From: Corallococcus soli
GTDB lineage: Bacteria; Myxococcota; Myxococcia; Myxococcales; Myxococcaceae
DNA: 64,000 nt
Direction: 5' to 3'
NCBI RefSeq assembly: GCF_014930455.1
Contig: NZ_JAAIYO010000005.1
Span: forward strand, 1 to 64,000
Part shown: one piece after another, positions 1 to 64,000 of the stretch
Layout of the letters: every line of letters starts with the position of its first letter
Numbering within the stretch: the first letter of the stretch is position 1
Translations under genes and position numbers: made by a program
The notes under the pieces: generated by a model
What the model saw: the letters and a program-made list of their open reading frames with translations, nothing else
What the model was told of the DNA's origin: nothing
The model's database searches: none

Positions 1-88
1 TTGAAGCCAGAGGACTCGACGACCCGCAGTCGCACGCAATAGGCGCCCGGGTCCGGGATGGGCGCGGCTGGGTTAGAGTGCGCGCACC
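1..88. other. Short upstream stretch, unresolved
   Basis: No gene can be assigned. A plus-strand frame from base 1 stops at TAG 40-42 after 13 codons and could be the tail of an upstream gene. A minus-strand frame across the same bases also reads like protein (it includes GAYCVRLRVV) but has no start codon before it runs into the next gene. The window edge prevents a decision. Confidence 0.2.
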
Positions 89-1072
89 ATGAACGTCCTC
101 GTCACCGGCGCCACCGGCCTCATTGGCAATGCCATCGCCCACCGGCTCGCGAAGCGTGGGGACTCCGTCCGCGCGCTCGTGCGGGATGTCAGCAAGGCCG
201 CCCCCCTGCTGCCGTCCAACGTGCAATGCATCCAGGGGGACATCACCGCCCCCGCGTCACTGCCGGCCGCGATGCAGGGCGTGGACGTCGTCTTCCACGC
301 CGCGGGCATGCCGGAGCAGTGGCAGCGCGACGACTCCATCTTCGACCGGGTGAACCGCCAGGGCAGCGTGAACGTGCTGTCCGCCGCGCACGCCGCGAAG
401 GTGCGTCGCGTGGTCTACACCTCCACCATGGACGTCTTCGCCGCGCCCCGGGGCGGTGAGGTCATCGAAGCCAACATCGACGCGCACCCCAAGCCCACCG
501 CCTACGAGCGCTCCAAGCAGGACGCCGAGCGAGCCGTGGAGGCCATCCGCCAGCAGGGCCTGGACGTCGTGTACATCAACCCGTCCGCCGTCTACGGCCC
601 CAGCCCCGTGCACGTCGGCCTCAACTCCTTCTTCATCCAGTTGCTCAACAAGAAGGCCCCGCTGCTCCCGCCGGGCGGCATGTCCTGCGTCTACGTGGAC
701 GGCCTCACCGACGCGCAGCTCGCCGCCGCCGAGCGCGGCGTCAACGGCGAGCGCTACCTCGTCTCGGACCGGTACATGAGCAACGCGGACCTGGCGCTCG
801 CCATCCACCAGGCCGCTGGCGCCGGGAAGCCCCCGGCCACCGCGCCCGTCTTCCTGATGGAGGCCCTGGCCCGCGTGTCCGCGCCGCTCGCGCGCGTGTT
901 CCCCTTCACGCCGCTCGTCGCGCCCGGCCAGCTCTCCTTCATGCGCTGGGAGGCCCACGTCAACGCGGCCAAGGCCCAGCGTGAGCTGGACTTCCGCCCC
1001 ACCCCGCTCGAAGAGGGCGTGGCGCGCACGGTGGCCTTCCTTCGCGAGAAGCGGCTCGTGCCCCAGGCCTGA
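89..1072 (+). CDS. NAD(P)-dependent epimerase/dehydratase (extended SDR)
   Basis: A 327-residue protein with the extended short-chain dehydrogenase fold. The dinucleotide-binding motif is at residues 7-13 (G7, G10, G13) right after a short beta strand. The catalytic pair Y139/K143 lies in AYERSK, and T111-S112-T113 supplies the usual Ser/Thr. This layout is typical of NAD-dependent epimerases, dihydroflavonol-4-reductase-like enzymes and 3-beta-hydroxysteroid dehydrogenase-like enzymes, which oxidise or reduce a hydroxyl or keto group on a sugar or terpenoid substrate. The substrate cannot be read from sequence. It stands alone and converges with the SnoaL-like gene at 1083, leaving 10 bp between the stops. 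Cytoplasmic: no signal peptide. Confidence 0.85.
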   Translation: MNVLVTGATGLIGNAIAHRLAKRGDSVRALVRDVSKAAPLLPSNVQCIQGDITAPASLPAAMQGVDVVFHAAGMPEQWQRDDSIFDRVNRQGSVNVLSAAHAAKVRRVVYTSTMDVFAAPRGGEVIEANIDAHPKPTAYERSKQDAERAVEAIRQQGLDVVYINPSAVYGPSPVHVGLNSFFIQLLNKKAPLLPPGGMSCVYVDGLTDAQLAAAERGVNGERYLVSDRYMSNADLALAIHQAAGAGKPPATAPVFLMEALARVSAPLARVFPFTPLVAPGQLSFMRWEAHVNAAKAQRELDFRPTPLEEGVARTVAFLREKRLVPQA

Positions 1073-1086
1073 GCGGCCCGGCTCAG
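1069..1086. terminator. Short inverted repeat spanning two convergent stop codons
   Basis: CTGAGC (1069-1074) and GCTCAG (1081-1086) form a perfect 6-bp inverted repeat around a 6-base loop. The repeat contains the TGA of the upstream plus-strand gene and the stop of the minus-strand gene. It may act as a small bidirectional terminator, but there is no T-run and the stem is short. Confidence 0.3.
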
Positions 1087-1499
1087 CGCGGTCCCGGCGC
1101 GGACTCGTGGTAGTGGATGGCCCGCCACTCCCCTGCCTTGCGGTGGAAGACGAAGCTCACGCGGCCGTCGTTCGTGAACGGCCCCGCCCCGTCCGCCCGC
1201 TCACCCTCGAAGTGGTACGTGAAGAAGGCGAAGGCCACCTCACCCATCACGTCGAGCGCCACGTCGTCCAACGTCATGCGCTCCGCCCGCGCCAGGTGCG
1301 TGCGCAGGGCGTCGTAGTACTGGGAGATGCCCACCCACCCCCGGATGGGCCGGGCACGCTCCTGCGCCACGTAGAGCAGCTGCGGATATTCCCGGTCCCA
1401 GAGGGCCTGGAGCCTGGCGACGTCCAGCGCCTCGAAGCCGCCGCGGTACTGCTCCAGCAACGCCGTGAGCTGCTGCCTGTCCGTGTCCACCGACGCCAT
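1083..1499 (-). CDS. SnoaL-like / NTF2-fold protein
   Basis: A 138-residue cytoplasmic protein. The start at 1499 is chosen because GGAGGG lies a few bases upstream; the frame stays open upstream to a GTG at 1580 but without a good ribosome site. The sequence has the NTF2-like pattern: an N-terminal helix (QQLTALLEQYRGGFEALD), a WDREYPQLLYVAQE segment, a central IRGWVGISQYY turn and C-terminal strands ending in GEWRAIHYHES. Proteins of this group (SnoaL-like, DUF4440-like, ketosteroid-isomerase fold) include small isomerases, hydratases and binding proteins of unknown substrate. No operon partner is evident. Confidence 0.75.
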   Translation of the reverse strand: MASVDTDRQQLTALLEQYRGGFEALDVARLQALWDREYPQLLYVAQERARPIRGWVGISQYYDALRTHLARAERMTLDDVALDVMGEVAFAFFTYHFEGERADGAGPFTNDGRVSFVFHRKAGEWRAIHYHESAPGPR

Positions 1500-2012
1500 G
1501 CGACCCTCCCCTGTCCCACCACGCAAAAGAACGTGGGGGCCCGCCCCACAGGGATGACGGACCCCCACGCATGCTGTCACCTGCCTGCGACACTGCCTAC
1601 GGCTTCACCGGATCCGCCATGGAGCCCGGAGCTTCCTTGAGCATGACTGTGATTGCGCCCGGACCGGACGACAGGCGCCATCACCCGACAATCTGGAGAC
1701 GCCCTGCCGGGCACGGAACCCGGTGCGCTTCACACCCACGCAGTCGGTTGCGCCGTTCGATGAGCAGCCGGACACCAGACCTGGACCTGGGGACGGACAT
1801 CCACTCCGCGCACGGTTCCGTAGCGCCCGCGCCCCCAGGTGGGGCAGGCCCGCCCGCCTGCCCACCGGGCAGCGATACGGCGGCCCGCGCCCCCTCTTCG
1901 ACACAGGGTGTCGTCCCGTGGAGGAAGGCCCACTTTACAACGCACGCGCGCCCCGACGGGTCCCATCCCCGCGACGGCGTGACGGCATCCACCCTTTCCA
2001 CGGAGCGACACC
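1500..2012. other. Intergenic region, no gene seen
   Basis: About 510 bases between the start of the SnoaL-like gene and the small basic protein. Open frames here are long only because of the base composition and show no domain, signal peptide or ribosome site I can support. It must hold the promoter of the SnoaL-like gene (reading left) and that of the small protein at 2013 (reading right), but I cannot point to either. Confidence 0.4.
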
Positions 2013-2237
2013 ATGGCTTTGCTTACGAACCTGCTGGCCGCGTTTGGCGGATCCCGCCGGAGCAGCACCTGGAACCGGGGACGCAGCTCCTACGGCCGTC
2101 GTCCCATCGGCTACGGCTACCGGGGACGCCAGTCGAGCGGCGTGGGCGGCTCCTTCGGACGGATGCTGCTCGCGGGCCTGGGCACCTACGGCCTGCGCCG
2201 GTTCTTCAACAGCCGCGCGCGCGCCACCGGCTATTGA
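2013..2237 (+). CDS. Small basic glycine/serine-rich protein, unknown function
   Basis: A 74-residue protein preceded by GGAG nine bases before the ATG. It begins with a hydrophobic patch (MALLTNLLAAFGG), has a Ser/Arg/Gly/Tyr-rich centre (RRSSTWNRGRSSYGRRP) and a second short hydrophobic stretch (FGRMLLAGLGTYGLRRFF). The many arginines make it strongly basic. No family is recognised. The composition would fit a small membrane- or nucleic-acid-associated protein, but that is a guess. Its own ribosome site and the non-coding DNA on both sides argue that it is a real monocistronic gene. Confidence 0.55.
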   Translation: MALLTNLLAAFGGSRRSSTWNRGRSSYGRRPIGYGYRGRQSSGVGGSFGRMLLAGLGTYGLRRFFNSRARATGY

Positions 2238-2449
2238 GCTGGACGGCCAGGACGGGTGTCGCCGGGAAGTACCGTGGACTTCCCCCTTCGCATGGCGCAC
2301 CCCATCCCGGCCCCCTGGGGCACCGGAGGGTTCCACGGCCTCCTCCCGGTGCCTGACATCCCGCACGCGCCGTCCGTGCGAGCGCTTCCGCCTGGAGTAG
2401 GGTCCGGTTCCATGTCCGGCCCTCCGCCGGCGGAAGAGGACTCGCACAG

Positions 2450-3934
2450 ATGGCGAAGGCGAAATACGTCCTGGCCCTGGACCAGGGCACCACCGGAACC
2501 CATGTCTCCATCCTCGACACCCGGTTGCAGGTGGTGGGGCGCTCCTACAAGGAGCTCACCCAGCACTTCCCGAAGCCGTCGTGGGTGGAGCACGACCTGA
2601 ACGAAATCTGGTCCACCAGCGAGTGGTGCATCGCGCGCGCCCTCAAGGACGCGGGCCTCACGGGCAAGGACATCGCCGTGGTGGGCATCACCAACCAGCG
2701 CGAGACGACGGGCCTGTGGACCCGCGACGGCGGTGAGCCGCTGGGCCGCGCCATCGTCTGGCAGGACCGCCGCACCGCGGACATCTGCCAGGAGCTCAAG
2801 AGCCAGGGCGTGGAGCCCCGCGTGCGGGAGATGACGGGCCTGGTGCTGGACCCGTACTTCTCCGGCACCAAGCTCACCTGGCTCTTCAAGCACCTGAAGG
2901 GCGCCAAGAAGCGCGCGGAGAAGGGCGACGTGTGCTTCGGCACCATGGACTCCTGGCTCGTCTACAAGCTCACCGGCGGCGTGGCCCACGTCACCGACGT
3001 GTCCAACGCCAGCCGCACCCTGCTCATGGACCTGCGCTCCCTGGAGTGGGACAACGAGCTGTGTTCGCTGCTGGGCGTCCCCCGCGCGTGCCTGCCGGAG
3101 ATCCGCGGCAACGCGGAGGTGTACGGCACCACGCGCGGCATGAAGAGCCTGCCGGACGGCGTGCTCGTCGCGGGCATGGCGGGGGACCAGCAGGCGGCCC
3201 TCTTCGGGCAGGCGTGCTTCACCCCCGGCGAATCCAAGTGCACCTACGGCACCGGCGCCTTCCTGCTGATGAACACCGGCACCCAGCCGGTGCGCTCCAC
3301 GGCCGGGCTGCTCACCACCGTGGCGTGGAAGCTGGGGGACACCACGCACTACGCGCTGGAGGGCAGCTCCTTCATCGCGGGCGCCGCCGTGCAGTGGCTG
3401 CGCGACGGCCTCAAGGTCATCAAGCGCGCCCCGGACGTGGAGGCGCTGGCCGCCAGCGTGAAGGACTCCGGCGACGTCGTCTTCGTGCCGGCGCTCGCGG
3501 GCCTGGGCGCGCCGCACTGGCGCCCGGAGGCGCGCGGCCTGTTCGCCGGCATCGACCGCTCCACCACCGTGGCCCACCTGGCGCGCGCGACGCTGGAGGG
3601 CGTGGCGCTCCAGATCCACGACCTGGCGGACGCGATGCGCCGCGACAGCGGACACGACATCCCCACGTTCAAGGCGGACGGCGGCGCCGCGGCCAACAAC
3701 CTGCTCATGCAGTACCAGGCCGACCTGCTGGGTGTGCCGGTGGTGCGCCCCCGCAACCTGGAGACCACCGCCCTCGGCGCGGCCTTCCTGGGCGGCCTGG
3801 GCGCCGGGGTGTGGACCAGCCCGGACGCCATCCGTCGCGCGTGGAAGGCGGACCGCACCTTCAAGCCGAAGATGAAGCCCGACGTGCGCGCGCGCCACCT
3901 GGAAAAATGGAAGCAGGCGGTTTCGCGCGCGTGA
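2450..3934 (+). CDS. glpK: Glycerol kinase
   Basis: A 494-residue FGGY-family kinase of normal length for GlpK, which phosphorylates glycerol with ATP to sn-glycerol 3-phosphate. Diagnostic features are the N-terminal phosphate-binding DQGTT (11-15), NQRET (82-86) contacting glycerol, DSWLVYKLTG (167-176), the catalytic Asp in AGDQQ (D245) and the GTGAFLLMNTG segment from about 267. The ATG at 2450 aligns with the usual GlpK N-terminus. It is not followed by glpF or glpD: the next gene is a pterin dehydratase 74 bp away, so glycerol uptake and oxidation must be encoded elsewhere. Cytoplasmic. Confidence 0.97.
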   Translation: MAKAKYVLALDQGTTGTHVSILDTRLQVVGRSYKELTQHFPKPSWVEHDLNEIWSTSEWCIARALKDAGLTGKDIAVVGITNQRETTGLWTRDGGEPLGRAIVWQDRRTADICQELKSQGVEPRVREMTGLVLDPYFSGTKLTWLFKHLKGAKKRAEKGDVCFGTMDSWLVYKLTGGVAHVTDVSNASRTLLMDLRSLEWDNELCSLLGVPRACLPEIRGNAEVYGTTRGMKSLPDGVLVAGMAGDQQAALFGQACFTPGESKCTYGTGAFLLMNTGTQPVRSTAGLLTTVAWKLGDTTHYALEGSSFIAGAAVQWLRDGLKVIKRAPDVEALAASVKDSGDVVFVPALAGLGAPHWRPEARGLFAGIDRSTTVAHLARATLEGVALQIHDLADAMRRDSGHDIPTFKADGGAAANNLLMQYQADLLGVPVVRPRNLETTALGAAFLGGLGAGVWTSPDAIRRAWKADRTFKPKMKPDVRARHLEKWKQAVSRA

Positions 3935-4008
3935 GCTGAAACACCGAAGAGCGGACGTCATACGCGCCGGGGCTTCCATCAGACCCCGGAGCGGGTAGAA
4001 CGCGAGCC

Positions 4009-4320
4009 ATGGCCTACGACCGCACGTTGCTCTCCCCGGATGCGCTCCAGACCTTCCTCGCGAAGCACCCCGCCTGGACGCACGAGGGCGGGATGATCCG
4101 CCGCGTCTATGAGGCGCCCTCCTTCCTGGAGGGCATCGCCTTCGTGGAGAAGGTGGCCCGTGCCGCGGAGGCCGCCAACCATCACCCGGACATCGACATC
4201 CGGTGGCGCAAGGTGACGCTGGCGCTCGTCACCCACGACGCGGGCGGCCTCACCTTCCGCGACACCGACCTGGCCACCGAAGCGGACCGCCTCTTCACCG
4301 AAGGGACCGGCGGGCGGTGA
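4009..4320 (+). CDS. 4a-hydroxytetrahydrobiopterin dehydratase (pterin-4a-carbinolamine dehydratase)
   Basis: A 103-residue protein of standard PCD length. It dehydrates the 4a-carbinolamine made by aromatic amino acid hydroxylases, recycling the pterin cofactor. The family motif is intact: EAANHHPDIDIRW (54-66) gives H58, H59 and P60, followed by H76 and an Asp near 85. No aromatic amino acid hydroxylase lies beside it. Its TGA stop (4318-4320) overlaps the GTG start (4317) of the next gene, so the two are probably translationally coupled, although their functions look unrelated. Cytoplasmic. Confidence 0.93.
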   Translation: MAYDRTLLSPDALQTFLAKHPAWTHEGGMIRRVYEAPSFLEGIAFVEKVARAAEAANHHPDIDIRWRKVTLALVTHDAGGLTFRDTDLATEADRLFTEGTGGR

Positions 4321-5573
4321 TTCCCGGCGTGCGCGGCGCGGCGTGGGCCCTGGCGTGCGCGGTGTGTCTCATCGCGTCCGCCTCCCCCGCCCAGGATGAC
4401 GTCCCCACCGAGCCCCGCCCGGAGCGTCTGTATTTCAACTCCGGCGCGCTCCTGGGTTCGGCGCGCGTGGTGGGCCTGGGCGGCGCCTACGTGGGCATCG
4501 CCGAGGGCGCCGCGGGCTTCCCCAGCAACCTCTCCGCCCTGGCACAGCGCAGCCCCACGCTGGAGCGCGACTGGGACCTGGGCGTCACCCTGTCCTGGCT
4601 GGACCTGCCCTTCACCGGCACCAAGCGCCGGGACGTGGACAACGACGGCCTGGCCGACGAGTCCGTGGAGAGCCGGCAGCTCCTGGGCGCGTTGATGTTG
4701 CAATACAAACGCTTCGGCATCGGCTTCTTCTGGCGCAACAGCCGCACCGGCTACTGCATCACGCTCGACTGCCGGGGCGAGGGCGAGCGGCTGCGCGTGT
4801 CGCTCACCCAGTCCGTGCTCGCGGGCTCGGTGGCGTTCGGCCAGGACGACTTCATCCTGTCGCTGGGCATCTTCTCCGCGCAGGCGAGCTTCAGCGAGCT
4901 GGGCGACCAGTCCTGGCGCTACGGCGACACGGGCGTGGCGGTGGACATGCTCTACCGTCCGCACGGGCGGCCCTACCGCATTGGCGTGGCGGTGCGTCCG
5001 GAGGTGGTGGCCGGCTGGCGCCGCGACGACGGGCAGAGCCCCTTCATCGCCGGGCGGCAGATCTACGCGGCCGTGGTGTCGCCCGCCGTGCTGTCCCTGG
5101 GCGCCAGCTGGCGGCTGGGCGAAGGCGCGAACCGCTACAACCGGCTGTCCCCCGCCGGACGGCGCCAGCTGCAGGTGGAGGGGGACGACCTGCCGGTGCC
5201 GGCCGAGGAGCCCCGGGACGCGCTCGCCGGCCGCTGGCTCATCACCGCGCAGGTGGACCTCATCTCCAGCGTGAGCAACGCCGTCCCGGAGCGCTCCTTC
5301 TCCTCCACGGCGGAGCCCCAGCGCGTGGGCGACAGCGCCACCTTCCAGCCCCGCGTGGGCGCGGAGTGGGACACCTTCCCGGGCATCCTGCGCCTGCGCG
5401 CGGGCACATGGCTGGAGTCCACCCCCTTCTCGGGGCGCAACCCCCGGCCGCACCTCACCGGCGGCCTGGAGCTGTTCGTGCTGCGCTACTGGGAGGACTG
5501 GTCCATCACCGCGTCGTTCGACCTGGCGAGCCGCTACTCCAACTGGGGCGTCTCCATCGGCTTCTGGCGGTAG
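4317..5573 (+). CDS. Outer-membrane beta-barrel protein (UPF0164/PorV-like)
   Basis: The GTG at 4317 overlaps the preceding stop and gives 418 residues beginning with a clear signal peptide (AAWALACAVCLIASASPAQ, cleavage near residue 25). An upstream ATG at 4203 lies inside the pterin dehydratase gene and would bury that signal peptide. The mature part begins with YFNSGALLGSARVVGLGGAY, very like the start of UPF0164/PorV or FadL-type barrels, then alternates polar and aromatic residues as in outer-membrane strands and ends WGVSIGFWR with a terminal aromatic anchor. One strand region carries two cysteines (YCITLDC) that could pair. Function is unknown; transport or secretion support is possible. 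Confidence 0.7.
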   Translation: MIPGVRGAAWALACAVCLIASASPAQDDVPTEPRPERLYFNSGALLGSARVVGLGGAYVGIAEGAAGFPSNLSALAQRSPTLERDWDLGVTLSWLDLPFTGTKRRDVDNDGLADESVESRQLLGALMLQYKRFGIGFFWRNSRTGYCITLDCRGEGERLRVSLTQSVLAGSVAFGQDDFILSLGIFSAQASFSELGDQSWRYGDTGVAVDMLYRPHGRPYRIGVAVRPEVVAGWRRDDGQSPFIAGRQIYAAVVSPAVLSLGASWRLGEGANRYNRLSPAGRRQLQVEGDDLPVPAEEPRDALAGRWLITAQVDLISSVSNAVPERSFSSTAEPQRVGDSATFQPRVGAEWDTFPGILRLRAGTWLESTPFSGRNPRPHLTGGLELFVLRYWEDWSITASFDLASRYSNWGVSIGFWR

Positions 5574-5763
5574 TGTCTGTCTTTGGGGAGGGGTGGGAAA
5601 ACGCGGGGACCGCCCGGGGCGCCCGCGTCCCCATCCACGGTGTCGCGGGCCCCACGCGCGCGCCCCGGTGGTGCGTTCAGCAGCGGGCGACCGAGCAGCC
5701 TCCAGGGCAGCCGTTGCTGGTGTGAGACAGCGTGAGGAACCTGCCATCCACGGAGGCGATTCC

Positions 5764-7326
5764 ATGTATCTCGGGCGGGGGTGGCGCAGGACTGTCGTGA
5801 GAGCGACGGTGCTGGGGTGGGTGGTCGGCGGGGCCTGGGGGTGCGGCGAAGCGACACCGCCCGAACCGAAGGACTGCCAGGACACGGCGGCGGGGTGTCC
5901 GGCGGGGCAGCCCGCGGTGCCGGACGACGCTCCACCGCCCCCTCCTGGAGCGGAGACACCGCCCACGAACCCGGGCCCGACGGAGACACCGCCTCCCGAC
6001 AAGCAGCCGGAGCAGCTGCCGCCCGCGTCGGGCGCCACGCTGTGGCTCGCCAGGGAGGGCGCCGCCCAGGACGACCTGGCGCTGGACCTGGCGGTGGACG
6101 CGTCCGGGGACTTCTTCAGCGCGGCGGTGCACGGCTACGACGACCTGGAGGCACGCGCCCCCACGGACGACTCGATACAGCTGGTGCTCACCCGGCGCAC
6201 GGGCACGGGCCAGACGCTGTGGTCCAGGGCCTATGACGTCCAGGTGGCCATGACGCCCGTGGAGCTGCGCGCCGACGTCCGGGCCCGCATCGCGGCGGAT
6301 GGCGCGGGCGGCCTGCTGGTGGCCGGCAACCACCAGGGCCTCATGGACCTGGGCACCGGGAAGCTGGCCGGGGGGACCTTCGTCGCCAGGCTGTCCGGGG
6401 ACGGCGCCACGCTCTGGGCCCACGAGGTGCCGGCGGCCCTGACGGTGGCGGACGTGGCGGCGGACGCGCAGGGCCGGCTGTACGTGGCCTATACGGCGCC
6501 GGACACGGTGGACCTGGGCGCGGGCGTGAAGGGCCCCAGCGCGGGCGTGGCGGTGTTCGCGCCGGACGGCACGCCGGAGCGCGCCTTCGCGGTGGGCAGC
6601 GCGGAGGCCACCGGCGCGGGCGCGCAGCCCCTGGCGCTGGCGCTGGCGGAGGACGGCAGCGTGGCGGTGGCCGGGAAGTACGTGGGCGCCGTGCGCTTCG
6701 GCACCCAGAGCACGCAGGCGGCGGGGACGGGCAGCCCCTTCGTGGCGCTGTACCGGACGAACGGGACGCTCGGGTGGGCCAAGGTCCGGCCCGGCGTGAA
6801 GGGCGCCGCGCGGGACGTGAGCTGGGGCCCCTCTGGCGACCTGGTGGCCGGCGGTGACTTCCAGGGCACCTTCTCCTGGGCGCAGACGCCGCTGAAGGGC
6901 GCGTCCGGCCCCAGCCCCTTCGTCGTCGTCACCGCCGCGGACGGCACCGAGCGCTGGGCGCGCGACCTGGGACAGGACGCCCAGATGCAGGGCGTGGCCA
7001 TGCAGGCCTCCGGCGAGGTGCTGGTGACCGGCTACACGTACTCGTGGCTGGAGAACGGCACCACCGGCCAGGACGGCCTGGGCGCCGCGCAGCTCTTCAC
7101 CCAGCGCTTCGACCCACAGGGGCAGGCCCTGGTCTCCCGCCTCTTCCTGGGCGTCACCCCGGAGCCCCGGGGCGAGCTGTACGGCGTGGAGGCCGTGCCC
7201 GCGGTGGTGCTGATGCCGGACGGCGACGCGGTGCTGTACGGCCACACGGACCGCGTCACCGACTTCGGCGTCGACAAGCTCAGGCCCCTGCGCGGCGACG
7301 TCTTCCTGCTGCGCGTGAAGTACTGA
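5764..7326 (+). CDS. Large secreted lipoprotein, probable beta-propeller
   Basis: The ATG at 5764 follows GGAGG at good spacing and starts a 520-residue protein. The signal peptide ends in a lipobox (GGAWGC, C27), so the mature protein should be lipid-anchored. A proline/threonine-rich tether runs from about 40 to 90 (PPPPPGAETPPTNPG). The remaining 430 residues contain repeated strands of the type GDLVAGGDFQGTF and GEVLVTGYTYSW that resemble SBBP/beta-propeller repeats found in myxobacterial surface proteins. No catalytic motif is visible. It is monocistronic and converges with the encapsulin operon across a strong hairpin at 7348. Confidence 0.65.
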   Translation: MYLGRGWRRTVVRATVLGWVVGGAWGCGEATPPEPKDCQDTAAGCPAGQPAVPDDAPPPPPGAETPPTNPGPTETPPPDKQPEQLPPASGATLWLAREGAAQDDLALDLAVDASGDFFSAAVHGYDDLEARAPTDDSIQLVLTRRTGTGQTLWSRAYDVQVAMTPVELRADVRARIAADGAGGLLVAGNHQGLMDLGTGKLAGGTFVARLSGDGATLWAHEVPAALTVADVAADAQGRLYVAYTAPDTVDLGAGVKGPSAGVAVFAPDGTPERAFAVGSAEATGAGAQPLALALAEDGSVAVAGKYVGAVRFGTQSTQAAGTGSPFVALYRTNGTLGWAKVRPGVKGAARDVSWGPSGDLVAGGDFQGTFSWAQTPLKGASGPSPFVVVTAADGTERWARDLGQDAQMQGVAMQASGEVLVTGYTYSWLENGTTGQDGLGAAQLFTQRFDPQGQALVSRLFLGVTPEPRGELYGVEAVPAVVLMPDGDAVLYGHTDRVTDFGVDKLRPLRGDVFLLRVKY

Positions 7327-7347
7327 GCGCCAGGGGATGAAATGAAG

Positions 7348-7377
7348 ACGGGCCCGGTGCATCCGCGCCGGGCCCGT
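7348..7377. terminator. Bidirectional terminator hairpin
   Basis: ACGGGCCCGG (7348-7357) and CCGGGCCCGT (7368-7377) are a perfect 10-bp GC-rich stem around a 10-base loop, between the stops of the convergent genes ending at 7326 and 7406. The flanks are AT-richer than their surroundings (TTCCATTTGATTC on the right). It probably ends transcription in both directions. Confidence 0.6.
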
Positions 7378-7405
7378 TCCATTTGATTCAATTCAACTCA
7401 AGACA

Positions 7406-8803
7406 TCAGTGACCGAGTTCGACGTTCTCCAGGACACCCAGCGCGTCGGGGACCAGGAGCGCGGCGGAGTAGTACGTGCTCACCAGGTACTCGCTGATGG
7501 CCTTGTCGTTGATGTCCATGCGGCGCACGGAGATGCCGGGCTCCACCTCGTCCGGGAGCTTCCCGGGGTGCAGGCCGATGACTCCCTGGTCATCCGCCCC
7601 GGTGCGCAGCACCAGGATGGAGCTGGTGAGCGTGTTGGAGATGGGGATCTTGTCGCACGGCAGGATGGGCACGCCGCGCCAGGCCATCATCTTGCTGCCG
7701 GCCACATCCACCACCGTGGGGTAGATGCCCCGGCGATTGCACTCCCGGCCGAAGGCCGCGATGGTGCGCGGGTGGGCCAGGAAGAAGCGGGACTTGCGAC
7801 GGCGCGACAAGAGCTCGTCCATGTCGTCCGGCGTCGGCGGCCCGCTCCGGGTGTTGATGCGCTGCTTGAGGTCCGCGTTGTGCAGCAGCCCGAACTCAGG
7901 GTTGTTGATGAGCTCGTGCTCCTTGCGCTCCTTCAACGCCTCCAGGGTCAGACGCAGCTGCTCCGCCGTCTGGTTCATGGGGTCGTTGTAGAGGTCCGCC
8001 ACGCGGGTGTGCACGCGGAGGATGGTCTGCGCGACGCTCAGCTCGTACTCGCGGGGCTTGAGCTCGTAGTCCACGAAGCCGCCCGCCAGCGTGGGCTCGC
8101 CGTGGTGGCCGGCGTTGAGCGGGATGGCGGCCTGCCCCGCCTTGTCCTGGGGCTTCTTGAGGTTCGCCTTGTACCGGGCCACGTGGGCGCTCAGCGCGGG
8201 GGCGTTCAGGATGAGGGACTCGAACACCTGCTGCGGCAGCGCCATCACGGTGCAGGCCGTGTTCGCCTTCACCGTGAAGGGCCAGACGTCGTTGGACTCC
8301 ACCACGGCCGAATCGCCAAAGTGGTCGCCGTCCGCGAGCGTGTCCAGCACCACGGGGTCGCCGAACTTGCCCGTGCCCAGCTTCGTCGCCTTGCCGTGCG
8401 CGATGAGGAAGACGTGTTCGGCGGGCTGGCCCGCCTCCACGATGGACTCACCGGCCTTGTACTGCTTCTGCACGAAGCGGCTCGCGAGCGCCCGGACCGT
8501 CAGGCCCTCCTCGTCCGCGTCGAACCCGCGCAGGAGCGGCAGCTTGAGCAGCTCCTGGGGGATGACCTCCACCTTCGCGCCGACGTTGGTGAAGTTCAGC
8601 CGGTCGTCGCCCACCGCGTAGGTGAGGCGCCGGTTGACGCGGAACACGCCGTTCGTCGCCACCCAGGGCAGCATGCGCAGCAGCCACCGCGGGGAGATGC
8701 CCTGCATCTGCGGCTGGGACTTGGTCGTCGTCGCCAGCTGGCGTGCACCCGCCGTACTGAGGCTGGAGTGCTCGGTGTCGCCGTTGTTGATGGGATTCGC
8801 CAT
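7406..8803 (-). CDS. Family 2B encapsulin shell protein with cNMP-binding-like domain (copy 2 of operon)
   Basis: A 465-residue shell protein of the EshA-like family 2B encapsulins, often mislabelled as Crp/Fnr regulators. An N-terminal arm (1-40) is followed by a cyclic-nucleotide-binding-like domain (about 87-210) and then the HK97-type shell domain (about 250-465; [16 protein letters not shown] near 264-279 and a C-terminal [16 protein letters not shown]). There is no helix-turn-helix, so it is not a transcription factor. The phosphate-binding cassette is degenerate: [15 protein letters not shown] (162-176) lacks the Arg that holds the cyclic phosphate. It starts 35 bp after its paralogue, is preceded by GGAG, and is the last gene of the geosmin synthase operon. 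It should co-assemble with its paralogue or form its own shell. Confidence 0.88.
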
Positions 8804-8838
8804 GAAGAGAGCTCCGGAAGTGCGTGGGGGGCCTGGGA

Positions 8839-10233
8839 CTACGAGCGACCAATTTCGACGCTCTCCAGGATGCCCAGCGCGTCCGGGGTGAGGACGGCCG
8901 CGGAGAAGTACGCGGTGACCAGGTAGTTCATGATGGCCTTCTCGTTGATGCCCATGAACCGGACGTTGAGGCTGGGCTCGATCTCATCCGGGATGCCGGC
9001 CTGGTGCAGGCCGACGACGCCCTGGTTCTTCTCACCCACGCGCATCAGCATGATGGAGCTGGTGCGCGACTCGGTGACGGGGATCTTGTTGCAGGAGACG
9101 ATGGGGATGCCGCGCCAGGCGGGGATCATGTTCCCGTTCATGTCCACGCTGGTGGGGTAGATGCCCTGGCGGTTGCACTCCTGGCCGAACGCGGCGATGG
9201 CGCGCGGGTGGGCCAGGAAGAACGACGGCTCCTTCCACACGGTGGCCAGCAGCTCGTCCATGTCGTCCGGCGTCGGCGGGCCGCGGCGGGTGTGGATGCG
9301 CTGCTTGAGGTCCGCGTTGTGCAGCAGGCCGAACTCACGGTTGTTGATGAGCTCGTGCTCCTTGCGCTCCTTTAGGGCCTCCACGGTCAGCCGCAGCTGC
9401 TGCTGGGTCTGGTTCATGGGGTCGTTGAAGAGGTCCGCGACGCGCGTGTGAATCTGGAGCACGGTCTGCGCGACGCTCAGCTCGAACTCGCGGGGCGCCG
9501 TCTCGTAGTCCACGTAGGTGCCGGGCAGCACGGGCTCGCCCTTGTGGCCGGCGGCCAGCTCGATGGCGGCCTGGCCGGACGTGTCCTGCTTTTTCTTGGA
9601 GCGGGCCTTGAACTCCTCGATGTGCTTGTTGAGCGAGGGGGCCTGGGCCACCACCGCCTCGAAGGCGGACTGCTGGAGGATGAGCACCGTCACGGGCGTC
9701 ACGGCCTTCACCGTGAACTGCCAGTGGTCCTGCGACTCCAGCAGCGCCTGGTAGCTGTAGTGGTCGCCGTCGGCCAGCGTGTCCAGCACGGTGGGCTCGC
9801 CGTACTTGCCGGCGCCAATGCGGTTCACCTTGCCGTGCGCGATGAGGACGATGGAGTCGGCTTCCTTGCCGGCCTCCGTGATGACCTCACCGGCCTTGTA
9901 CTCCTTCTGCACGAAGCGGTTGGCCAGGGCGGAGAGGACCTCCGCGTCCTCGTAGCCGCGCAGCAGGGGCAGCTCGCCCAGCTCCGCCGGGATGACCTGC
10001 ACCTTGGCGCCGGTGCTGGTGAAGGTGACGCGGCCGTCGCCCACGGCGTAGCTCATGCGGCGGTTGACGCGGTACGTGCCGCCGGACACCTGCACCCACG
10101 GCAGCAGCTTGAGCAGCCACCGCGAGGAGATGCCCTGCATCTGCGGCTCGGACTTGGTGGTGGTCGCCAGCTGGCGTGCCGCCGCGGTCCCGAGGCTCAG
10201 CGAGTTCTCATCATGCGTCTTGGGGTTCGACAT
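8839..10233 (-). CDS. Family 2B encapsulin shell protein with cNMP-binding-like domain (copy 1 of operon)
   Basis: A 464-residue paralogue of the protein encoded just downstream, alike from end to end: the N-terminal [10 protein letters not shown], the cyclic-nucleotide-binding-like insert, [16 protein letters not shown]-type core segment (here [16 protein letters not shown]), [11 protein letters not shown] and a C-terminal [19 protein letters not shown]. The ligand cassette is even more altered than in the other copy: [17 protein letters not shown] has neither FGE nor the Arg. GGGAGAGG precedes the ATG. It lies 53 bp downstream of the geosmin synthase gene on the same strand. By the established family pattern (shell next to terpene cyclase) it should encapsulate that enzyme. 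The two shell genes together suggest a two-component shell. Confidence 0.88.
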
Positions 10234-10286
10234 GGGTCACCTCTCCCTAGGTTGGAAAATCAAAGCCTGTTCACTGCCTTCAAGAC

Positions 10287-12635
<2,349 letters not shown>

Positions 12636-12825
12636 AAAATTCGAGTAATCTCAGGAATTAGGAATGGCGGGCCGGGTTGCCCTCCACCCACGGGTTGTCA
12701 CGTATCTGTTTCGGGATTGGCGGGAACCCGGCGGAGATTGGCATTTCCGCCACTCACGACGGGGGCGTGAGGACAGGCACAAGGCATCCACCGGCGGGCC
12801 CTTCTGGCGCCGCGAAAGGATCCGC

Positions 12826-13473
12826 ATGCTTGCTCAAATCGTCCTCTTCGACGGCTTCGACCTGCTGGACGCGCTGGCCCCCTATGAAGTGCTGTGGGCG
12901 GGCGGCGACATCGCGGGAGGCGCGTTGCAGGTGGAGCTCGTCTCCTTCGAGGGCGCTCGCGAGGTGCCGAGCACACCCACAGGTATGTTGGTGAAGGCCA
13001 CGGGCCGCATCGACCTGGAGCGCGCGGACCTGCTCATCCTCCCGGGCGCCGCGGGTTCGCTGGGTGGGAGTGGACCGGGCTCCATTCCGGCGCTGCTCGC
13101 CAACGCCGTCGGGACGGGGCTTTCGGACGTGCTGGAACAGGCGCTCGCGAAGCCGGGGCTCACGGTGGGCACGGTGTGCGGAGGTTCAATGCTGCTGGGC
13201 ATGGCGGGGCTGTTGAAGGGACGCCGCGCCACCACGAACCACGCGGCCCTGGAGGCGCTGAAGGACACGGGGGCGGACGTCATCGCCGCGCGCATCGTGG
13301 ACGACGGGAACCTGGTGACGGCCGCGGGCGTCACGTCCGGCCTGGACCTGGGTGTGTACCTGCTGGAGCGCATGGTGGGGCCTCGCGTGGCGCACGGCGT
13401 GGAAGCGCTCTTCCAGTTCGAGCGGCGCGGCACGGTGTGGCGCGCGCAGGGCCACGAGGCCCTGGCCTGGTGA
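12826..13473 (+). CDS. DJ-1/PfpI family protein
   Basis: A 215-residue protein of the class I glutamine amidotransferase-like DJ-1/PfpI fold. The likely nucleophile is C118 in the elbow VGTVCGGS, and E21 (LAPYEVLWAG) is the usual partner acid. The ATG at 12826 follows AAAGGA; longer upstream frames have no ribosome site. There is no AraC-type DNA-binding tail, so it is not a GlxA-like regulator. Related proteins act as isonitrile hydratases, glyoxalases or chaperones; the substrate here is unknown. It is divergent from the geosmin operon and is followed 38 bp later by a second DJ-1/PfpI gene, so the pair is probably co-transcribed. Confidence 0.85.
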   Translation: MLAQIVLFDGFDLLDALAPYEVLWAGGDIAGGALQVELVSFEGAREVPSTPTGMLVKATGRIDLERADLLILPGAAGSLGGSGPGSIPALLANAVGTGLSDVLEQALAKPGLTVGTVCGGSMLLGMAGLLKGRRATTNHAALEALKDTGADVIAARIVDDGNLVTAAGVTSGLDLGVYLLERMVGPRVAHGVEALFQFERRGTVWRAQGHEALAW

Positions 13474-13511
13474 AGTCTCCCCTCCCCTCCATTCAACCGA
13501 GAAGACCGCCC

Positions 13512-14225
13512 ATGAACGACCTCACGAACCCCATGATGCGCCCCGAGCCGCTCCAACTGGGGATGCTGCTCTACCCGGACCTCACGCTGCTGGACCTGGT
13601 TGGTCCCCAGGCTGTGCTGGGCATGCACGCGCGGACGCATCTGGTGTGGAAGACGCTGGAGGTCGTGATGTCCGACTCCGGGATTGGCATCCAGCCGACG
13701 GCGACGCTCGACACCTGCCCGGAGGACCTGGACATCCTGTTCGTGCCGGGTGGCATGGGCATCGCCCGGGCCATGGAGGATCCGGCGCTGCTCGGGTTCC
13801 TGAAGGACAGGGCTCCGCGCGCCCGCTATGTGACGTCCGTGTGTTCGGGGTCGCTGCTGCTGGCCGCGGCGGGCCTGCTGCGGGGCTACCGCTCCACGTC
13901 GCACTGGGCGTCGCTCGAATTCCTGCGGGGCTACGGCGCGGAGCCGGTGAAGGCGCGTGTCGTGGTGGACCGCAATCGGTTCTCCGGCGGCGGCGTGACG
14001 GCGGGCATCGACTTCGGGCTGACGCTGCTCGCGCACCTTCGCGGCGAGGACACGGCGAAGCTCACGCAGTTGATGCTGGAGTACGACCCGGCCCCGCCCT
14101 TCAACGCGGGCACGCCGGATGCGGCGGGCCCGGAGATGACGGAGCGGGTGCTCCAGTTCCTTGATGAAACCCAGCAGCACCTGCAACGGCTGTCTGACGA
14201 GGCCCGGAGCGCCATGGCCGCCTGA
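13512..14225 (+). CDS. DJ-1/PfpI family protein, isonitrile hydratase-like
   Basis: A 237-residue second member of the tandem pair. The nucleophile elbow is SVCSGSLLL (C111), and the downstream HW (131-132) is as in InhA-type isonitrile hydratases, which hydrate isonitriles to N-substituted formamides. The N-terminus LGMLLYPDLTLLDLVGPQ is typical of the group. The upstream frame is open to 12894 but lies within the first DJ-1 gene; the ATG at 13512 fits the domain start. A Gln-rich amphipathic tail (LDETQQHLQRLSDEARSA) follows the domain. The catalytic assignment is by similarity; no isonitrile pathway gene is visible here. Confidence 0.85.
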   Translation: MNDLTNPMMRPEPLQLGMLLYPDLTLLDLVGPQAVLGMHARTHLVWKTLEVVMSDSGIGIQPTATLDTCPEDLDILFVPGGMGIARAMEDPALLGFLKDRAPRARYVTSVCSGSLLLAAAGLLRGYRSTSHWASLEFLRGYGAEPVKARVVVDRNRFSGGGVTAGIDFGLTLLAHLRGEDTAKLTQLMLEYDPAPPFNAGTPDAAGPEMTERVLQFLDETQQHLQRLSDEARSAMAA

Positions 14226-14300
14226 GCGGGAGCGGCAACGGGCCTCCAGCCTCACCCGATGGGATAGTCTCCCGAGGCTTGCTTGAGGGTAGGAGGTCCC

Positions 14301-14642
14301 GTGCATCAACAGGAGAGGAAGGCGCTGCGGAGGGTGCTGCTGGGAATCAGCATTCTCGGCACCCTGCACCTGCCGACAGCCCATGCGGAGCCTCCCCTGA
14401 CAAAGGCTCCCAACTGCATCAAGCGAGGCTGGCCCGCGACCGTCCTCTGCGGCAGCACGCCGTGCTTCGTTTCAAGCTGCGGCGAAGGCAAGTGCCCCTA
14501 CTGCTTCATCACGGGCATGGAGAACCTCGCCATCACGGCGTGGGCCGTCTACACGTGCATGAACGGCGATACCGTCACGGGAAGGGCACTGCTGTTCAAC
14601 ACGCAGCCCTTCAACGCTCGGCTGGGGCCTTTCTGTGGCTGA
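14301..14642 (+). CDS. Small secreted cysteine-rich protein, unknown function
   Basis: The GTG at 14301 follows AGGAGG closely, giving 113 residues with a signal peptide (VLLGISILGTLHLPTAHA). The mature part of about 85 residues has eight cysteines (in NCIK, VLCGS, PCFV, SSCG, KCPYCF, TCMN and the terminal FCG), enough for four disulphide bonds, so it is probably a compact extracellular protein. The CGEGKCPYC cluster resembles small toxin- or knottin-like folds, but no family is recognised. Its last bases overlap the start of the next gene, which suggests coupling. Confidence 0.6.
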   Translation: MHQQERKALRRVLLGISILGTLHLPTAHAEPPLTKAPNCIKRGWPATVLCGSTPCFVSSCGEGKCPYCFITGMENLAITAWAVYTCMNGDTVTGRALLFNTQPFNARLGPFCG

Positions 14643-15018
14643 GATTTCATGGGAGCAGGACGCGGCCTTCGTGACGGAGGCACTCAACCTCCTGACCGTG
14701 CTGGCCGCACCGCGGCTCTACGCGCGGTGGTGCACGCAAGCCCCGGCGGAGGAGCTGCGTACAGTCCTTCAGTCCCGCATGGCCGCGCTCGCGGCGTTCT
14801 GCGCGAAGGCGTGGGGGAGCCCGGATGCGGAGCGCTTCCGGTCAGCAGCTCCCGAGGTGCGGACGCTGGCTGAGTCCCTGGCGGGCGCGCCCTCCGAAAG
14901 TCTCATGGACCCCGGATGGAACATCCAGGCCCGCGACTGCCTGGGAGCGCTCGGGTTCCCGGCGCCTCCAGAAGGATGGGACGCCTTCGAGGGATGGCGC
15001 GTCGACGGGGAATCCTAA
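14635..15018 (+). CDS. Hypothetical protein, coupled to the Cys-rich secreted protein
   Basis: A 127-residue protein from a GTG at 14635 that overlaps the last 8 bases of the preceding gene. It has no signal peptide and looks soluble and mostly helical (FVTEALNLLTVLAAPRLYARW, LRTVLQSRMAALAAFCAKAW). I do not recognise a family. An exported disulphide-rich protein coupled to a small cytoplasmic partner would fit an effector-immunity arrangement, but nothing in either sequence proves it. Confidence 0.5.
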   Translation: MAEISWEQDAAFVTEALNLLTVLAAPRLYARWCTQAPAEELRTVLQSRMAALAAFCAKAWGSPDAERFRSAAPEVRTLAESLAGAPSESLMDPGWNIQARDCLGALGFPAPPEGWDAFEGWRVDGES

Positions 15019-15128
15019 CGGCGCGGCGGGCTCTTTCTTACGCGCGCAGGGACCCAGGCCCCTGTCGTGGGGACACCTTCTTCACGCCACTCCGTTGATG
15101 ACGTCGAGCCCCAGAAAGAGACGGTCCC

Positions 15129-15731
15129 TCAGCGACTTTCCAGGTGGGGTTGCTCTGGCGCTGGAGGTACAGGTGCCGGGTGGGTGGGTGACGACGGCAC
15201 AGCGGGAGCCGGAGCCTCGGGCGTAAGCGGAGAAGGCGCGGCAGGTGGGGCGGGCGGAGCGGCCTCCTGGTCCGGAGGGGACCCGGCGTCAGGCGGTGCC
15301 TTCACGGGTGGCACAGACTCCGCAGGGTCCTCTCCCGCCGGAGTCGGAGCCTTCGCGACCACGACGCCCTGGGGCGTTACCGCATACACCTCCCACCAGT
15401 CGAGAACGCGTCCGCTGGGGCCACCGCAGCGGTGAAAGCGCTGATCCACCACCACAAAGTACAGGTCGGGCGCTGGGCCCGCGAAGACGGTGACATCCAA
15501 GCCCTGCTCCGGACTTGAGCATCCCGCGAACAGGTTCGGAAACGGGTGGGTCCGCACCACCTCGCGGATGGCGCCCGCCGCAGCGAGCGCGGCACCGGCC
15601 TCCATGGACTCGGCGACAGTCCTCGCCGAATGCTCGTCCGGCCACGTCACCTCGCCCTTCCAGGCAGCAGCGGGCGCAGCACACCCATGGAGCACCGCGA
15701 CCCACCCAGCAAGCGTCAAGGCCTTGATCAT
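15129..15731 (-). CDS. Proline-rich lipoprotein, unknown function
   Basis: A 200-residue protein. The ATG at 15731 is chosen because it starts a proper lipoprotein signal peptide with lipobox VLHGC (C17) and has AGGTG upstream; the longer frame to 15941 would put 70 arginine-rich residues in front. Residues 20-130 form a small domain with a CSSPEQGLD segment and a YFVVVDQRFHRCG strand. From about 140 to the end it is Pro/Ala/Glu-rich, probably an extended tail. No family recognised. It should sit on a periplasmic membrane face. Confidence 0.6.
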   Translation of the reverse strand: MIKALTLAGWVAVLHGCAAPAAAWKGEVTWPDEHSARTVAESMEAGAALAAAGAIREVVRTHPFPNLFAGCSSPEQGLDVTVFAGPAPDLYFVVVDQRFHRCGGPSGRVLDWWEVYAVTPQGVVVAKAPTPAGEDPAESVPPVKAPPDAGSPPDQEAAPPAPPAAPSPLTPEAPAPAVPSSPTHPAPVPPAPEQPHLESR

Positions 15732-16191
15732 CGTGCACACCTGATCACGGAGTAACCGTAACCCACCGGGACGACATTCAGGCACCACGCTCCGCAAGGG
15801 CGGGCGCGCGCTGCGTGGGACACAGCCTCCCAGCGTGACCAGCAAGCTCGGACGTCGTTCCACTGCTGGACCTCGCCTGTGGGAAAGCAGCGCAGGAGTT
15901 GCCCCGTCTTCGCGGCTCTCCTGCGCTTTATGTGGCTTCACTGCAAGGTGGTCTTGGTGAATGAGGAGTGTTGTCCCTCCCTTCGATCCCGCTGCTGCTC
16001 AGCGAGCGGCCCGCCCCCGTGCACCCGACGTCCCGAGTGATTCACCTGGACGATGCTCCCCGAGGGGTGGCGCCTGGCGCGAACCTGTCCGACAGTCGGA
16101 CAGTCGGACAGGTTCTGGCGAACAGCCGACGGCAGGCGTCCCTATGGACTCTGCTTCTGGCGTGCCCACTTGAGCCGGTGAACGGCTACCA
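15732..16191. other. Intergenic region holding a strong inverted repeat
   Basis: A 460-base stretch between two minus-strand genes. Open frames on both strands lack ribosome sites and recognisable domains. The only structure seen is the 35-base inverted repeat at 16081-16115, listed separately. The right part should hold the 3' end signals of the 16192 gene, the left part the promoter of the lipoprotein at 15731. Confidence 0.4.
16081..16115. repeat. 12-bp perfect inverted repeat built from CTGTCCGACAG-type units
   Basis: GAACCTGTCCGA (16081-16092) and TCGGACAGGTTC (16104-16115) are perfect reverse complements around an 11-base loop that itself repeats the unit (CAGTCGGACAG), so the unit CAGTCGGA also occurs twice in tandem. 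It could be a transcription terminator for the gene ending at 16192, an operator, or a dispersed intergenic repeat. Confidence 0.55.
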
Positions 16192-16869
16192 TCAAGGCAG
16201 GTGGGCGAGATTGTCGGAGAAGAGCGCATCCAAAAGCGTCGGAGGCGCCTCACCATTGAAGAAGCCCACTCGAAGCCCTGGAAGCGGCACCCCCGCGAAA
16301 GCCAAGGGGAAGCGGCGATAGCCGAGCACCTCCTCTATTTGGTGCTCCAGCGCATCCACTTCCTGTCTGACATTCGCGGGCGGCTCAAACATGAGCTGGG
16401 GTGAGGAAAAGTGCTGGAGATGAAAGGAATTATCGCCTGCGTCCCCTCTCTTGGGGTGGGGGGCCGCCATGGGGTATTCCGTGGAGGTGGGATGCCAGAC
16501 CTGGGTCGTGACATAGACAATATAGAAAGGCGCAAGGACACTGACCGCGGCGGCGATGCGTGTCGCGAGTCGCTCGCCTCCAGGCAACGGCTCTGTGCGG
16601 TAGAGAAAGCAGCGCATGCACGCCGAGACGTAGGGCTGAGTCCCGTTACCAATGCCTTCACCAGGAAAGGCGCGTTTGAGTCCTTTCATGAGGTTCTTCC
16701 AATCGTTCCCATCCAAGGCCTTGTTCCATGCCGCCAGGAACCTTGCATGCTCGGGTGTACGCTGGTGGGCTGGCACTGGCTCGGTCAGCTCATCCTTCTC
16801 CACTGGGAACCCGGTTGGATAGTACCGAAGCGCGCACTCAATCAATGACTCCTGTGAGCCCTCAGTCAT
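16192..16869 (-). CDS. Hypothetical protein, coupled to the upstream lipoprotein
   Basis: A 225-residue protein starting at an ATG that overlaps the end of the upstream gene by 8 bases, so translation is probably coupled. It has a long soluble N-terminal part with two cysteines in SACMRCF (near 83-87), one hydrophobic stretch (IAAAVSVLAPFYIVYV) around 105-120 and a C-terminal part with a short amphipathic segment (VDALEHQIEEVLGYRRFP). No family is recognised. Its base composition is somewhat less GC-rich than the housekeeping genes, which with the poor conservation suggests an accessory gene. Confidence 0.5.
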   Translation of the reverse strand: MTEGSQESLIECALRYYPTGFPVEKDELTEPVPAHQRTPEHARFLAAWNKALDGNDWKNLMKGLKRAFPGEGIGNGTQPYVSACMRCFLYRTEPLPGGERLATRIAAAVSVLAPFYIVYVTTQVWHPTSTEYPMAAPHPKRGDAGDNSFHLQHFSSPQLMFEPPANVRQEVDALEHQIEEVLGYRRFPLAFAGVPLPGLRVGFFNGEAPPTLLDALFSDNLAHLP

Positions 16870-17392
16870 TCGCCGCTCCCTTCAGTGGAATGTCGAAATA
16901 GATGGGATCCAAGCCTGGGGTCTGACACTCAGACACACGGGCCCCGGCAATGCGTTCTCTGAGCAGGCGATCATACTTGTTCTTGAACCTGCGACACAGG
17001 ATGGCAATCATCTCTCCTTGATCAGCCTTGGATAGAATCTCATGAGCCGCCGCGTTGGCCAGAGATGCAACAACCTGCTGAGCAACTTCCAGAGGAACTT
17101 CTCCCTGCTGGGTATTGCGTATCGGAACGCCGACCTCGAATTTGCATACATCGGTAGCTCCTGAGTCGCCTTCCGTGATGCGCGCATGGATGCAGACAGC
17201 CCGCCAGCCATCAGGCTGCAGCTCGGCGGCGTCCACCGCGACGACTGTTTTAAAGCGGAAATGTTCCGGCGTAATGCGCCCAATGACCAAGCCACGCCCG
17301 TGGGCGCATCCGCTCTGTCCCAGCGCGCCAACCCACAGGGTTGTCACGAGCGCCCACAGGCCCATCCTCCGCGTTGCTTTCCTGGGCGTCAT
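16862..17392 (-). CDS. Lipoprotein, unknown function
   Basis: A 176-residue protein from the ATG at 17392. The signal peptide (MGLWALVTTLWVGALGQSGC) ends in a cysteine at position 29, predicting lipid attachment. The mature part has a PEHFRFKTVVAVDAAE strand region, an AVCIHARITEGDSGA segment and a helical C-terminal half (EVAQQVVASLANAAAHEIL). The frame is open far upstream, but those codons read as arginine-rich non-protein. It is followed by the gene starting at 16869 with an 8-base overlap, so the two act together. No family is recognised. Confidence 0.55.
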   Translation of the reverse strand: MTPRKATRRMGLWALVTTLWVGALGQSGCAHGRGLVIGRITPEHFRFKTVVAVDAAELQPDGWRAVCIHARITEGDSGATDVCKFEVGVPIRNTQQGEVPLEVAQQVVASLANAAAHEILSKADQGEMIAILCRRFKNKYDRLLRERIAGARVSECQTPGLDPIYFDIPLKGAAND

Positions 17393-17786
17393 TCCGCTCT
17401 CCACGGCCCGGACTTCGTCCTGCCTGAGCCTCCATGCTGGCCGACTTCCCTTTCCCATGGGGAGAGCGAACTCGCCAGGGACTGCTCTCGAAGCCCCTCT
17501 CCGGTTTTGAAGCTCCGCCATCCGCCACCCCGATCCGGGAGGTACCCGGCGGGCTGAGGATCGGCCGGTTTCCCTCTGAAACGGGGCGGGCGAAGTTCCA
17601 CGGAGGTCTGGAATGGAGGCAGAATAGCGCTGCTTGCGTGACTTGCCATGCTTCAGGCGCCACTCATGGCACAGGCGGCCCAACTCGGCGACGGCGCTGT
17701 AGTGTGGGGAGCGATCGCGTTGGTCCGACTCGTGGTTCTCCCAGGGACCTACCGCAACGACACCTTGGATGCCGGAGAGGCGATGA
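17393..17786. other. Intergenic region with possible degenerate coding remnant
   Basis: No intact gene is supported over about 390 bases. On the minus strand around 17585-17690 a frame reads LGRLCHEWRLKHGKSRKQ, which looks more protein-like than the usual shadow frames, but it has no start codon with a ribosome site. It may be a remnant of a decayed gene next to the broken Imm11-like gene at 17787. Confidence 0.3.
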
Positions 17787-18095
17787 AAGCAGCTGGGGAA
17801 TCGGAAGCGCAGCTTCAGCAGCAACTACTGCATCGTGAACCCCATCGGCACCTTCGACTGTGTCGACTTCCAGGCCAGTGAGATCCTCTGGAGCGACAAG
17901 ACTCCCACCAAGCCCCTCACCATCAAGAAGCATGTGCTGGACCGCAATAGGGTGGAGCGCGCGCCGCAGTTGTTTCGTGTGGACAGGGATCCCATGACCT
18001 ACGTGCTGCGATACGAACTGGCCAAGGAGATCAGTGACCGGCGGTTCGCCAACGTCTACTGGAAGGAGCTGCCGCTCAATGACGCGGGAAAGTAG
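17787..18095 (+). pseudogene. C-terminal fragment of an Imm11/DUF1629-like protein
   Basis: The frame from 17787 to the stop at 18095 reads like the C-terminal half of the immunity-protein family Imm11 (DUF1629): SSNYCIVNPIGTFDCVDF, then VLDRNRVERAPQLFRVD, then the ending YELAKEISDRRFANVYW. Family members are usually about twice as long. An in-frame TGA at 17784-17786 blocks the frame upstream and no ATG with a ribosome site precedes the homologous part; the only start candidates are a GTG at 17835 and a CTG. The N-terminal half is not seen in another frame. I read this as a truncated remnant. Imm11 proteins protect against polymorphic toxins in the families where they have been described. 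Confidence 0.5.
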
Positions 18096-18331
18096 GTGCC
18101 GGTGATGGCGGACCGTCCCATCCCGCCCGGTTCCCGTGGCGCACGGCGCACTCTCTGGGACGGCCAGGAGGAACACCTGGACAAGGAGGATTGAGCGAAG
18201 TGGCGCGCTTGACCTTCTTGGGCACCCACGAGAACTCCGGGAACAAACCCATCTCTGAATGGGGTCCCGAAGTCCTCTAAAGGTTCACGGGTCGCTCACC
18301 CCTGCCCCACCACCTCCCACCCGTGCGACTC

Positions 18332-18775
18332 CTAGCGGCGCGGCGAGCGACGCGACGGGCTCTTGCGAGCGCCCGCGCGGGTGTTCTTCCGGGCCGTCGT
18401 GCCGCGCTTCGCGGTCGTCGTCTTGCGCGCGGTGCGGCCCGCGGCGGCGCGACGGACGGGCGACTTGCGGGCACCCCGCTTGGCGGTGGCGCGCTTCGCC
18501 GTCCCACGCTTCGTGGTGGCGCGCTTCGCCGTCCCACGCTTGCCTGCGGCCTTCTTCGCGGCAGGACGCTTGGCCGCGGCCTTCTTCGCGGTGGTGCGCT
18601 TCGTGGTCGCGCGCTTCGCGGCGCCGGTGCTGCGGCGGGGCGAGGCCTTGCGCGCGCTCTTGCGCGTCCCGGAGGCGCGGCGGCGCGACGGCGTGGCGGA
18701 CTCACCGACCGGCATCAGGGTGTTGGACAGCGACGGGGTCTCGTTCGGGTCCTGCGCGTTCGTTTCAGCGTTCAT
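18332..18775 (-). CDS. Histone H1-like lysine/arginine-rich DNA-binding protein
   Basis: A 147-residue protein. The ATG at 18775 follows TGGAGG. After a short acidic and polar head (MNAETNAQDPNETPS, to about residue 30) the rest is almost only Lys, Arg, Ala, Thr, Ser and Gly in imperfect units of the type AKRATTKRGT and AKKAAAKRPA. This is the composition of eukaryotic H1 tails and bacterial Hc1/Hc2, AlgP and similar proteins, which bind and compact DNA. It has no globular domain. The DNA under the repeats is itself repetitive in 8-12 base units, which makes length variation between strains likely. Monocistronic. Confidence 0.8.
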   Translation of the reverse strand: MNAETNAQDPNETPSLSNTLMPVGESATPSRRRASGTRKSARKASPRRSTGAAKRATTKRTTAKKAAAKRPAAKKAAGKRGTAKRATTKRGTAKRATAKRGARKSPVRRAAAGRTARKTTTAKRGTTARKNTRAGARKSPSRRSPRR

Positions 18776-18935
18776 CAACAACCTCCAGGTTTGAAAACAC
18801 CCGGAGCGTACGCGCAACCGCATGAAGTCAACCCATGCGCCCCAGCACAGATGCACGCCATCCAACGAATGCCCGCGCGATCACCACCGCGCGAGGCCGA
18901 AAATCCGGCCCCGGCGCGCACGGGTCAACGCTTCG

Positions 18936-20024
18936 CTACGCCGCGCCCTTCAGGAACGCGGCCAGCTTCTCGTACGCCACCGCGAGCGGAGGGATCGGCG
19001 CGCTCTCATGGAGCTGGTGCGCCTGCGCCGTCTCACCGGGCCCGAAGTTCACCGCGTCCACGCCCCACTCACCGAAGCGCGCCACGTCCGTCCACGCCTG
19101 CTTCGACGCGGCCGGCAGCCCCGTGAGCGCCATCAGCCGCTGGAAGAGCGGGTTGCCCGCGGCCACCGGCCCGCTGGGCGACGCATCCGTGAACTCCACC
19201 TCCGCGCGGCCCGCCACCAGCGCCAGCACGTCCTCCTTCGCCTGCGCCACGCTCTTGCCCGGGGCGAAGCGGTAGTTGAGGTTCAGCTCGAACGCCTCCG
19301 GCACCACGTTGCGCGCCCGGCCTCCCTTGGCGAGCGTCGCGCTCATCACCTCGTAGAAGGGGAAGCCCGCGACGTTCACCTCCACGCGCTCGCGCCCCAG
19401 CAGCTCCGTGAGCAGCGGGCCCGCCTTGTGGATGGCGTTCTCCCCCTGCCACGGCCTGGCGGAGTGCGCGCTGCGCCCGTTGAAGCGCACCGTCACCTGC
19501 ATGCTGCCGACGCAGCCCACCTGCACCACGCCATCCGTGGGCTCCATCGCGATGCCGAAGCTCACGCGCGTCAGGTCCGGCCGCTTCGCGTACAGCGGGA
19601 TGAGGCCGCTCTCCGCGTAGGCCCCCTCCTCGCGCTCGTACAGCAGGAAGGCCACGTTGACGGGCAGCGTGTCGCGGCGCAGGTCCTCCGCCAGCGCCAT
19701 CATCACCGCCAGGCCGCCCTTCATGTCGGACGCGCCCAGGCCGTGCACGCGCTCGCCTTCGATGCGGGGCGCGCGGCCCACGTCGCCCGGGTGCATGGGC
19801 ACCGTGTCCAGATGGCCGATGAGCGCCACCGTGGGCCGGGGGTCCTCCAGCGACCCCAACAGCAGCGTGTGGCCGACGCGGAAGACCTCCTCCCGGCGGA
19901 AGTGGCGCAGCGCCCAGCCCTCGACGTGGTCCGCGATGGGACCCTCGTGGCCAATGGGGCTGTCGATGCGGCACAACTCGAGCGTCGTATGGGCAAGACG
20001 GGCGGCGAGGTCGTTGGAAGCCAT
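18936..20024 (-). CDS. dapE: Succinyl-diaminopimelate desuccinylase
   Basis: A 362-residue M20-family metallohydrolase that removes succinate from N-succinyl-LL-diaminopimelate in the succinylase route to lysine and meso-DAP. The metal ligands are in place: H71 and D73 in GHLDTVP, D100 in GASDMKG, and the catalytic/ligand acids in LYEREEG (E130, E132, E133). The lid domain occupies about 175-285 (GRSAHSARPWQG). The ATG at 20024 fits the family N-terminus. It lies in a minus-strand cluster with dapD, separated by a cupin gene, which supports DapE rather than another M20 peptidase such as ArgE. Cytoplasmic. Confidence 0.92.
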   Translation of the reverse strand: MASNDLAARLAHTTLELCRIDSPIGHEGPIADHVEGWALRHFRREEVFRVGHTLLLGSLEDPRPTVALIGHLDTVPMHPGDVGRAPRIEGERVHGLGASDMKGGLAVMMALAEDLRRDTLPVNVAFLLYEREEGAYAESGLIPLYAKRPDLTRVSFGIAMEPTDGVVQVGCVGSMQVTVRFNGRSAHSARPWQGENAIHKAGPLLTELLGRERVEVNVAGFPFYEVMSATLAKGGRARNVVPEAFELNLNYRFAPGKSVAQAKEDVLALVAGRAEVEFTDASPSGPVAAGNPLFQRLMALTGLPAASKQAWTDVARFGEWGVDAVNFGPGETAQAHQLHESAPIPPLAVAYEKLAAFLKGAA

Positions 20025-20081
20025 GCGGGGCCCACCATACTCCCCGCCCCCGCCCGCTCCCAGCACGCCGCCCGCCAGGGC

Positions 20082-20702
20082 CTACAGGTCGTCGAAGGAC
20101 GTCACGCCGTCCAGCACCGTGACGGCGATGCACGCGGGCCCCTGCAGGGCCGTGAAGTCGTGCATGGAGCCGTCCGTCTTCTCCAGCTCCTCGCCCGGCC
20201 ACACCTCATGGCCGTTGTCCTCGCGGAAGCCGCCCTCCAGCACCAGGTTCCACTCGCGGCCCACGTGGGTGTGGCGCGGGTAGCGCACGCCGGGCATCAG
20301 CCGCACGATGGCCGCCATCATCCCCTCGCGCGCGGGGCCCGTCTCCACCGGCATCAGCTCCACGCCCTCCACCGGGCCCGGCATCCAGTTGTTCGGATCC
20401 GCCGTGGACTCCAGCAGGGCGAGCGCCCGCTCCTGGGTCACGTCCAGGAACGCGGCCACCTTCGCGCCCCACCGGGCGAAGCGCCCGGGGCCCTCCATGT
20501 GCCGCATCAGGCGGGGCAGCGCCTCCGCCGGAGGCGACACCGGGACCACCAGCGTCCCGAGGGCATCCACGGCCGGCGCCAGCCGGGAGAGGTCCGCCCG
20601 ACACCGGGCACACCCGTCCAGGTGACGGGACGCGGCCTCCCGCCGGGCCGGTTCCAGGGTCCCGAGCAGCCACTCGGGGAGGATGTCGTCGAGGTGTTCC
20701 AT
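20082..20702 (-). CDS. ChrR-like zinc-binding cupin (putative anti-sigma factor)
   Basis: A 206-residue protein with the two-part layout of ChrR. The N-terminal anti-sigma-type zinc motif is H27-x3-C31-x2-C34 (HLDGCARC) after a helical MEHLDDILPEWLLGTLE. The cupin barrel (about 115-195) holds metal ligands in RHTHVGREWNLVLEGG. In the known family the N-terminal domain sequesters an ECF sigma factor and the cupin senses an oxidative or chemical signal. No sigma gene is adjacent. It sits between dapD and dapE, 73 bp and 57 bp from each, so co-transcription is likely. The ATG at 20702 has a weak ribosome site; a GTG at 20732 would add ten residues. Confidence 0.78.
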   Translation of the reverse strand: MEHLDDILPEWLLGTLEPARREAASRHLDGCARCRADLSRLAPAVDALGTLVVPVSPPAEALPRLMRHMEGPGRFARWGAKVAAFLDVTQERALALLESTADPNNWMPGPVEGVELMPVETGPAREGMMAAIVRLMPGVRYPRHTHVGREWNLVLEGGFREDNGHEVWPGEELEKTDGSMHDFTALQGPACIAVTVLDGVTSFDDL

Positions 20703-20775
20703 GGGGTGGGTTCTTGGGACCGCGTGAGTCACCGAGGTTCTATACGCGCCTCCGGCGATGGCGGATTTTCGCGAC

Positions 20776-21603
20776 TCACACCGGAACCGCGAACTCCCGC
20801 AGCGCCGCGTTCAGGCTCGTCTTCTGGTCGGTGGACGCCTTGCGCTGCCCGATGATGAGCGCGCACGGGACCATGTACTTCCCGGCGGGAAACTCCTTCT
20901 CCCGCATTCCGGGAATCACCACGCTCCGGGCCGGCACGCGCCCCTTGTAGACGCGCTCCTCCGGGCCGGTGACGTCGATGATCTGCGTGGACGCGGTCAG
21001 CACGACGTTGGCGCCCAGCACCGCCTCCTCCTCCACCACCACCCCCTCCACCACGATGGAGCGGCTGCCCAGGAAGGCCCCGTCCTCGATGATGACGGGC
21101 GACGCGGAGGGCGGCTCGAGCACGCCCCCCAACCCCACCCCACCCGACAGGTGGACATGGCGGCCCACCTGCGCGCAGGAGCCCACCGTGGCCCAGGTGT
21201 CCACCATGGTGCCCGCGCCGACCCGGGCACCGATGTTCACGTAGCCGGGCATCACCACCGCGCCCCTCTCCACGAAGGCGCCGTAGCGCACGGTGCCCGG
21301 CGGCACCACGCGCACGCCCGCGGCCTCCAGGCCCTTCTTCAGGGGCACCTTGTCGTAGAACTCGAAGGGGCCCACCTCCATCACCTGCATCTCCGACACC
21401 GCGAAGAACAGGAGGATGGCCTCCTTCACCCAGGCGTTCACCCGCCAGCCGTCCGGCTCCTTCTGGGCGACGCGCAATTCGCCGGCGTCCAGCCGCGCCA
21501 GCGTTTCGCGCACCGCCGCCACGGTGTCCGCGTCCTTCAGCTTCGAGCGGTCCGCGAAGGCCGCGGACACCCTCTGGGAGAGCTCTTCGATGGAGGTGGC
21601 CAT
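20776..21603 (-). CDS. dapD: 2,3,4,5-tetrahydropyridine-2,6-dicarboxylate N-succinyltransferase
   Basis: A 275-residue DapD of standard length. It transfers succinyl from succinyl-CoA to tetrahydrodipicolinate, the first succinylase step toward lysine and meso-DAP. The helical N-terminal domain (about 1-95) is followed by left-handed beta-helix hexapeptide repeats (about 100-230, for example GAFVERGAVVMPGYVNIGAR and EEAVLGANVVLTASTQIID). The C-terminal YMVPCALIIGQRKASTDQKT is diagnostic. The start at 21603 matches the family N-terminus. First gene of a probable operon dapD, cupin, dapE. Cytoplasmic trimer by family knowledge. Confidence 0.96.
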   Translation of the reverse strand: MATSIEELSQRVSAAFADRSKLKDADTVAAVRETLARLDAGELRVAQKEPDGWRVNAWVKEAILLFFAVSEMQVMEVGPFEFYDKVPLKKGLEAAGVRVVPPGTVRYGAFVERGAVVMPGYVNIGARVGAGTMVDTWATVGSCAQVGRHVHLSGGVGLGGVLEPPSASPVIIEDGAFLGSRSIVVEGVVVEEEAVLGANVVLTASTQIIDVTGPEERVYKGRVPARSVVIPGMREKEFPAGKYMVPCALIIGQRKASTDQKTSLNAALREFAVPV

Positions 21604-21690
21604 GGGGCGGGGTTGAATCACACTTCAGGGTCCCGCGCCGCACCGGAGTGTCCGGCGCCAGACCCCGCCGGCCCCGACGTCAGACGGACG

Positions 21691-21996
21691 TCAGACGTGG
21701 GATGTCCCTGGAATCAGCGCCAGGGGGAACGTCTGGGTCGGGATTTCCCCGTGAAACTGCGCGTCCGCGTCCACCAGCGGCCCCGCGTCGTCGCGCAGGA
21801 GGACATCCCCCTGGAGCACCCGCTTCACGGCGGACAGGGGCACTTCCTTCCAGCGCCGGTTGAAGGGCGAGCGCCGGACGTAGAGGTGCTCCTGGCCGAT
21901 GAGGGCCACGTACCCCAGCAGCTTCCCGTCCGAAGCGCGCACGTGCATGCCGCTGATGATGGAGCGCCGTTCGAACGGCGTGTCGTCGAAGGCCAT
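21691..21996 (-). CDS. Small hypothetical protein, PRC-barrel/DUF2171-like
   Basis: A 101-residue soluble protein with a strong ribosome site (GGGGAGGTGACG before the ATG). It reads as a small beta barrel: an opening SIISGMHVRASDGKLLGYVALI, then HLYVRRSPFNRRWKEVPLSAV and VLLRDDAGPLVDADAQFH. The pattern of a VRASDGKLLG entry followed by a basic residue-rich strand and a final acidic turn resembles DUF2171/PRC-barrel proteins, which bind RNA or membranes in characterised cases. The match is by eye only. It lies between dapD and the SelW-like gene, all on the minus strand. Confidence 0.6.
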   Translation of the reverse strand: MAFDDTPFERRSIISGMHVRASDGKLLGYVALIGQEHLYVRRSPFNRRWKEVPLSAVKRVLQGDVLLRDDAGPLVDADAQFHGEIPTQTFPLALIPGTSHV

Positions 21997-22101
21997 CGGT
22001 CGTCACCTCCCCTGGATGAAGCAGGTGAGGCAAAGGTGGGGATGGCCCCAGGCCCGCGCGAGCCGCCCGGGCTCCCGTCAGCCCCCTGCCTGCCCGCCCC
22101 C

Positions 22102-22338
22102 CTAGGGCCCCACGGCCCTGGCCACGGCGTCCACCACCTCCTGCTCGGTGGGGAAGGCAAGCCCCGTCTTGCGGATGACGACCCGTCCGTTCACGGCGAT
22201 CTCAAAGCTGCCCGACGGGCCCTTCTTCAGCTCCGACTCCAACTCCAGCTCATCCTTCAGCGCGGCCGCCGCACGGGCAGCCCTGGGGGCATAGCCTCAA
22301 GCGCTGCAGTAGGTGATGGTCACCGTCGTCTGGGACAC
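22102..22338 (-). CDS. SelW/Rdx-family protein with in-frame TGA (probable selenoprotein)
   Basis: Reading from GTG at 22338 to TAG at 22102 gives 79 codons, interrupted only by a TGA at 22299-22297 (codon 14). Around it the sequence is TVTITYCSA-TGA-GYAPRA, which is the thioredoxin-like CxxU redox motif of selenoprotein W (Rdx family), with TGA exactly where selenocysteine belongs. The rest matches the family: a helix RAARAAAALKDELE, strand SFEIAVNGRVVI, then TGLAFPTEQEVVDAV. AGGAGG lies 6 bases before the GTG. If TGA is read as selenocysteine the product is a 78-residue redox protein. Alternatives are a sequencing error in a Cys (TGC) homologue, or a dead gene. No sel genes are visible in this window. 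Confidence 0.75.
22268..22290 (-). promoter_or_regulatory. Possible SECIS-like hairpin downstream of the TGA codon
   Basis: Starting seven bases after the TGA, on the coding strand, GCC and GGC can close a stem. Inside, GGG-CTG-CCC forms a tight apical hairpin with a U in its three-base loop. Bacterial SECIS elements lie immediately downstream of the UGA, as this does. The helix is short and irregular and has not been folded computationally. Confidence 0.35.
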
Positions 22339-22472
22339 GGAGGGCCTCCTGGCGTTTCGGGGGCGCGGAGCGCGCACGCCCGGTACCCCCTTGGATTAAT
22401 CCTCGCCGGGCCCGGGCACCAGCCCCTCCACGGTTTCCCCGTCGCGCCGCCACCCGCTAGCTTGCGCACGCC

Positions 22473-23921
22473 ATGACGACCCCGCTGGAAGCCGCCTACG
22501 CCCCGGATGCCTTCCGGACCACCGCCCACGCCCTGATGGACCAGCTCGCGGACTACCTGAAGGCCGCGCTGAAGGGGGGCGACATGCCGGTGCTGCCCTG
22601 GGCGCCGCCCTCGGTGAACCAGGAGCGCTTCGCCACGCCCTTCCCGGAGGAGCCCTCCGCGGAGCCAGCCGGCGCCTTCGCGCACCTGATGGCGCGCGTG
22701 CTGGAGGGCTCCCACCACCTGCACCACCCGCGCTACGTGGGCCACCAGGTGACGGCGCCGCTGCCCCTGGCGGCCCTGTGCGACGGCGTGTCGTCGCTGC
22801 TCAACAACGGCATGGCCGTGTACGAGATGGGCCCCATCGCCACCGCGATGGAGCACCACGTCCTCGCGTGGATGGCGTCCCGGCTGGGCCTGCCCGACAC
22901 CACGCGCGGCGTGCTCACCTCCGGCGGCAGCGCGGGCAACCTCACCGCGCTGCTCGCGGCGCGGCAGGCGAAGGCCGGCTTCGATGCGTGGAACGGCGGC
23001 GCGCACGCGGGCCCGCCCCTGACGGTGCTGGTCCCCCGCTCCGCGCACTACTGCCTGGCCCGCGCGGTGCGCATCATGGGCTGGGGCGAGGGCGGCCTCA
23101 CCCCGGTGGACGTGGACGCCTCCTTCCGCGTGCGGCCGGACGCGCTGGAGGGCGCGCTCCAGGGGGCGCTGCGCCAGGGACGCAAGCCCATCGCGGTGGT
23201 GGCCAGCGCGGGCTCCACCGCCACCGGCGCCTTCGACCCGCTGGAGCCCGTGGCGGACTTCGCCCGGGAGCACGACCTGTGGTTCCACGTGGACGGCGCG
23301 CACGGGGCCGCCGCCAGCCTGAGCGCGAAGTACCGCGCGCGGGTGAAGGGCATTGAACGGGCGGACTCCGTGGTGTGGGACGCGCACAAGGGCCTGCTGA
23401 TGCCGGCGCTGGTGACGGCCGTGCTCTTCCGCGACGGGGCGCGCTCCTTCGACGCCTTCTCCCAGGAGGCCCACTACCTCTTCCACGTCGACGACGCGCG
23501 CCCCTTCAGCGACGTGGGCCTGCGCACCCTGGAGTGCACCAAGGAGATGATGGCCCTCAAGCTGTACACCTGCCTGTCCGTGCTGGGCACGCGCCTCTTC
23601 GAGGAGGCCGTCACCGCGTCCTACGACCAGGCCCAGGCATTCGCGGGGATGCTGACGGCCGCCCCCGACTTCCAGTTGGCGCTGCCGCCCGACTGCAACA
23701 TCGTCTGCTTCCGCCACACGCCCGCGCACGTCCCCCCGGAGGACTGGGACGCGCTCCAGGTCCGCCTGCGGGAGGCGCTCGTCACCTCGGGAAAATTCTA
23801 CCTGGTGCAGACGCGGCTACCGGACGGGGTGTACCTGCGCACCACCCTCATCCACCCGCTCACCCGGGACGCGGACCTGGAGGCCCTCCTGGAGACCCTC
23901 CGGGGGGCGGCGAAACCCTGA
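22473..23921 (+). CDS. Pyridoxal-dependent amino acid decarboxylase (group II)
   Basis: A 482-residue fold-type I PLP enzyme. The Schiff-base lysine is K306 in WDAHKGLLMP, the PLP ring is stacked by the HVDGAHG segment (272-278), and STATGAFDP (248-256) is typical of aromatic-L-amino-acid, glutamate and diaminobutyrate decarboxylases. The N-terminal swap domain (1-90, ending HHPRYVGHQ) resembles the L-2,4-diaminobutyrate and tyrosine decarboxylase branch. It removes the alpha-carboxyl of an amino acid to give an amine; the substrate cannot be chosen from sequence alone. It is followed 56 bp later by a glycosyltransferase, apparently unrelated. Cytoplasmic. Confidence 0.88.
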   Translation: MTTPLEAAYAPDAFRTTAHALMDQLADYLKAALKGGDMPVLPWAPPSVNQERFATPFPEEPSAEPAGAFAHLMARVLEGSHHLHHPRYVGHQVTAPLPLAALCDGVSSLLNNGMAVYEMGPIATAMEHHVLAWMASRLGLPDTTRGVLTSGGSAGNLTALLAARQAKAGFDAWNGGAHAGPPLTVLVPRSAHYCLARAVRIMGWGEGGLTPVDVDASFRVRPDALEGALQGALRQGRKPIAVVASAGSTATGAFDPLEPVADFAREHDLWFHVDGAHGAAASLSAKYRARVKGIERADSVVWDAHKGLLMPALVTAVLFRDGARSFDAFSQEAHYLFHVDDARPFSDVGLRTLECTKEMMALKLYTCLSVLGTRLFEEAVTASYDQAQAFAGMLTAAPDFQLALPPDCNIVCFRHTPAHVPPEDWDALQVRLREALVTSGKFYLVQTRLPDGVYLRTTLIHPLTRDADLEALLETLRGAAKP

Positions 23922-23977
23922 ATTTTGTGCGCAAGGGAGTCGCCCGGGGCCACGAAACGCGATAGGGGCGGGGCGCC

Positions 23978-24697
23978 ATGCTCGTCTCGCTCGTCATCCC
24001 CGTCTACAACGAGATTCCCACCCTGGCGGAAATCCTCCGCCGTTGCATCGCCGTGGACTTCCCGAAGGAGCTCGTCCTGGTGGACGACTGCTCCAAGGAC
24101 GGCAGCCGTGAGTTCCTGCGGCAGCTGTCCGAACAGGGCCTGTCGCTCTTGGGGGGAACGCCGCAGAACCGCAACGAAGTGCGCGTGCTCTTCCAGGACA
24201 CCAACCAGGGCAAGGGGGCCGCGCTGCGCCGGGGCTTCGCCGAGGCCACCGGGGACATCATCCTCGTGCAGGACGCGGACCTGGAATACGACCCCCAGGA
24301 CATCCCGCGCGTCATCCAGCCCATCCTGGACGGGGACGCGGACGTCGTCTTTGGCAGCCGCTTCATCGGTTCGCCGCGCCGGGTGCTCTATTACTGGCAC
24401 ACGGTGCTGAACAACCTGCTGACCACGCTCTCCAACATGACGAGCGGGCTCAACCTCACCGACATGGAAACCTGCTACAAGGCATTCCGTGCGGAGGTGT
24501 TGCGGTCCGTGCACGTGGAGGAGGACCGCTTCGGCTTCGAGCCCGAAATCACCGCCAAGGTGGCGCGCGGAAACTGGCGCGTGTTCGAGGTGCCCATCAG
24601 CTACCACGGGCGCACCTACGAGGAGGGCAAGAAGATTGGATGGAAGGACGGCGTGCGCGCCCTCTACGCCATCGCGAAGTACTCCGTGAAGCGCTGA
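23978..24697 (+). CDS. Family 2 glycosyltransferase (dolichyl/polyprenyl-phosphate mannosyltransferase-like)
   Basis: A 239-residue GT-A glycosyltransferase. It opens with SLVIPVYNEIPTLAEIL, has the nucleotide-sugar site VLVDDCSKDGS (33-43) and the metal-binding DxD in VQDADLEYDPQDIP (D99, D101). The C-terminal part (SRFIGSPRR, FGFEPEITAKVARG, VPISYHGRTYEEGKKI) is characteristic of DPM1-like enzymes that load a sugar onto polyprenyl phosphate. No membrane domain follows, so it is the soluble, membrane-peripheral form. A strong hairpin follows the stop. Confidence 0.9.
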   Translation: MLVSLVIPVYNEIPTLAEILRRCIAVDFPKELVLVDDCSKDGSREFLRQLSEQGLSLLGGTPQNRNEVRVLFQDTNQGKGAALRRGFAEATGDIILVQDADLEYDPQDIPRVIQPILDGDADVVFGSRFIGSPRRVLYYWHTVLNNLLTTLSNMTSGLNLTDMETCYKAFRAEVLRSVHVEEDRFGFEPEITAKVARGNWRVFEVPISYHGRTYEEGKKIGWKDGVRALYAIAKYSVKR

Positions 24698-24713
24698 CGC
24701 CCGCCCGGCTGCT

Positions 24714-24744
24714 GTCCTGGGGGGGATGCGCTCCTCCCCCGGAC
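24714..24744. terminator. GC-rich hairpin after the glycosyltransferase gene
   Basis: GTCC, a one-base bulge and five G residues (24714-24723) pair with CCCCC and GGAC (24736-24744) around a short loop. It starts 17 bases after the stop codon at 24697. There is no T-run, as usual at this GC content. It probably insulates the mreB promoter downstream. Confidence 0.5.
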
Positions 24745-24884
24745 GGACCGGCGGGAATGCGGAGAAGGGAACACAGCGGCCGCTGGGGCTGGTTATCCAG
24801 CAGGCGGAACCCGAAGGTGCTTCCGGCTTTTCTTCCTCCGTATTGCGGCGCGTAGTAGTTTCGGCAACGCACACCGTCGTCTGA

Positions 24885-25964
<1,080 letters not shown>

Positions 25965-25988
25965 GCCCTTCAGCCCCGCTGCACCGTG

Positions 25989-26022
25989 ACGGCGCCGGAC
26001 CCGCTTCAGGGGTCGGCGCCGT
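25989..26022. terminator. Bidirectional terminator hairpin after mreB
   Basis: ACGGCGCCGGACCC (25989-26002) pairs with GGGGTCGGCGCCGT (26009-26022) over 14 positions, with one G-T pair and one mismatch, around a 6-base loop. It contains the stop codon of the convergent minus-strand gene ending at 26006. It lies 24 bases after the mreB stop. Confidence 0.55.
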
Positions 26023-28375
26023 TCGCGTTTCCGGCCTTCGGCGGGGGCAGCCCGGTCGCGGCGAACACCCGCGCCTCGCAGTTGGGCCGGCGGGCCTCGC
26101 GGTCGTTGTCCTGCTGGTTCCAATGCCGGAGGAGGTCGCCCCGCAGGTGGATCATCACGCGGTAGTCGGACTCGCGCTTCACCTTCGTGTCCATGCACGC
26201 GTCGAAGGCGAGCCGCGTCCAGGGGCGGGCGGCACGGACCGCGAAGCCCCCGAGCGCATCCAGCCCCTCAAGCCCGTCGAGCCGCGCGTTGACCACCGTG
26301 TAGCCCTCCTGCGCCTCGGAGCGGGCACGGGTCAGGACCGCGGCGGCGCGCAGGCCCGGGGCCAGCCGGGAGAACGCGGGGGTGACCTCACCGGTGCGCA
26401 GGAACTTCAGCAGCGCTTCGCGTCCGAGCATCAGCGGCAGGGACGCGTTGAACAGGTGACTCGCCCTCGCGTCGCCAGTGCGCGCCAGCTCCAGGGCGAG
26501 CAGCGCGGCGACCTCCGGCTCCAGGCGGGACAGCACCGCTTCGGACTCCGTCGCGGCCTGCGCCATCGCGCGCTTCGGGTCCTCCAGCACGTCCCGCGTG
26601 AGGCCCACCACGGCGCGGTCCGTGGGGGACGGCAGCGACATCCGCTCCGGCTCCTTGGGCGAGCGGCGGCCGGTGAGCAGGTTCAGGAGCATCATCCGCT
26701 CGGGCTGACGGCTCAGGGGGGCGGGAATCCAGTCCTGCAACACATAGGGCGTGTGCGCGGGCCCGACGGCCTCCGCGAGCCGGCCCGCCAGCACCAGGAA
26801 GTCCCAGCCGCGGTGGCGAGGGTCCTGGCCGAAGCGGTGCACCAGCGCCGTCGCCGCGTCCCGGCGCCAGGCGCGCAGGTGGATGCGGACGAACAGCTCC
26901 AACTGCTCCACGGTTTCGGGAGGATGCTTCGCCGCGAGCGCCTCCGCCATCCGCGACGTCTCCCGCACGCGCTCCCTGGAGGGGTCCCCCGCCTGCTGCC
27001 GCGACAGCAGCGGATCCTCCAGCTCCTGGAGCCAGCGGGCCTTCAGCACGGCGCGTCCCACGTCGGGCGAGTCCGGGAAGCGCTTCGCCAGGCTCTCGTA
27101 TTCAGGCAGGGCCAGGGAGGGCAGCACTTCCATCGTGCGGGCCCGCCGCAGGTAGAGGGCGGGCAGCGGCTGGTCCCGGAACGAGTCCTCGTGCTCGTAG
27201 TAGCGCTCCAGGGCCTCCTTTCCATGGCCCGCGAAGGCCATCAGGTCCTGCGCCAGGGATTGGGCGCCCAGGTCGTTCTGCCACTTGTGCATCAACATCC
27301 GGGCGAAGGTGGCGGTGTGCTTCGCGCGCGGGTCCCTGGGCTGGTGCGCGTGGGTCCGCGCATCCGCGAGCAGGACGCCGCGGGCCCCCAGCTCGCGCGC
27401 GCGGACGTTGCCCGCCTCCACCTCCGCGACGGCGGAGGCCACCTGTCCCGCGCGCTCCCAGCGGCCCGCCTCCATGTGGGCGAGCACGCTGGCTTCCCAG
27501 CCCGGATGCGCGACGACGAGCTCCTCGTCCGCGAAGAGCAGGGCGCCGGTGCCCCACAGCGGCCGCCGCCCCGTCAGGCCCGTTGCACCTGACGCCGGGG
27601 GTGGCTGGCCTTCCAGCGTCGCCGCGCCGCGCACGTTGTAGACGAGGTGCTCGCCGTCCGTCGGCAGCACCACGTCCTCGAAGGGCCACTCCGAACCGGG
27701 CCAACTCGCCTTCGCGTGCGGCACCTCGTCGTTCTCCACCATCACGACGCCGTCGACCCGCGCGCCGGGCGCCACCGCCCAGTGTTGCGCGCCGATGCGC
27801 ACCTCCACCGGCCGCGACAGGCCATTGACCACCGACACGGCGCGCTCGCGGCCCCGGTTGAGCCACACACCGCCCAGCCCCACGCCCACGCAGACGCCCA
27901 GCACCACGCTGACCACGACGCCCGCGCGACGACGCGCTCGACGCGTCGGGGGCGGCACCTGCCCGATGACCTGGAGCGGCGCCGAAGGGGCAGCGCGCAC
28001 CAGGTAGTCGTTGAGCGGCCACACCGGCAGCCCCAGCACCGTCACGGTGCGCTCGGCGACGAAGGGGGCTTCAGGCGCGGTGGACGCGGGCTGGCCCTTC
28101 CACCGCAGCCCCGTGCCCAGGAAGGAAGGAGTCCGGGGGGCCGGGGCGGAGGTGACGAACGCGGCCCGGTCCTCCACGAGCGCGGCCAGCAGGTCCCGCG
28201 TGGGCCCCGGGCGCTCCTGTGAGAGCCTTTGCACCAGCACCGCGTGCACCCGCCACGCGTCGCCCCTCGCGAGCGCCTCCGACAGCGCGGCGTCCGGCAG
28301 CAGCTCCGCCAGACGGGGGGCTCGCTCCAGCAGGCCGCTGGGGTCGGTGAGGGGGGCAAGGGACATGGGCCGCAT
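26006..28375 (-). CDS. Large single-pass membrane protein, unknown function
   Basis: A 789-residue protein. The first 140 residues are soluble and Ala/Pro/Leu-rich (SGLLERAPRLAELLPDAALSEAL). They are followed by an arginine-rich segment and one transmembrane helix (AGVVVSVVLGVCVGVGLGGVW, about 151-171). The large C-terminal part of about 600 residues should be periplasmic. It starts with a small beta-rich domain (SRPVEVRIGAQHWAVAPGA) and continues as helical tetratricopeptide-like repeats (YEHEDSFRDQPLPALYLRRA, YESLAKRFPDSPDVGRAV). No catalytic motif is seen. A scaffold or adaptor role is possible. No partner gene is adjacent; it converges with mreB. Confidence 0.6.
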   Translation of the reverse strand: MRPMSLAPLTDPSGLLERAPRLAELLPDAALSEALARGDAWRVHAVLVQRLSQERPGPTRDLLAALVEDRAAFVTSAPAPRTPSFLGTGLRWKGQPASTAPEAPFVAERTVTVLGLPVWPLNDYLVRAAPSAPLQVIGQVPPPTRRARRRAGVVVSVVLGVCVGVGLGGVWLNRGRERAVSVVNGLSRPVEVRIGAQHWAVAPGARVDGVVMVENDEVPHAKASWPGSEWPFEDVVLPTDGEHLVYNVRGAATLEGQPPPASGATGLTGRRPLWGTGALLFADEELVVAHPGWEASVLAHMEAGRWERAGQVASAVAEVEAGNVRARELGARGVLLADARTHAHQPRDPRAKHTATFARMLMHKWQNDLGAQSLAQDLMAFAGHGKEALERYYEHEDSFRDQPLPALYLRRARTMEVLPSLALPEYESLAKRFPDSPDVGRAVLKARWLQELEDPLLSRQQAGDPSRERVRETSRMAEALAAKHPPETVEQLELFVRIHLRAWRRDAATALVHRFGQDPRHRGWDFLVLAGRLAEAVGPAHTPYVLQDWIPAPLSRQPERMMLLNLLTGRRSPKEPERMSLPSPTDRAVVGLTRDVLEDPKRAMAQAATESEAVLSRLEPEVAALLALELARTGDARASHLFNASLPLMLGREALLKFLRTGEVTPAFSRLAPGLRAAAVLTRARSEAQEGYTVVNARLDGLEGLDALGGFAVRAARPWTRLAFDACMDTKVKRESDYRVMIHLRGDLLRHWNQQDNDREARRPNCEARVFAATGLPPPKAGNANGADP

Positions 28376-28452
28376 TCAACCCATCACACCGAGGGTGAGG
28401 GCAAGCCCCCACGCCTTGAATCCCCTCCCCTGGCCTGCCGCCGGGACGGGCC

Positions 28453-29280
<828 letters not shown>

Positions 29281-29304
29281 GAGAGGGGGTCCTCGTCGGG
29301 GCGT

Positions 29305-30423
29305 TCAGTAGGTGGGCAGCTTGGGCTTGGGCGGCGCCAGCTGCTTGCCATTGGAGGCCAGGTAGCCGGAGCGCACGGTGATGGGGTCGCGCTGCCAGAG
29401 GTTGTAGACCTTGTCCACGAGCCCCGACTCCAGCACGTCCATGCGCCCGTCCCCGCAGCCGTCGAACTGGCTGAACGGATCCGCGCGGTTCATGGGCACC
29501 GTGAGCGCGGGCAGACCCTCCGGGGCGTAAGGCCACGGCCACGCGGTGGACAACATCCCGTGGAACTGGATGTTGCCGATGCGGTTGCTGAGCAGCTGGT
29601 GCGTGTGACCGTGGATGACGGTGACCTTGTCGTACGGCTTGAGGATGGCCTGCACCTCGTCCGCGTCGTCGGTCCAGAAGTTCCAGGGCTTGTAGTACTT
29701 GTAGAGCGGCGAGTGGCTGAAGACGATGACGGGCGTCGTCTTCGCCACCTTGGCCAGGTCCCTCTGGAGCCACTGGCGCTGCTCGGCGCCGACCTCGAAG
29801 CGGGACTGGATGCCATTGTCCAGGCCGGCGACGATCTTCATCCGCTCCATGGGGGTGAGCTTCCGCTCCGTCCAGAAATCCTTCTCAAGGATGGAGTTGA
29901 GCACCACGAAGTGCACGCCCTTGTGGTCGAAGGAGTAGTTGGGCGAACCGAACAGGTCGCGCCACAGCTCGCCCATGTCCAGGAACCAGTCGTGCTCGCC
30001 CACCATCATCTTGATGGGGGCCTTCACGCTCTTGAGGATTTGGGCGCCCAGCTTCAGCTCGCCCGCCTGTCCCAGCTGCGCCAGGTCCCCGCCGAACAGC
30101 ACGAAGTCCGGCTGCGGGTCCAGCGCGTTGACGTCGTCCACGGCCTTGAGGATGGCGCGCACGAAGCGGTCGTTGAGCTTGTTCTCGTACAGGTGCGTGT
30201 CGGAGATGTACGCGAAGGAGAACTTCGGCTTCTCTCCCTGGGCCTCCGCCACGTTGACCAGCTGGAAGCTCTGGGGCGTGAGCTTGCCCATGCCCGCCAC
30301 GATGCCGGCGGAGATGCCCGCGACGCGGAGGAAGGCGCGGCGGTCCAGCTTCTTCAGGCCCTCGAAGAAGGCCTCGCGTTCGGCGTAGTGCTTGGTTTCG
30401 ATGCTCCGGAACTTGTTGGCCAT
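29305..30423 (-). CDS. Tat-exported calcineurin-like metallophosphoesterase
   Basis: A 372-residue protein. A twin-arginine signal (DRRAFLRVAG, 27-36, followed by a hydrophobic stretch to about 62) sends the folded, metal-loaded protein to the periplasm. The metallophosphoesterase motifs are in order: DTH (75-77), GGD (111-113), GEHDW (142-146, with Glu where most relatives have Asn), FSHSP and HGHTH. It would hydrolyse a phosphate ester; the substrate is unknown. It lies 12 bp after the di-haem peroxidase gene and 24 bp before the cytochrome gene, all minus strand, which implies a shared transcript. Confidence 0.87.
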   Translation of the reverse strand: MANKFRSIETKHYAEREAFFEGLKKLDRRAFLRVAGISAGIVAGMGKLTPQSFQLVNVAEAQGEKPKFSFAYISDTHLYENKLNDRFVRAILKAVDDVNALDPQPDFVLFGGDLAQLGQAGELKLGAQILKSVKAPIKMMVGEHDWFLDMGELWRDLFGSPNYSFDHKGVHFVVLNSILEKDFWTERKLTPMERMKIVAGLDNGIQSRFEVGAEQRQWLQRDLAKVAKTTPVIVFSHSPLYKYYKPWNFWTDDADEVQAILKPYDKVTVIHGHTHQLLSNRIGNIQFHGMLSTAWPWPYAPEGLPALTVPMNRADPFSQFDGCGDGRMDVLESGLVDKVYNLWQRDPITVRSGYLASNGKQLAPPKPKLPTY

Positions 30424-30435
30424 GGCGCGCCTCCG

Positions 30436-31755
<1,320 letters not shown>

Positions 31756-32014
31756 GACACCCCTCCCACCCGCCCTCAGGAGCCCACGCGGGACATCCGC
31801 GCGACCTGCGACCGGATGCCTCTCATTTCACGCAACCCGGGCAAGCCGGGCAATGTCACTCCAGCCCCGGGGAGGGCCGAGTGTCTGGGATTGAAACCTC
31901 TCCGGTCCCCCGGAGTGGGTGAGACACGAAAGGGCTTCATCTTTCCGTGGAGCCTGGATGCTGAAGGGCTCCCGCGTTCAGGCCCCGGTGCCAGCGGTGG
32001 GACTGGCGCGGGCC

Positions 32015-33400
32015 CTACGGTTCGGGGACGCGCAGGTCGCGCGAGCGCAGCAGCATCGCGGACGCGGTGGCGGGGGCGAGCACCGACGCGATGATGATGC
32101 ACCAGTCCCACGCGCCCCGGGCGCGGGCCGCGTTGAAGGTGACGGCCTGCACCAGGGTCAGGCACGCATCCACGGTGGTGAGCCGGCCCAGGAGCGTGGC
32201 CAGCCCGTCACGCCAGCGGCGCAGCAGGAGCAGCAGTCCCACGACGAGCCCCACGTCGAACAACACCCAGCCGGCCTGCACCCAGGGCGAGGGGAACCAC
32301 GGGGCGCTCACCGGCAGCGCGAGCAGCACCGTCCACGGCACCAGCAGCGCGGTCAGCGTGCGCACGAAGAGGCGGGGCCGGCGCAGCAACGTGACGAGGC
32401 CGAACTTCACCAGGCTGCCCCGCGCGAAGGCTCGCAGCGCATCGTAGACGGCCCAGGGCGCGGGTTCATCCGCAGGATGGGAGAGGAACAGGGGCACCCA
32501 GGCGTCGGGGCGGAACTTGGCCTTGAAGGCGCGCAGGCCCTCGAAGTCGAACAGGGGGCGGCCGGCGGTGCGCGCGAAGCGCAGCCATGGGCGCACCGGG
32601 CCCGACAGGGGCGCCAGTCCCAGCGTCACGTACCGGCGTCCGTTCGCGTGGGCGGCGCGCATCGCGGCGTCCACCAGCGTCTCCGCGGTGCCATTGGGCG
32701 CGGAGGGTTCGCGCAGCAGGTCCTGGAGGAACCAGCCGTCGCGCGCGAACACGGGCGTCACGGACAGGAAGCCCACCACGCGGTCCTCGACCTCCGCGAC
32801 GAAGGCCCTGCGCTCGCGGGCGAAGGCCTCGGGGGCCAGCCCCACGAGGAAGCCCATGGTCGCCATCCGCCGCGACGCCAGCCAGTGCTCGGCCAGCAAC
32901 TCCACCGCCGCGCGCAGCGGGTGGCCCGGCGTCTCCATCACCTCCGCGGGGACCTCGCGCACGCGCACACCGTGGGCCCGGGCGCGGCGCAGTTGTTCGC
33001 GCAGGCTGCGGCTGCCGCGCACCACCGTCTCCCATTTCGCGGGGTCCCACACCGGCTGCTCGCCGATGGGCAGCTCGTGGAAGGGAACGAGCTGGGAGAA
33101 GCGCGCCTCCGTGGCGAAGAAGCTCACGCGCCGGCCCGCGCTCCGGGCCGCCTGATGGAAGCCCTCCACCAGCGTCCGCACCTGCTCCGGCGCGGTGATG
33201 GGACCGCCCCCCGCCACCCACGCGCCGCCCGTGTCCACGTAGGCGACGCACCCCTCCCCTCCCGGCGAGAACCAGTAGCGGAAGCCCGGCTGGAGCACCT
33301 GGAAGGACGTCGCGTTCCAGCCGTGGTGGCGCAGGAGCGCCAGCACCCGTTCGCGTTCGTCCTCCGCGCTCGGGGCCGGTGGAGGAAGGGAGGCGGTCAT
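32015..33400 (-). CDS. Phosphatidylglycerol lysyltransferase-type domain (DUF2156) with C-terminal membrane segments
   Basis: A 461-residue protein from the ATG at 33400; the longer frame to 33619 is arginine/glycine-rich with no ribosome site. The first 320 residues form a double GNAT-like aminoacyl-transferase domain as in MprF (YWFSPGGEGCVAYVDTGGAWV, LREQLRRARAHGVRV, VEDRVVGFLSVTPVF, YVTLGLAPLSG). The last 120 residues hold three or four hydrophobic helices (LLVPWTVLLALPV, GWVLFDVGLVVGLLLLL, CIIIASVLAPATASAMLL). In MprF the membrane domain comes first and this domain last, so the order is reversed. It may aminoacylate a lipid; the acceptor is unknown. Confidence 0.78.
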   Translation of the reverse strand: MTASLPPPAPSAEDERERVLALLRHHGWNATSFQVLQPGFRYWFSPGGEGCVAYVDTGGAWVAGGGPITAPEQVRTLVEGFHQAARSAGRRVSFFATEARFSQLVPFHELPIGEQPVWDPAKWETVVRGSRSLREQLRRARAHGVRVREVPAEVMETPGHPLRAAVELLAEHWLASRRMATMGFLVGLAPEAFARERRAFVAEVEDRVVGFLSVTPVFARDGWFLQDLLREPSAPNGTAETLVDAAMRAAHANGRRYVTLGLAPLSGPVRPWLRFARTAGRPLFDFEGLRAFKAKFRPDAWVPLFLSHPADEPAPWAVYDALRAFARGSLVKFGLVTLLRRPRLFVRTLTALLVPWTVLLALPVSAPWFPSPWVQAGWVLFDVGLVVGLLLLLRRWRDGLATLLGRLTTVDACLTLVQAVTFNAARARGAWDWCIIIASVLAPATASAMLLRSRDLRVPEP

Positions 33401-33643
33401 GTCGCTCGCGCTCAAGCTACGTCCCGCCCTGTCCCGCCGCCAGACAAAGCCTGTTCCAGAACCTGTTGGAGAGCAGCGCCCGCTGGCGCACGGGACGCTG
33501 AAGCAGGACGGAAGCCAAGGGGCACAGGAGCCCGGACCTCCCGTCAGGCCGCTCAGGGGAGGTCCTGTCAGGGGACCCCACCACCCAAGCCTGGAGCCCG
33601 GGCGCTCGCGCGGCGCCACCTGAACGAACCGGGGTCCGGTGGC

Positions 33644-34654
33644 TCAGGGACCGTCCTCCTCCGCCTCGTCACTGGCGTCCTTGGACGCGCGGCCGAGCAG
33701 CCGGTCCACCTCCGCGTGCGCGGCCTCCTCCTGCTCCGCGCTGATGCGGCGGTAGACCTTGAGCGCATGCACCACGCGGTGCGACTGCTTCAGCAGGGCG
33801 CGCGAGCCGCTCGACGGTGAGCGCTTGCGCGGCGAGGGCAGCATCGACGCGAGCACCGCGCCCTGGGCCACCGTGAGCTGGGAGGCGGACACGCCGAAGT
33901 GCTCGCGCGCGCCCGCTTCAATGCCATACACGCCGTTCCCCCACTCCACGACGTTGAGGTACAGCATGAGGATGCGCTGCTTGGTGAGCGCCTCCTCCAG
34001 CCGGTGCGCCAGCATCAGCTCCTTCGCCTTGCGCAACAGGCTGCGATCCGTGGACAGCCAGAGGTTCTTCGCCAGTTGTTGCGTGAGCGTGGACGCGCCC
34101 CGGCCCAGCTTGCCCTCCTCCACCGCCTGCCCCACCGCGCGCGCCAGCTCCACCGTGTCCACGCCGTCGTGCAGGTAGAAGCTCGCGTCCTCGGAGAGGA
34201 GCACCGCCTCCACCGCCGGCTTGGAGATGGCGGACAGGGGCACCCACTGCTGACGACGGCGCGGCTTGCGTCCGGCCTCGCGCGCCTCGTCCGCCCGCTG
34301 CTCCATCAGCGCCGTCGTCTTCGGGTTCTCCTTCGCCAGGGGCCGCGCGTCCGGCAGCGTGACGTACGCGTGCGTGATGACGGCCAGCACCGCGAGCAGC
34401 AACCCTCCCAACACCCAACGCCCCCACCGCCGACGTCGTGGCGGCGCGGGCGTGGAGGCCAAGGGGCTGCGGCCGGTCGTGTCGGGGACAGCAGGTGTGG
34501 CACCGGACCCGACGGGTTCGCCGAACGCACCGGGCTCGGCGCCGGAATCAGACTTCGCGCCGGAGACAACCGCTCCCGTGGGCGCGGCAGCAGGCTCCGA
34601 GCCGGGCTCGGGGTTCGGGGCTTCGGGCGGACCTTCGGCTTCGACCTTGGACAT
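33644..34654 (-). CDS. mtgA: Monofunctional peptidoglycan transglycosylase
   Basis: A 336-residue GT51 enzyme that polymerises lipid II into glycan strands. A disordered Pro/Ala/Gly-rich cytoplasmic N-terminus (1-72) precedes one membrane anchor (WVLGGLLLAVLAVITHAYV, about 80-98). The catalytic glutamate is E155 in SEDASFYLHDGVD, and GASTLTQQLAKNLWLS (186-201) is the second signature motif. There is no transpeptidase domain, so it is monofunctional. The acidic N- and C-terminal tails are longer than in most MtgA. It lies 12 bp downstream of the NlpC/P60-like gene, suggesting a cell-wall operon. Confidence 0.92.
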   Translation of the reverse strand: MSKVEAEGPPEAPNPEPGSEPAAAPTGAVVSGAKSDSGAEPGAFGEPVGSGATPAVPDTTGRSPLASTPAPPRRRRWGRWVLGGLLLAVLAVITHAYVTLPDARPLAKENPKTTALMEQRADEAREAGRKPRRRQQWVPLSAISKPAVEAVLLSEDASFYLHDGVDTVELARAVGQAVEEGKLGRGASTLTQQLAKNLWLSTDRSLLRKAKELMLAHRLEEALTKQRILMLYLNVVEWGNGVYGIEAGAREHFGVSASQLTVAQGAVLASMLPSPRKRSPSSGSRALLKQSHRVVHALKVYRRISAEQEEAAHAEVDRLLGRASKDASDEAEEDGP

Positions 34655-34666
34655 CGCCAGCCGTGT

Positions 34667-35368
34667 CTAGCGCTGGGCGCCCGTGGCGTCACCCTTCACG
34701 ACGAACCGGGCGGAGGCCACCCGCTGCGGCTCGGGCGAACGCCAGCGCTCGTCCACGGCGGCGAAGCCCGCCACCAGCTCTCCGGCCAGATAGCCGCGCG
34801 TCTTCTTCCCCTTGCGGCGCAGCCAGTCGTTGACCACGCGGCCCTTCTCATCCCGGCGCGCTTCCGGCTGCTGGAGGTTGAAGCGCGAGCGCTTCACCAG
34901 CCCACCGGACTTGTGCACGAACGTCACCGTGCCATCCGCGCCCACCCGCTCCACGATGCCGATGTGCGTGAGGCCATCGTTGATGAGCCCGTCGCGGTTG
35001 CGGTCGAACGTCTCCTTGAAGAACACCAGCGCCCCCGGCGCGGGCGCCTCCGTCATCATCCCGAGCGCCTGGGCCTTGCGGTGGATGGCGGTGACGCCGT
35101 TCTCCTCCGGCAGCACGTCGTCGGGCAGCAGGTCCAACCGCCGCTGCTGGAAGGCCAGCCGCGTCATCCCCGAGCAGTCATCGTTCATCGTCTGGCTCAC
35201 CGACGCCAGCGTCGTCAGCCCCACCCAGGACTTCGCCCGCCACAGCGCCCGCTCCGACAGCAGCACCGGCGTGGCCTTCTTCGTCGCCGTCGCCTTGTTC
35301 GCGGCCTCGGCCGCGCCCCCCCACACCAGCGCGCTCACCAACGCGCCCACCCACACGCCTCGTCTCAT
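34667..35368 (-). CDS. Exported NlpC/P60-like cell-wall hydrolase
   Basis: A 233-residue protein beginning at the ATG at 35368, which starts a signal peptide (GVWVGALVSALVWGGAAEA). The catalytic layout is that of NlpC/P60 or CHAP amidases: Cys in MNDDCSGMTRLAF, then PGALVFFKETFDRNRDGL and the His in LTHIGIVERVG. The family cleaves peptide or amide bonds in peptidoglycan stems. A short Asp/Asn-rich loop (DRNRDGLIND) inside the domain could bind calcium. The gene precedes mtgA by 12 bp. The exact bond cleaved is unknown. Confidence 0.78.
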   Translation of the reverse strand: MRRGVWVGALVSALVWGGAAEAANKATATKKATPVLLSERALWRAKSWVGLTTLASVSQTMNDDCSGMTRLAFQQRRLDLLPDDVLPEENGVTAIHRKAQALGMMTEAPAPGALVFFKETFDRNRDGLINDGLTHIGIVERVGADGTVTFVHKSGGLVKRSRFNLQQPEARRDEKGRVVNDWLRRKGKKTRGYLAGELVAGFAAVDERWRSPEPQRVASARFVVKGDATGAQR

Positions 35369-35517
35369 GCGCCCGCGACAGAGCAATGGGCGTGCCCGGC
35401 CCACACGGGGCCCCGCGTGTCCACCTCAGGACGGGCGGCGCATGCGGCGCATGCATGGGGTGGGCAAGGAAGTTCCCACCCACGGCAGCGGCGCGCCCTC
35501 CCACCCGGCGACGCGCT

Positions 35518-36696
35518 TCAGTGCGTCGAAGGAGGAAGAGGCTCGGAAGGTCGCGATGCGGCGTTGTTCCACCGGACCGCTCCCTGCACCTTGATCTTCT
35601 GGGGGGTCAGGACGTGCAGGTGCTCATCATGGACGACGGGGGCGGGCGCACGGGGTTCCCGAGCGGCCCCCCTCCGGGTCGGCCAGGCGTTCGGCGGCAG
35701 GGAGCCGCGGGCATCGGATGGCGCTCCGCGCGCTGGCGGTTCAATGACGATGACGCGGTCGCCGGACGGCATCCTGTCGTGGACATCATCGAAGGCCATC
35801 GCCGACCCGCAGCCACGACTGGTACATCCCGGACTGAATCCCGTCGAATCGGGGGTCGGCGGGGCAATGACCCGAGGCTGGTCTCGCGCCACCTTGAACG
35901 GCGCCGGGGGCTGCAACGGCAGGTCGCACACTCGGGCACCACCCCTGGGCGCATCCCGCTTCTGCACAAGCGCACGGGCCTCCATGGCGACCAGCAGGGG
36001 CAGCAACACGCCCAGTACCGCCAGCTGCGACACCGCGCCGGGCAGCCGCGAGCGAGGACCGGGCAGCACCTGCGTGCGCAGGCTCGAGAAGATGTACGAA
36101 CCGCCGATGGCCGTGAACACCGCGAGCGACACCACCGCCATGCCCAGCGTCGTCCAGTCCATGGGGGACGCATACCCGAGATGGCGCACCGCCAGCGCCG
36201 CCTCGCGCGTGCGCTCGCCCCACGCCGCCGCCGGCCCGGCCATTCCGTAGCCCACCACACACGCCACCAGCCACACCTCCGCGCCGTGCACCTCGCGCCG
36301 GAGCACCGACCCCTGCGCCAGGCCCATCACCAGGCCCAGCCCCAGGGGGGCCATCGCCTGGGACCACCCCAGGGTCGTGACCAGGGCGCGACCGCCGACC
36401 AGGCCCACCGCGAGCCCCAGCGCCGTCACCATCACCCACCCGGTCGCGCGCAGGCCCGCGAGCCGCAGCACGCGCGCTTGCAGCACGCCCAACAGCAACC
36501 CGGCCAGCGCGAGCGTCCCCCACTCCGCCAGCCGCCGCGCCACCCCCGCCTCCACGGAGGACATGGGCTGAAAGGCCACCGCCTTCAGCAGCCACGTCAT
36601 CCCGCGCACGGAGGCGTCCGACACCGCGTTCGCGAAGGACAACCCCAGCACGGTGACCATGGCCAGGAGGACCACGTTGAAGGGACGTGAGGACAT
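35518..36696 (-). CDS. Polytopic membrane protein with long cytoplasmic tail, unknown function
   Basis: A 392-residue protein. From the ATG at 36696 the first 240 residues hold about six hydrophobic helices (VVLLAMVTVLGLSFANAV, LALAGLLLGVLQARVL, VMVTALGLAVGLVGGRAL, APLGLGLVMGLAQGSV, GMAVVSLAVFTAIGGSYIF, LAVLGVLLPLLVAMEAR). The last 130 residues are soluble and Pro/Arg-rich. No transporter or enzyme motif is recognised, and the tail (VCDLPLQPPAPF, GDRVIVIEPPARG) has no known domain. The frame remains open upstream to 36777 without better evidence. Confidence 0.6.
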   Translation of the reverse strand: MSSRPFNVVLLAMVTVLGLSFANAVSDASVRGMTWLLKAVAFQPMSSVEAGVARRLAEWGTLALAGLLLGVLQARVLRLAGLRATGWVMVTALGLAVGLVGGRALVTTLGWSQAMAPLGLGLVMGLAQGSVLRREVHGAEVWLVACVVGYGMAGPAAAWGERTREAALAVRHLGYASPMDWTTLGMAVVSLAVFTAIGGSYIFSSLRTQVLPGPRSRLPGAVSQLAVLGVLLPLLVAMEARALVQKRDAPRGGARVCDLPLQPPAPFKVARDQPRVIAPPTPDSTGFSPGCTSRGCGSAMAFDDVHDRMPSGDRVIVIEPPARGAPSDARGSLPPNAWPTRRGAAREPRAPAPVVHDEHLHVLTPQKIKVQGAVRWNNAASRPSEPLPPSTH

Positions 36697-36853
36697 GACC
36701 GTGCAGTCTGCGTGAGTCTGCCCGCGAAAGGCCATCCGAGCGCCCCACCGCAGGCCCGCCAGATGCTCGCCGGCCAACGGCCATGTCGCCCATTGCAGGT
36801 GTGTCAGGGCCGATGTACGGCCTCCGCCCGGGGACCGGGTTAGGCTCTTCCCG

Positions 36854-37417
36854 GTGCGCTTCGCCTACTACCAGCGGCTGTCCCCGGCCGAGCAGCGGCT
36901 CTACCGACAGAGCGACACCGTCACGGAGGTGCCGCTGCGGGCGCCGGCCATGCTGCGGCCCCGGGTGGACTCGGTGCGCGAGGCGCTGGCGTCCGGGGAC
37001 CGGCGGGCGCTGGAGGAGGCGACGGCCGCCCTGGGCGAGGCGCTGACCCGGAAGCTGGGCGTGCCGGGGGTGGCGGTGGAGGTGCTGGAGACGCGGCCCT
37101 CGGATGACGCGGGGGAATTGCACGGGCTGTACCGCTGGGCCCCCGGACAGCGGCCCCGCATCCAGGTGTGGATGCGCACCGCGCGCCGGGGGCGGGTGGT
37201 GGCCTTCCGCACGTTCCTGCGCACGTTCCTGCACGAGCTCTGTCACCACCTGGACTTCCTCTGGCTGGAGCTGTCCGCCTCCTTCCACACGGAGGGATTC
37301 TTCCAGCGGGAGTCGAGCCTCTTCCGGCAGCTCCTGCCCCCGGCGCCCGGCCCGAATCGTCGTGAAGCGGCGGACACTGGGAAATGGAGCGCGGGCACAA
37401 GGCGCGGCCGGCGCTAG
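36854..37417 (+). CDS. Putative zinc metalloprotease-like protein (HExxH)
   Basis: A 187-residue protein starting at a GTG. It contains a zincin signature, TFLHELCHHLDFLW (about 124-137), with H127-E128 and H131/H132, and a following FHTEGFFQRESSLF. SprT-like and other small minimal proteases have this pattern, but the third metal ligand cannot be fixed. The N-terminal part is helical (SVREALASGDRRALEEATAAL). No signal peptide, so cytoplasmic. It lies 12 bp upstream of the M1 aminopeptidase, so the two are probably expressed together. Confidence 0.65.
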   Translation: MRFAYYQRLSPAEQRLYRQSDTVTEVPLRAPAMLRPRVDSVREALASGDRRALEEATAALGEALTRKLGVPGVAVEVLETRPSDDAGELHGLYRWAPGQRPRIQVWMRTARRGRVVAFRTFLRTFLHELCHHLDFLWLELSASFHTEGFFQRESSLFRQLLPPAPGPNRREAADTGKWSAGTRRGRR

Positions 37418-37429
37418 ATTCGCGCCCCT

Positions 37430-39982
37430 ATGGCGCATCCCACCGACGACAAGAACTTCCGCCTGCCCACCACCCTCCGTCCGCGCCGCTACACGGCGAC
37501 GGTGACCCTGGACCTGGAGGGGCGCGCCTTCAGGGGCGAGCAGCGGGTGGAGCTGGAGCTGTCCCAGCCCACGCAGGAGATCATCCTCCACGCCAACGCG
37601 CTGGAGCTGGGCGAGGTCACCTTCCGCGCGGGCAATGACACGCGCAAGCCCGCGTCCGTGCGCGTGGCGCCGGTGAGCGAGGCGGTGGTGCTCACCTTTG
37701 ATGCTCCGCTGCCCGCGGGCGCCGCCACGCTGGACGTGCTGTGGACGGGGCGCTTCTCGGACGGGCTGCGCGGCCTGTACGCGGCGGGGCAGGTGGCCGC
37801 GACGCAGTTCGAGGCCGCGGACGCGCGGCGCCTGTTCCCCTGCTTCGACGAGCCCGCCTTCAAGGCGCACTGGGCGCTCACGGTGCGCGTGCCGCCGGGC
37901 CACACGGTGCTGGGCAACGGCAAGGTGGTGAAGGACGAGGCGGACGGGGCGCTGCGCAAGGTGACGTTCCAGGAGACGGAGCTGCTCAGCTCGTACCTCA
38001 TCGCGCTGGTGGTGGGCCCGCTGGTGGGCACGCCCGAGGAGCTGGTGGAAGGCGTGCCGGTGCGCACGTGGGCGCTGAAGGAGAAGGCGCACCTGGCGAA
38101 GTTCGGCCAGGACGCGGCGCTCCAGGTGCTGCCCCGCCTGCGGGAGTACTTCGGGCTGCCGTATGCCTTTGGCAAGGTGGACCAGGTGGGCATCCCGGAC
38201 TTCGAGGCGGGCGCGATGGAGAACGCCGGCCTCATCACCTACCGGGAGGTGGCGCTGCTGTTGGACCCGGCCACCGCACCCCTGTCGGTGCAGAAGCGGG
38301 TGGCGGAGGTGGTGACGCACGAGCTGGCGCACCAGTGGTTCGGCAACTGGGTGACGATGGTGTGGTGGGACGACCTCTGGCTCAACGAGGCGTTCGCCAC
38401 CTGGATGGCGTTCAAGATCGTCGACCAGTGGCGGCCGGAGTGGCGCATGTGGCTGGACTTCGACGCGCACCGGGCGAGCGCGCTGGCGCTGGACGCGCTG
38501 AAGTCCACGCACCCCATCCACGGGGAGGTGCGCAACGCGGGCGAGGCGGGTGAGAGCTTCGACGCCATCACCTACGAGAAGGGCGGCGCGGTGCTGCGGA
38601 TGATTGAAGGGTTCCTGGGAGAGGGGCCCTTCCGCGACGGCATCCGGCTGTACATGCGCAAGCACGCGCGGGCGAACGCGGTGAAGGACGACCTGTGGAA
38701 CGCGCTGGGTGAGGCGGCGAAGCAGCCGGTGTCGGAGTTGGCCACGGCGTGGATTGGCCAGAGCGGCTTCCCGCTGGTGTCGGTGAAGGTGGAGGGGCGC
38801 AAGGTGGAGCTGGCGCAGCGGCGCCTCTATTCGGAGCCGGGGGTGAAGAGCCCGGAGACGTGGCCGGTGCCCATGGTGCTGCGCTATGAGGACGGCGCGG
38901 GCGTGCGGGAGCAGCGCGTGCTGTTCCGCGACTCCCAGGCGACGGTGACGTTGGAGGGCACGGGCGAGGTGAAGTGGCTGTGCGCGAACGGCGGCTCCAC
39001 GGGCTTCTACCGGGTGGCGTACGAGAAGGCGGCGCTGGACAGGCTGACGGCGAACCTTGGGACGCTGGCGCCGTCGGAGCGCATCTCGCTGCTGGCGGAC
39101 ACCTGGGCGCTGGTGCGCGCGGGCCTGGCGCCGGTGGCAGACCTGCTGGACCTGGCGGGGCGCTTCGGGGACGAGGAGGACGAGGCGGTGCTGGACGAGC
39201 TCATCGGGCGGCTGGGCTACATCGAGAGCCGGCTGACGGAGGGCGAGGACCAGGAGCGCTTCCGCCGGTGGGTGGAGTCGCTGCTGGGCGGCGGCCTCAA
39301 GAAGCTGGGCTGGCAGTCCGTGAAGGGAGAAGAGGACCGGGTGCGGCTGCGCCGGGCGGCGCTGGTGCGTGCGGTGGGCGGGCTGGCGCGCAGCCCGGAG
39401 ACGCTGGCGGAGGCCCGGCCGCTGGTGGCGAGGATGCTCCAGGGGGACAACACGGCGCTGGACGCGAACCTGCTGGACACGGCGGTGGGCATGGTGGCGC
39501 GGGCGGGAGACGCGGCGCTGTTCGACGAATTGCTCAAGCGGATGCCGACGGAGCCGGACCCCGCGACGCAGCGGCGGTACCTGATGGCGCTCACGTCCTT
39601 CGAGGACCCGAAGCTGACGGAGCGGGCGCAGGCGCTGTTGTTCTCGGAGACGGTGAAGACGCAGGACGTGGCGGGCTTCGCGACGGGCCTGCTGGCCAAC
39701 CGCACCGGGCGCGACGCGTGGTGGCAGCAGCTGCAGGCGCGCTGGAAGGACCTGGTCGCGCGCACGGGCGCGGCGCCCATGCTGCTGCGCCGGGTGGTGG
39801 AAGGCCTGGGCCTGCTGCGCACGCGCGAGCACCTGGAGCAGGTGAAGGCCCTGCTCCAGGCGAACCCCGTCCCGGAGGCGCAGCAGGCCACGGCGCAGAC
39901 GCTGGAGCGGCTGACGCAGGACGTGGTGCTGCGCGAGCGCGTGTCCCCGGAAGTGTCCGCGTGGCTGAAGCGCCGGCCGTGA
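37430..39982 (+). CDS. M1 family metallo-aminopeptidase
   Basis: An 850-residue zinc aminopeptidase that releases N-terminal residues from peptides. The substrate-anchoring GAMEN is at 261-265. The zinc site HELAHQWFGNW starts at H297 (H297, E298, H301) and the third ligand E320 lies in LWLNEAF. Domain order is the usual one: N-terminal saddle (10-200, ending ETELLSSYLIALVVG), catalytic domain (200-450), small beta domain, then a helical C-terminal domain (about 540-850). Closest in layout to puromycin-sensitive and ERAP-type members rather than short PepN. No signal peptide, so cytoplasmic. A terminator hairpin follows 14 bases after the stop. Confidence 0.95.
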   Translation: MAHPTDDKNFRLPTTLRPRRYTATVTLDLEGRAFRGEQRVELELSQPTQEIILHANALELGEVTFRAGNDTRKPASVRVAPVSEAVVLTFDAPLPAGAATLDVLWTGRFSDGLRGLYAAGQVAATQFEAADARRLFPCFDEPAFKAHWALTVRVPPGHTVLGNGKVVKDEADGALRKVTFQETELLSSYLIALVVGPLVGTPEELVEGVPVRTWALKEKAHLAKFGQDAALQVLPRLREYFGLPYAFGKVDQVGIPDFEAGAMENAGLITYREVALLLDPATAPLSVQKRVAEVVTHELAHQWFGNWVTMVWWDDLWLNEAFATWMAFKIVDQWRPEWRMWLDFDAHRASALALDALKSTHPIHGEVRNAGEAGESFDAITYEKGGAVLRMIEGFLGEGPFRDGIRLYMRKHARANAVKDDLWNALGEAAKQPVSELATAWIGQSGFPLVSVKVEGRKVELAQRRLYSEPGVKSPETWPVPMVLRYEDGAGVREQRVLFRDSQATVTLEGTGEVKWLCANGGSTGFYRVAYEKAALDRLTANLGTLAPSERISLLADTWALVRAGLAPVADLLDLAGRFGDEEDEAVLDELIGRLGYIESRLTEGEDQERFRRWVESLLGGGLKKLGWQSVKGEEDRVRLRRAALVRAVGGLARSPETLAEARPLVARMLQGDNTALDANLLDTAVGMVARAGDAALFDELLKRMPTEPDPATQRRYLMALTSFEDPKLTERAQALLFSETVKTQDVAGFATGLLANRTGRDAWWQQLQARWKDLVARTGAAPMLLRRVVEGLGLLRTREHLEQVKALLQANPVPEAQQATAQTLERLTQDVVLRERVSPEVSAWLKRRP

Positions 39983-39996
39983 GGACCTGAGGGCTT

Positions 39997-40030
39997 CCCG
40001 GCCGCGCATCGTGGAAGTTGCGCGGCCGGG
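39997..40030 (+). terminator. Terminator hairpin after the aminopeptidase gene
   Basis: CCCGGCCGCGC (39997-40007) and GCGCGGCCGGG (40020-40030) form a perfect 11-bp stem with a 12-base loop, beginning 14 bases after the stop codon. GGGTTCTGGGG follows instead of a T-run. Confidence 0.65.
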
Positions 40031-40121
40031 GGGTTCTGGGGATGTTGCGAAGCGAAGCGCCGCCCCGGGGACGACCCGAGGTTCACCGCTCGGCGACAGC
40101 CGGCACCAGGATACAGACGCC

Positions 40122-41255
40122 ATGCCCCCCGCTCCCCTCCTGCCCTCCTTCCGCGTCCAGGGGTTCAGAGCGTTCAGGGACCTGGAGATTCCACGGCTGG
40201 GCCGCGTCAACCTGATCGTCGGCAAGAACAACGTGGGGAAGACCACCGCCCTGGAAGCGCTCAAGGTCTACGCGGCGGGAGCGGATGCCCCCTGGGAGAT
40301 CCGGGACCTCTTGGAGCGTCGGCAGGAGATCCGTCGTGGCTCACCTAGAGAGAAGACATCCTCCCAGATCGACATCGACCGGGTGTTCTTCCAGTCAGCG
40401 CATTCCGGCCGGACCTCCGTCATCCAGCTGGGCTCCATCTCAGGAGAAGCGCCACTGCGGATCCAAGCGGGACGAGTGAGCGGCAATGCACCTTCATTCC
40501 GTCCATTCGATGGCGCGTTCTACACTGCGGACGAAGAGGTCCCAGACACCGCCCAGCCAGCCAACCCGGTTTTGCGAATCAGCCTGGGCACCGTCCCCAT
40601 CCAATTCGCCTCACTGCGCTCGCTCAGTGACCTCCATTCGCTTGAAGTCGCGGACATGCAACTGGGCCGGCTCCCGGACGCACGGACGCCCGTGACGTGC
40701 GGCTTCCTTCCGGCGCGCGGTATCGACAAGGCAAGCATCGGTGCCCTTTGGGACAGCATCGTCCTGACCGCGAATGAGCAATCCACGCTCCAGGCACTGC
40801 GCATCATCGCACCGGACATTGAGCGCATTTCTCTCGTGGAGGATCCCCGGCAGCAGGGCGTACGGTACGCGCTCATCGCCAGGAGGGAGCACGCCAGCCC
40901 CGAACCCCTGCACAGCATGGGCGATGGAATGAATCGCGTCTTTGAACTCGCGCTGGGTCTGGTGAGTGCCAGGGATGGACTCTTCTTGATTGATGAGGTC
41001 GAAAACGGCGTCCACTACGCCGCCCAGGAACAGCTCTGGCGTTTCATCTTCGAGGCCGCCAGTCAGCTGGGAGTGCAGGTCTTCGCCACCACGCACAGCT
41101 GGGACTGCATCGCGGCCTTCCAGAAGGCGGCTTCTTTTCATCCAGAGGACGGTGTGCTGATCAGCCTCGCCCAGGTTGACGGCGACATCAAAGCCGCCGT
41201 CTTCAATGAGCGCGACCTGGAGATCATCACCCGGGAATCCATCGAGGTCCGCTGA
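40122..41255 (+). CDS. AAA/SMC-like ATPase (AAA_15/AAA_21), putative split OLD-type defence component
   Basis: A 377-residue ATPase with an ABC/SMC-type head. The opening FRVQGFRAFRDLEIPRLGRVN and the Walker A GKNNVGKTT (34-42) are typical of OLD, RecF and AAA_15 proteins. Walker B is GLFLIDEVENGVH, with the family's switch histidine in ATTHSWDCIAAF. The middle (about 70-210) replaces a coiled coil. It ends one base before the TOPRIM gene begins (TGATG overlap), so the two polypeptides are probably made in equal amounts. Single OLD proteins carry ATPase and TOPRIM nuclease domains fused; here they are separate. Base composition is visibly less GC-rich than in the neighbours. Confidence 0.8.
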   Translation: MPPAPLLPSFRVQGFRAFRDLEIPRLGRVNLIVGKNNVGKTTALEALKVYAAGADAPWEIRDLLERRQEIRRGSPREKTSSQIDIDRVFFQSAHSGRTSVIQLGSISGEAPLRIQAGRVSGNAPSFRPFDGAFYTADEEVPDTAQPANPVLRISLGTVPIQFASLRSLSDLHSLEVADMQLGRLPDARTPVTCGFLPARGIDKASIGALWDSIVLTANEQSTLQALRIIAPDIERISLVEDPRQQGVRYALIARREHASPEPLHSMGDGMNRVFELALGLVSARDGLFLIDEVENGVHYAAQEQLWRFIFEAASQLGVQVFATTHSWDCIAAFQKAASFHPEDGVLISLAQVDGDIKAAVFNERDLEIITRESIEVR

Positions 41256-41902
41256 TGCCGCCCAAACCAGAGCAGGTCCTGCTGGTGGAAGGGGCGGACG
41301 ACCGCGAAGTCATCTACCGCCTCTGCAACCACCACAAGCTCGACAACAAGCAGCTGTTCGATGTCGATGCCAAGGATGGTTACGAGCGACTGCGGGATGA
41401 CCTGAAGGTCCGCCCACGCGTTCCTGGCGTGAAGGCCATCGGTGTCGTAGTCGACGCGGACGAGGACCCTGCCCATCGGTGGCAGTCCCTGCGCGACGCG
41501 CTGGTGCACTCCGGATACACCCAGCTGCCGGAACACCCCGATGCAGCCGGCGTCATCATTCCCGCGCAAGGCACCCTGCCGCGCATTGGAATCTGGATGA
41601 TGCCCGACAACCAGCTCACGGGAATCCTGGAGGACTTCCTCCAGCGGATCATCCAGCAGGGGGATGCGCTCCTTCCCTCGGCCTTCAAGGCCCTGGACGC
41701 CCTTCCCGAGCGCCGCTTCAAGCCCTCCTATCGCTCCAAGGCCGCCATCCACACCTGGCTTGCCTGGCAGGAAGAGCCCGGCACGCCCCTGGGGCAGGCT
41801 GTTTCCAAGCACTACCTCCAGGCGGACCACGAACTCGCCTTGCGTTTCGTGGACTGGATGAAACGCCTCTTCATTCCCTCCCTACCAACCGGCAGCCCAT
41901 GA
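41255..41902 (+). CDS. TOPRIM-like protein (DUF3226-like), partner of the AAA ATPase
   Basis: A 215-residue protein. The TOPRIM acid is E12 in VLLVEGADDREVIY, and the second acidic cluster is VVVDADEDP (D67, D69, D71), the metal-binding arrangement of OLD nucleases, primases and topoisomerases. The remaining part (IIPAQGTLPRIGIWMMPDN, FLQRIIQQGDALLP) matches the DUF3226 pattern by eye. Its ATG overlaps the stop of the ATPase gene (TGATG), and its own stop overlaps the next gene's ATG (ATGA). In known two-gene systems such as PARIS the ATPase senses the phage and the TOPRIM subunit cuts RNA or DNA; whether that holds here is unknown. Confidence 0.78.
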   Translation: MPPKPEQVLLVEGADDREVIYRLCNHHKLDNKQLFDVDAKDGYERLRDDLKVRPRVPGVKAIGVVVDADEDPAHRWQSLRDALVHSGYTQLPEHPDAAGVIIPAQGTLPRIGIWMMPDNQLTGILEDFLQRIIQQGDALLPSAFKALDALPERRFKPSYRSKAAIHTWLAWQEEPGTPLGQAVSKHYLQADHELALRFVDWMKRLFIPSLPTGSP

Positions 41903-43257
41903 AGACCACGCTCACGCCCGAACGCTCCGCCGCCTCCCGCGAAGCCCTGCGCCGCGCCAACACGGCGTTCTCCCGCGTGTACCCGGGTGAATCCTCGCAG
42001 CGCCAGCCCGTGCACACCGTGTACGGCGGCGCCCACCTCTTCCGTGCCACCACGGCGCGGAAGATGGGCGACATCGCCCTCGCGGCCATGCGCGACCACG
42101 CACCCGACGGCGCGGCGCTCGCCCACGGCCTGGGCCTGTCCCAGCAGGGCGGCTTCGCCCAGCGCGTCTACGCCCGCGTCGTGGACAAGCTGGAGCGCGA
42201 ACCCGTGGAGGACTTCCGCCTGGACTTCGAGGACGGCTACGGCCACCGCCCCGACGCCGAGGAGGACGCCCACGCCGTCTCCGCCGCCCAGGAGGTCGCT
42301 CGCGGCCTCGCGCAGGGCACCCTGCCCCCCTTCATCGGCATCCGCGTGAAGGCCTTGACGGAGGAGCTGTACGCCCGCTCCTCCCGCACCCTGGACCTCT
42401 TCGTCACCTCCCTGCTGGAGCACACCGGCGGCAGGCTCCCGCCGTCCTTCGTCGTCACCCTGCCCAAGGTCACCGTGCCCGAACAGGTGACCGCCCTGGC
42501 CCACCTGCTGTCGGAGCTGGAGTCCGTCCACGGCCTCCCCTCCGGCGCGCTGATGCTGGAGCTGATGGTGGAGACGCCCCAGGCCCTCTTCGACTCGCGG
42601 GGCCGTCCCCACCTGCTCTCGCTCGTGGAGGCGGGCGAGGGCCGCTGCTCCCACGTGCACCTGGGCGCCTACGACTACACCTCCGCCCTCAACGTCAGCG
42701 CCCACGTCCAGGGCATGCTCCACCCCGCCTGCGACTTCCTGCGCGACACCGTGCAGGTGCTCCTCGCCGGCACCGGCGTGCGCCTGTCCGACGGCGCCAC
42801 CACCCTCATGCCCGTGGGCCCGCACCGCAAGCAGGGCGACACCCCGCTCCTCCCCGCGCAGCTCCGGGAGAACACCGACGCCGTGCACCGCGCGTGGCAG
42901 GTGGCCTGGCGCAACACGCGGCACTCGCTGGAGCGCGCGTACTACCAGGGCTGGGACCTGCATCCCGCCCAGCTCCCCGTGCGCTACGCCGCCGTCTACG
43001 CCTTCTTCCTGGAGGGCCTGGAGCCGTCGTCCCAGCGCCTCAAGGCCTTCGTGGACAAGGCCGCCCAGGCCACGATGCTCGGGGGCGTGTTCGACGACGC
43101 CGCCACCGGCCAGGGCCTGCTCAACTTCTTCCTGCGCGGGCTCGCGTGCGGCGCCCTCACCGAGGAGGAGGTCCGCGCCACCGGCCTGACGCTGGAGGAG
43201 CTGCGCGGCCGCTCCTTCCGCGCCATCGTCCAGGCCCGCGCGGCCCCGTCACGTTGA
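41899..43257 (+). CDS. DUF6986 family protein, HpcH/HpaI aldolase/citrate lyase-like
   Basis: A 452-residue cytoplasmic protein. Its ATG overlaps the TOPRIM gene's stop by four bases (ATGA), so it is translationally coupled. The TIM-barrel pattern of citrate lyase beta and HpcH-type C-C lyases is present: an acid-rich EDFRLDFEDGYGHRPDAEED loop, IGIRVKALTEEL, FVVTLPKVTVPEQV and LMLELMVETPQALF, with metal-binding Glu and Asp. The length suits DUF6986. The substrate is unknown. Although linked by start overlap to the ATPase/TOPRIM pair, its composition is fully GC-rich like the core genome, so it may be an older resident gene beside an inserted pair. Confidence 0.75.
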   Translation: MKTTLTPERSAASREALRRANTAFSRVYPGESSQRQPVHTVYGGAHLFRATTARKMGDIALAAMRDHAPDGAALAHGLGLSQQGGFAQRVYARVVDKLEREPVEDFRLDFEDGYGHRPDAEEDAHAVSAAQEVARGLAQGTLPPFIGIRVKALTEELYARSSRTLDLFVTSLLEHTGGRLPPSFVVTLPKVTVPEQVTALAHLLSELESVHGLPSGALMLELMVETPQALFDSRGRPHLLSLVEAGEGRCSHVHLGAYDYTSALNVSAHVQGMLHPACDFLRDTVQVLLAGTGVRLSDGATTLMPVGPHRKQGDTPLLPAQLRENTDAVHRAWQVAWRNTRHSLERAYYQGWDLHPAQLPVRYAAVYAFFLEGLEPSSQRLKAFVDKAAQATMLGGVFDDAATGQGLLNFFLRGLACGALTEEEVRATGLTLEELRGRSFRAIVQARAAPSR

Positions 43258-44337
43258 AGCCGGAGGCTCCGGAGGCGCGGGAGGACCCGACGCGCTCCGG
43301 TGCCCCAGCCACTCGCGCGCCACCGCCACGTCCACCGCGAGGATGCCCAGCAGGAACAGCCACGGCCCCAGCTTCGCCGACAGGCCCGTCAACGCCCAGA
43401 CGGTGATGAGCCCGGCGAGCACCGGCATCACCACCGTAGGCACCGCCTGACGCGCGCGCCGCACCGACGCCAGCACGCCCAGCGCCAGCAGGCCCAGCAC
43501 CACGCCCGTCGCGCCCAGCCGGCCCCGTCCGCTCGCGCCTCCGCGCGAGGAGGGGAAGACGAGCGTGTTGAACTTCCACTGATGGTCGTCGTGGATCTCC
43601 TGGCCGAAGTTGTCGTCGATGGTGATGGTGCGCTCGCGGTGCAGGCGGGCCGTGGGCACCAGCGAGCCGGACCACCCGCTCCACGGCAGCAGCATCGCCA
43701 CCGCGCACGCGGCCACGCCCGCGAACACCCAACGCTTCAGCCGCACCTCCGCCGGACGCCGGGGCAGCTCCACCTGCGCCGCGGACGAGGCCCGGAACGC
43801 ACGCCACTGCACGGAGCCCACCACCAGCGCCGCCAGCACCCACAGCAGGGCCGCCACGCCCAGCCCCAGCGACAGGAACGCCTGCGTCACCGTGAGCGCG
43901 GTGAACATCGGCAGGAACGCCGGGTGCCCGGCCCACGAGACCACCGGCTTGAGCGCGTCCGGCAGCGGCCTGCCCGCGGCGCTCCACTCGCGCGCGCCCA
44001 GCATGCCGGCCGCCACCAGCATCAACGCCGCCCACGGCAGGTCCAGGCCCCCGCCCACGAAGGGCAGCACCGGCACCAGCACCGCGGCGGACACGAGCCC
44101 CGCGCCCAGCAGCGGCAGCGAACCTCCAGGCAGTCGCTCGCGCAGCCGGGGGTCGTCCAGCACGCCCTGCACCGCGCGGCCCGCCGTGTCCGCGGCCTGC
44201 TGCGCCTTCTTCGCCACGTCATCCAGCACCGGGGAGTCGGGCGCGTCTCCGTCCCGCCGCACCTCCTGGCCGCAGTGGGGACACGTCCGTGGCGGCGGAC
44301 CTTCAGCAAGCGGCTGACCACAGTGCGGACAGGACAT
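43249..44337 (-). CDS. Zinc-ribbon polytopic membrane protein, unknown function
   Basis: A 362-residue protein. It begins with a double zinc ribbon, MSCPHCGQPLAE then RTCPHCGQEV, giving four CxxC-type cysteines. About eight hydrophobic segments follow (LPLLGAGLVSAAVLVPVLPFVGG, ALMLVAAGMLGA, LGVAALLWVLAALVVGSV, WVFAGVAACAVAMLLPWSGW, GVVLGLLALGVLA, VVMPVLAGLITVWAL, LFLLGILAVDVAVA). It includes a soluble loop (TITIDDNFGQEIHDDHQW) on one face. No transport family is recognised. Its 3' end overlaps the convergent upstream gene by 9 bases. Confidence 0.65.
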   Translation of the reverse strand: MSCPHCGQPLAEGPPPRTCPHCGQEVRRDGDAPDSPVLDDVAKKAQQAADTAGRAVQGVLDDPRLRERLPGGSLPLLGAGLVSAAVLVPVLPFVGGGLDLPWAALMLVAAGMLGAREWSAAGRPLPDALKPVVSWAGHPAFLPMFTALTVTQAFLSLGLGVAALLWVLAALVVGSVQWRAFRASSAAQVELPRRPAEVRLKRWVFAGVAACAVAMLLPWSGWSGSLVPTARLHRERTITIDDNFGQEIHDDHQWKFNTLVFPSSRGGASGRGRLGATGVVLGLLALGVLASVRRARQAVPTVVMPVLAGLITVWALTGLSAKLGPWLFLLGILAVDVAVAREWLGHRSASGPPAPPEPPAST

Positions 44338-44417
44338 GGCGCGAAGCCCCTCTCAAGGACAGCCCGGAGCGCGGAAGCCAGCCCCGCGCCCGTTCCTTCA
44401 ATGAACCCTAGCGCGCC

Positions 44418-45731
44418 TCAGGGCTTCGCGCCGCGCGCATGCACGGCCGCTTCCAGGCGGGACAGGCTGCGCTTCAGCTCCACCAGCTCCGCCTTGAGCG
44501 TGTCCACCTCCGCGCTCTTCGCGCTCAGCTCCTGCGTGCGCCGCGCCAGCGCCTGGATGGCCACCATGTTCACCCCGTCGATGTCGAGCAACCCGATGCT
44601 CTTGTCATCCGGGCCCAGCCCGAAGGCCGCGCGGAAGTCCTGCGCCACCGGACCCATGTGCCGCACGCCGTCCGCCTCCGCCCTGTAGCGCCAGCTCTCC
44701 ACCGGCATCGCGGCCACCTTCGCCAGGACCTCCTCGCCGTCCACGCGGCGGAAGTCCTCCTTGGTGGCGCGGTCCGACGTGCAACTGAACACGCCGGAGC
44801 CCGCTGGCAGGTCGCACCCGGTGCCCAGGTCGCTCCGGGTGCGCAGCCGCACGCCGCCCGCCGCGCGCACCATGAACTGATTGGCCGCGGTGTTCGACAC
44901 GGCCGTGGGGCTCTGGAGGGAGGCGTCGGCCCAGATGAACGAGCCCTCATAGCCCCCCGACGACGCCCGATATCCCAGCGCGGTGGAGTAGTCCGCGTTC
45001 GCCGCGACCCGGTAGCCCAGCGCCACCGAGCCCTGACCGCTGGACGTGTTGGTGTACCCCATCGACACGGAGGCGAACCCGCTCGCCACCGACGAGGCGC
45101 CCATCACGAACGAAGCCGTCCCCGGGGCCTTGTTGGCACTGCCCAGGCAGACCGCGACCGTGCCGGAGGCCTCGCACGCGTCGCCAAAGGCGAAGGTGCC
45201 GTAGCCGCTGGCCTGCGTCACGTTGCCACCCGCCCAGGAGAACTCACCGGTGCTGGCGTCATCCCACTGCGTCGTGGCGGAGCCCGCGCGGAAGGCGCCC
45301 TTGGCGGGGTACCACATCATCCGCATGCCCTCGCCCGACATGGGGATGGCGCCGACGTTCGCCGCGCCCCGCGCCAGCAGCCCGCCCGCCGAATCCACCG
45401 TGAGCAGCGGCTGCTTGTCCCAGGTCGGTTCTCCGGCGCCGCCCGTGGTGTTGCGCACGAGCACCAGCGGCGTGGACGTCTCCGCGGGCGCGCTCACGTC
45501 CAGCGCCAGCTGCGTGGCCGCGACCGGGGGCAGCAGCCGGGGATCATTGCCCTCCACCGCCGTGCCCGGGCCGTCGCCGTAGACGACGCTCACCGCCTCG
45601 CCGTCCAGCTTCAGCCCCGTGCCCACCTGCCACCGCGGGTCTTGCGGGCCGGAGTCCCCGTCGGAGCCACATCCGCTCGCGACCACCCCGACGACACAGC
45701 CCAGCGCGATGACCCGTCCTCGAATCCACAT
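44418..45731 (-). CDS. Lipoprotein with YadA-head-like repeats and a C-terminal S74 intramolecular chaperone
   Basis: A 437-residue protein from the ATG at 45731 (GGGAG upstream). A lipobox (VVASGC) predicts a lipid anchor. The middle (about 150-280) repeats short strands like ASGYGTFAFG, GTASFVMGASSVASGFASVSMG and GQGSVALGYRV, the left-handed helix repeat of YadA-head domains. The C-terminal part has the S74 chaperone of endosialidase: SDRATKEDFRRVDG, AAMPVESWRYR, HMGPVAQDF and GVNMVAIQALARR, then a coiled coil. In known cases this domain drives trimerisation and cuts itself off. The combination predicts a self-processing trimeric surface fibre. Confidence 0.75.
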   Translation of the reverse strand: MWIRGRVIALGCVVGVVASGCGSDGDSGPQDPRWQVGTGLKLDGEAVSVVYGDGPGTAVEGNDPRLLPPVAATQLALDVSAPAETSTPLVLVRNTTGGAGEPTWDKQPLLTVDSAGGLLARGAANVGAIPMSGEGMRMMWYPAKGAFRAGSATTQWDDASTGEFSWAGGNVTQASGYGTFAFGDACEASGTVAVCLGSANKAPGTASFVMGASSVASGFASVSMGYTNTSSGQGSVALGYRVAANADYSTALGYRASSGGYEGSFIWADASLQSPTAVSNTAANQFMVRAAGGVRLRTRSDLGTGCDLPAGSGVFSCTSDRATKEDFRRVDGEEVLAKVAAMPVESWRYRAEADGVRHMGPVAQDFRAAFGLGPDDKSIGLLDIDGVNMVAIQALARRTQELSAKSAEVDTLKAELVELKRSLSRLEAAVHARGAKP

Positions 45732-45804
45732 GTGATGCTCTCCCGGTGAAGGTCTCTCACACTGGCAAAGCACCGGGTCCGAGTAAACCCAATGGGAGCA
45801 ACAC

Positions 45805-46878
45805 CTACCAGAGCATGTCCTGGTCCTCGCTGACGCCCGGGACGTTGGACAGCGCCAGCTCGCGGCCGCCCACGCGCACGGTGCCTTCGAAGAAGCCCAC
45901 GGGCTGGGCGAAGTGGCTCACGATGAGGCGCAGGTTGCGCTCCTCGCGGTGCACGTAGATGGGCTTGAAGCGCAGGTCCACCGCGCCGTCGTCCGTCGTC
46001 ATGCGCCAGGGGTCCAGCAGCTCCTTCGTGTTGTATTCGAAGTGCGCGCGGCCCACCGGGTAGAGCCGGTCCCCCAGCCAGATGGCGTTCTCGTTGGCCT
46101 CGGTGACGCCCTCGTTGAAGCCCTCCACCAGGTTGATGCCCACGGGCGTGCCGTCCGGCAGCCGGCCCGCCGCGAAGGCCCACCGCCAGGCGGTGTGCCG
46201 CGCCAGGTAGCCCTGCGTGTAGTCCATGCCGCCCACGCCGCCGTCCAACCGGAAGCGCCTGCCGCCCGCCTCCAGGCTCCCGAAGGCCAACAGGCCGCTG
46301 CGCTTCTGGGTGACGTTCACCAGCCCGTCCCCCGCCACCGGCGCGATGACGGTGAGCGCCGGAGGACCGCCCGCCACCAGCAGGTCGCCCTTCCACTGGA
46401 ACGTCTGGAGCGACTGCGTGCGCATGCGGCTGACGTCCACCTCCACCTGGTAGCGCTCGTCGGACTCGCCGCGCTTGACGGACATCTTGCCGCCCAGCGT
46501 GCGGAACGCCGCCGTCAGGCCCGCGCCCGGCTTGTCGCTCACCTCCGCGAGCGGCCCGGGCACGCCCAGGAAGCTCACGTCGCACAGGGGCTTCTTCTCC
46601 TGGAGGTCCACCGCCACCGCGAAGGCGTTGGCCGTGTAGCCCAGGTCCACCACCGCGAAGAGCGCCGCCACCTCCTGCGTGGCCACGAAGGTGTAGTGCC
46701 AGCGCTTGCGCTTGAGCAGGCGCGTGGTGCGCCCGGGAGCCCACTTCCCCAACAGGCGGGGCAGGTCCACTTCGGGCAGCTCCCCCTGGTACGTCCCGAA
46801 CCGGGGCTCCCCCTGCGAGGAGGCCACCGAAGTCGGGGCGAAGGGCAGCAGGGCTTCGGCTTCTCGCTCAGGCTTCAT
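45805..46878 (-). CDS. DUF2804 family protein
   Basis: A 357-residue cytoplasmic protein with no signal peptide. It matches DUF2804 by layout: an N-terminal beta-rich half (GRTTRLLKRKRWHYTF, AALFAVVDLGYTANAF), the central GGMDYTQGYLARHTAWRWAFAAG, GINLVEGFNEGVTEANENAIW and the closing EYNTKELLDPWRM, ending GVSEDQDMLW. The family has no established reaction; members occur beside fatty acid and lipid genes. It stands alone between the S74 lipoprotein and the ABC exporter. Confidence 0.8.
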   Translation of the reverse strand: MKPEREAEALLPFAPTSVASSQGEPRFGTYQGELPEVDLPRLLGKWAPGRTTRLLKRKRWHYTFVATQEVAALFAVVDLGYTANAFAVAVDLQEKKPLCDVSFLGVPGPLAEVSDKPGAGLTAAFRTLGGKMSVKRGESDERYQVEVDVSRMRTQSLQTFQWKGDLLVAGGPPALTVIAPVAGDGLVNVTQKRSGLLAFGSLEAGGRRFRLDGGVGGMDYTQGYLARHTAWRWAFAAGRLPDGTPVGINLVEGFNEGVTEANENAIWLGDRLYPVGRAHFEYNTKELLDPWRMTTDDGAVDLRFKPIYVHREERNLRLIVSHFAQPVGFFEGTVRVGGRELALSNVPGVSEDQDMLW

Positions 46879-46983
46879 CGCGCTTCATTGGACGGCACTT
46901 CGCCGCGCCTGTCACGCGAACAGGAGGACAACCGGCGCCCCCCGGACACTCGCGAGGGGCACCCGCCGTGACACGCCTGCCTG

Positions 46984-48152
46984 CTAGCTCCGGCCGAAGA
47001 TGATGCGCTCGTGCGACAACAGCCGCGTGGTGAAGCGCAGGGCCAGCGCCGCCACCACCAGGCACGACAGCAGCGCGAGCAGGAAGGGCACCGGCCCCAG
47101 CGTCTCCCCGCGCATCACCTCCGCGGCGAGCATCTCCTGGCCCAGCACCGGCACCGCGAACATCCACGTCTGCGTCTGGATGGGCGACAGCGCCAGCATC
47201 ATCCCCGGCAGCGTGGGCAGCACCATCAGGAGCGACAGGTACGTCTGCGCCTCCTTGAAGGAGCGGGCATACGTGGACACCCACATCTGCACCGCGGACG
47301 CGGCGAGCACCAGCGGCATCACCGCCGCCAGCATCCCCAGCGCGGCCTGCGCGTCGAAGCGGGCTCGCACGCCCAGGTCCTCCAGGGGCACGCGCTTGAC
47401 CACCAGGAAGTAGCCCAGCAGACACAGCATCACGCCCGTGGCCGCCATGGCGCACGTGGCCAGCCACTTGCCCGCCACCACCGCGCCGCGCGGGGCGGGG
47501 TTGAGCAGCAGGGGCTCCAGCGAGCCGCGCTCGCGCTCCCCCGCCATGGTGTCGCTGGCCAGCTGCATGCCGCCCGCGAACGCCGCCATCACCAGGAACA
47601 GCGGGATGGTGGTGAGCACCGTGGCCGCGGTCTTCTCCGGGGTGGACAGGTCCAGCTCGTCCACGCGCACGGGCACCGCCAGCTCCGGCGCCACGCCGCG
47701 CGCGAACAGCCGCTGGCTGCCGGTCTGCTGCGAGTACACCGCCAGCATCCGCTGCGCGCGCTGCACGGAGTGGCGCGCCTTGTTGCGCGAGCTGTCCACC
47801 ACCAGCCTCACCGCGGCGGTGCGCCCCTGCGCGAAGTCCTCCGCGTAGTCGTCCGGCACCACCAGCACCACGTCCAGCTTGCCGGCCTGCACCAGGGCCT
47901 CGTAGTCCTCCGGGGCCTCCGACAGCGTCGCGCCGTAGCGCTCCAGGAAGGCCATCAGGCTGGGCGCGTGCTCGCGGCCCACCACCGGCATCTCCAGCGG
48001 CCGGTCCTGCCGGTACCAGGAGGCCATCACGTTGAACATCACCAGGAACACGAGCGGGCCCAGCAGCGGCCACAGCAGCGCGGAGCCCAGCGTGCGCCGG
48101 TCGCGCAGGTGGTCGAGCACCTCCTTGCGCAGCACCGTTCCAACGAGCCGCC

Positions 48153-48156
<4 letters not shown>
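46984..48156 (-). CDS. ABC-2 type transporter permease (NatB-like)
   Basis: A 390-residue inner-membrane permease of the NatB family: one N-terminal helix (ALLWPLLGPLVFLVMFNVM), a large external domain (about 50-170) and a cluster of five or six helices in the last 220 residues (VLTTIPLFLVMAAFAGGM, CAMAATGVMLCLLGYFLV, LAAVMPLVLAASAVQMWV, LALLSCLVVAALAL). The segment DTMAGERERGSLEPLLLNP is the conserved coupling element. Its ATG overlaps the ATPase gene's stop by four bases (48153-48156). Related exporters move sodium or small molecules out of the cell. Last gene of a three-gene operon. Confidence 0.9.
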
Positions 48157-48887
<731 letters not shown>

Positions 48888-48897
48888 GGGCGCTGAC

Positions 48898-50451
48898 CTA
48901 CGGCACGGGGCCGGCGAAGGAGGTGAAGAAGGGCGGCCGCTTCAGGCCCTTGCCACAGTCGGGCGACAGGCCCTCCACGCCGCCGCGCGTGAGCACCTCC
49001 GCCATCAGCGAGCGCGCGCAGTCCGCGCCCACCGTGTTGTGTCCCAGCCCCGGCACCACCACGTGCAGGCTGCGCGACAGCGTGCGCTTCGCCTCCTCAC
49101 CCCAGGCCGGCGGCGTCACCGGATCCAGCTCGCCGGACAGGAGCAGCGTGGGGATGGCCGACACCACCGGCTCGCGGAAGGCCTTCGGCACCGTGGACCC
49201 GGGCCACCGCGCGCACGCCTTCTTCACCTCCAGCGCCATGCGCGGGCCGAACCAGGTGCCCTTCGCCTCGCGCTCGGCGTCCGCCTCCGTGAAGAAGGGC
49301 GCGTCCTCCGCGCACACCACCGCCAGGAACATGCCCCGGCTGGTGGTGCGCGCCACCTCGTCCGTGAGGCCCAGCGACAGGGCGACGAAGGAGGTCCAGT
49401 CGTCCTTCGCCGCGCGGTCCAGCATCAGCGGCACCAGCGACGCGACCTCCGGGCTGTAGAGCAGCGAGAACAGCTCCGAGAGGAAGACGTGCCGGGTGAG
49501 CACGAAGTCCTCCGTCACGCCCGTGCGCGGGTGGGGCAGGCGCACCTTCGCGGGGGAGGCCTCCAGCCGCGCGAGCAGCGCCTCCGTGCGGGCGCGCAGG
49601 TCCGGGTACGCCGTGGCGCAGACGGCGTCCTTCGCGCACGCCTCCAGCAGCAGGTCCAGGGCGCGCTGGCCGTCGCGCGCGGCGTACAGCGGCAGGTACT
49701 GCCCCATGGGGGCCACGCCATCCAGGATGGCGGTGCGCACGCGCTCCGGGTGCTGGCGCATGTACACCAGCGCCGCGCGCGTCCCGTAGGACACGCCCCA
49801 CAGGTTCACCTGCCCGTAGCCCAGCGCCGCGCGCACGTCGTCCAGGTCGTCCATGGCGATGGACGTGGTGTAGAGCCGCTCGTCCGCGTCCCACCCCTTC
49901 CTGCACCGGGGCAGCACGTCCGCGTCGTCGCGGTCCGCGAAGCGCTCCGCCAGCGACACGCGCGACGGGTTGAGCGCGTCGCAGTCCAGCGGGTGCGAAT
50001 CCCCCGTGCCCCGCTGGTCCACGAAGACGATGTCGCGTTGACGACGGATCCGCTCCAGCGCGGGGAGGATGCGCGTGCGCGAGGCCGCCTGCCCGGGGCC
50101 GCCCGCCAGGAAGAACAGCGGATCCGCCTTGGGCTGCGATGCGAGCGCGGGCACCACCACCACGCGCAGGGAGAGCTTGCGCCCCTTCGCCGCGGCCCGG
50201 TCCTCGAAGACCTCCAGCGTGCCGCACAGCGTCTGCGCGGCCACCCCGTCCAGGCGGCAGGGCTTCAGCGCCATGCGACGCTCCGGGTTCGCGACGGCAC
50301 CCGCGCCGGCGGGGGCGGCCCCTTCCGACGACCGGGAGCAGGCGGCCAGCGCCAGCACGGCCAGGGCGAGCGGCGCCCACGGTCCACGCGGGCGCCCGGC
50401 GGGCACTCCCGGGGAGGTGGCGAGGGGGTGAGAGAAGATGCCACCTGTCAC
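48898..50451 (-). CDS. Secreted lipoprotein alpha/beta hydrolase (S33, tripeptidyl-aminopeptidase-like)
   Basis: A 517-residue protein. The GTG at 50451 follows GGAGG and precedes a signal peptide (APLALAVLALAAC) with a lipobox, so it should be lipid-anchored. The hydrolase core has FFLAGGPGQAAS (oxyanion), VFVDQRGTGDSHPLDC, the nucleophile elbow GVSYG and, near the end, LLLSGELDPVTPP and VPGLGHNTVG, supplying the Asp and His. Residues 90-95 (DCDALN) add a Cys typical of secreted SCO7095/TAP-like aminopeptidases. It should cleave N-terminal peptides outside the membrane. It is followed by a NatAB exporter. Confidence 0.85.
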   Translation of the reverse strand: MTGGIFSHPLATSPGVPAGRPRGPWAPLALAVLALAACSRSSEGAAPAGAGAVANPERRMALKPCRLDGVAAQTLCGTLEVFEDRAAAKGRKLSLRVVVVPALASQPKADPLFFLAGGPGQAASRTRILPALERIRRQRDIVFVDQRGTGDSHPLDCDALNPSRVSLAERFADRDDADVLPRCRKGWDADERLYTTSIAMDDLDDVRAALGYGQVNLWGVSYGTRAALVYMRQHPERVRTAILDGVAPMGQYLPLYAARDGQRALDLLLEACAKDAVCATAYPDLRARTEALLARLEASPAKVRLPHPRTGVTEDFVLTRHVFLSELFSLLYSPEVASLVPLMLDRAAKDDWTSFVALSLGLTDEVARTTSRGMFLAVVCAEDAPFFTEADAEREAKGTWFGPRMALEVKKACARWPGSTVPKAFREPVVSAIPTLLLSGELDPVTPPAWGEEAKRTLSRSLHVVVPGLGHNTVGADCARSLMAEVLTRGGVEGLSPDCGKGLKRPPFFTSFAGPVP

Positions 50452-50587
50452 GGCGGGCCAACCTCCGGCACGGGGGAGTCCCTGGCCGCATACCACTGGT
50501 GTGCGCAAGGTGCATCCCTGGCGCCGAAGGCCGGAGCGTGAACGCGATTGAATCCCGCGCGGACCGGGTGCGTCCTCTGCTACGCCC

Positions 50588-51430
50588 ATGCCCATGAAGA
50601 ATCGCGCGTTCCTGGTTTTGTTCGCCCTCTCCATCACCATGCTCAGCGGCTGTGCCGCGCTCCAGAGCCTGCTCAACGGCGCCTTCAAGAAGCCCACGAT
50701 GAAGTTCAAGACGGCGCGGCTGGCGAATGCGTCGTTGTCGGATGCCACGGTGGACCTGGTGTACGAGGTGGACAACCCCAACAGCCTGGGCCTGAAGCTG
50801 GCGTCGGTGGACTACGCCTTCTTCGTGGAGGGCAAGCAGCTGGTGGCGGGCAAGCCGCGAAACGGCATGAACCTCAAGTCCAACGGCAAGAGCGAGCTGG
50901 TGTTCCCGGCCAACGTGAAGTTCGCGGACATCGCGCCGGTGGTGACCACGTTCCTCAACAAGGACGCGGCGGCCTTCAAGGCCCAGGGCACGCTGGGCAT
51001 CCAGACGCCGCTGGGCGTGCTGAAGTTCCCGCTGGAGAAGGAGGGCACGTTCCCGGTGCCCAAGATTCCCCAGGTGCAGTTCCAGTCCCCGCGCATCACC
51101 AACATCACGCTCAGTGGGGCCACGGTGGAGTTCCCCCTGTCCATCACCAACCGCAACAGCTTCCCCCTGCCGGTGGCGGGCATCACGGGCGCCCTCAAGG
51201 TGGCGGGCGCCAACGTGGGCAACCTCTCCACGGGCAACCTGGGCATGCTGGAGGGCAGCGGGACGAAGCAGGTGACGCTGCCGCTCACCATCAACTTCGC
51301 GAGCGCGGCGTCGGCGGCCATGGCCCTGCGCTCGGGCGGCAACGCGCAGGTGAGCATGACGGGCAACCTGACGTCGGACGCGCAGTCCGTGCCCCTGAAC
51401 CTGAGCCAGCTGGTGAATTTCAAGAAATAG
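50588..51430 (+). CDS. LEA14-like lipoprotein (WHy domains)
   Basis: A 280-residue protein with a lipoprotein signal peptide (lipobox LSGC, C22). The mature part contains two LEA type 2/WHy-like beta domains: [25 protein letters not shown] (about 45-70) and its echo [24 protein letters not shown] near 178-200. The family is linked to dehydration and stress tolerance in plants and bacteria, usually without known enzymatic activity. The duplicated domain and lipid anchor suggest a periplasmic structural role. A second in-frame ATG two codons later is an equal start candidate. Confidence 0.82.
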
Positions 51431-51558
51431 GAATCCGCGGCGCGTGCCCCGTCCTCCGGGGGGCTTGCAGGGGGGCGGGCGGTGCCAGGGACAGCGGAGA
51501 GGTTGTCGCCGGGCAGGGGAGCCGTTACGGTTGCGCCGCCTCCAGAGGGCCCCCCGCC

Positions 51559-51951
51559 ATGCGCCGCATCCTCTTCAAGTCCAAGATCCACCGCGCGACG
51601 GTGACCCAGGCCGACCTCGACTACGAGGGCTCGGTGACCATCGACCGCGACCTGCTCCAGGCCGCGGACATCCTCCCCTTCGAGAAGGTCGCCGTGTGGA
51701 ACGTCACGCGCGGCACCCGCCTGGAGACCTACGCGCTGGAGGGGCCGTCCGGCAGCGGCGTCATCTGCATCAACGGCGCGGCCGCGCACCTCAACCAGCC
51801 GGGTGACCTGGTCATCCTGGCCACCTTCGCGGAGGTCGAGGAGGCGGAGCTCGCCCAGTGGAAGCCCACGGTGGTGTTCGTGGACGAGAAGAACCGGGCG
51901 GTCCCCGGCATCACCGAGGAAATCCCAGGCCCCGCGCGCCGTATCGCCTGA
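51559..51951 (+). CDS. panD: Aspartate 1-decarboxylase
   Basis: A 130-residue protein of standard PanD length that converts aspartate to beta-alanine for pantothenate and CoA. The self-processing site is G24-S25 in DYEGSVTID: cleavage there turns Ser into the pyruvoyl cofactor. The conserved [12 protein letters not shown] and [20 protein letters not shown] frame the active site, and R54-type residues lie in VWNVTRGTR. The ATG at 51559 fits the family start. The frame is open to 50548, but that part runs through the LEA14 gene. It is not clustered with panB or panC here. Confidence 0.96.
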
Positions 51952-52064
51952 GGACGGGCCCGGGGCCGGCTCCTTTTGCCGGCCTCCGTCCCGTCTGCCA
52001 TGCTCGCGCCCCTCTAGCAGGCGTGGGGGCGTGGGCATCCCCCCGTCCCGGAGGTGGTGGCGCG

Positions 52065-52505
52065 ATGAAGTGGACGTGGGCGGGCCTGCTGGCCCTGGCG
52101 TTGGTGGACGTGGGGTGCAGGTCGGCGGCGTACCAGAAGAACCCCAACGAGGAGGACGCGATGTCCTCGAACGTGCCGGTCTTCCCAGCGCCCGCGAAGC
52201 ACCGCTGTGCCGCGCTGGGGAAGTCCTCGGTGCGCAGCGGGTGTGACGACGCGCTCTACCTGGCCAGTGAGTACACGCGGCGCCTGTCGGTGGGCGACGA
52301 GGTGTGCCTGGAGGGCGGCTTCGGCGACGAGCCGGGCGCGGCATGCAAGGCGCGCGCGTCCGTCATCGACACGGGGCCCAACCGGGTGAAGGTGGAGATC
52401 CGCCAGGCGCGTCCGGACTCGCGGTGGTTCCAGTCGGAGATGCGGCACGCCTGGTACGAGGAGGGCGCGCTGGTGGACCTGTACCTGGCCGAGCGGGGTT
52501 ACTAG
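52065..52505 (+). CDS. Small lipoprotein, unknown function
   Basis: A 146-residue protein from an ATG preceded by GGAGGTGGTGG. The signal peptide ends in lipobox VDVGC (C18), so it is lipid-anchored. The mature domain has four more cysteines (KHRCAALG, RSGCDDALY, EVCLEGG, AACKARA) that could form two disulphides. The repeated ASVIDTGPNRVKVEIRQA strand suggests a small barrel. No family is recognised. It is 37 bp upstream of the EcsC-like gene on the same strand, so co-transcription is plausible. Confidence 0.6.
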   Translation: MKWTWAGLLALALVDVGCRSAAYQKNPNEEDAMSSNVPVFPAPAKHRCAALGKSSVRSGCDDALYLASEYTRRLSVGDEVCLEGGFGDEPGAACKARASVIDTGPNRVKVEIRQARPDSRWFQSEMRHAWYEEGALVDLYLAERGY

Positions 52506-52541
52506 ACGACAGGCCGCGAGCGCGGCCCCAAGGAGGAGGAC

Positions 52542-53174
52542 ATGGCCTTCTACGACGGCGTGACGGAGCGGCTGGGCTTCATGAAGAAGCTCACCCCCGC
52601 GGAGCTGAAGAAGCTGGGCGCGATGCGCCTGTCGGACCTCATCCAGCAGGAGGTGGGGCGGGCCAAGGTGCGCGTGGCGGCGCTGGAGAAGCGCTATCCG
52701 TCCGCGACCACCAAGGAGCTGGCGCAGCGGCTGGTGGACGAGAAGAAGAGCCTCGCGGGGATGGTGGGCGGGGTGAGCGGCGTGTTCGGGCTCATCTCCC
52801 TGCCGGCGGACCTGGTGTTCATGGCCTACCTGCAGATCATCCTGCTCACCGACGTGGCCACGCTCTACAAGGCGAACCTCAAGACGGACCGCGCGCGCGG
52901 AGAGCTGCTGGACCTGTTCGGCTACGCGAACGGGCTGGGCCCGCTGCACCGCTCCGGGCCGAAGGTGCTGGGGAAGCTGGCGGCGCTGCTGCTGGCCAAG
53001 GGCGGCATGAGCACGCTGGGCCGGGCCATGCCGCTGGTCGCGGCGCCCATCACCGCGTACCTCAACAACCAGCACATCCAGATGGTGGGCGAGCAGGCCG
53101 TGCGCTTCTACGAGGGCTTCGACAAGGCCCACGCGAAGGCGAAGTCCGCCAAGCGCAAGGCGAGCGGGGAATGA
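52542..53174 (+). CDS. EcsC family protein
   Basis: A 210-residue protein with GGAGGAGG just upstream of the ATG. It has the EcsC domain: an N-terminal helical ASTTKELAQ-like part (ALEKRYPSATTKELAQRLVDEKK), an amphipathic stretch AGMVGGVSGVFGLISLPADLVFMAYLQ that behaves like a membrane segment, and GLGPLHRSGPKVLGKLAALLLAKG. Family members occur with ABC transporters and in cell-envelope contexts; the molecular role is unknown. The C-terminal tail is lysine-rich (AHAKAKSAKRKASGE). Confidence 0.75.
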   Translation: MAFYDGVTERLGFMKKLTPAELKKLGAMRLSDLIQQEVGRAKVRVAALEKRYPSATTKELAQRLVDEKKSLAGMVGGVSGVFGLISLPADLVFMAYLQIILLTDVATLYKANLKTDRARGELLDLFGYANGLGPLHRSGPKVLGKLAALLLAKGGMSTLGRAMPLVAAPITAYLNNQHIQMVGEQAVRFYEGFDKAHAKAKSAKRKASGE

Positions 53175-53202
53175 GCCCCGGGCGCTGCGTTGGAGGCGTG
53201 GG

Positions 53203-54219
53203 ATGACCTCGCAAGAGGACATGCCCGCCCCGGTGGACCGCGCCTCCACCCGCCTGGAGTTCGCGGACGTCCACGTCACGGAGAAAGGCCACATCGTGGT
53301 GCTCGCGGGCACTCCCCATCCGACGGCGGACTCCGGGCACGTGTCGGGCGACGACCCGCGGGACTTCGATGAGGGCATCGCCTGGAACCAGCCCTGGCCC
53401 GACACGGCGTGGCTGAAGGAGCCCTTCGAGCCCTCCTACGACGTGGACTTCAACCGGCTGCTGATCCACGACGGCCAGGGCTGGAGTCGGATCCGCCTCC
53501 CGAAGGAGCTGCCCTCCGGACGCGTGGCGCCGGTCCTTCAGGTCCTGGGCTTCTACTGGGGCCTGGCGGTCTTTGGCGCGTCCGCGGTCGCGCACCAGTA
53601 CCCCTCCGGCGCGTGGACCGCCGAGGAGGCCGCCGGCCCCCCTGGGCTCGACCTGGAGAACGGCGTCAAACACGAAGGCCTCAGCTACGTCATCTGCGCC
53701 ACGCACGGCCTGGGGCAACTCGTGCCCACCAACAGGGGGCCTCTCTTCAAGCGGCTCAGGGCACAGCAGGAGCACCTCCGGGGATTCCACACCCAGGAGG
53801 ACACGCTCTTCGTCTTCGGGGACGGAGGACTCTGGGCACTCCAGGGTGAAGCGCTGGAGCCCCGTTACCTCACGCGGGCAGGGGTGCGCAGCGTCCACCC
53901 GGGTCCTGACGGCGGCCTCTACCTGGCCACCCACGAAGAGGTCCTCTTCCTGCCGGCCGGGAGTGACACGGCCACGCCCCTTCGGCTGCCCGAAGGCAGG
54001 TTGCGCTCGGTGGCGGCCTTCCAGGGACACGTCTTCGTCGCTGTCGGTGCCCAGGTTATTCGCGTAGACGGGGCCCGGCACGAAGCGCTGGAAGTACCCA
54101 CGCCCGCGCCGGGGTTCGCGAAGCTGAAGGTCACGGGCGGAAGGCTGTGGGCGGTGTTCCCGCACCATCTGGCCTTCTCGACGGATGGGAAGTCCTTTGA
54201 AGCGGTGGCCTTTCGCTGA
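53203..54219 (+). CDS. Hypothetical beta-rich protein, possible beta-propeller
   Basis: A 338-residue protein without a signal peptide. It contains repeated strand-turn units (VTEKGHIVVLAG, DGGLYLATHEEVLFLPAG, FQGHVFVAVGAQVIRV, TGGRLWAVFPHHLAFST) that look like a propeller. No catalytic motif is visible and the family is not recognised. An insert with HEGLSYVICATHGLGQL precedes the later blades. It lies 28 bp after the EcsC-like gene on the same strand. Confidence 0.55.
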   Translation: MTSQEDMPAPVDRASTRLEFADVHVTEKGHIVVLAGTPHPTADSGHVSGDDPRDFDEGIAWNQPWPDTAWLKEPFEPSYDVDFNRLLIHDGQGWSRIRLPKELPSGRVAPVLQVLGFYWGLAVFGASAVAHQYPSGAWTAEEAAGPPGLDLENGVKHEGLSYVICATHGLGQLVPTNRGPLFKRLRAQQEHLRGFHTQEDTLFVFGDGGLWALQGEALEPRYLTRAGVRSVHPGPDGGLYLATHEEVLFLPAGSDTATPLRLPEGRLRSVAAFQGHVFVAVGAQVIRVDGARHEALEVPTPAPGFAKLKVTGGRLWAVFPHHLAFSTDGKSFEAVAFR

Positions 54220-54344
54220 CGCGCGAAACGGTGACTGAAATCACCGCGTCCGAAGCGTGGGCATGACGGCGTCCCTCGAAGCCAATCTCCTCGGCGTAAA
54301 TCCAGTCCAGCGCCCCACGGCTTTCCGACGTCGTGCCAAAGACG

Positions 54345-54926
54345 TCAGAGCCCGTCCTTGAGGCGCTGCGAGTGCGCCCTCCCAATCCAATCAAGTGCCC
54401 GGGATGCCTCCTCGCCCACTGTACCGACCCACCCCGGCACCGGCGTCTGATCCGCCAACATCTCCTTCAGCACGGGAATGAGCGGGAGATGCCCGGTCGC
54501 GCCAAGTGTGTTGATGGCGCAGTAGCGAACCTCGGGCGAAGGGTCCTTCAGGGCAGCGAGCAGCGCCTTGATGGCGGCTTCAGCCTCCTTCGAATCCAAC
54601 TTCACTTGATAGAACATATAGGACAGACCCTCCGCGGCCTGCCCCCGTACATTGGGGGCCTCCTGCGGGTCCGCGAGGATGCGAACCATGAGGTCCCACG
54701 TCCCGAGATCGGCGTGCCACGAGAGCGCATAGAGAATCCCATGCCTCGCATCCACATGACTCTCGACATCTAGCAACTCGAGCAGTCTCGATGTGGTCGT
54801 TCTATCCTCCGACAGGGCCTTGGCCGCTGGAACGATGACACTGCGGTCTGGTCCCTGAATGTCTTTGAGTGCAGACTCGCGCTGCTCTTGCGACAGCGGT
54901 TCAGACCGTGACATTTTGACTTCCAT
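54345..54926 (-). CDS. HEAT-repeat protein
   Basis: A 193-residue soluble helical-repeat protein. Repeats include SVIVPAAKALSEDRTTTSRLLELLD, ARHGILYALSWHADLGTWDLMVRIL, APNVRGQAAEGLSYMF and PEVRYCAINTLGATGHLPLIPVL, the pattern of HEAT/PBS-lyase-like repeats used for protein binding. It carries no enzyme motif. The ATG at 54926 is preceded by a weak site; a second ATG four codons later is preceded by GGAAGT and is equally possible. Downstream, the minus-strand frame at 54260-54340 has a similar SRGALDWI, which may be a remnant of a duplicated copy. Confidence 0.65.
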   Translation of the reverse strand: MEVKMSRSEPLSQEQRESALKDIQGPDRSVIVPAAKALSEDRTTTSRLLELLDVESHVDARHGILYALSWHADLGTWDLMVRILADPQEAPNVRGQAAEGLSYMFYQVKLDSKEAEAAIKALLAALKDPSPEVRYCAINTLGATGHLPLIPVLKEMLADQTPVPGWVGTVGEEASRALDWIGRAHSQRLKDGL

Positions 54927-55014
54927 TTCTCAAACCAAGAAGGACTTCCCACCACGCGCTCCCGTGGCTCAGCGCGTGTGATTCTCGGCAGGCCTTCGGC
55001 TGGAGGCGCCCCAT

Positions 55015-55350
55015 TCACTGCGTCCGAAGCGTGGGCATGCACATCGGAGGCTCCCCCTGCGCCGAGCCAACGCATTCAGACCCGGTAGGACACTGCGGAT
55101 ATTGTTCACCACAGATTGACTCGCAGAGTCTCGCCACCTGGAATCTCGCCCACCACGGCTTGGTCCATGGAACCGGGCCTGGTTTCCAGAGTTGGCAGAA
55201 CTGCGCGCCCTGATCACGCTCATTTGAGGCATGGCAATCCTCGGCGCTATAGCACTCACCATAGGTCCCCGTGAGCAGCCAGGTGCTCCCGGCAACGAGG
55301 ACCGAGAGCACCACGGCTCCGCCGAGCATCCGCCTGTTGCGACCGCCCAT
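55015..55350 (-). CDS. Small anchored Cys-rich protein, copy 1 of tandem pair
   Basis: A 111-residue protein. The ATG at 55350 follows GGGAGG at good distance; ten residues upstream lack a ribosome site. A signal-anchor or signal peptide (MLGGAVVLSVLVAGSTWLLTG) is followed by a mature domain of seven or eight cysteines in a regular pattern (GECYSAEDC, FCQLW, LCESICGEQYPQCPTGSEC, MCMPT). This looks like a small disulphide-rich extracytoplasmic domain. It is a paralogue of the gene at 55643 with an identical 75-bp stretch. Between the two lies a different short lipoprotein gene on the same strand. Confidence 0.6.
   Translation of the reverse strand: MGGRNRRMLGGAVVLSVLVAGSTWLLTGTYGECYSAEDCHASNERDQGAQFCQLWKPGPVPWTKPWWARFQVARLCESICGEQYPQCPTGSECVGSAQGEPPMCMPTLRTQ
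55251..55325. repeat. 75-bp identical block, first copy (partner at 55894-55968)
   Basis: The block from AGCACTCACC to GCTCCGCCGA is base-for-base identical to 55894-55968. It codes for the signal anchor of the Cys-rich protein. The centre-to-centre distance is 643 bp and the copies are in direct orientation. Identity ends sharply at codon level on both sides. Confidence 0.85.
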
Positions 55351-55376
55351 TCGCCTCCCGGGTGATGCGAGCACAA

Positions 55377-55595
55377 TCATTCCTTCTCTTGGTGTTGGAT
55401 GCCTCCAGTCCCGCCGTCAGCGCGTTCGGGACAGAACTCATCCCTCAAAGCTGAAGGAGGACATTCACATGCCGATGAAACCGTGGGCAGTTCCTGGCAT
55501 CCAGGAAGAAGGTCGTTGAAGCGATCGTCTCTCGTGGACCGATGGCATCCCGTGCTGATCGTCCACACAAACGCCATCCAGAATAGTCGAACCAT
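55377..55595 (-). CDS. Small lipoprotein, unknown function
   Basis: A 72-residue protein beginning at the ATG at 55595, preceded by AAGGA. The signal peptide (LFWMAFVWTISTGC) has a lipobox-like cysteine at 17. The mature part of about 55 residues has three more cysteines in LLPGCQELPTVSSACECPP and one in EFCPERADGG. It lies between the two Cys-rich paralogues and on the same strand, so all three could be one transcript. No family is recognised. Confidence 0.5.
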   Translation of the reverse strand: MVRLFWMAFVWTISTGCHRSTRDDRFNDLLPGCQELPTVSSACECPPSALRDEFCPERADGGTGGIQHQEKE

Positions 55596-55642
55596 TTGCT
55601 TCCTTACGAGAAACGGCTGCGGCACTGGGGCGGGCAGCGGAC

Positions 55643-55993
55643 TCAATCCATCCACCAGAATGGGCGATTCTCGATTCGCCACTCCGACCGACCGGGCGAA
55701 CATATCGGAAGCTCACCATGAGGCGAGTGAGGGCATGCAGCTCCAGAAGGGCACCGCGGATATCCTTTGCCACAGAGCGTCTCGCAGGTTCTCACCGCCT
55801 GGAATTTCGCCCACCACGGCTTGTCCAATGGAACTGGGCCGGGTCCCCATACATGGCAGAACCGAGGAGCCCCACCGCAATCCTCGGCGGCAAAGCACTC
55901 ACCATAGGTCCCCGTGAGCAGCCAGGTGCTCCCGGCAACGAGGACCGAGAGCACCACGGCTCCGCCGAACATCCACCTATTGCGGCTGCCCAT
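55643..55993 (-). CDS. Small anchored Cys-rich protein, copy 2 of tandem pair
   Basis: A 116-residue paralogue of the gene at 55015. The start at 55993 has GGGAGGGCGA just upstream, the same ribosome site as in the first copy. The signal anchor MFGGAVVLSVLVAGSTWLLTGTYGEC is nearly identical; the mature part diverges (AAEDCGGAPRFC, TCETLCGKGYPRCPSGAAC) but keeps the cysteine spacing, then gains a tail RPFWWMD. This is a young duplication whose functional part has changed, as expected for rapidly evolving surface or immunity proteins. Confidence 0.6.
   Translation of the reverse strand: MGSRNRWMFGGAVVLSVLVAGSTWLLTGTYGECFAAEDCGGAPRFCHVWGPGPVPLDKPWWAKFQAVRTCETLCGKGYPRCPSGAACPHSPHGELPICSPGRSEWRIENRPFWWMD
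55894..55968. repeat. 75-bp identical block, second copy
   Basis: Direct repeat of 55251-55325, within the second Cys-rich gene. Recombination between the two would delete the small lipoprotein gene between them. Confidence 0.85.
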
Positions 55994-56021
55994 TCGCCCT
56001 CCCGGCGCCCATGCCGGCCCC

Positions 56022-56573
56022 TCAGTCGTAGTACATGAAGTGCTGTGTGCCTCGAACGAGGCGCTCGTCGTCCAAGATCACCATGAACACTTCGTACGAA
56101 TCCGTCGGCTCCAGGGGTTCGGAGTAGCGCATCGTCACTTTCGTACCTGCCGGGACGATGTACTTCGGCTTGCCCATCCGCCGAACTACCTCATCTGCGG
56201 TCTTGCCCCGCAGTGACTCCAGGGCGCCCTCTTGAGCCGAGCGAACCCCCTGCACTACGCCGCTCATGAAGTAGAGACATGCCGCCTCCGACGGCGACGA
56301 GAGCCGTCGGTCGATCCATCGTTCAGGTTGGGCAGTGGCTTGGTTCTCGAAGCACCACTCTTCAGGTGTCTCTTCGGAGTAGGTCGCAAGAGGCTTCCCC
56401 AACAGTTGCACCACTTCCGCTTCGGTTTCGCCAGCACGGATGTCTTGGAACGCGACCTCGGAGAATCCATCGGCGATCTTGGTTTGCGGGCGCGTCATCC
56501 ACACCACGACCAGCACGAACACCGAAGTCAGAGTGATGACACCCGCGAGCATCCAAAGGAGCATTCTTTTCAT
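56022..56573 (-). CDS. BamE/SmpA-like membrane-anchored protein
   Basis: A 183-residue protein from the ATG at 56573; the longer frame to 56801 has no signal features. An N-terminal hydrophobic anchor (MLLWMLAGVITLTSVFVLVVVWM) precedes two BamE/SmpA-like beta modules: FQDIRAGETEAEVVQLLGKPLATYSEE (about 47-73) with EEWCFEN and later LESLRGKTADEVVRRMGKPKYIV. The family helps outer-membrane protein insertion; here the anchor is a membrane helix and not a lipobox, so the protein probably stays in the inner membrane. No Bam complex gene is adjacent. Confidence 0.65.
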   Translation of the reverse strand: MKRMLLWMLAGVITLTSVFVLVVVWMTRPQTKIADGFSEVAFQDIRAGETEAEVVQLLGKPLATYSEETPEEWCFENQATAQPERWIDRRLSSPSEAACLYFMSGVVQGVRSAQEGALESLRGKTADEVVRRMGKPKYIVPAGTKVTMRYSEPLEPTDSYEVFMVILDDERLVRGTQHFMYYD

Positions 56574-56974
56574 GGTGTCGAAGTGTTTGGAGGCCAGCCT
56601 ACCGGTGGCTGCGTCCCAGGTGGGTGGTGCATGGGCTTGCCCAGCCATCATAGCCAACAAGTACCGTGGGTGGCCGAAGAGGAGGTCCACGCGGCACAGC
56701 ATCTCCGAGAGGACGCTCAGCGATTGGCGCGGCAACTTCGTCAGTAGCCGTGGGCAAGTCTTTGCCCCCTCGCCCTTTTTCGACCGTCCCCCCTCCTCCA
56801 AAGGAGAGAAGGAGGCCTTTGGACCCCCTCACGGAGGGAAAATCACCGTGTCCGGACCCGACCGATATGTCCGTCACGTATCCACGTTGAGGCCCATGCG
56901 GGCAAATGCCCGCGGAAACCCAGGACAGGGCTGGCGTGACCGGACGCCGGCCTCTTCGCGGGATGGAGGGGTGG
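56574..56974. other. Intergenic region between divergent genes, with a small inverted repeat
   Basis: About 400 bases between the BamE-like gene (reading left) and the MarR gene (reading right). No gene is supported. TCCAAAGG (56797-56804) and CCTTTGGA (56816-56823) are perfect 8-bp arms around 11 bases, a candidate operator or hairpin. Promoters for both genes should lie here. Confidence 0.4.
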
Positions 56975-57514
56975 ATGACGGAGCTCTCGGTGGATGTGCG
57001 TGTGCAGGTGGCTCGGTTGCGGAACCTCCTGGTCGATGCGGCCCGTTGTGGCGCCCTCGCCAGTCCCCTGGCGTCCCTGCCGCATCCCCGCTGGGAGCCC
57101 CTGGAACTCCAGGCCCTGTGGTGGCTGCGCGCGGAGTGTCTGCTGCCGGTGGGGGTGCTCGCGCACCGTTTGGGTGGACTCGCCATGCCCCGCCTGAGCC
57201 GGCTGGTGGACCGGCTGGAGGAGGGGGGCCTCGTGCGCCGCGAACGTTCGGTGCGGCATGACCGCCGACGCGTGCGCGTGCGCCTCACCGATGCGGGCCG
57301 CGCGGTCGCGGAGGAGACGGACGCGCTGGTGCAGGAGCGCATGGCGCGGCTGCTGTCCCCGCTCCAGGGGGAGACACGCAGCGCCCTGATGGACATCCTG
57401 GAGCTGTGGGTGGAAACGCTGGGCGCCCAGGCGCGCGCCGCCGGGGAAGAGGAAGAGGAGAACACCGCGCCGACCCTCGTCCCCGACGAGGTTCTAACGG
57501 CCTCGGCCGCCTGA
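56975..57514 (+). CDS. MarR family transcriptional regulator
   Basis: A 179-residue winged-helix regulator. The ATG at 56975 directly follows GGAGGGGTGG. The recognition part reads LELQALWWLRAECLLPVGVLAHRLGGLAMPRLSRLVDRLEEGGLVRRERS, with the wing RRERSVRHDRRRVRVRLTDAG. The C-terminal helices dimerise. MarR proteins repress nearby genes and release DNA on binding small ligands or on oxidation; no effector pocket residue can be named. An acidic tail (GEEEEEN) is unusual. The inverted repeat at 56797 lies upstream and could be the operator. No target gene is obvious. Confidence 0.88.
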   Translation: MTELSVDVRVQVARLRNLLVDAARCGALASPLASLPHPRWEPLELQALWWLRAECLLPVGVLAHRLGGLAMPRLSRLVDRLEEGGLVRRERSVRHDRRRVRVRLTDAGRAVAEETDALVQERMARLLSPLQGETRSALMDILELWVETLGAQARAAGEEEEENTAPTLVPDEVLTASAA

Positions 57515-57529
57515 CGAAGGCCCGCGGGC

Positions 57530-59239
57530 CTACAGCTTCACTTCGAGGACGCCCGAGCGACGGCACGCCTCCGTGCCCTCGCCCTCCCAGTCCGCATGGC
57601 CCTCCGCCTGCACCTGTACCTGGAGCCGTTCGGAGCGCACCGGCCCCAGGGACCACCGTCCATCCGTGAGCGTCTCTCCGCGCACGGGTGGCATTGAGCG
57701 TCCTCCACCGTCGGCCGTCACCAGGGCCCCCGCCACGGGACGCCCCTGCTGCGTGACAAGCACCTCACAGGAAGGGGCCGGAGCCTCTTCCGCCGCGAGC
57801 CTCACCTCGACGTCCGCGGCCTCCGCGCCCACATGCGCGACGGTGCTCGAGCGCAGCGCATACGGCGAGGACGCGATCATGACGCGGTACGTGCCGGGCT
57901 CCAGCAGGGACACCGCGACGCCGTCTCCCTCCGGGATGAACTCCTGCGCGGGCACGTCGCTCCAGGCGCCACGCGCATCGCGGCGCTGGAGCAGGTACAC
58001 CGGATAGGGAGACCGGGCCCGCGCTTGAAGTTGGGCCTGCGTGAAGCCATCCATCCTCAACACCAGCCACCGGTACACCGGCAGGCGCCACACCACCTCC
58101 GCCGTCCCGGCCGTCTCCGCCGTCGGCGTGAAGGTGAAGTCTCCCTGCGATGGCGCCACCGGCCGCTCCGACGCCCCTTCCTCCCGCCACAGCGTGAAGC
58201 GTGACGCGCGCCACGTTGGCACGTCCGGCACCGTGAAGCGTCCATCCGCCGCCACCTCCACCTCCCGCCCGTCTTCCGTGCGCAACACCGCCGGCCCCGC
58301 GGACCGGGACGTATCCCCCAGCAGCACCCGGCCCCGCAGGGCGACAGTGCGGCGCACGCCTTCGGGGAACAGCCGCGCCACGTCCAGCGTCACCGTGCCC
58401 ACGGTGCCCTCGCGCAGCGGCACGTCCACCGGGCCCCCTTCCCTTCCCGACGGCGCACGCAACCACAGGCGCACCGCCCGGTCCGGAGGCAGCGGCGCCA
58501 GCACCGTGTCGCCCTCCTTCCCGAGCGGCACCGGCAAACCGTCCTGGAGCGCCCCCATCAACTCCGGCGCCACCAGCCGCAGCACCCCCAGCAGGGCACT
58601 GGCCCGCTCCGCGTCCACCGGCTCCACGTCGCGCTCGATGCGCACGGAGAACGCCCCTGCGACGTCCCTCGCACCGGCCAACCTCACGCGCACGCCCGTG
58701 GGCCGCGTCGCCCGCAGCACTCCTGCGTCCAGCAATCCTGATCCAGGAGGCGAGGCCGGCACGAGGTCGCCCCACCAGAACGTCCCATCCGGCTCGAACG
58801 CGACCAACTGGTAGCGCGGCGCTGACGGCACCTCCACCGGACCCAGCACCCCACCCCGCGCGGAGGCGGTGACGGGCGCCGTCACCCACCCACGCACGTT
58901 GGCCAGGTCCTCCAGCCGCGAGGGCCCCGCGTGCGCCCCCCTCTCCCGCCCCTGCTCCCACCACCGCAGGTCCTCATCGGAGATGAACGCCGCGCCCACG
59001 CGCGCCTCCCCCGTGAACGGCTGCGCGCCCTCCAGCGTCGCCCGCAGCCACAGGCCCGCATCCGCCACCTCCCGCGCCTCCACGGGAGGCACGACGTCAC
59101 GCACGCCCGCGTCCGCGACCTCCACGGACACGGACGGCACCCGGACGGGAGAGACGCCGGGCCTGCGGGACGCGGCCCACCACGCGGCCAGGAGCACCGC
59201 GCCCAGGAGCATCCCGGTCAGGACCTGCTTCCAGCGCAT
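57530..59239 (-). CDS. Exported beta-rich protein (carboxypeptidase-regulatory-like domains)
   Basis: A 569-residue protein with an N-terminal anchor or signal (MRWKQVLTGMLLGAVLLAAWWAA). The rest is beta-rich: VRTVALRGRVLLGDTSRSAGPAVLRTEDGREVEV near the middle and a final PVAGALVTADGGGRSMP unit resemble carboxypeptidase-regulatory-like (transthyretin-like) domains that occur in myxobacterial surface proteins. No enzyme motif is visible. It begins 6 bp after the secreted endonuclease gene, so the two are probably one transcript, and it converges with the MarR gene. Confidence 0.65.
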   Translation of the reverse strand: MRWKQVLTGMLLGAVLLAAWWAASRRPGVSPVRVPSVSVEVADAGVRDVVPPVEAREVADAGLWLRATLEGAQPFTGEARVGAAFISDEDLRWWEQGRERGAHAGPSRLEDLANVRGWVTAPVTASARGGVLGPVEVPSAPRYQLVAFEPDGTFWWGDLVPASPPGSGLLDAGVLRATRPTGVRVRLAGARDVAGAFSVRIERDVEPVDAERASALLGVLRLVAPELMGALQDGLPVPLGKEGDTVLAPLPPDRAVRLWLRAPSGREGGPVDVPLREGTVGTVTLDVARLFPEGVRRTVALRGRVLLGDTSRSAGPAVLRTEDGREVEVAADGRFTVPDVPTWRASRFTLWREEGASERPVAPSQGDFTFTPTAETAGTAEVVWRLPVYRWLVLRMDGFTQAQLQARARSPYPVYLLQRRDARGAWSDVPAQEFIPEGDGVAVSLLEPGTYRVMIASSPYALRSSTVAHVGAEAADVEVRLAAEEAPAPSCEVLVTQQGRPVAGALVTADGGGRSMPPVRGETLTDGRWSLGPVRSERLQVQVQAEGHADWEGEGTEACRRSGVLEVKL

Positions 59240-59245
59240 GGAGCC

Positions 59246-60109
59246 TCAGTCCGTGTCGCTGTTGGAATACAGGGACACCCACACCGGCGCGTGGTCCGAC
59301 AGCCGGGTGACGTAGTCCTTCATGTTCGCGATGTAGTCGCGGCCCGTGCTGGAGAACTCCGTCACGTAGGTGTCCTGCCACCAGAAGTGGTCATACGCAT
59401 TGGCGAAACCCCCGGTCGAATTGATGGTGGTGGGCGTGTCCAGCTTGCACGTCACCGCGGGCGACACCGCCTTCAACTCGCTCCACGCCGCATGGGTGCA
59501 GGCCATGTTGTGGTCGCCCAGCAGGATGACGTCCTGGTCGGTGCCGCTCGCGGCCTGCACCGACGCGAACACCGCGTCGATGGCCTGCGCCTCCAACTTG
59601 CGGTCCGCCGCCACGCCCCACACCGTGTGCCAGTTGAGGAACGTGTAGTCCGCGCCCGTGGGGACGTGCCGCACCTTCACCACCTGCGGCTCCCGCTCGA
59701 ACAGGTCCCCCGCGTCGCTCCACACCGTGGAGGACAGCAGCGACACCGTGTCCGTCCGGTACAGCACCGCGTACGACTCCTTGTAGGACGAACGCCCGAT
59801 GAGCGGCGTCACCACCGCCGTCCACGCCACGCCCGACACCTGCGTCAGGTTCTGCGCGATGGCCTGCGCCGCCGCCGCGTTCATCACCTCCTGGAGGAAC
59901 ACCAGGTCACAGCCGTTGTTCGCCGTGCTGCCCGAACCGAACTGGCTCCAGAGCTGCCGCGCGTCATCCAGGTAGGTCTGCTCCGCCGCCCACCCTTCGT
60001 GGCGGAGGTTCCAGCTCACCACCCGCAGGTAGGAGCCTGCCTGCGACAACGCGGGGAGCATCAGCACGGTCAACACCAGCACACGCGACAAGAAGGACGA
60101 CCCTCTCAT
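59246..60109 (-). CDS. Secreted endonuclease/exonuclease/phosphatase family protein (DNase I-like)
   Basis: A 287-residue exported protein. The ATG at 60109 follows GAGGTG and starts a signal peptide (RVLVLTVLMLPALSQAG). The mature enzyme has the EEP fold: VVSWNLRHEG (N34), the acidic FLQEVMNAA, IILLGDHNMA (GD-x-N motif) and the C-terminal SDHAPVW (D-H pair). These fix metal and the catalytic His. Substrates of this fold include DNA, RNA, phosphoinositides and sphingomyelin. Secretion by a predatory bacterium suits DNA or lipid breakdown outside the cell. Co-transcribed with the beta-rich gene at 57530. Confidence 0.85.
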   Translation of the reverse strand: MRGSSFLSRVLVLTVLMLPALSQAGSYLRVVSWNLRHEGWAAEQTYLDDARQLWSQFGSGSTANNGCDLVFLQEVMNAAAAQAIAQNLTQVSGVAWTAVVTPLIGRSSYKESYAVLYRTDTVSLLSSTVWSDAGDLFEREPQVVKVRHVPTGADYTFLNWHTVWGVAADRKLEAQAIDAVFASVQAASGTDQDVILLGDHNMACTHAAWSELKAVSPAVTCKLDTPTTINSTGGFANAYDHFWWQDTYVTEFSSTGRDYIANMKDYVTRLSDHAPVWVSLYSNSDTD

Positions 60110-60221
60110 TCGACGGCACCTCGGGCCTGCGGGGAGGACGGCCACCCCATCTTCCGCAAGCCCGGCCCCCAGGGACAGCAAACCTTCGACGGAATGGAGG
60201 TCACATGACCATGACCCTTAA

Positions 60222-60238
60222 ATGCAACTTGATTGCAT
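60222..60238. promoter_or_regulatory. ATGCAA-N5-TTGCAT inverted repeat upstream of the lipoprotein cluster
   Basis: ATGCAA (60222-60227) and TTGCAT (60233-60238) are perfect arms around CTTGA, in an unusually AT-rich stretch about 85 bp before the ATG at 60324. The 10-mer ATGCAACTTG recurs in inverted orientation at 61751-61760, upstream of the gene at 61793. TTGCAACT also occurs at 62477-62484, before the gene at 62580. Confidence 0.4.
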
Positions 60239-60323
60239 ATGGATCATGATGGCATTTATTGCGGGTCCCCGCTGGAAGGCGGGTCGGCGCGCGCACCGCC
60301 ACGGGTGCGTCCGGAGGGGTCCA

Positions 60324-61019
60324 ATGAACCGCATCGTCTGGGGCGTCGGAGGCACGGGGGTGGCGCTGGCGTGTCTGGCGCTCGGCTGGCTCCACCGCCC
60401 CGTGGAGATTTCCGCCGTCGCGGTTCCCGTCCCGCCCGCCGTCGCGCGTCAAACACCCGTGGAGCCCGCGCCGCGCCCCGTGGCCATCGTCCGGCCCGCG
60501 CCGGCACGGGCGCCCGTGGCCGTCGTGTCCGCTCCGGAACCGGAACCATCCCCGGAGGCGGTCCTGGAGGCGGCGCTGAAGGTCCAGGGGCCGCCCCAGC
60601 CGGAGCTGCGCGACCGCGCGCGTCGTGCGCTGCCGAACACCCGCGTGCGGCTGGTGAAGGCCCTGCGCGCGGACCATGCGAGCCCCCAGGCCCGCCGCGA
60701 CGCGGTGCTCGCGGAGCTCACCGCGTCCGGTGACAGCGCGGAGCCGTGGACGCAGGACGCCCGCGCCGCGCTGGACTCGTGGCGCTCCCGCATCCACCAG
60801 GACGTGCGGCCCGTCCAGGCGGAGGCGCCCCACTGCTACGCCGCCGGCTGCGTCTCGCGCGTCACCTTCCCGGACGAGGCGTCCTTCCGCGACGCCTGGA
60901 AACGCGCGTCCAGCCTCGCCCCCAGCGCGCACAGCGCCCACCTCCAGCTCCCGCCCGAGCGCCTGCCCTCGGGCGAGGTGCGCGTCCCGTGGCTCGTCCT
61001 GCGCCCGGACCGCTCCTGA
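60324..61019 (+). CDS. Anchored or secreted hypothetical protein
   Basis: A 231-residue protein with GGAGGGG seven bases before the ATG. A signal anchor (WGVGGTGVALACLALGWL) is followed by a proline/valine-rich linker (VPVPPAVARQTPVEPAPRP) and a C-terminal domain of about 130 residues with HCYAAGCVSRVTF, two cysteines five residues apart, and SAHLQLPPERLPSGEVRVPW. Periplasmic or surface location is likely. No family is recognised. It begins a plus-strand run of secreted proteins. Confidence 0.55.
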   Translation: MNRIVWGVGGTGVALACLALGWLHRPVEISAVAVPVPPAVARQTPVEPAPRPVAIVRPAPARAPVAVVSAPEPEPSPEAVLEAALKVQGPPQPELRDRARRALPNTRVRLVKALRADHASPQARRDAVLAELTASGDSAEPWTQDARAALDSWRSRIHQDVRPVQAEAPHCYAAGCVSRVTFPDEASFRDAWKRASSLAPSAHSAHLQLPPERLPSGEVRVPWLVLRPDRS

Positions 61020-61063
61020 GCCCCCACCCTCACACCCCGCAGCACCATCCCAAGGAGCCCCCC

Positions 61064-61663
61064 ATGATGAAGCACCTGTCCACCCATGCACTCGCCGCCG
61101 CCAGCGCGGTCCTCCTGCTCGCCGGTTGCGGCGCCACCGAGGAGCAGACCGCTCCGGAGGCGGTGGCCCCCATCACCCAGCAGTCGGAGCTGCTCGCCGC
61201 CTGCCAGGACACGGAGGAGCTCGCGGAGGCCGCCGAGCACTCCTGCCACCACGCCGAATACGGTCCCTTCGAGTCCGTCACCGCGGCGCAGTTCGGCGGT
61301 CCGTCCTTCGTGGACGTGAGCGCGGCGCACACCGCGTACAACGTCACCCTCCCGGCCATCGCCTACCAGCAGTGGACGCTGGGCTACGCGGGCTCCGTCA
61401 TCTTCACGCCCGAGGAGTCCACCGAGTACGCCTTCCTCACCTCCGGCTACCGCGCCGTGCGCATCGTCAACGCGGCCACCAACGAGGAGGTCGGCCAGGA
61501 GTGCCGCTACAACGTCCCGGAGGAGGTCTGCGGCAGCCTGCGCACCGCCGTCACCGCGGACCTGGAGGGCGGCATCGACTACCGCGTGGACTTCGTGGCC
61601 GTCGTCCCCCAGGCCGCCACCTTCCTGCTCATCATCGAGGAGATCGGCCACGGCGGCCACTAG
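61064..61663 (+). CDS. Lipoprotein, unknown function
   Basis: A 199-residue protein with AAGGAG before the ATG and lipobox LLAGC (C22). The mature part is acidic at first (EEQTAPEAVAPITQQSELL), then holds about six cysteines and beta strands such as TLGYAGSVIFTPEESTEYAFLTSGYRAVRIVNA. It resembles the two lipoproteins that follow in length and in the pattern HSCHHAEYGPFESVTAAQ versus HACFHVANGPFSTVAAS, so these are related paralogues. It is followed by a strong terminator. Confidence 0.65.
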   Translation: MMKHLSTHALAAASAVLLLAGCGATEEQTAPEAVAPITQQSELLAACQDTEELAEAAEHSCHHAEYGPFESVTAAQFGGPSFVDVSAAHTAYNVTLPAIAYQQWTLGYAGSVIFTPEESTEYAFLTSGYRAVRIVNAATNEEVGQECRYNVPEEVCGSLRTAVTADLEGGIDYRVDFVAVVPQAATFLLIIEEIGHGGH

Positions 61664-61692
61664 GAGCAACCCCCTCCTGAGCGCCTGACCGG

Positions 61693-61724
61693 AGGCCCGG
61701 GCCGCCCTCGCGCGGCCCGGGCCT
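61693..61724 (+). terminator. Terminator hairpin after lipoprotein gene
   Basis: AGGCCCGGGCCGC (61693-61705) and GCGGCCCGGGCCT (61712-61724) are a perfect 13-bp stem with a 6-base loop, 30 bases after the stop codon. TTCCCAAC follows. It separates the first lipoprotein gene from the next. Confidence 0.7.
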
Positions 61725-61792
61725 TCCCAACATCCGAAAACTTCTGTATCCAAGTTGCATCTACAGCAGGATTCCATCCTGGAGCCCCTCCC

Positions 61793-62449
61793 GTGCGCAT
61801 CCCGTTCCGTGCCCTCCTCCTGACCGGCTGCATCGCGGCGCTGACCGCCTGCGGCGGCGACTCCCAGCCCGACGGCGGCACGCCGACTCCGGACGGCGGG
61901 GCCCAGGGACAGACCGACCCGTGTGAGCCCAACGGTCACATCCACCGGGAGGCGGAGGGTGACTGGTGCCACTGCGACCGGGGCTACCTGGCCAGCGAGC
62001 AGGGCCTGTCGTGCGTGGTGGATCCGGACTACGTCCCGCGCGAAGGCTTCGACTTCGGGGACAACGGCGAGCACGCCTGCTTCCACGTCGCCAATGGCCC
62101 CTTCTCCACCGTCGCCGCGTCGCCCGACCGGCAGCCGCGCGTGGATGACTTCCACACGCACTACACCGTCCAACTGCGCCCGGAGAACGGCGCGTCCGTG
62201 GGCACGTTCAACTTCAAGGCGTGGGCCACCGGCGACTTCGTCCTCTACCTGAGCACCCCGGACGTCGCCGTCACCGTGAAGGAGGGCGAGCGCGTCCTGG
62301 CACCCGTCGCCACCCGGGCCACCGGCCCCTTCTGCGACGGCTTGAAGCACATGGTCGGCTACGAGCTGACCGACAAGGTCCAGTACACCGTCTCCTTCGG
62401 ACCCACCGCGCTCACGCAGTTGGGGCTCGTCATCGAGCACCTCCAGTGA
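61793..62449 (+). CDS. Lipoprotein with EGF-like motif, paralogue of the preceding gene
   Basis: A 218-residue protein from a GTG. The signal peptide has lipobox LTAC (C20), followed by a Pro/Gly/Asp tether. Residues 45-75 contain an EGF-like set of cysteines (DPCEPNGHIHREAEGDWCHC, then LSC). The C-terminal domain shares HACFHVANGPFSTVAAS and TGPFCDGLKHMVGYEL with the neighbouring lipoprotein. A surface or periplasmic binding role is plausible. There is no Shine-Dalgarno of note; the start is chosen from the signal peptide. Confidence 0.65.
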   Translation: MRIPFRALLLTGCIAALTACGGDSQPDGGTPTPDGGAQGQTDPCEPNGHIHREAEGDWCHCDRGYLASEQGLSCVVDPDYVPREGFDFGDNGEHACFHVANGPFSTVAASPDRQPRVDDFHTHYTVQLRPENGASVGTFNFKAWATGDFVLYLSTPDVAVTVKEGERVLAPVATRATGPFCDGLKHMVGYELTDKVQYTVSFGPTALTQLGLVIEHLQ

Positions 62450-62579
62450 GCCAGCCCGGAATCCGCCAGGCCGTTATTGCAACTGAGTTACCTTTGCGGC
62501 ATGACTGGGACACCGGGTGCACGCCGGCGGCACGCGCCGCATGGCACCCCGCGCCCGGCATCCCGAAAGGAAACACCCC

Positions 62580-63326
62580 ATGATGAAGACGAAGCGCATC
62601 GCGCTGAGCGCGCTGTTGTCGCTCGGCCTGGCGGCCTGCGGCCCGATGGAAGAGCCGGAGTCCACCTTCGAGGCCCAGGACTCGCAGGAGCTGGAGGCCG
62701 GCTGCACGTCGATGGGCACGGGCATCACCTCGCACGCGTGCACCCACGCCAGCAACCCCCTGGACGAGGTGGCCATCACGGCGAGCGCCACGCGCACCAC
62801 CAGCGCGCCCTCCATCAGCACCAAGCACAAGGCCTACGACCTGGCGCTGCCGTCCGGCGCGGAGGGCTCGGTGACGTACGTGCCGGCGACGACGGGCTCC
62901 TACGCGTTCTACCGGACCCAGAGCGTGCCCATCACCGTCATCAACGGCGCCACCAGCGCCACGGTGGCCTCGGCGCTGACGCACGCCGTGTCGGCCTCCG
63001 GCTGCTCGCTCACGACCGTGAACGTCTATGACCTGACGGCGGGCACGACGTACATCGTCGCGACGGGGCCGGCGACCGGCAACATCCTCACGGTGGTGCC
63101 GGAGTTCCTCAACGACTCGCGCACCCGCTACTACCGGGACGCGGACGGCGACGGGTATGGCAACAACGCCACGTCCGTCTACACCGCGTGCACGCCGCCC
63201 TCCGGCTACACGACGCAGCGCTTTGACTGCAATGACACGCCGGGCTCCGGCGTCAGCATCAACCCCGGCGCCACCGAGGTGTGTGGCAACGGCATCGACG
63301 ACAACTGCGACGGGTCGCAGTGCTAG
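62580..63326 (+). CDS. Lipoprotein with C-terminal MopE-like metal-binding motif
   Basis: A 248-residue protein with AAAGGA before the ATG and lipobox LAAC (C20). The first 170 residues repeat the domain of the two preceding lipoproteins (HACTHASNPLDEVAITAS). The last 60 carry the MopE-type motif: YYRDADGDGYGN, then YTTQRFDCNDTPGSG, then NPGATEVCGNGIDDNCDG. These Asp/Asn-rich Cys-paired repeats bind metals, and are common at the ends of myxobacterial surface proteins. It probably binds calcium or copper. Confidence 0.75.
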   Translation: MMKTKRIALSALLSLGLAACGPMEEPESTFEAQDSQELEAGCTSMGTGITSHACTHASNPLDEVAITASATRTTSAPSISTKHKAYDLALPSGAEGSVTYVPATTGSYAFYRTQSVPITVINGATSATVASALTHAVSASGCSLTTVNVYDLTAGTTYIVATGPATGNILTVVPEFLNDSRTRYYRDADGDGYGNNATSVYTACTPPSGYTTQRFDCNDTPGSGVSINPGATEVCGNGIDDNCDGSQC

Positions 63327-63426
63327 CGCGCTGAGCGCCTGTCCGTGTCCGGACACCGGGCGCGGGTCGGCGCCGGTGCACCGGACACGCTTCAACCGCT
63401 GACGCGGGCCCTCCCCCGGGCCTGCT

Positions 63427-63475
63427 CCCACGCCGGAGCATCTCCCTCGGAAGGGTGCTCCGGCGTGGGCCTTTC
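63427..63475 (+). terminator. Terminator hairpin after the MopE-like lipoprotein
   Basis: CCCACGCCGGAGCA (63427-63440) and TGCTCCGGCGTGGG (63456-63469) form a perfect 14-bp stem with a 15-base loop, followed by CCTTTCC, a weak T-containing tail. It is the best terminator in the window. Confidence 0.75.
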
Positions 63476-63504
63476 CTCCGTGACTCCCCTGAAGGAACCC
63501 TCCG

Positions 63505-64000
63505 ATGCGCCTCCGCTCCGCTGCCCTCCTGTTCGCCACCTGCGCCGCGCTCGCGCTGCCCGGCTGTGATGACGACGAGCCCCCCCTCATCACGCCGGAC
63601 GCCGGCACCTCCGCGGACGCGGGCACCGACGCCGGCACCGGCACCGACGCGGGAGCGGACCCCGACGCCGGCACCCTGCCGACGTCCAGCGCCACCGTCA
63701 CCACCTCGGATCCCGCCGAGGGCGCCACGGACGTCTACCCGCTGGAGATGTACCTGGACGCGTCCGGGGAGAAGCCGGTCATCGCCTTCCGCAAGGTGCT
63801 CTCGCTCACCTTCAGCGAGCCCATGGACCCCACCCTCGCCCAGGTGACGCTGCGCGACCGCACGGACGCCACGGCGCCGGCCCGCGTGCTCACCGGGAGC
63901 TGGTCCCCGGATGCGCGCACGCTGACCGTCACCGTGCCCCGCCCCCAGGACGTCAACCGGCCGCTGGAGGCCGCCACGCGCTACACCGTGGAGCTGACCG
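63505..64000 (+). CDS. Lipoprotein with Ig-like (Big_5-type) domain, cut by the window end
   Basis: The ATG at 63505 (GAAGGAA upstream) opens at least 165 codons that run off the window. The signal peptide has lipobox ALPGC (C21). An Ala/Asp/Gly/Thr-rich tether (DAGTSADAGTDAGTGTDAG) leads to a bacterial Ig-like domain of the Big_5 type (VTTSDPAEGATDVYP, LSLTFSEPMDPTLAQV, RTLTVTVPRPQDV). The true protein is longer. Such domains are usual spacers in large surface lipoproteins. Confidence 0.7.
   Translation, partial: MRLRSAALLFATCAALALPGCDDDEPPLITPDAGTSADAGTDAGTGTDAGADPDAGTLPTSSATVTTSDPAEGATDVYPLEMYLDASGEKPVIAFRKVLSLTFSEPMDPTLAQVTLRDRTDATAPARVLTGSWSPDARTLTVTVPRPQDVNRPLEAATRYTVELT

Follow-up and report, generated by a model that had tools for sequence, protein, structure and literature searches.

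Computational evidence for a SelW-like selenoprotein gene with an in-frame UGA in Corallococcus soli and its myxobacterial relatives

We describe a gene that is almost certainly a genuine selenoprotein gene, of the SelW-like type, in a stretch of 64,000 nucleotides of Corallococcus soli (contig NZ_JAAIYO010000005.1, positions 1 to 64,000), which we call the window. Computation supports the gene, the selenocysteine (Sec) machinery, the conservation of the UGA, a constraint at the RNA level, and the predicted fold. We are very confident that this is a functional gene for a SelW-like selenoprotein, in which the UGA of codon 14 would be read as Sec by means of a downstream hairpin.

The mechanism that we propose is as follows. 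Ribosomes would start at the GTG at 22338. At the UGA of codon 14, SelB with Sec-tRNA-Sec would recognize a hairpin 18-36 nt downstream through the G-U of its loop, a selenocysteine would be inserted, and translation would then end at the TAG. We infer both the insertion of Sec and the contact with SelB from the comparisons presented below. The features are, in window coordinates:

22102..22338, minus strand: selW-like (Rdx family) selenoprotein gene, 78 codons plus a TAG stop, GTG start
22297..22299, minus strand: in-frame UGA at codon 14, in the C-S-A-U motif, presumed to be read as Sec
22345..22350, minus strand: Shine-Dalgarno AGGAGG, 6 nt before the GTG at 22338-22336, as seen in the sequence
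22264..22282, minus strand: putative SECIS apical hairpin, +18 to +36 (the U of UGA being 1), with a 7-bp stem
22275-22271, minus strand: hairpin loop CGUGC, starting at +25

The gene and the selenocysteine machinery

Translated from the minus strand with TGA as U, the gene gives VSQTTVTITYCSAUGYAPRAARAAAALKDELELESELKKGPSGSFEIAVNGRVVIRKTGLAFPTEQEVVDAVARAVGP and then the stop, with the motif C11-S-A-U14 in the context Y-C-S-A-U-G-Y. The plus-strand translation of 22102-22338 is not the SelW protein. The earlier note on this DNA, which had proposed here a hidden SelW-like gene with a TGA in its CxxU motif, had the coordinates right and left the minus strand unstated. Its description of the locus is otherwise borne out: codon 14 is the single in-frame TGA of an otherwise intact frame of 78 residues and a TAG; the AGGAGG ahead of the GTG start is present at 22350-22345, six bases upstream; and the frame, which gene callers were expected to miss, is absent from the standard-code list of open reading frames of the window (at least 60 aa). 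The identification of the gene itself is confirmed by a domain match that crosses the TGA and by orthologues that all carry it.

The sole Pfam match is Rdx (PF10262), which covers residues 5-73 and spans the TGA (E 2.5e-12, 47.3 bits for a cut-off of 22.6). The segments before and after the TGA thus form one domain and, judging from the sequence, the selW frame is not a chance frame. TIGR02174 (CXXU_selWTH) matches with 46.6 bits for a cut-off of 34.2, so that both models score above their curated cut-offs and place the protein in the Rdx / SelW-like family. The top-scoring NCBIfam model is NF041051 (SelTWH_Campy); its 61.8 bits are below the cut-off of 88, and the protein falls outside that equivalog.

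A real Sec codon demands selA, selB, selC, and selD, as the earlier note pointed out, and all four are found in the genome from which the window comes (G000; 9.44 Mb, 68 contigs, 99.99% complete), where they lie on four separate contigs. In a profile search of the genome, the selA match has 561 bits, the selB match 316 bits with the entire model covered, and the selD match 390 bits, with no internal stop and no UGA. The selC gene scores 70.5 bits, and ARAGORN calls it as tRNA-SeC with anticodon TCA. One tRNA-Ser also exceeds the Rfam tRNA-Sec cut-off (47.6 bits), and the true Sec gene is distinct from it both by score and by the ARAGORN call.

Conservation of the UGA and distribution of the machinery

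A search of 96 genomes of the myxobacterial family, using a query with Cys at codon 14 that therefore favored Cys copies, reports a SelW orthologue in 74 of them. The 74 best matches contain a single internal stop apiece, always a TGA and always at codon 14; on the question of whether relatives have TGA or TGC at this codon, the answer is TGA. A separate search with the protein lists at least 10 named relatives (Corallococcus, Myxococcus, and Myxococcaceae MAGs), and the best identity among those listed is 86-88%, for three Corallococcus strains. A profile was also searched against 195 phylum genomes; this search, which scored at most 29 candidates per genome and may miss distant copies, finds a match in 98: 97 with TGA (93 codons read directly, and those of G114, G118, G120, and G125 taken from the stop count in the search table) and one, in G151, with Cys. 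The matching genomes outside the family number 24, of which the 20 that were read comprise 19 with TGA and the one with Cys. A weak second match, of 22.3 bits, occurs in G080.

One explanation for the TGA is that the gene is a pseudogene with a true nonsense mutation, or that the base was misread from a TGC. Nothing beyond the TGA itself speaks for this. A sequencing error is very unlikely when all 74 family orthologues, from separate assemblies, have the TGA, as do 97 of the 98 phylum genomes with a match, and the protein is conserved downstream of it. We give this explanation practically no weight. The pattern is instead that of a bacterial selenoprotein, an in-frame UGA conserved at a redox position that aligns with Cys (in G151 and in a second copy in G045).

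In bacteria, Sec insertion competes with termination. One could thus propose that the UGA is mainly a regulatory switch, with a 13-residue peptide as the main product, rare Sec readthrough, and expression controlled by selenium status. But when seven diverse members are compared, 20 of the 24 invariant columns come after residue 14, and the conservation of the protein past the UGA makes the full protein a selected product. A regulatory switch is therefore highly improbable as the main role of this UGA.

Could the UGA be read by a near-cognate ordinary tRNA or under a reassigned code, and not by the Sec system? The inserted residue is itself deduced, and one draft genome, G083 (87% complete), has a TGA copy with neither selA nor tRNA-Sec found, both of which leave some room for this idea. 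Termination argues against it. The real stop of 73 parsed orthologues is TGA in 44, TAG in 26, and TAA in 2, and one runs off its contig (the parse missed one orthologue by its motif; the codon-14 reading and the codon randomization below took all 74), so many of these genes also use UGA to terminate. The distribution of selA argues against it as well. A selA match above cut-off is present in 88 of the 96 family genomes and in 150 of the 195 phylum genomes, and by SelW form it is present in 94 of the 97 genomes with a TGA-SelW versus 56 of the 98 others (Fisher p 6e-12, treating as independent genomes that are not). For the family alone, the numbers are 72 of 74 with SelW versus 16 of 22 without (p 0.0016). 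And in G151, where neither a selA match nor a tRNA-Sec above cut-off occurs, the only SelW copy (L138, G151:C109:27652-28270) has Cys, in C-A-P-C, and a normal TAA end. Considering also the full Sec system of the C. soli genome and the constraint on hairpin and loop, we find near-cognate reading or reassignment exceedingly improbable, and reading as Sec the explanation that we retain.

The TGA carriers without a selA match are three: G009 (80% complete, has selC), G106 (92% complete, has selC), and G083. The G083 copy (L100, G083:C23:1414-1929), in a genome with no tRNA-Sec above cut-off either, is an exception that may reflect missing data or be a relic. The genome G035, in two contigs, has neither selA nor tRNA-Sec above cut-off, and no SelW. 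In G045, the locus L098 (G045:C44:127370-128562) is a tandem SelW pair, in which the Sec codon reads TGA in the first copy and TGC in the second; this genome has selA and tRNA-Sec despite its second, Cys copy, which is possibly a Sec-to-Cys duplicate.

SelA also exists in the family without SelW. In 16 of the 96 family genomes (G017, G022, G024, G029, G014, G015, G031-G034, G036-G038, G043, G049, and G088) there is a selA match and no SelW match, and 15 of the 16, all except G088, have a tRNA-Sec above 60 bits. It follows that selW is dispensable, and that the family should have other selenoproteins as well; another one is probably present in these 16 genomes. It is not an FdhA with TGA at the level searched (TIGR01591, E <= 1e-100), as none of the 16 has such a match, the family total being six genomes of 96 with an FdhA match that has one internal TGA.

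This bears on whether SelW is the only selenoprotein of the C. soli genome, for which the whole Sec apparatus would be kept. Consistent with that, FdhA (same model and threshold) is not found in this genome, SelD has no UGA, and UGSC (PF24696) has no match in it, in a search that had no match in any control either and hence no positive control. Yet the relatives that keep selA without SelW argue for further selenoproteins, and we think it unlikely that SelW is alone. Scanned for codon bias in a simple way, the window and four stretches of 20 kb surrounding the sel genes give 12 TGA-interrupted candidates, and only SelW has a CxxU. For the candidate at minus-strand position 59246 of the window, the third codon past the TGA is a Met, and its TGA resembles an ordinary stop with a following start next to it.

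The hairpin downstream of the UGA

The proposed stem pairs positions +18-24 with +30-36. The earlier note had suggested folding the bases after the TGA in search of a SECIS. Comparative evidence supports a SECIS there, and folding energy does not. The energy of the 60 nt after the UGA is unremarkable (z 0.34, with as good a fold in 126 of 200 shuffles), and the natural hairpins of the orthologues are weaker than codon-randomized ones (-14.1 vs -15.2 kcal/mol). We thus dropped folding energy as evidence for the SECIS, and used comparative and synonymous-codon tests instead.

In a randomization that preserves the protein, with codons redrawn from the usage of five window genes, the number of stem pairs kept is on average 6.80 out of 7 for 54 distinct natural sequences, versus 5.26 for the randomized ones (sd 0.12, with a maximum of 5.61 in 1000). 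The covariation test used 54 distinct 45-nt segments from the 74 orthologues, which are related sequences: 97.1% of the cells pair versus 94.2 in shuffles, and 14 cells are doubly changed where shuffles give 3.2 (none of 500 gets to 14), these being located at two pairs of codon-third positions. Shifting the partner by 1-3 columns makes the pairing fall to 24-72%. Two of the five covariation measures are not above the shuffles: double-change pairs (2 vs 1.7) and further pair types (6 vs 5.7), with 352 of 500 for each.

The loop is also constrained. The loop codon in 65 distinct sequences is CGT in 56, CGG in 9, and CGC in none; in the five window genes, the Arg codons (n=184) include 108 CGC and 9 CGT. 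Of the 93 genes read, 82 have GT and 11 have GG at loop positions 26-27, and the encoded residue varies among Arg, Gly, and Ser. The alignments therefore support a hairpin that synonymous changes, and some compensatory ones, leave intact, and we read it as a putative SECIS. It has what characterizes a bacterial SECIS, a hairpin after the UGA with a guanosine in a small apical loop, as established by comparison, the energy not being discriminating.

In E. coli, SelB contacts the loop of the fdhF hairpin. The fdhF SECIS (NC_000913, b4079) is likewise a short hairpin after the UGA. Its loop GGUC, from +22, is shared by 7 of the 19 SelW genes read outside the family; the loop here is CGUGC, from +25.

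Fold, neighborhood, and relation to known selenoproteins

An AlphaFold2 model built with 11 aligned sequences has a mean pLDDT of 88.4 and the order E-H-E-E-E-H. It predicts the thioredoxin-like fold of the Rdx class, with the C-x-x-U by the first beta strand. When the model is searched against PDB structures, 22 chains have E <= 0.001, all from 3DEX, 2OJL, 2FA8, 2OKA, 2OBK, 2P0G, and 2LJK, and mouse SelW (2NPB) comes next with E 3e-3. In the portion of PMC3527542 used here, those seven entries are SelW-related or hypothetical bacterial proteins grouped with MIEN1, and MIEN1 has a CxxC in the same fold, with a measured redox potential of -225 mV. MIEN1 (2LJK), SAV_2001 (3DEX), and mouse SelW share the predicted fold with the C-x-x-C/U aligned, at 26-38% identity to the present protein in structural alignments; the position of the Sec is taken by a Cys in MIEN1 and SAV_2001. 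From the SelW-like predicted fold and the redox potential of MIEN1, the best proposal, which we consider most probable, is by analogy a selenol/thiol redox role for SelW, with a presumed physiological partner.

The genes next to selW give no functional clue, and we report them as context only:

21691..21996, minus strand: downstream gene for a 101-aa hypothetical protein, with no Pfam family at E 0.001
22473..23921, plus strand: divergent gene for a PLP-dependent decarboxylase (Pyridoxal_deC)

Across 40 loci, which include that of the window, perhaps some genomes twice, and flanks of unequal length, the decarboxylase is near selW in 31, the 101-aa gene in 17, and a DapD-like gene in 15. At five loci of a second group of the same genus (L028, L030, L031, L034, and L051), all three are unmatched within the flanks compared; in that group, selW sits elsewhere.

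SelW-like proteins are among the commonest known bacterial selenoprotein families, and this gene is an added member of that well-known type. As given in excerpts of the respective papers, bacterial SelW-like selenoproteins have been described at least since 2005, with the Sargasso Sea (PMC1088965); they are among the most widespread selenoproteins in GOS, with 427 sequences (PMC2398784); and in organisms that contain Sec, Cys homologues of them are very scarce or absent (PMC1794560). The gene shares with those (same excerpts) the Rdx/SelW domain, the CxxU, the in-frame UGA, a bacterial SECIS, and the scarcity of Cys homologues, and differs in being a myxobacterial member; we find no mechanistic difference. 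The excerpted part of PMC4607533 describes SelW in epsilonproteobacteria, for which NF041051 is the model, likewise with a UGA and a hairpin with an invariant loop G, and reports that annotation had overlooked SelW genes, in particular, altogether.

As for myxobacteria, an excerpt of PMC1794560 lists Anaeromyxobacter without SelW, and the word Myxococc- is absent from that paper; the main text of PMC5029168 mentions neither SelW nor Myxococc-. In the open-licence PMC literature on selenoproteins of Myxococcales, Myxococcota, or Myxococcus xanthus, we find no paper on a myxobacterial SelW as judged by title and start of abstract. This analysis adds a Sec form that is near-exclusive across the myxobacterial family, a SECIS with comparative support, and the Cys form where Sec machinery is undetected.

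We have then a conserved gene, present in 74 of the 96 family genomes and with relatives in another 23 phylum genomes; genes of this kind escape standard ORF calling (a standard-code list, at least 60 aa). The draft genome G083 does not fit the natural comparison that the phylum offers, between the 97 genomes with Sec (94 of them with selA) and G151, which has Cys and in which Sec machinery is not found. With that comparison, the group is a place to test the function of bacterial SelW.
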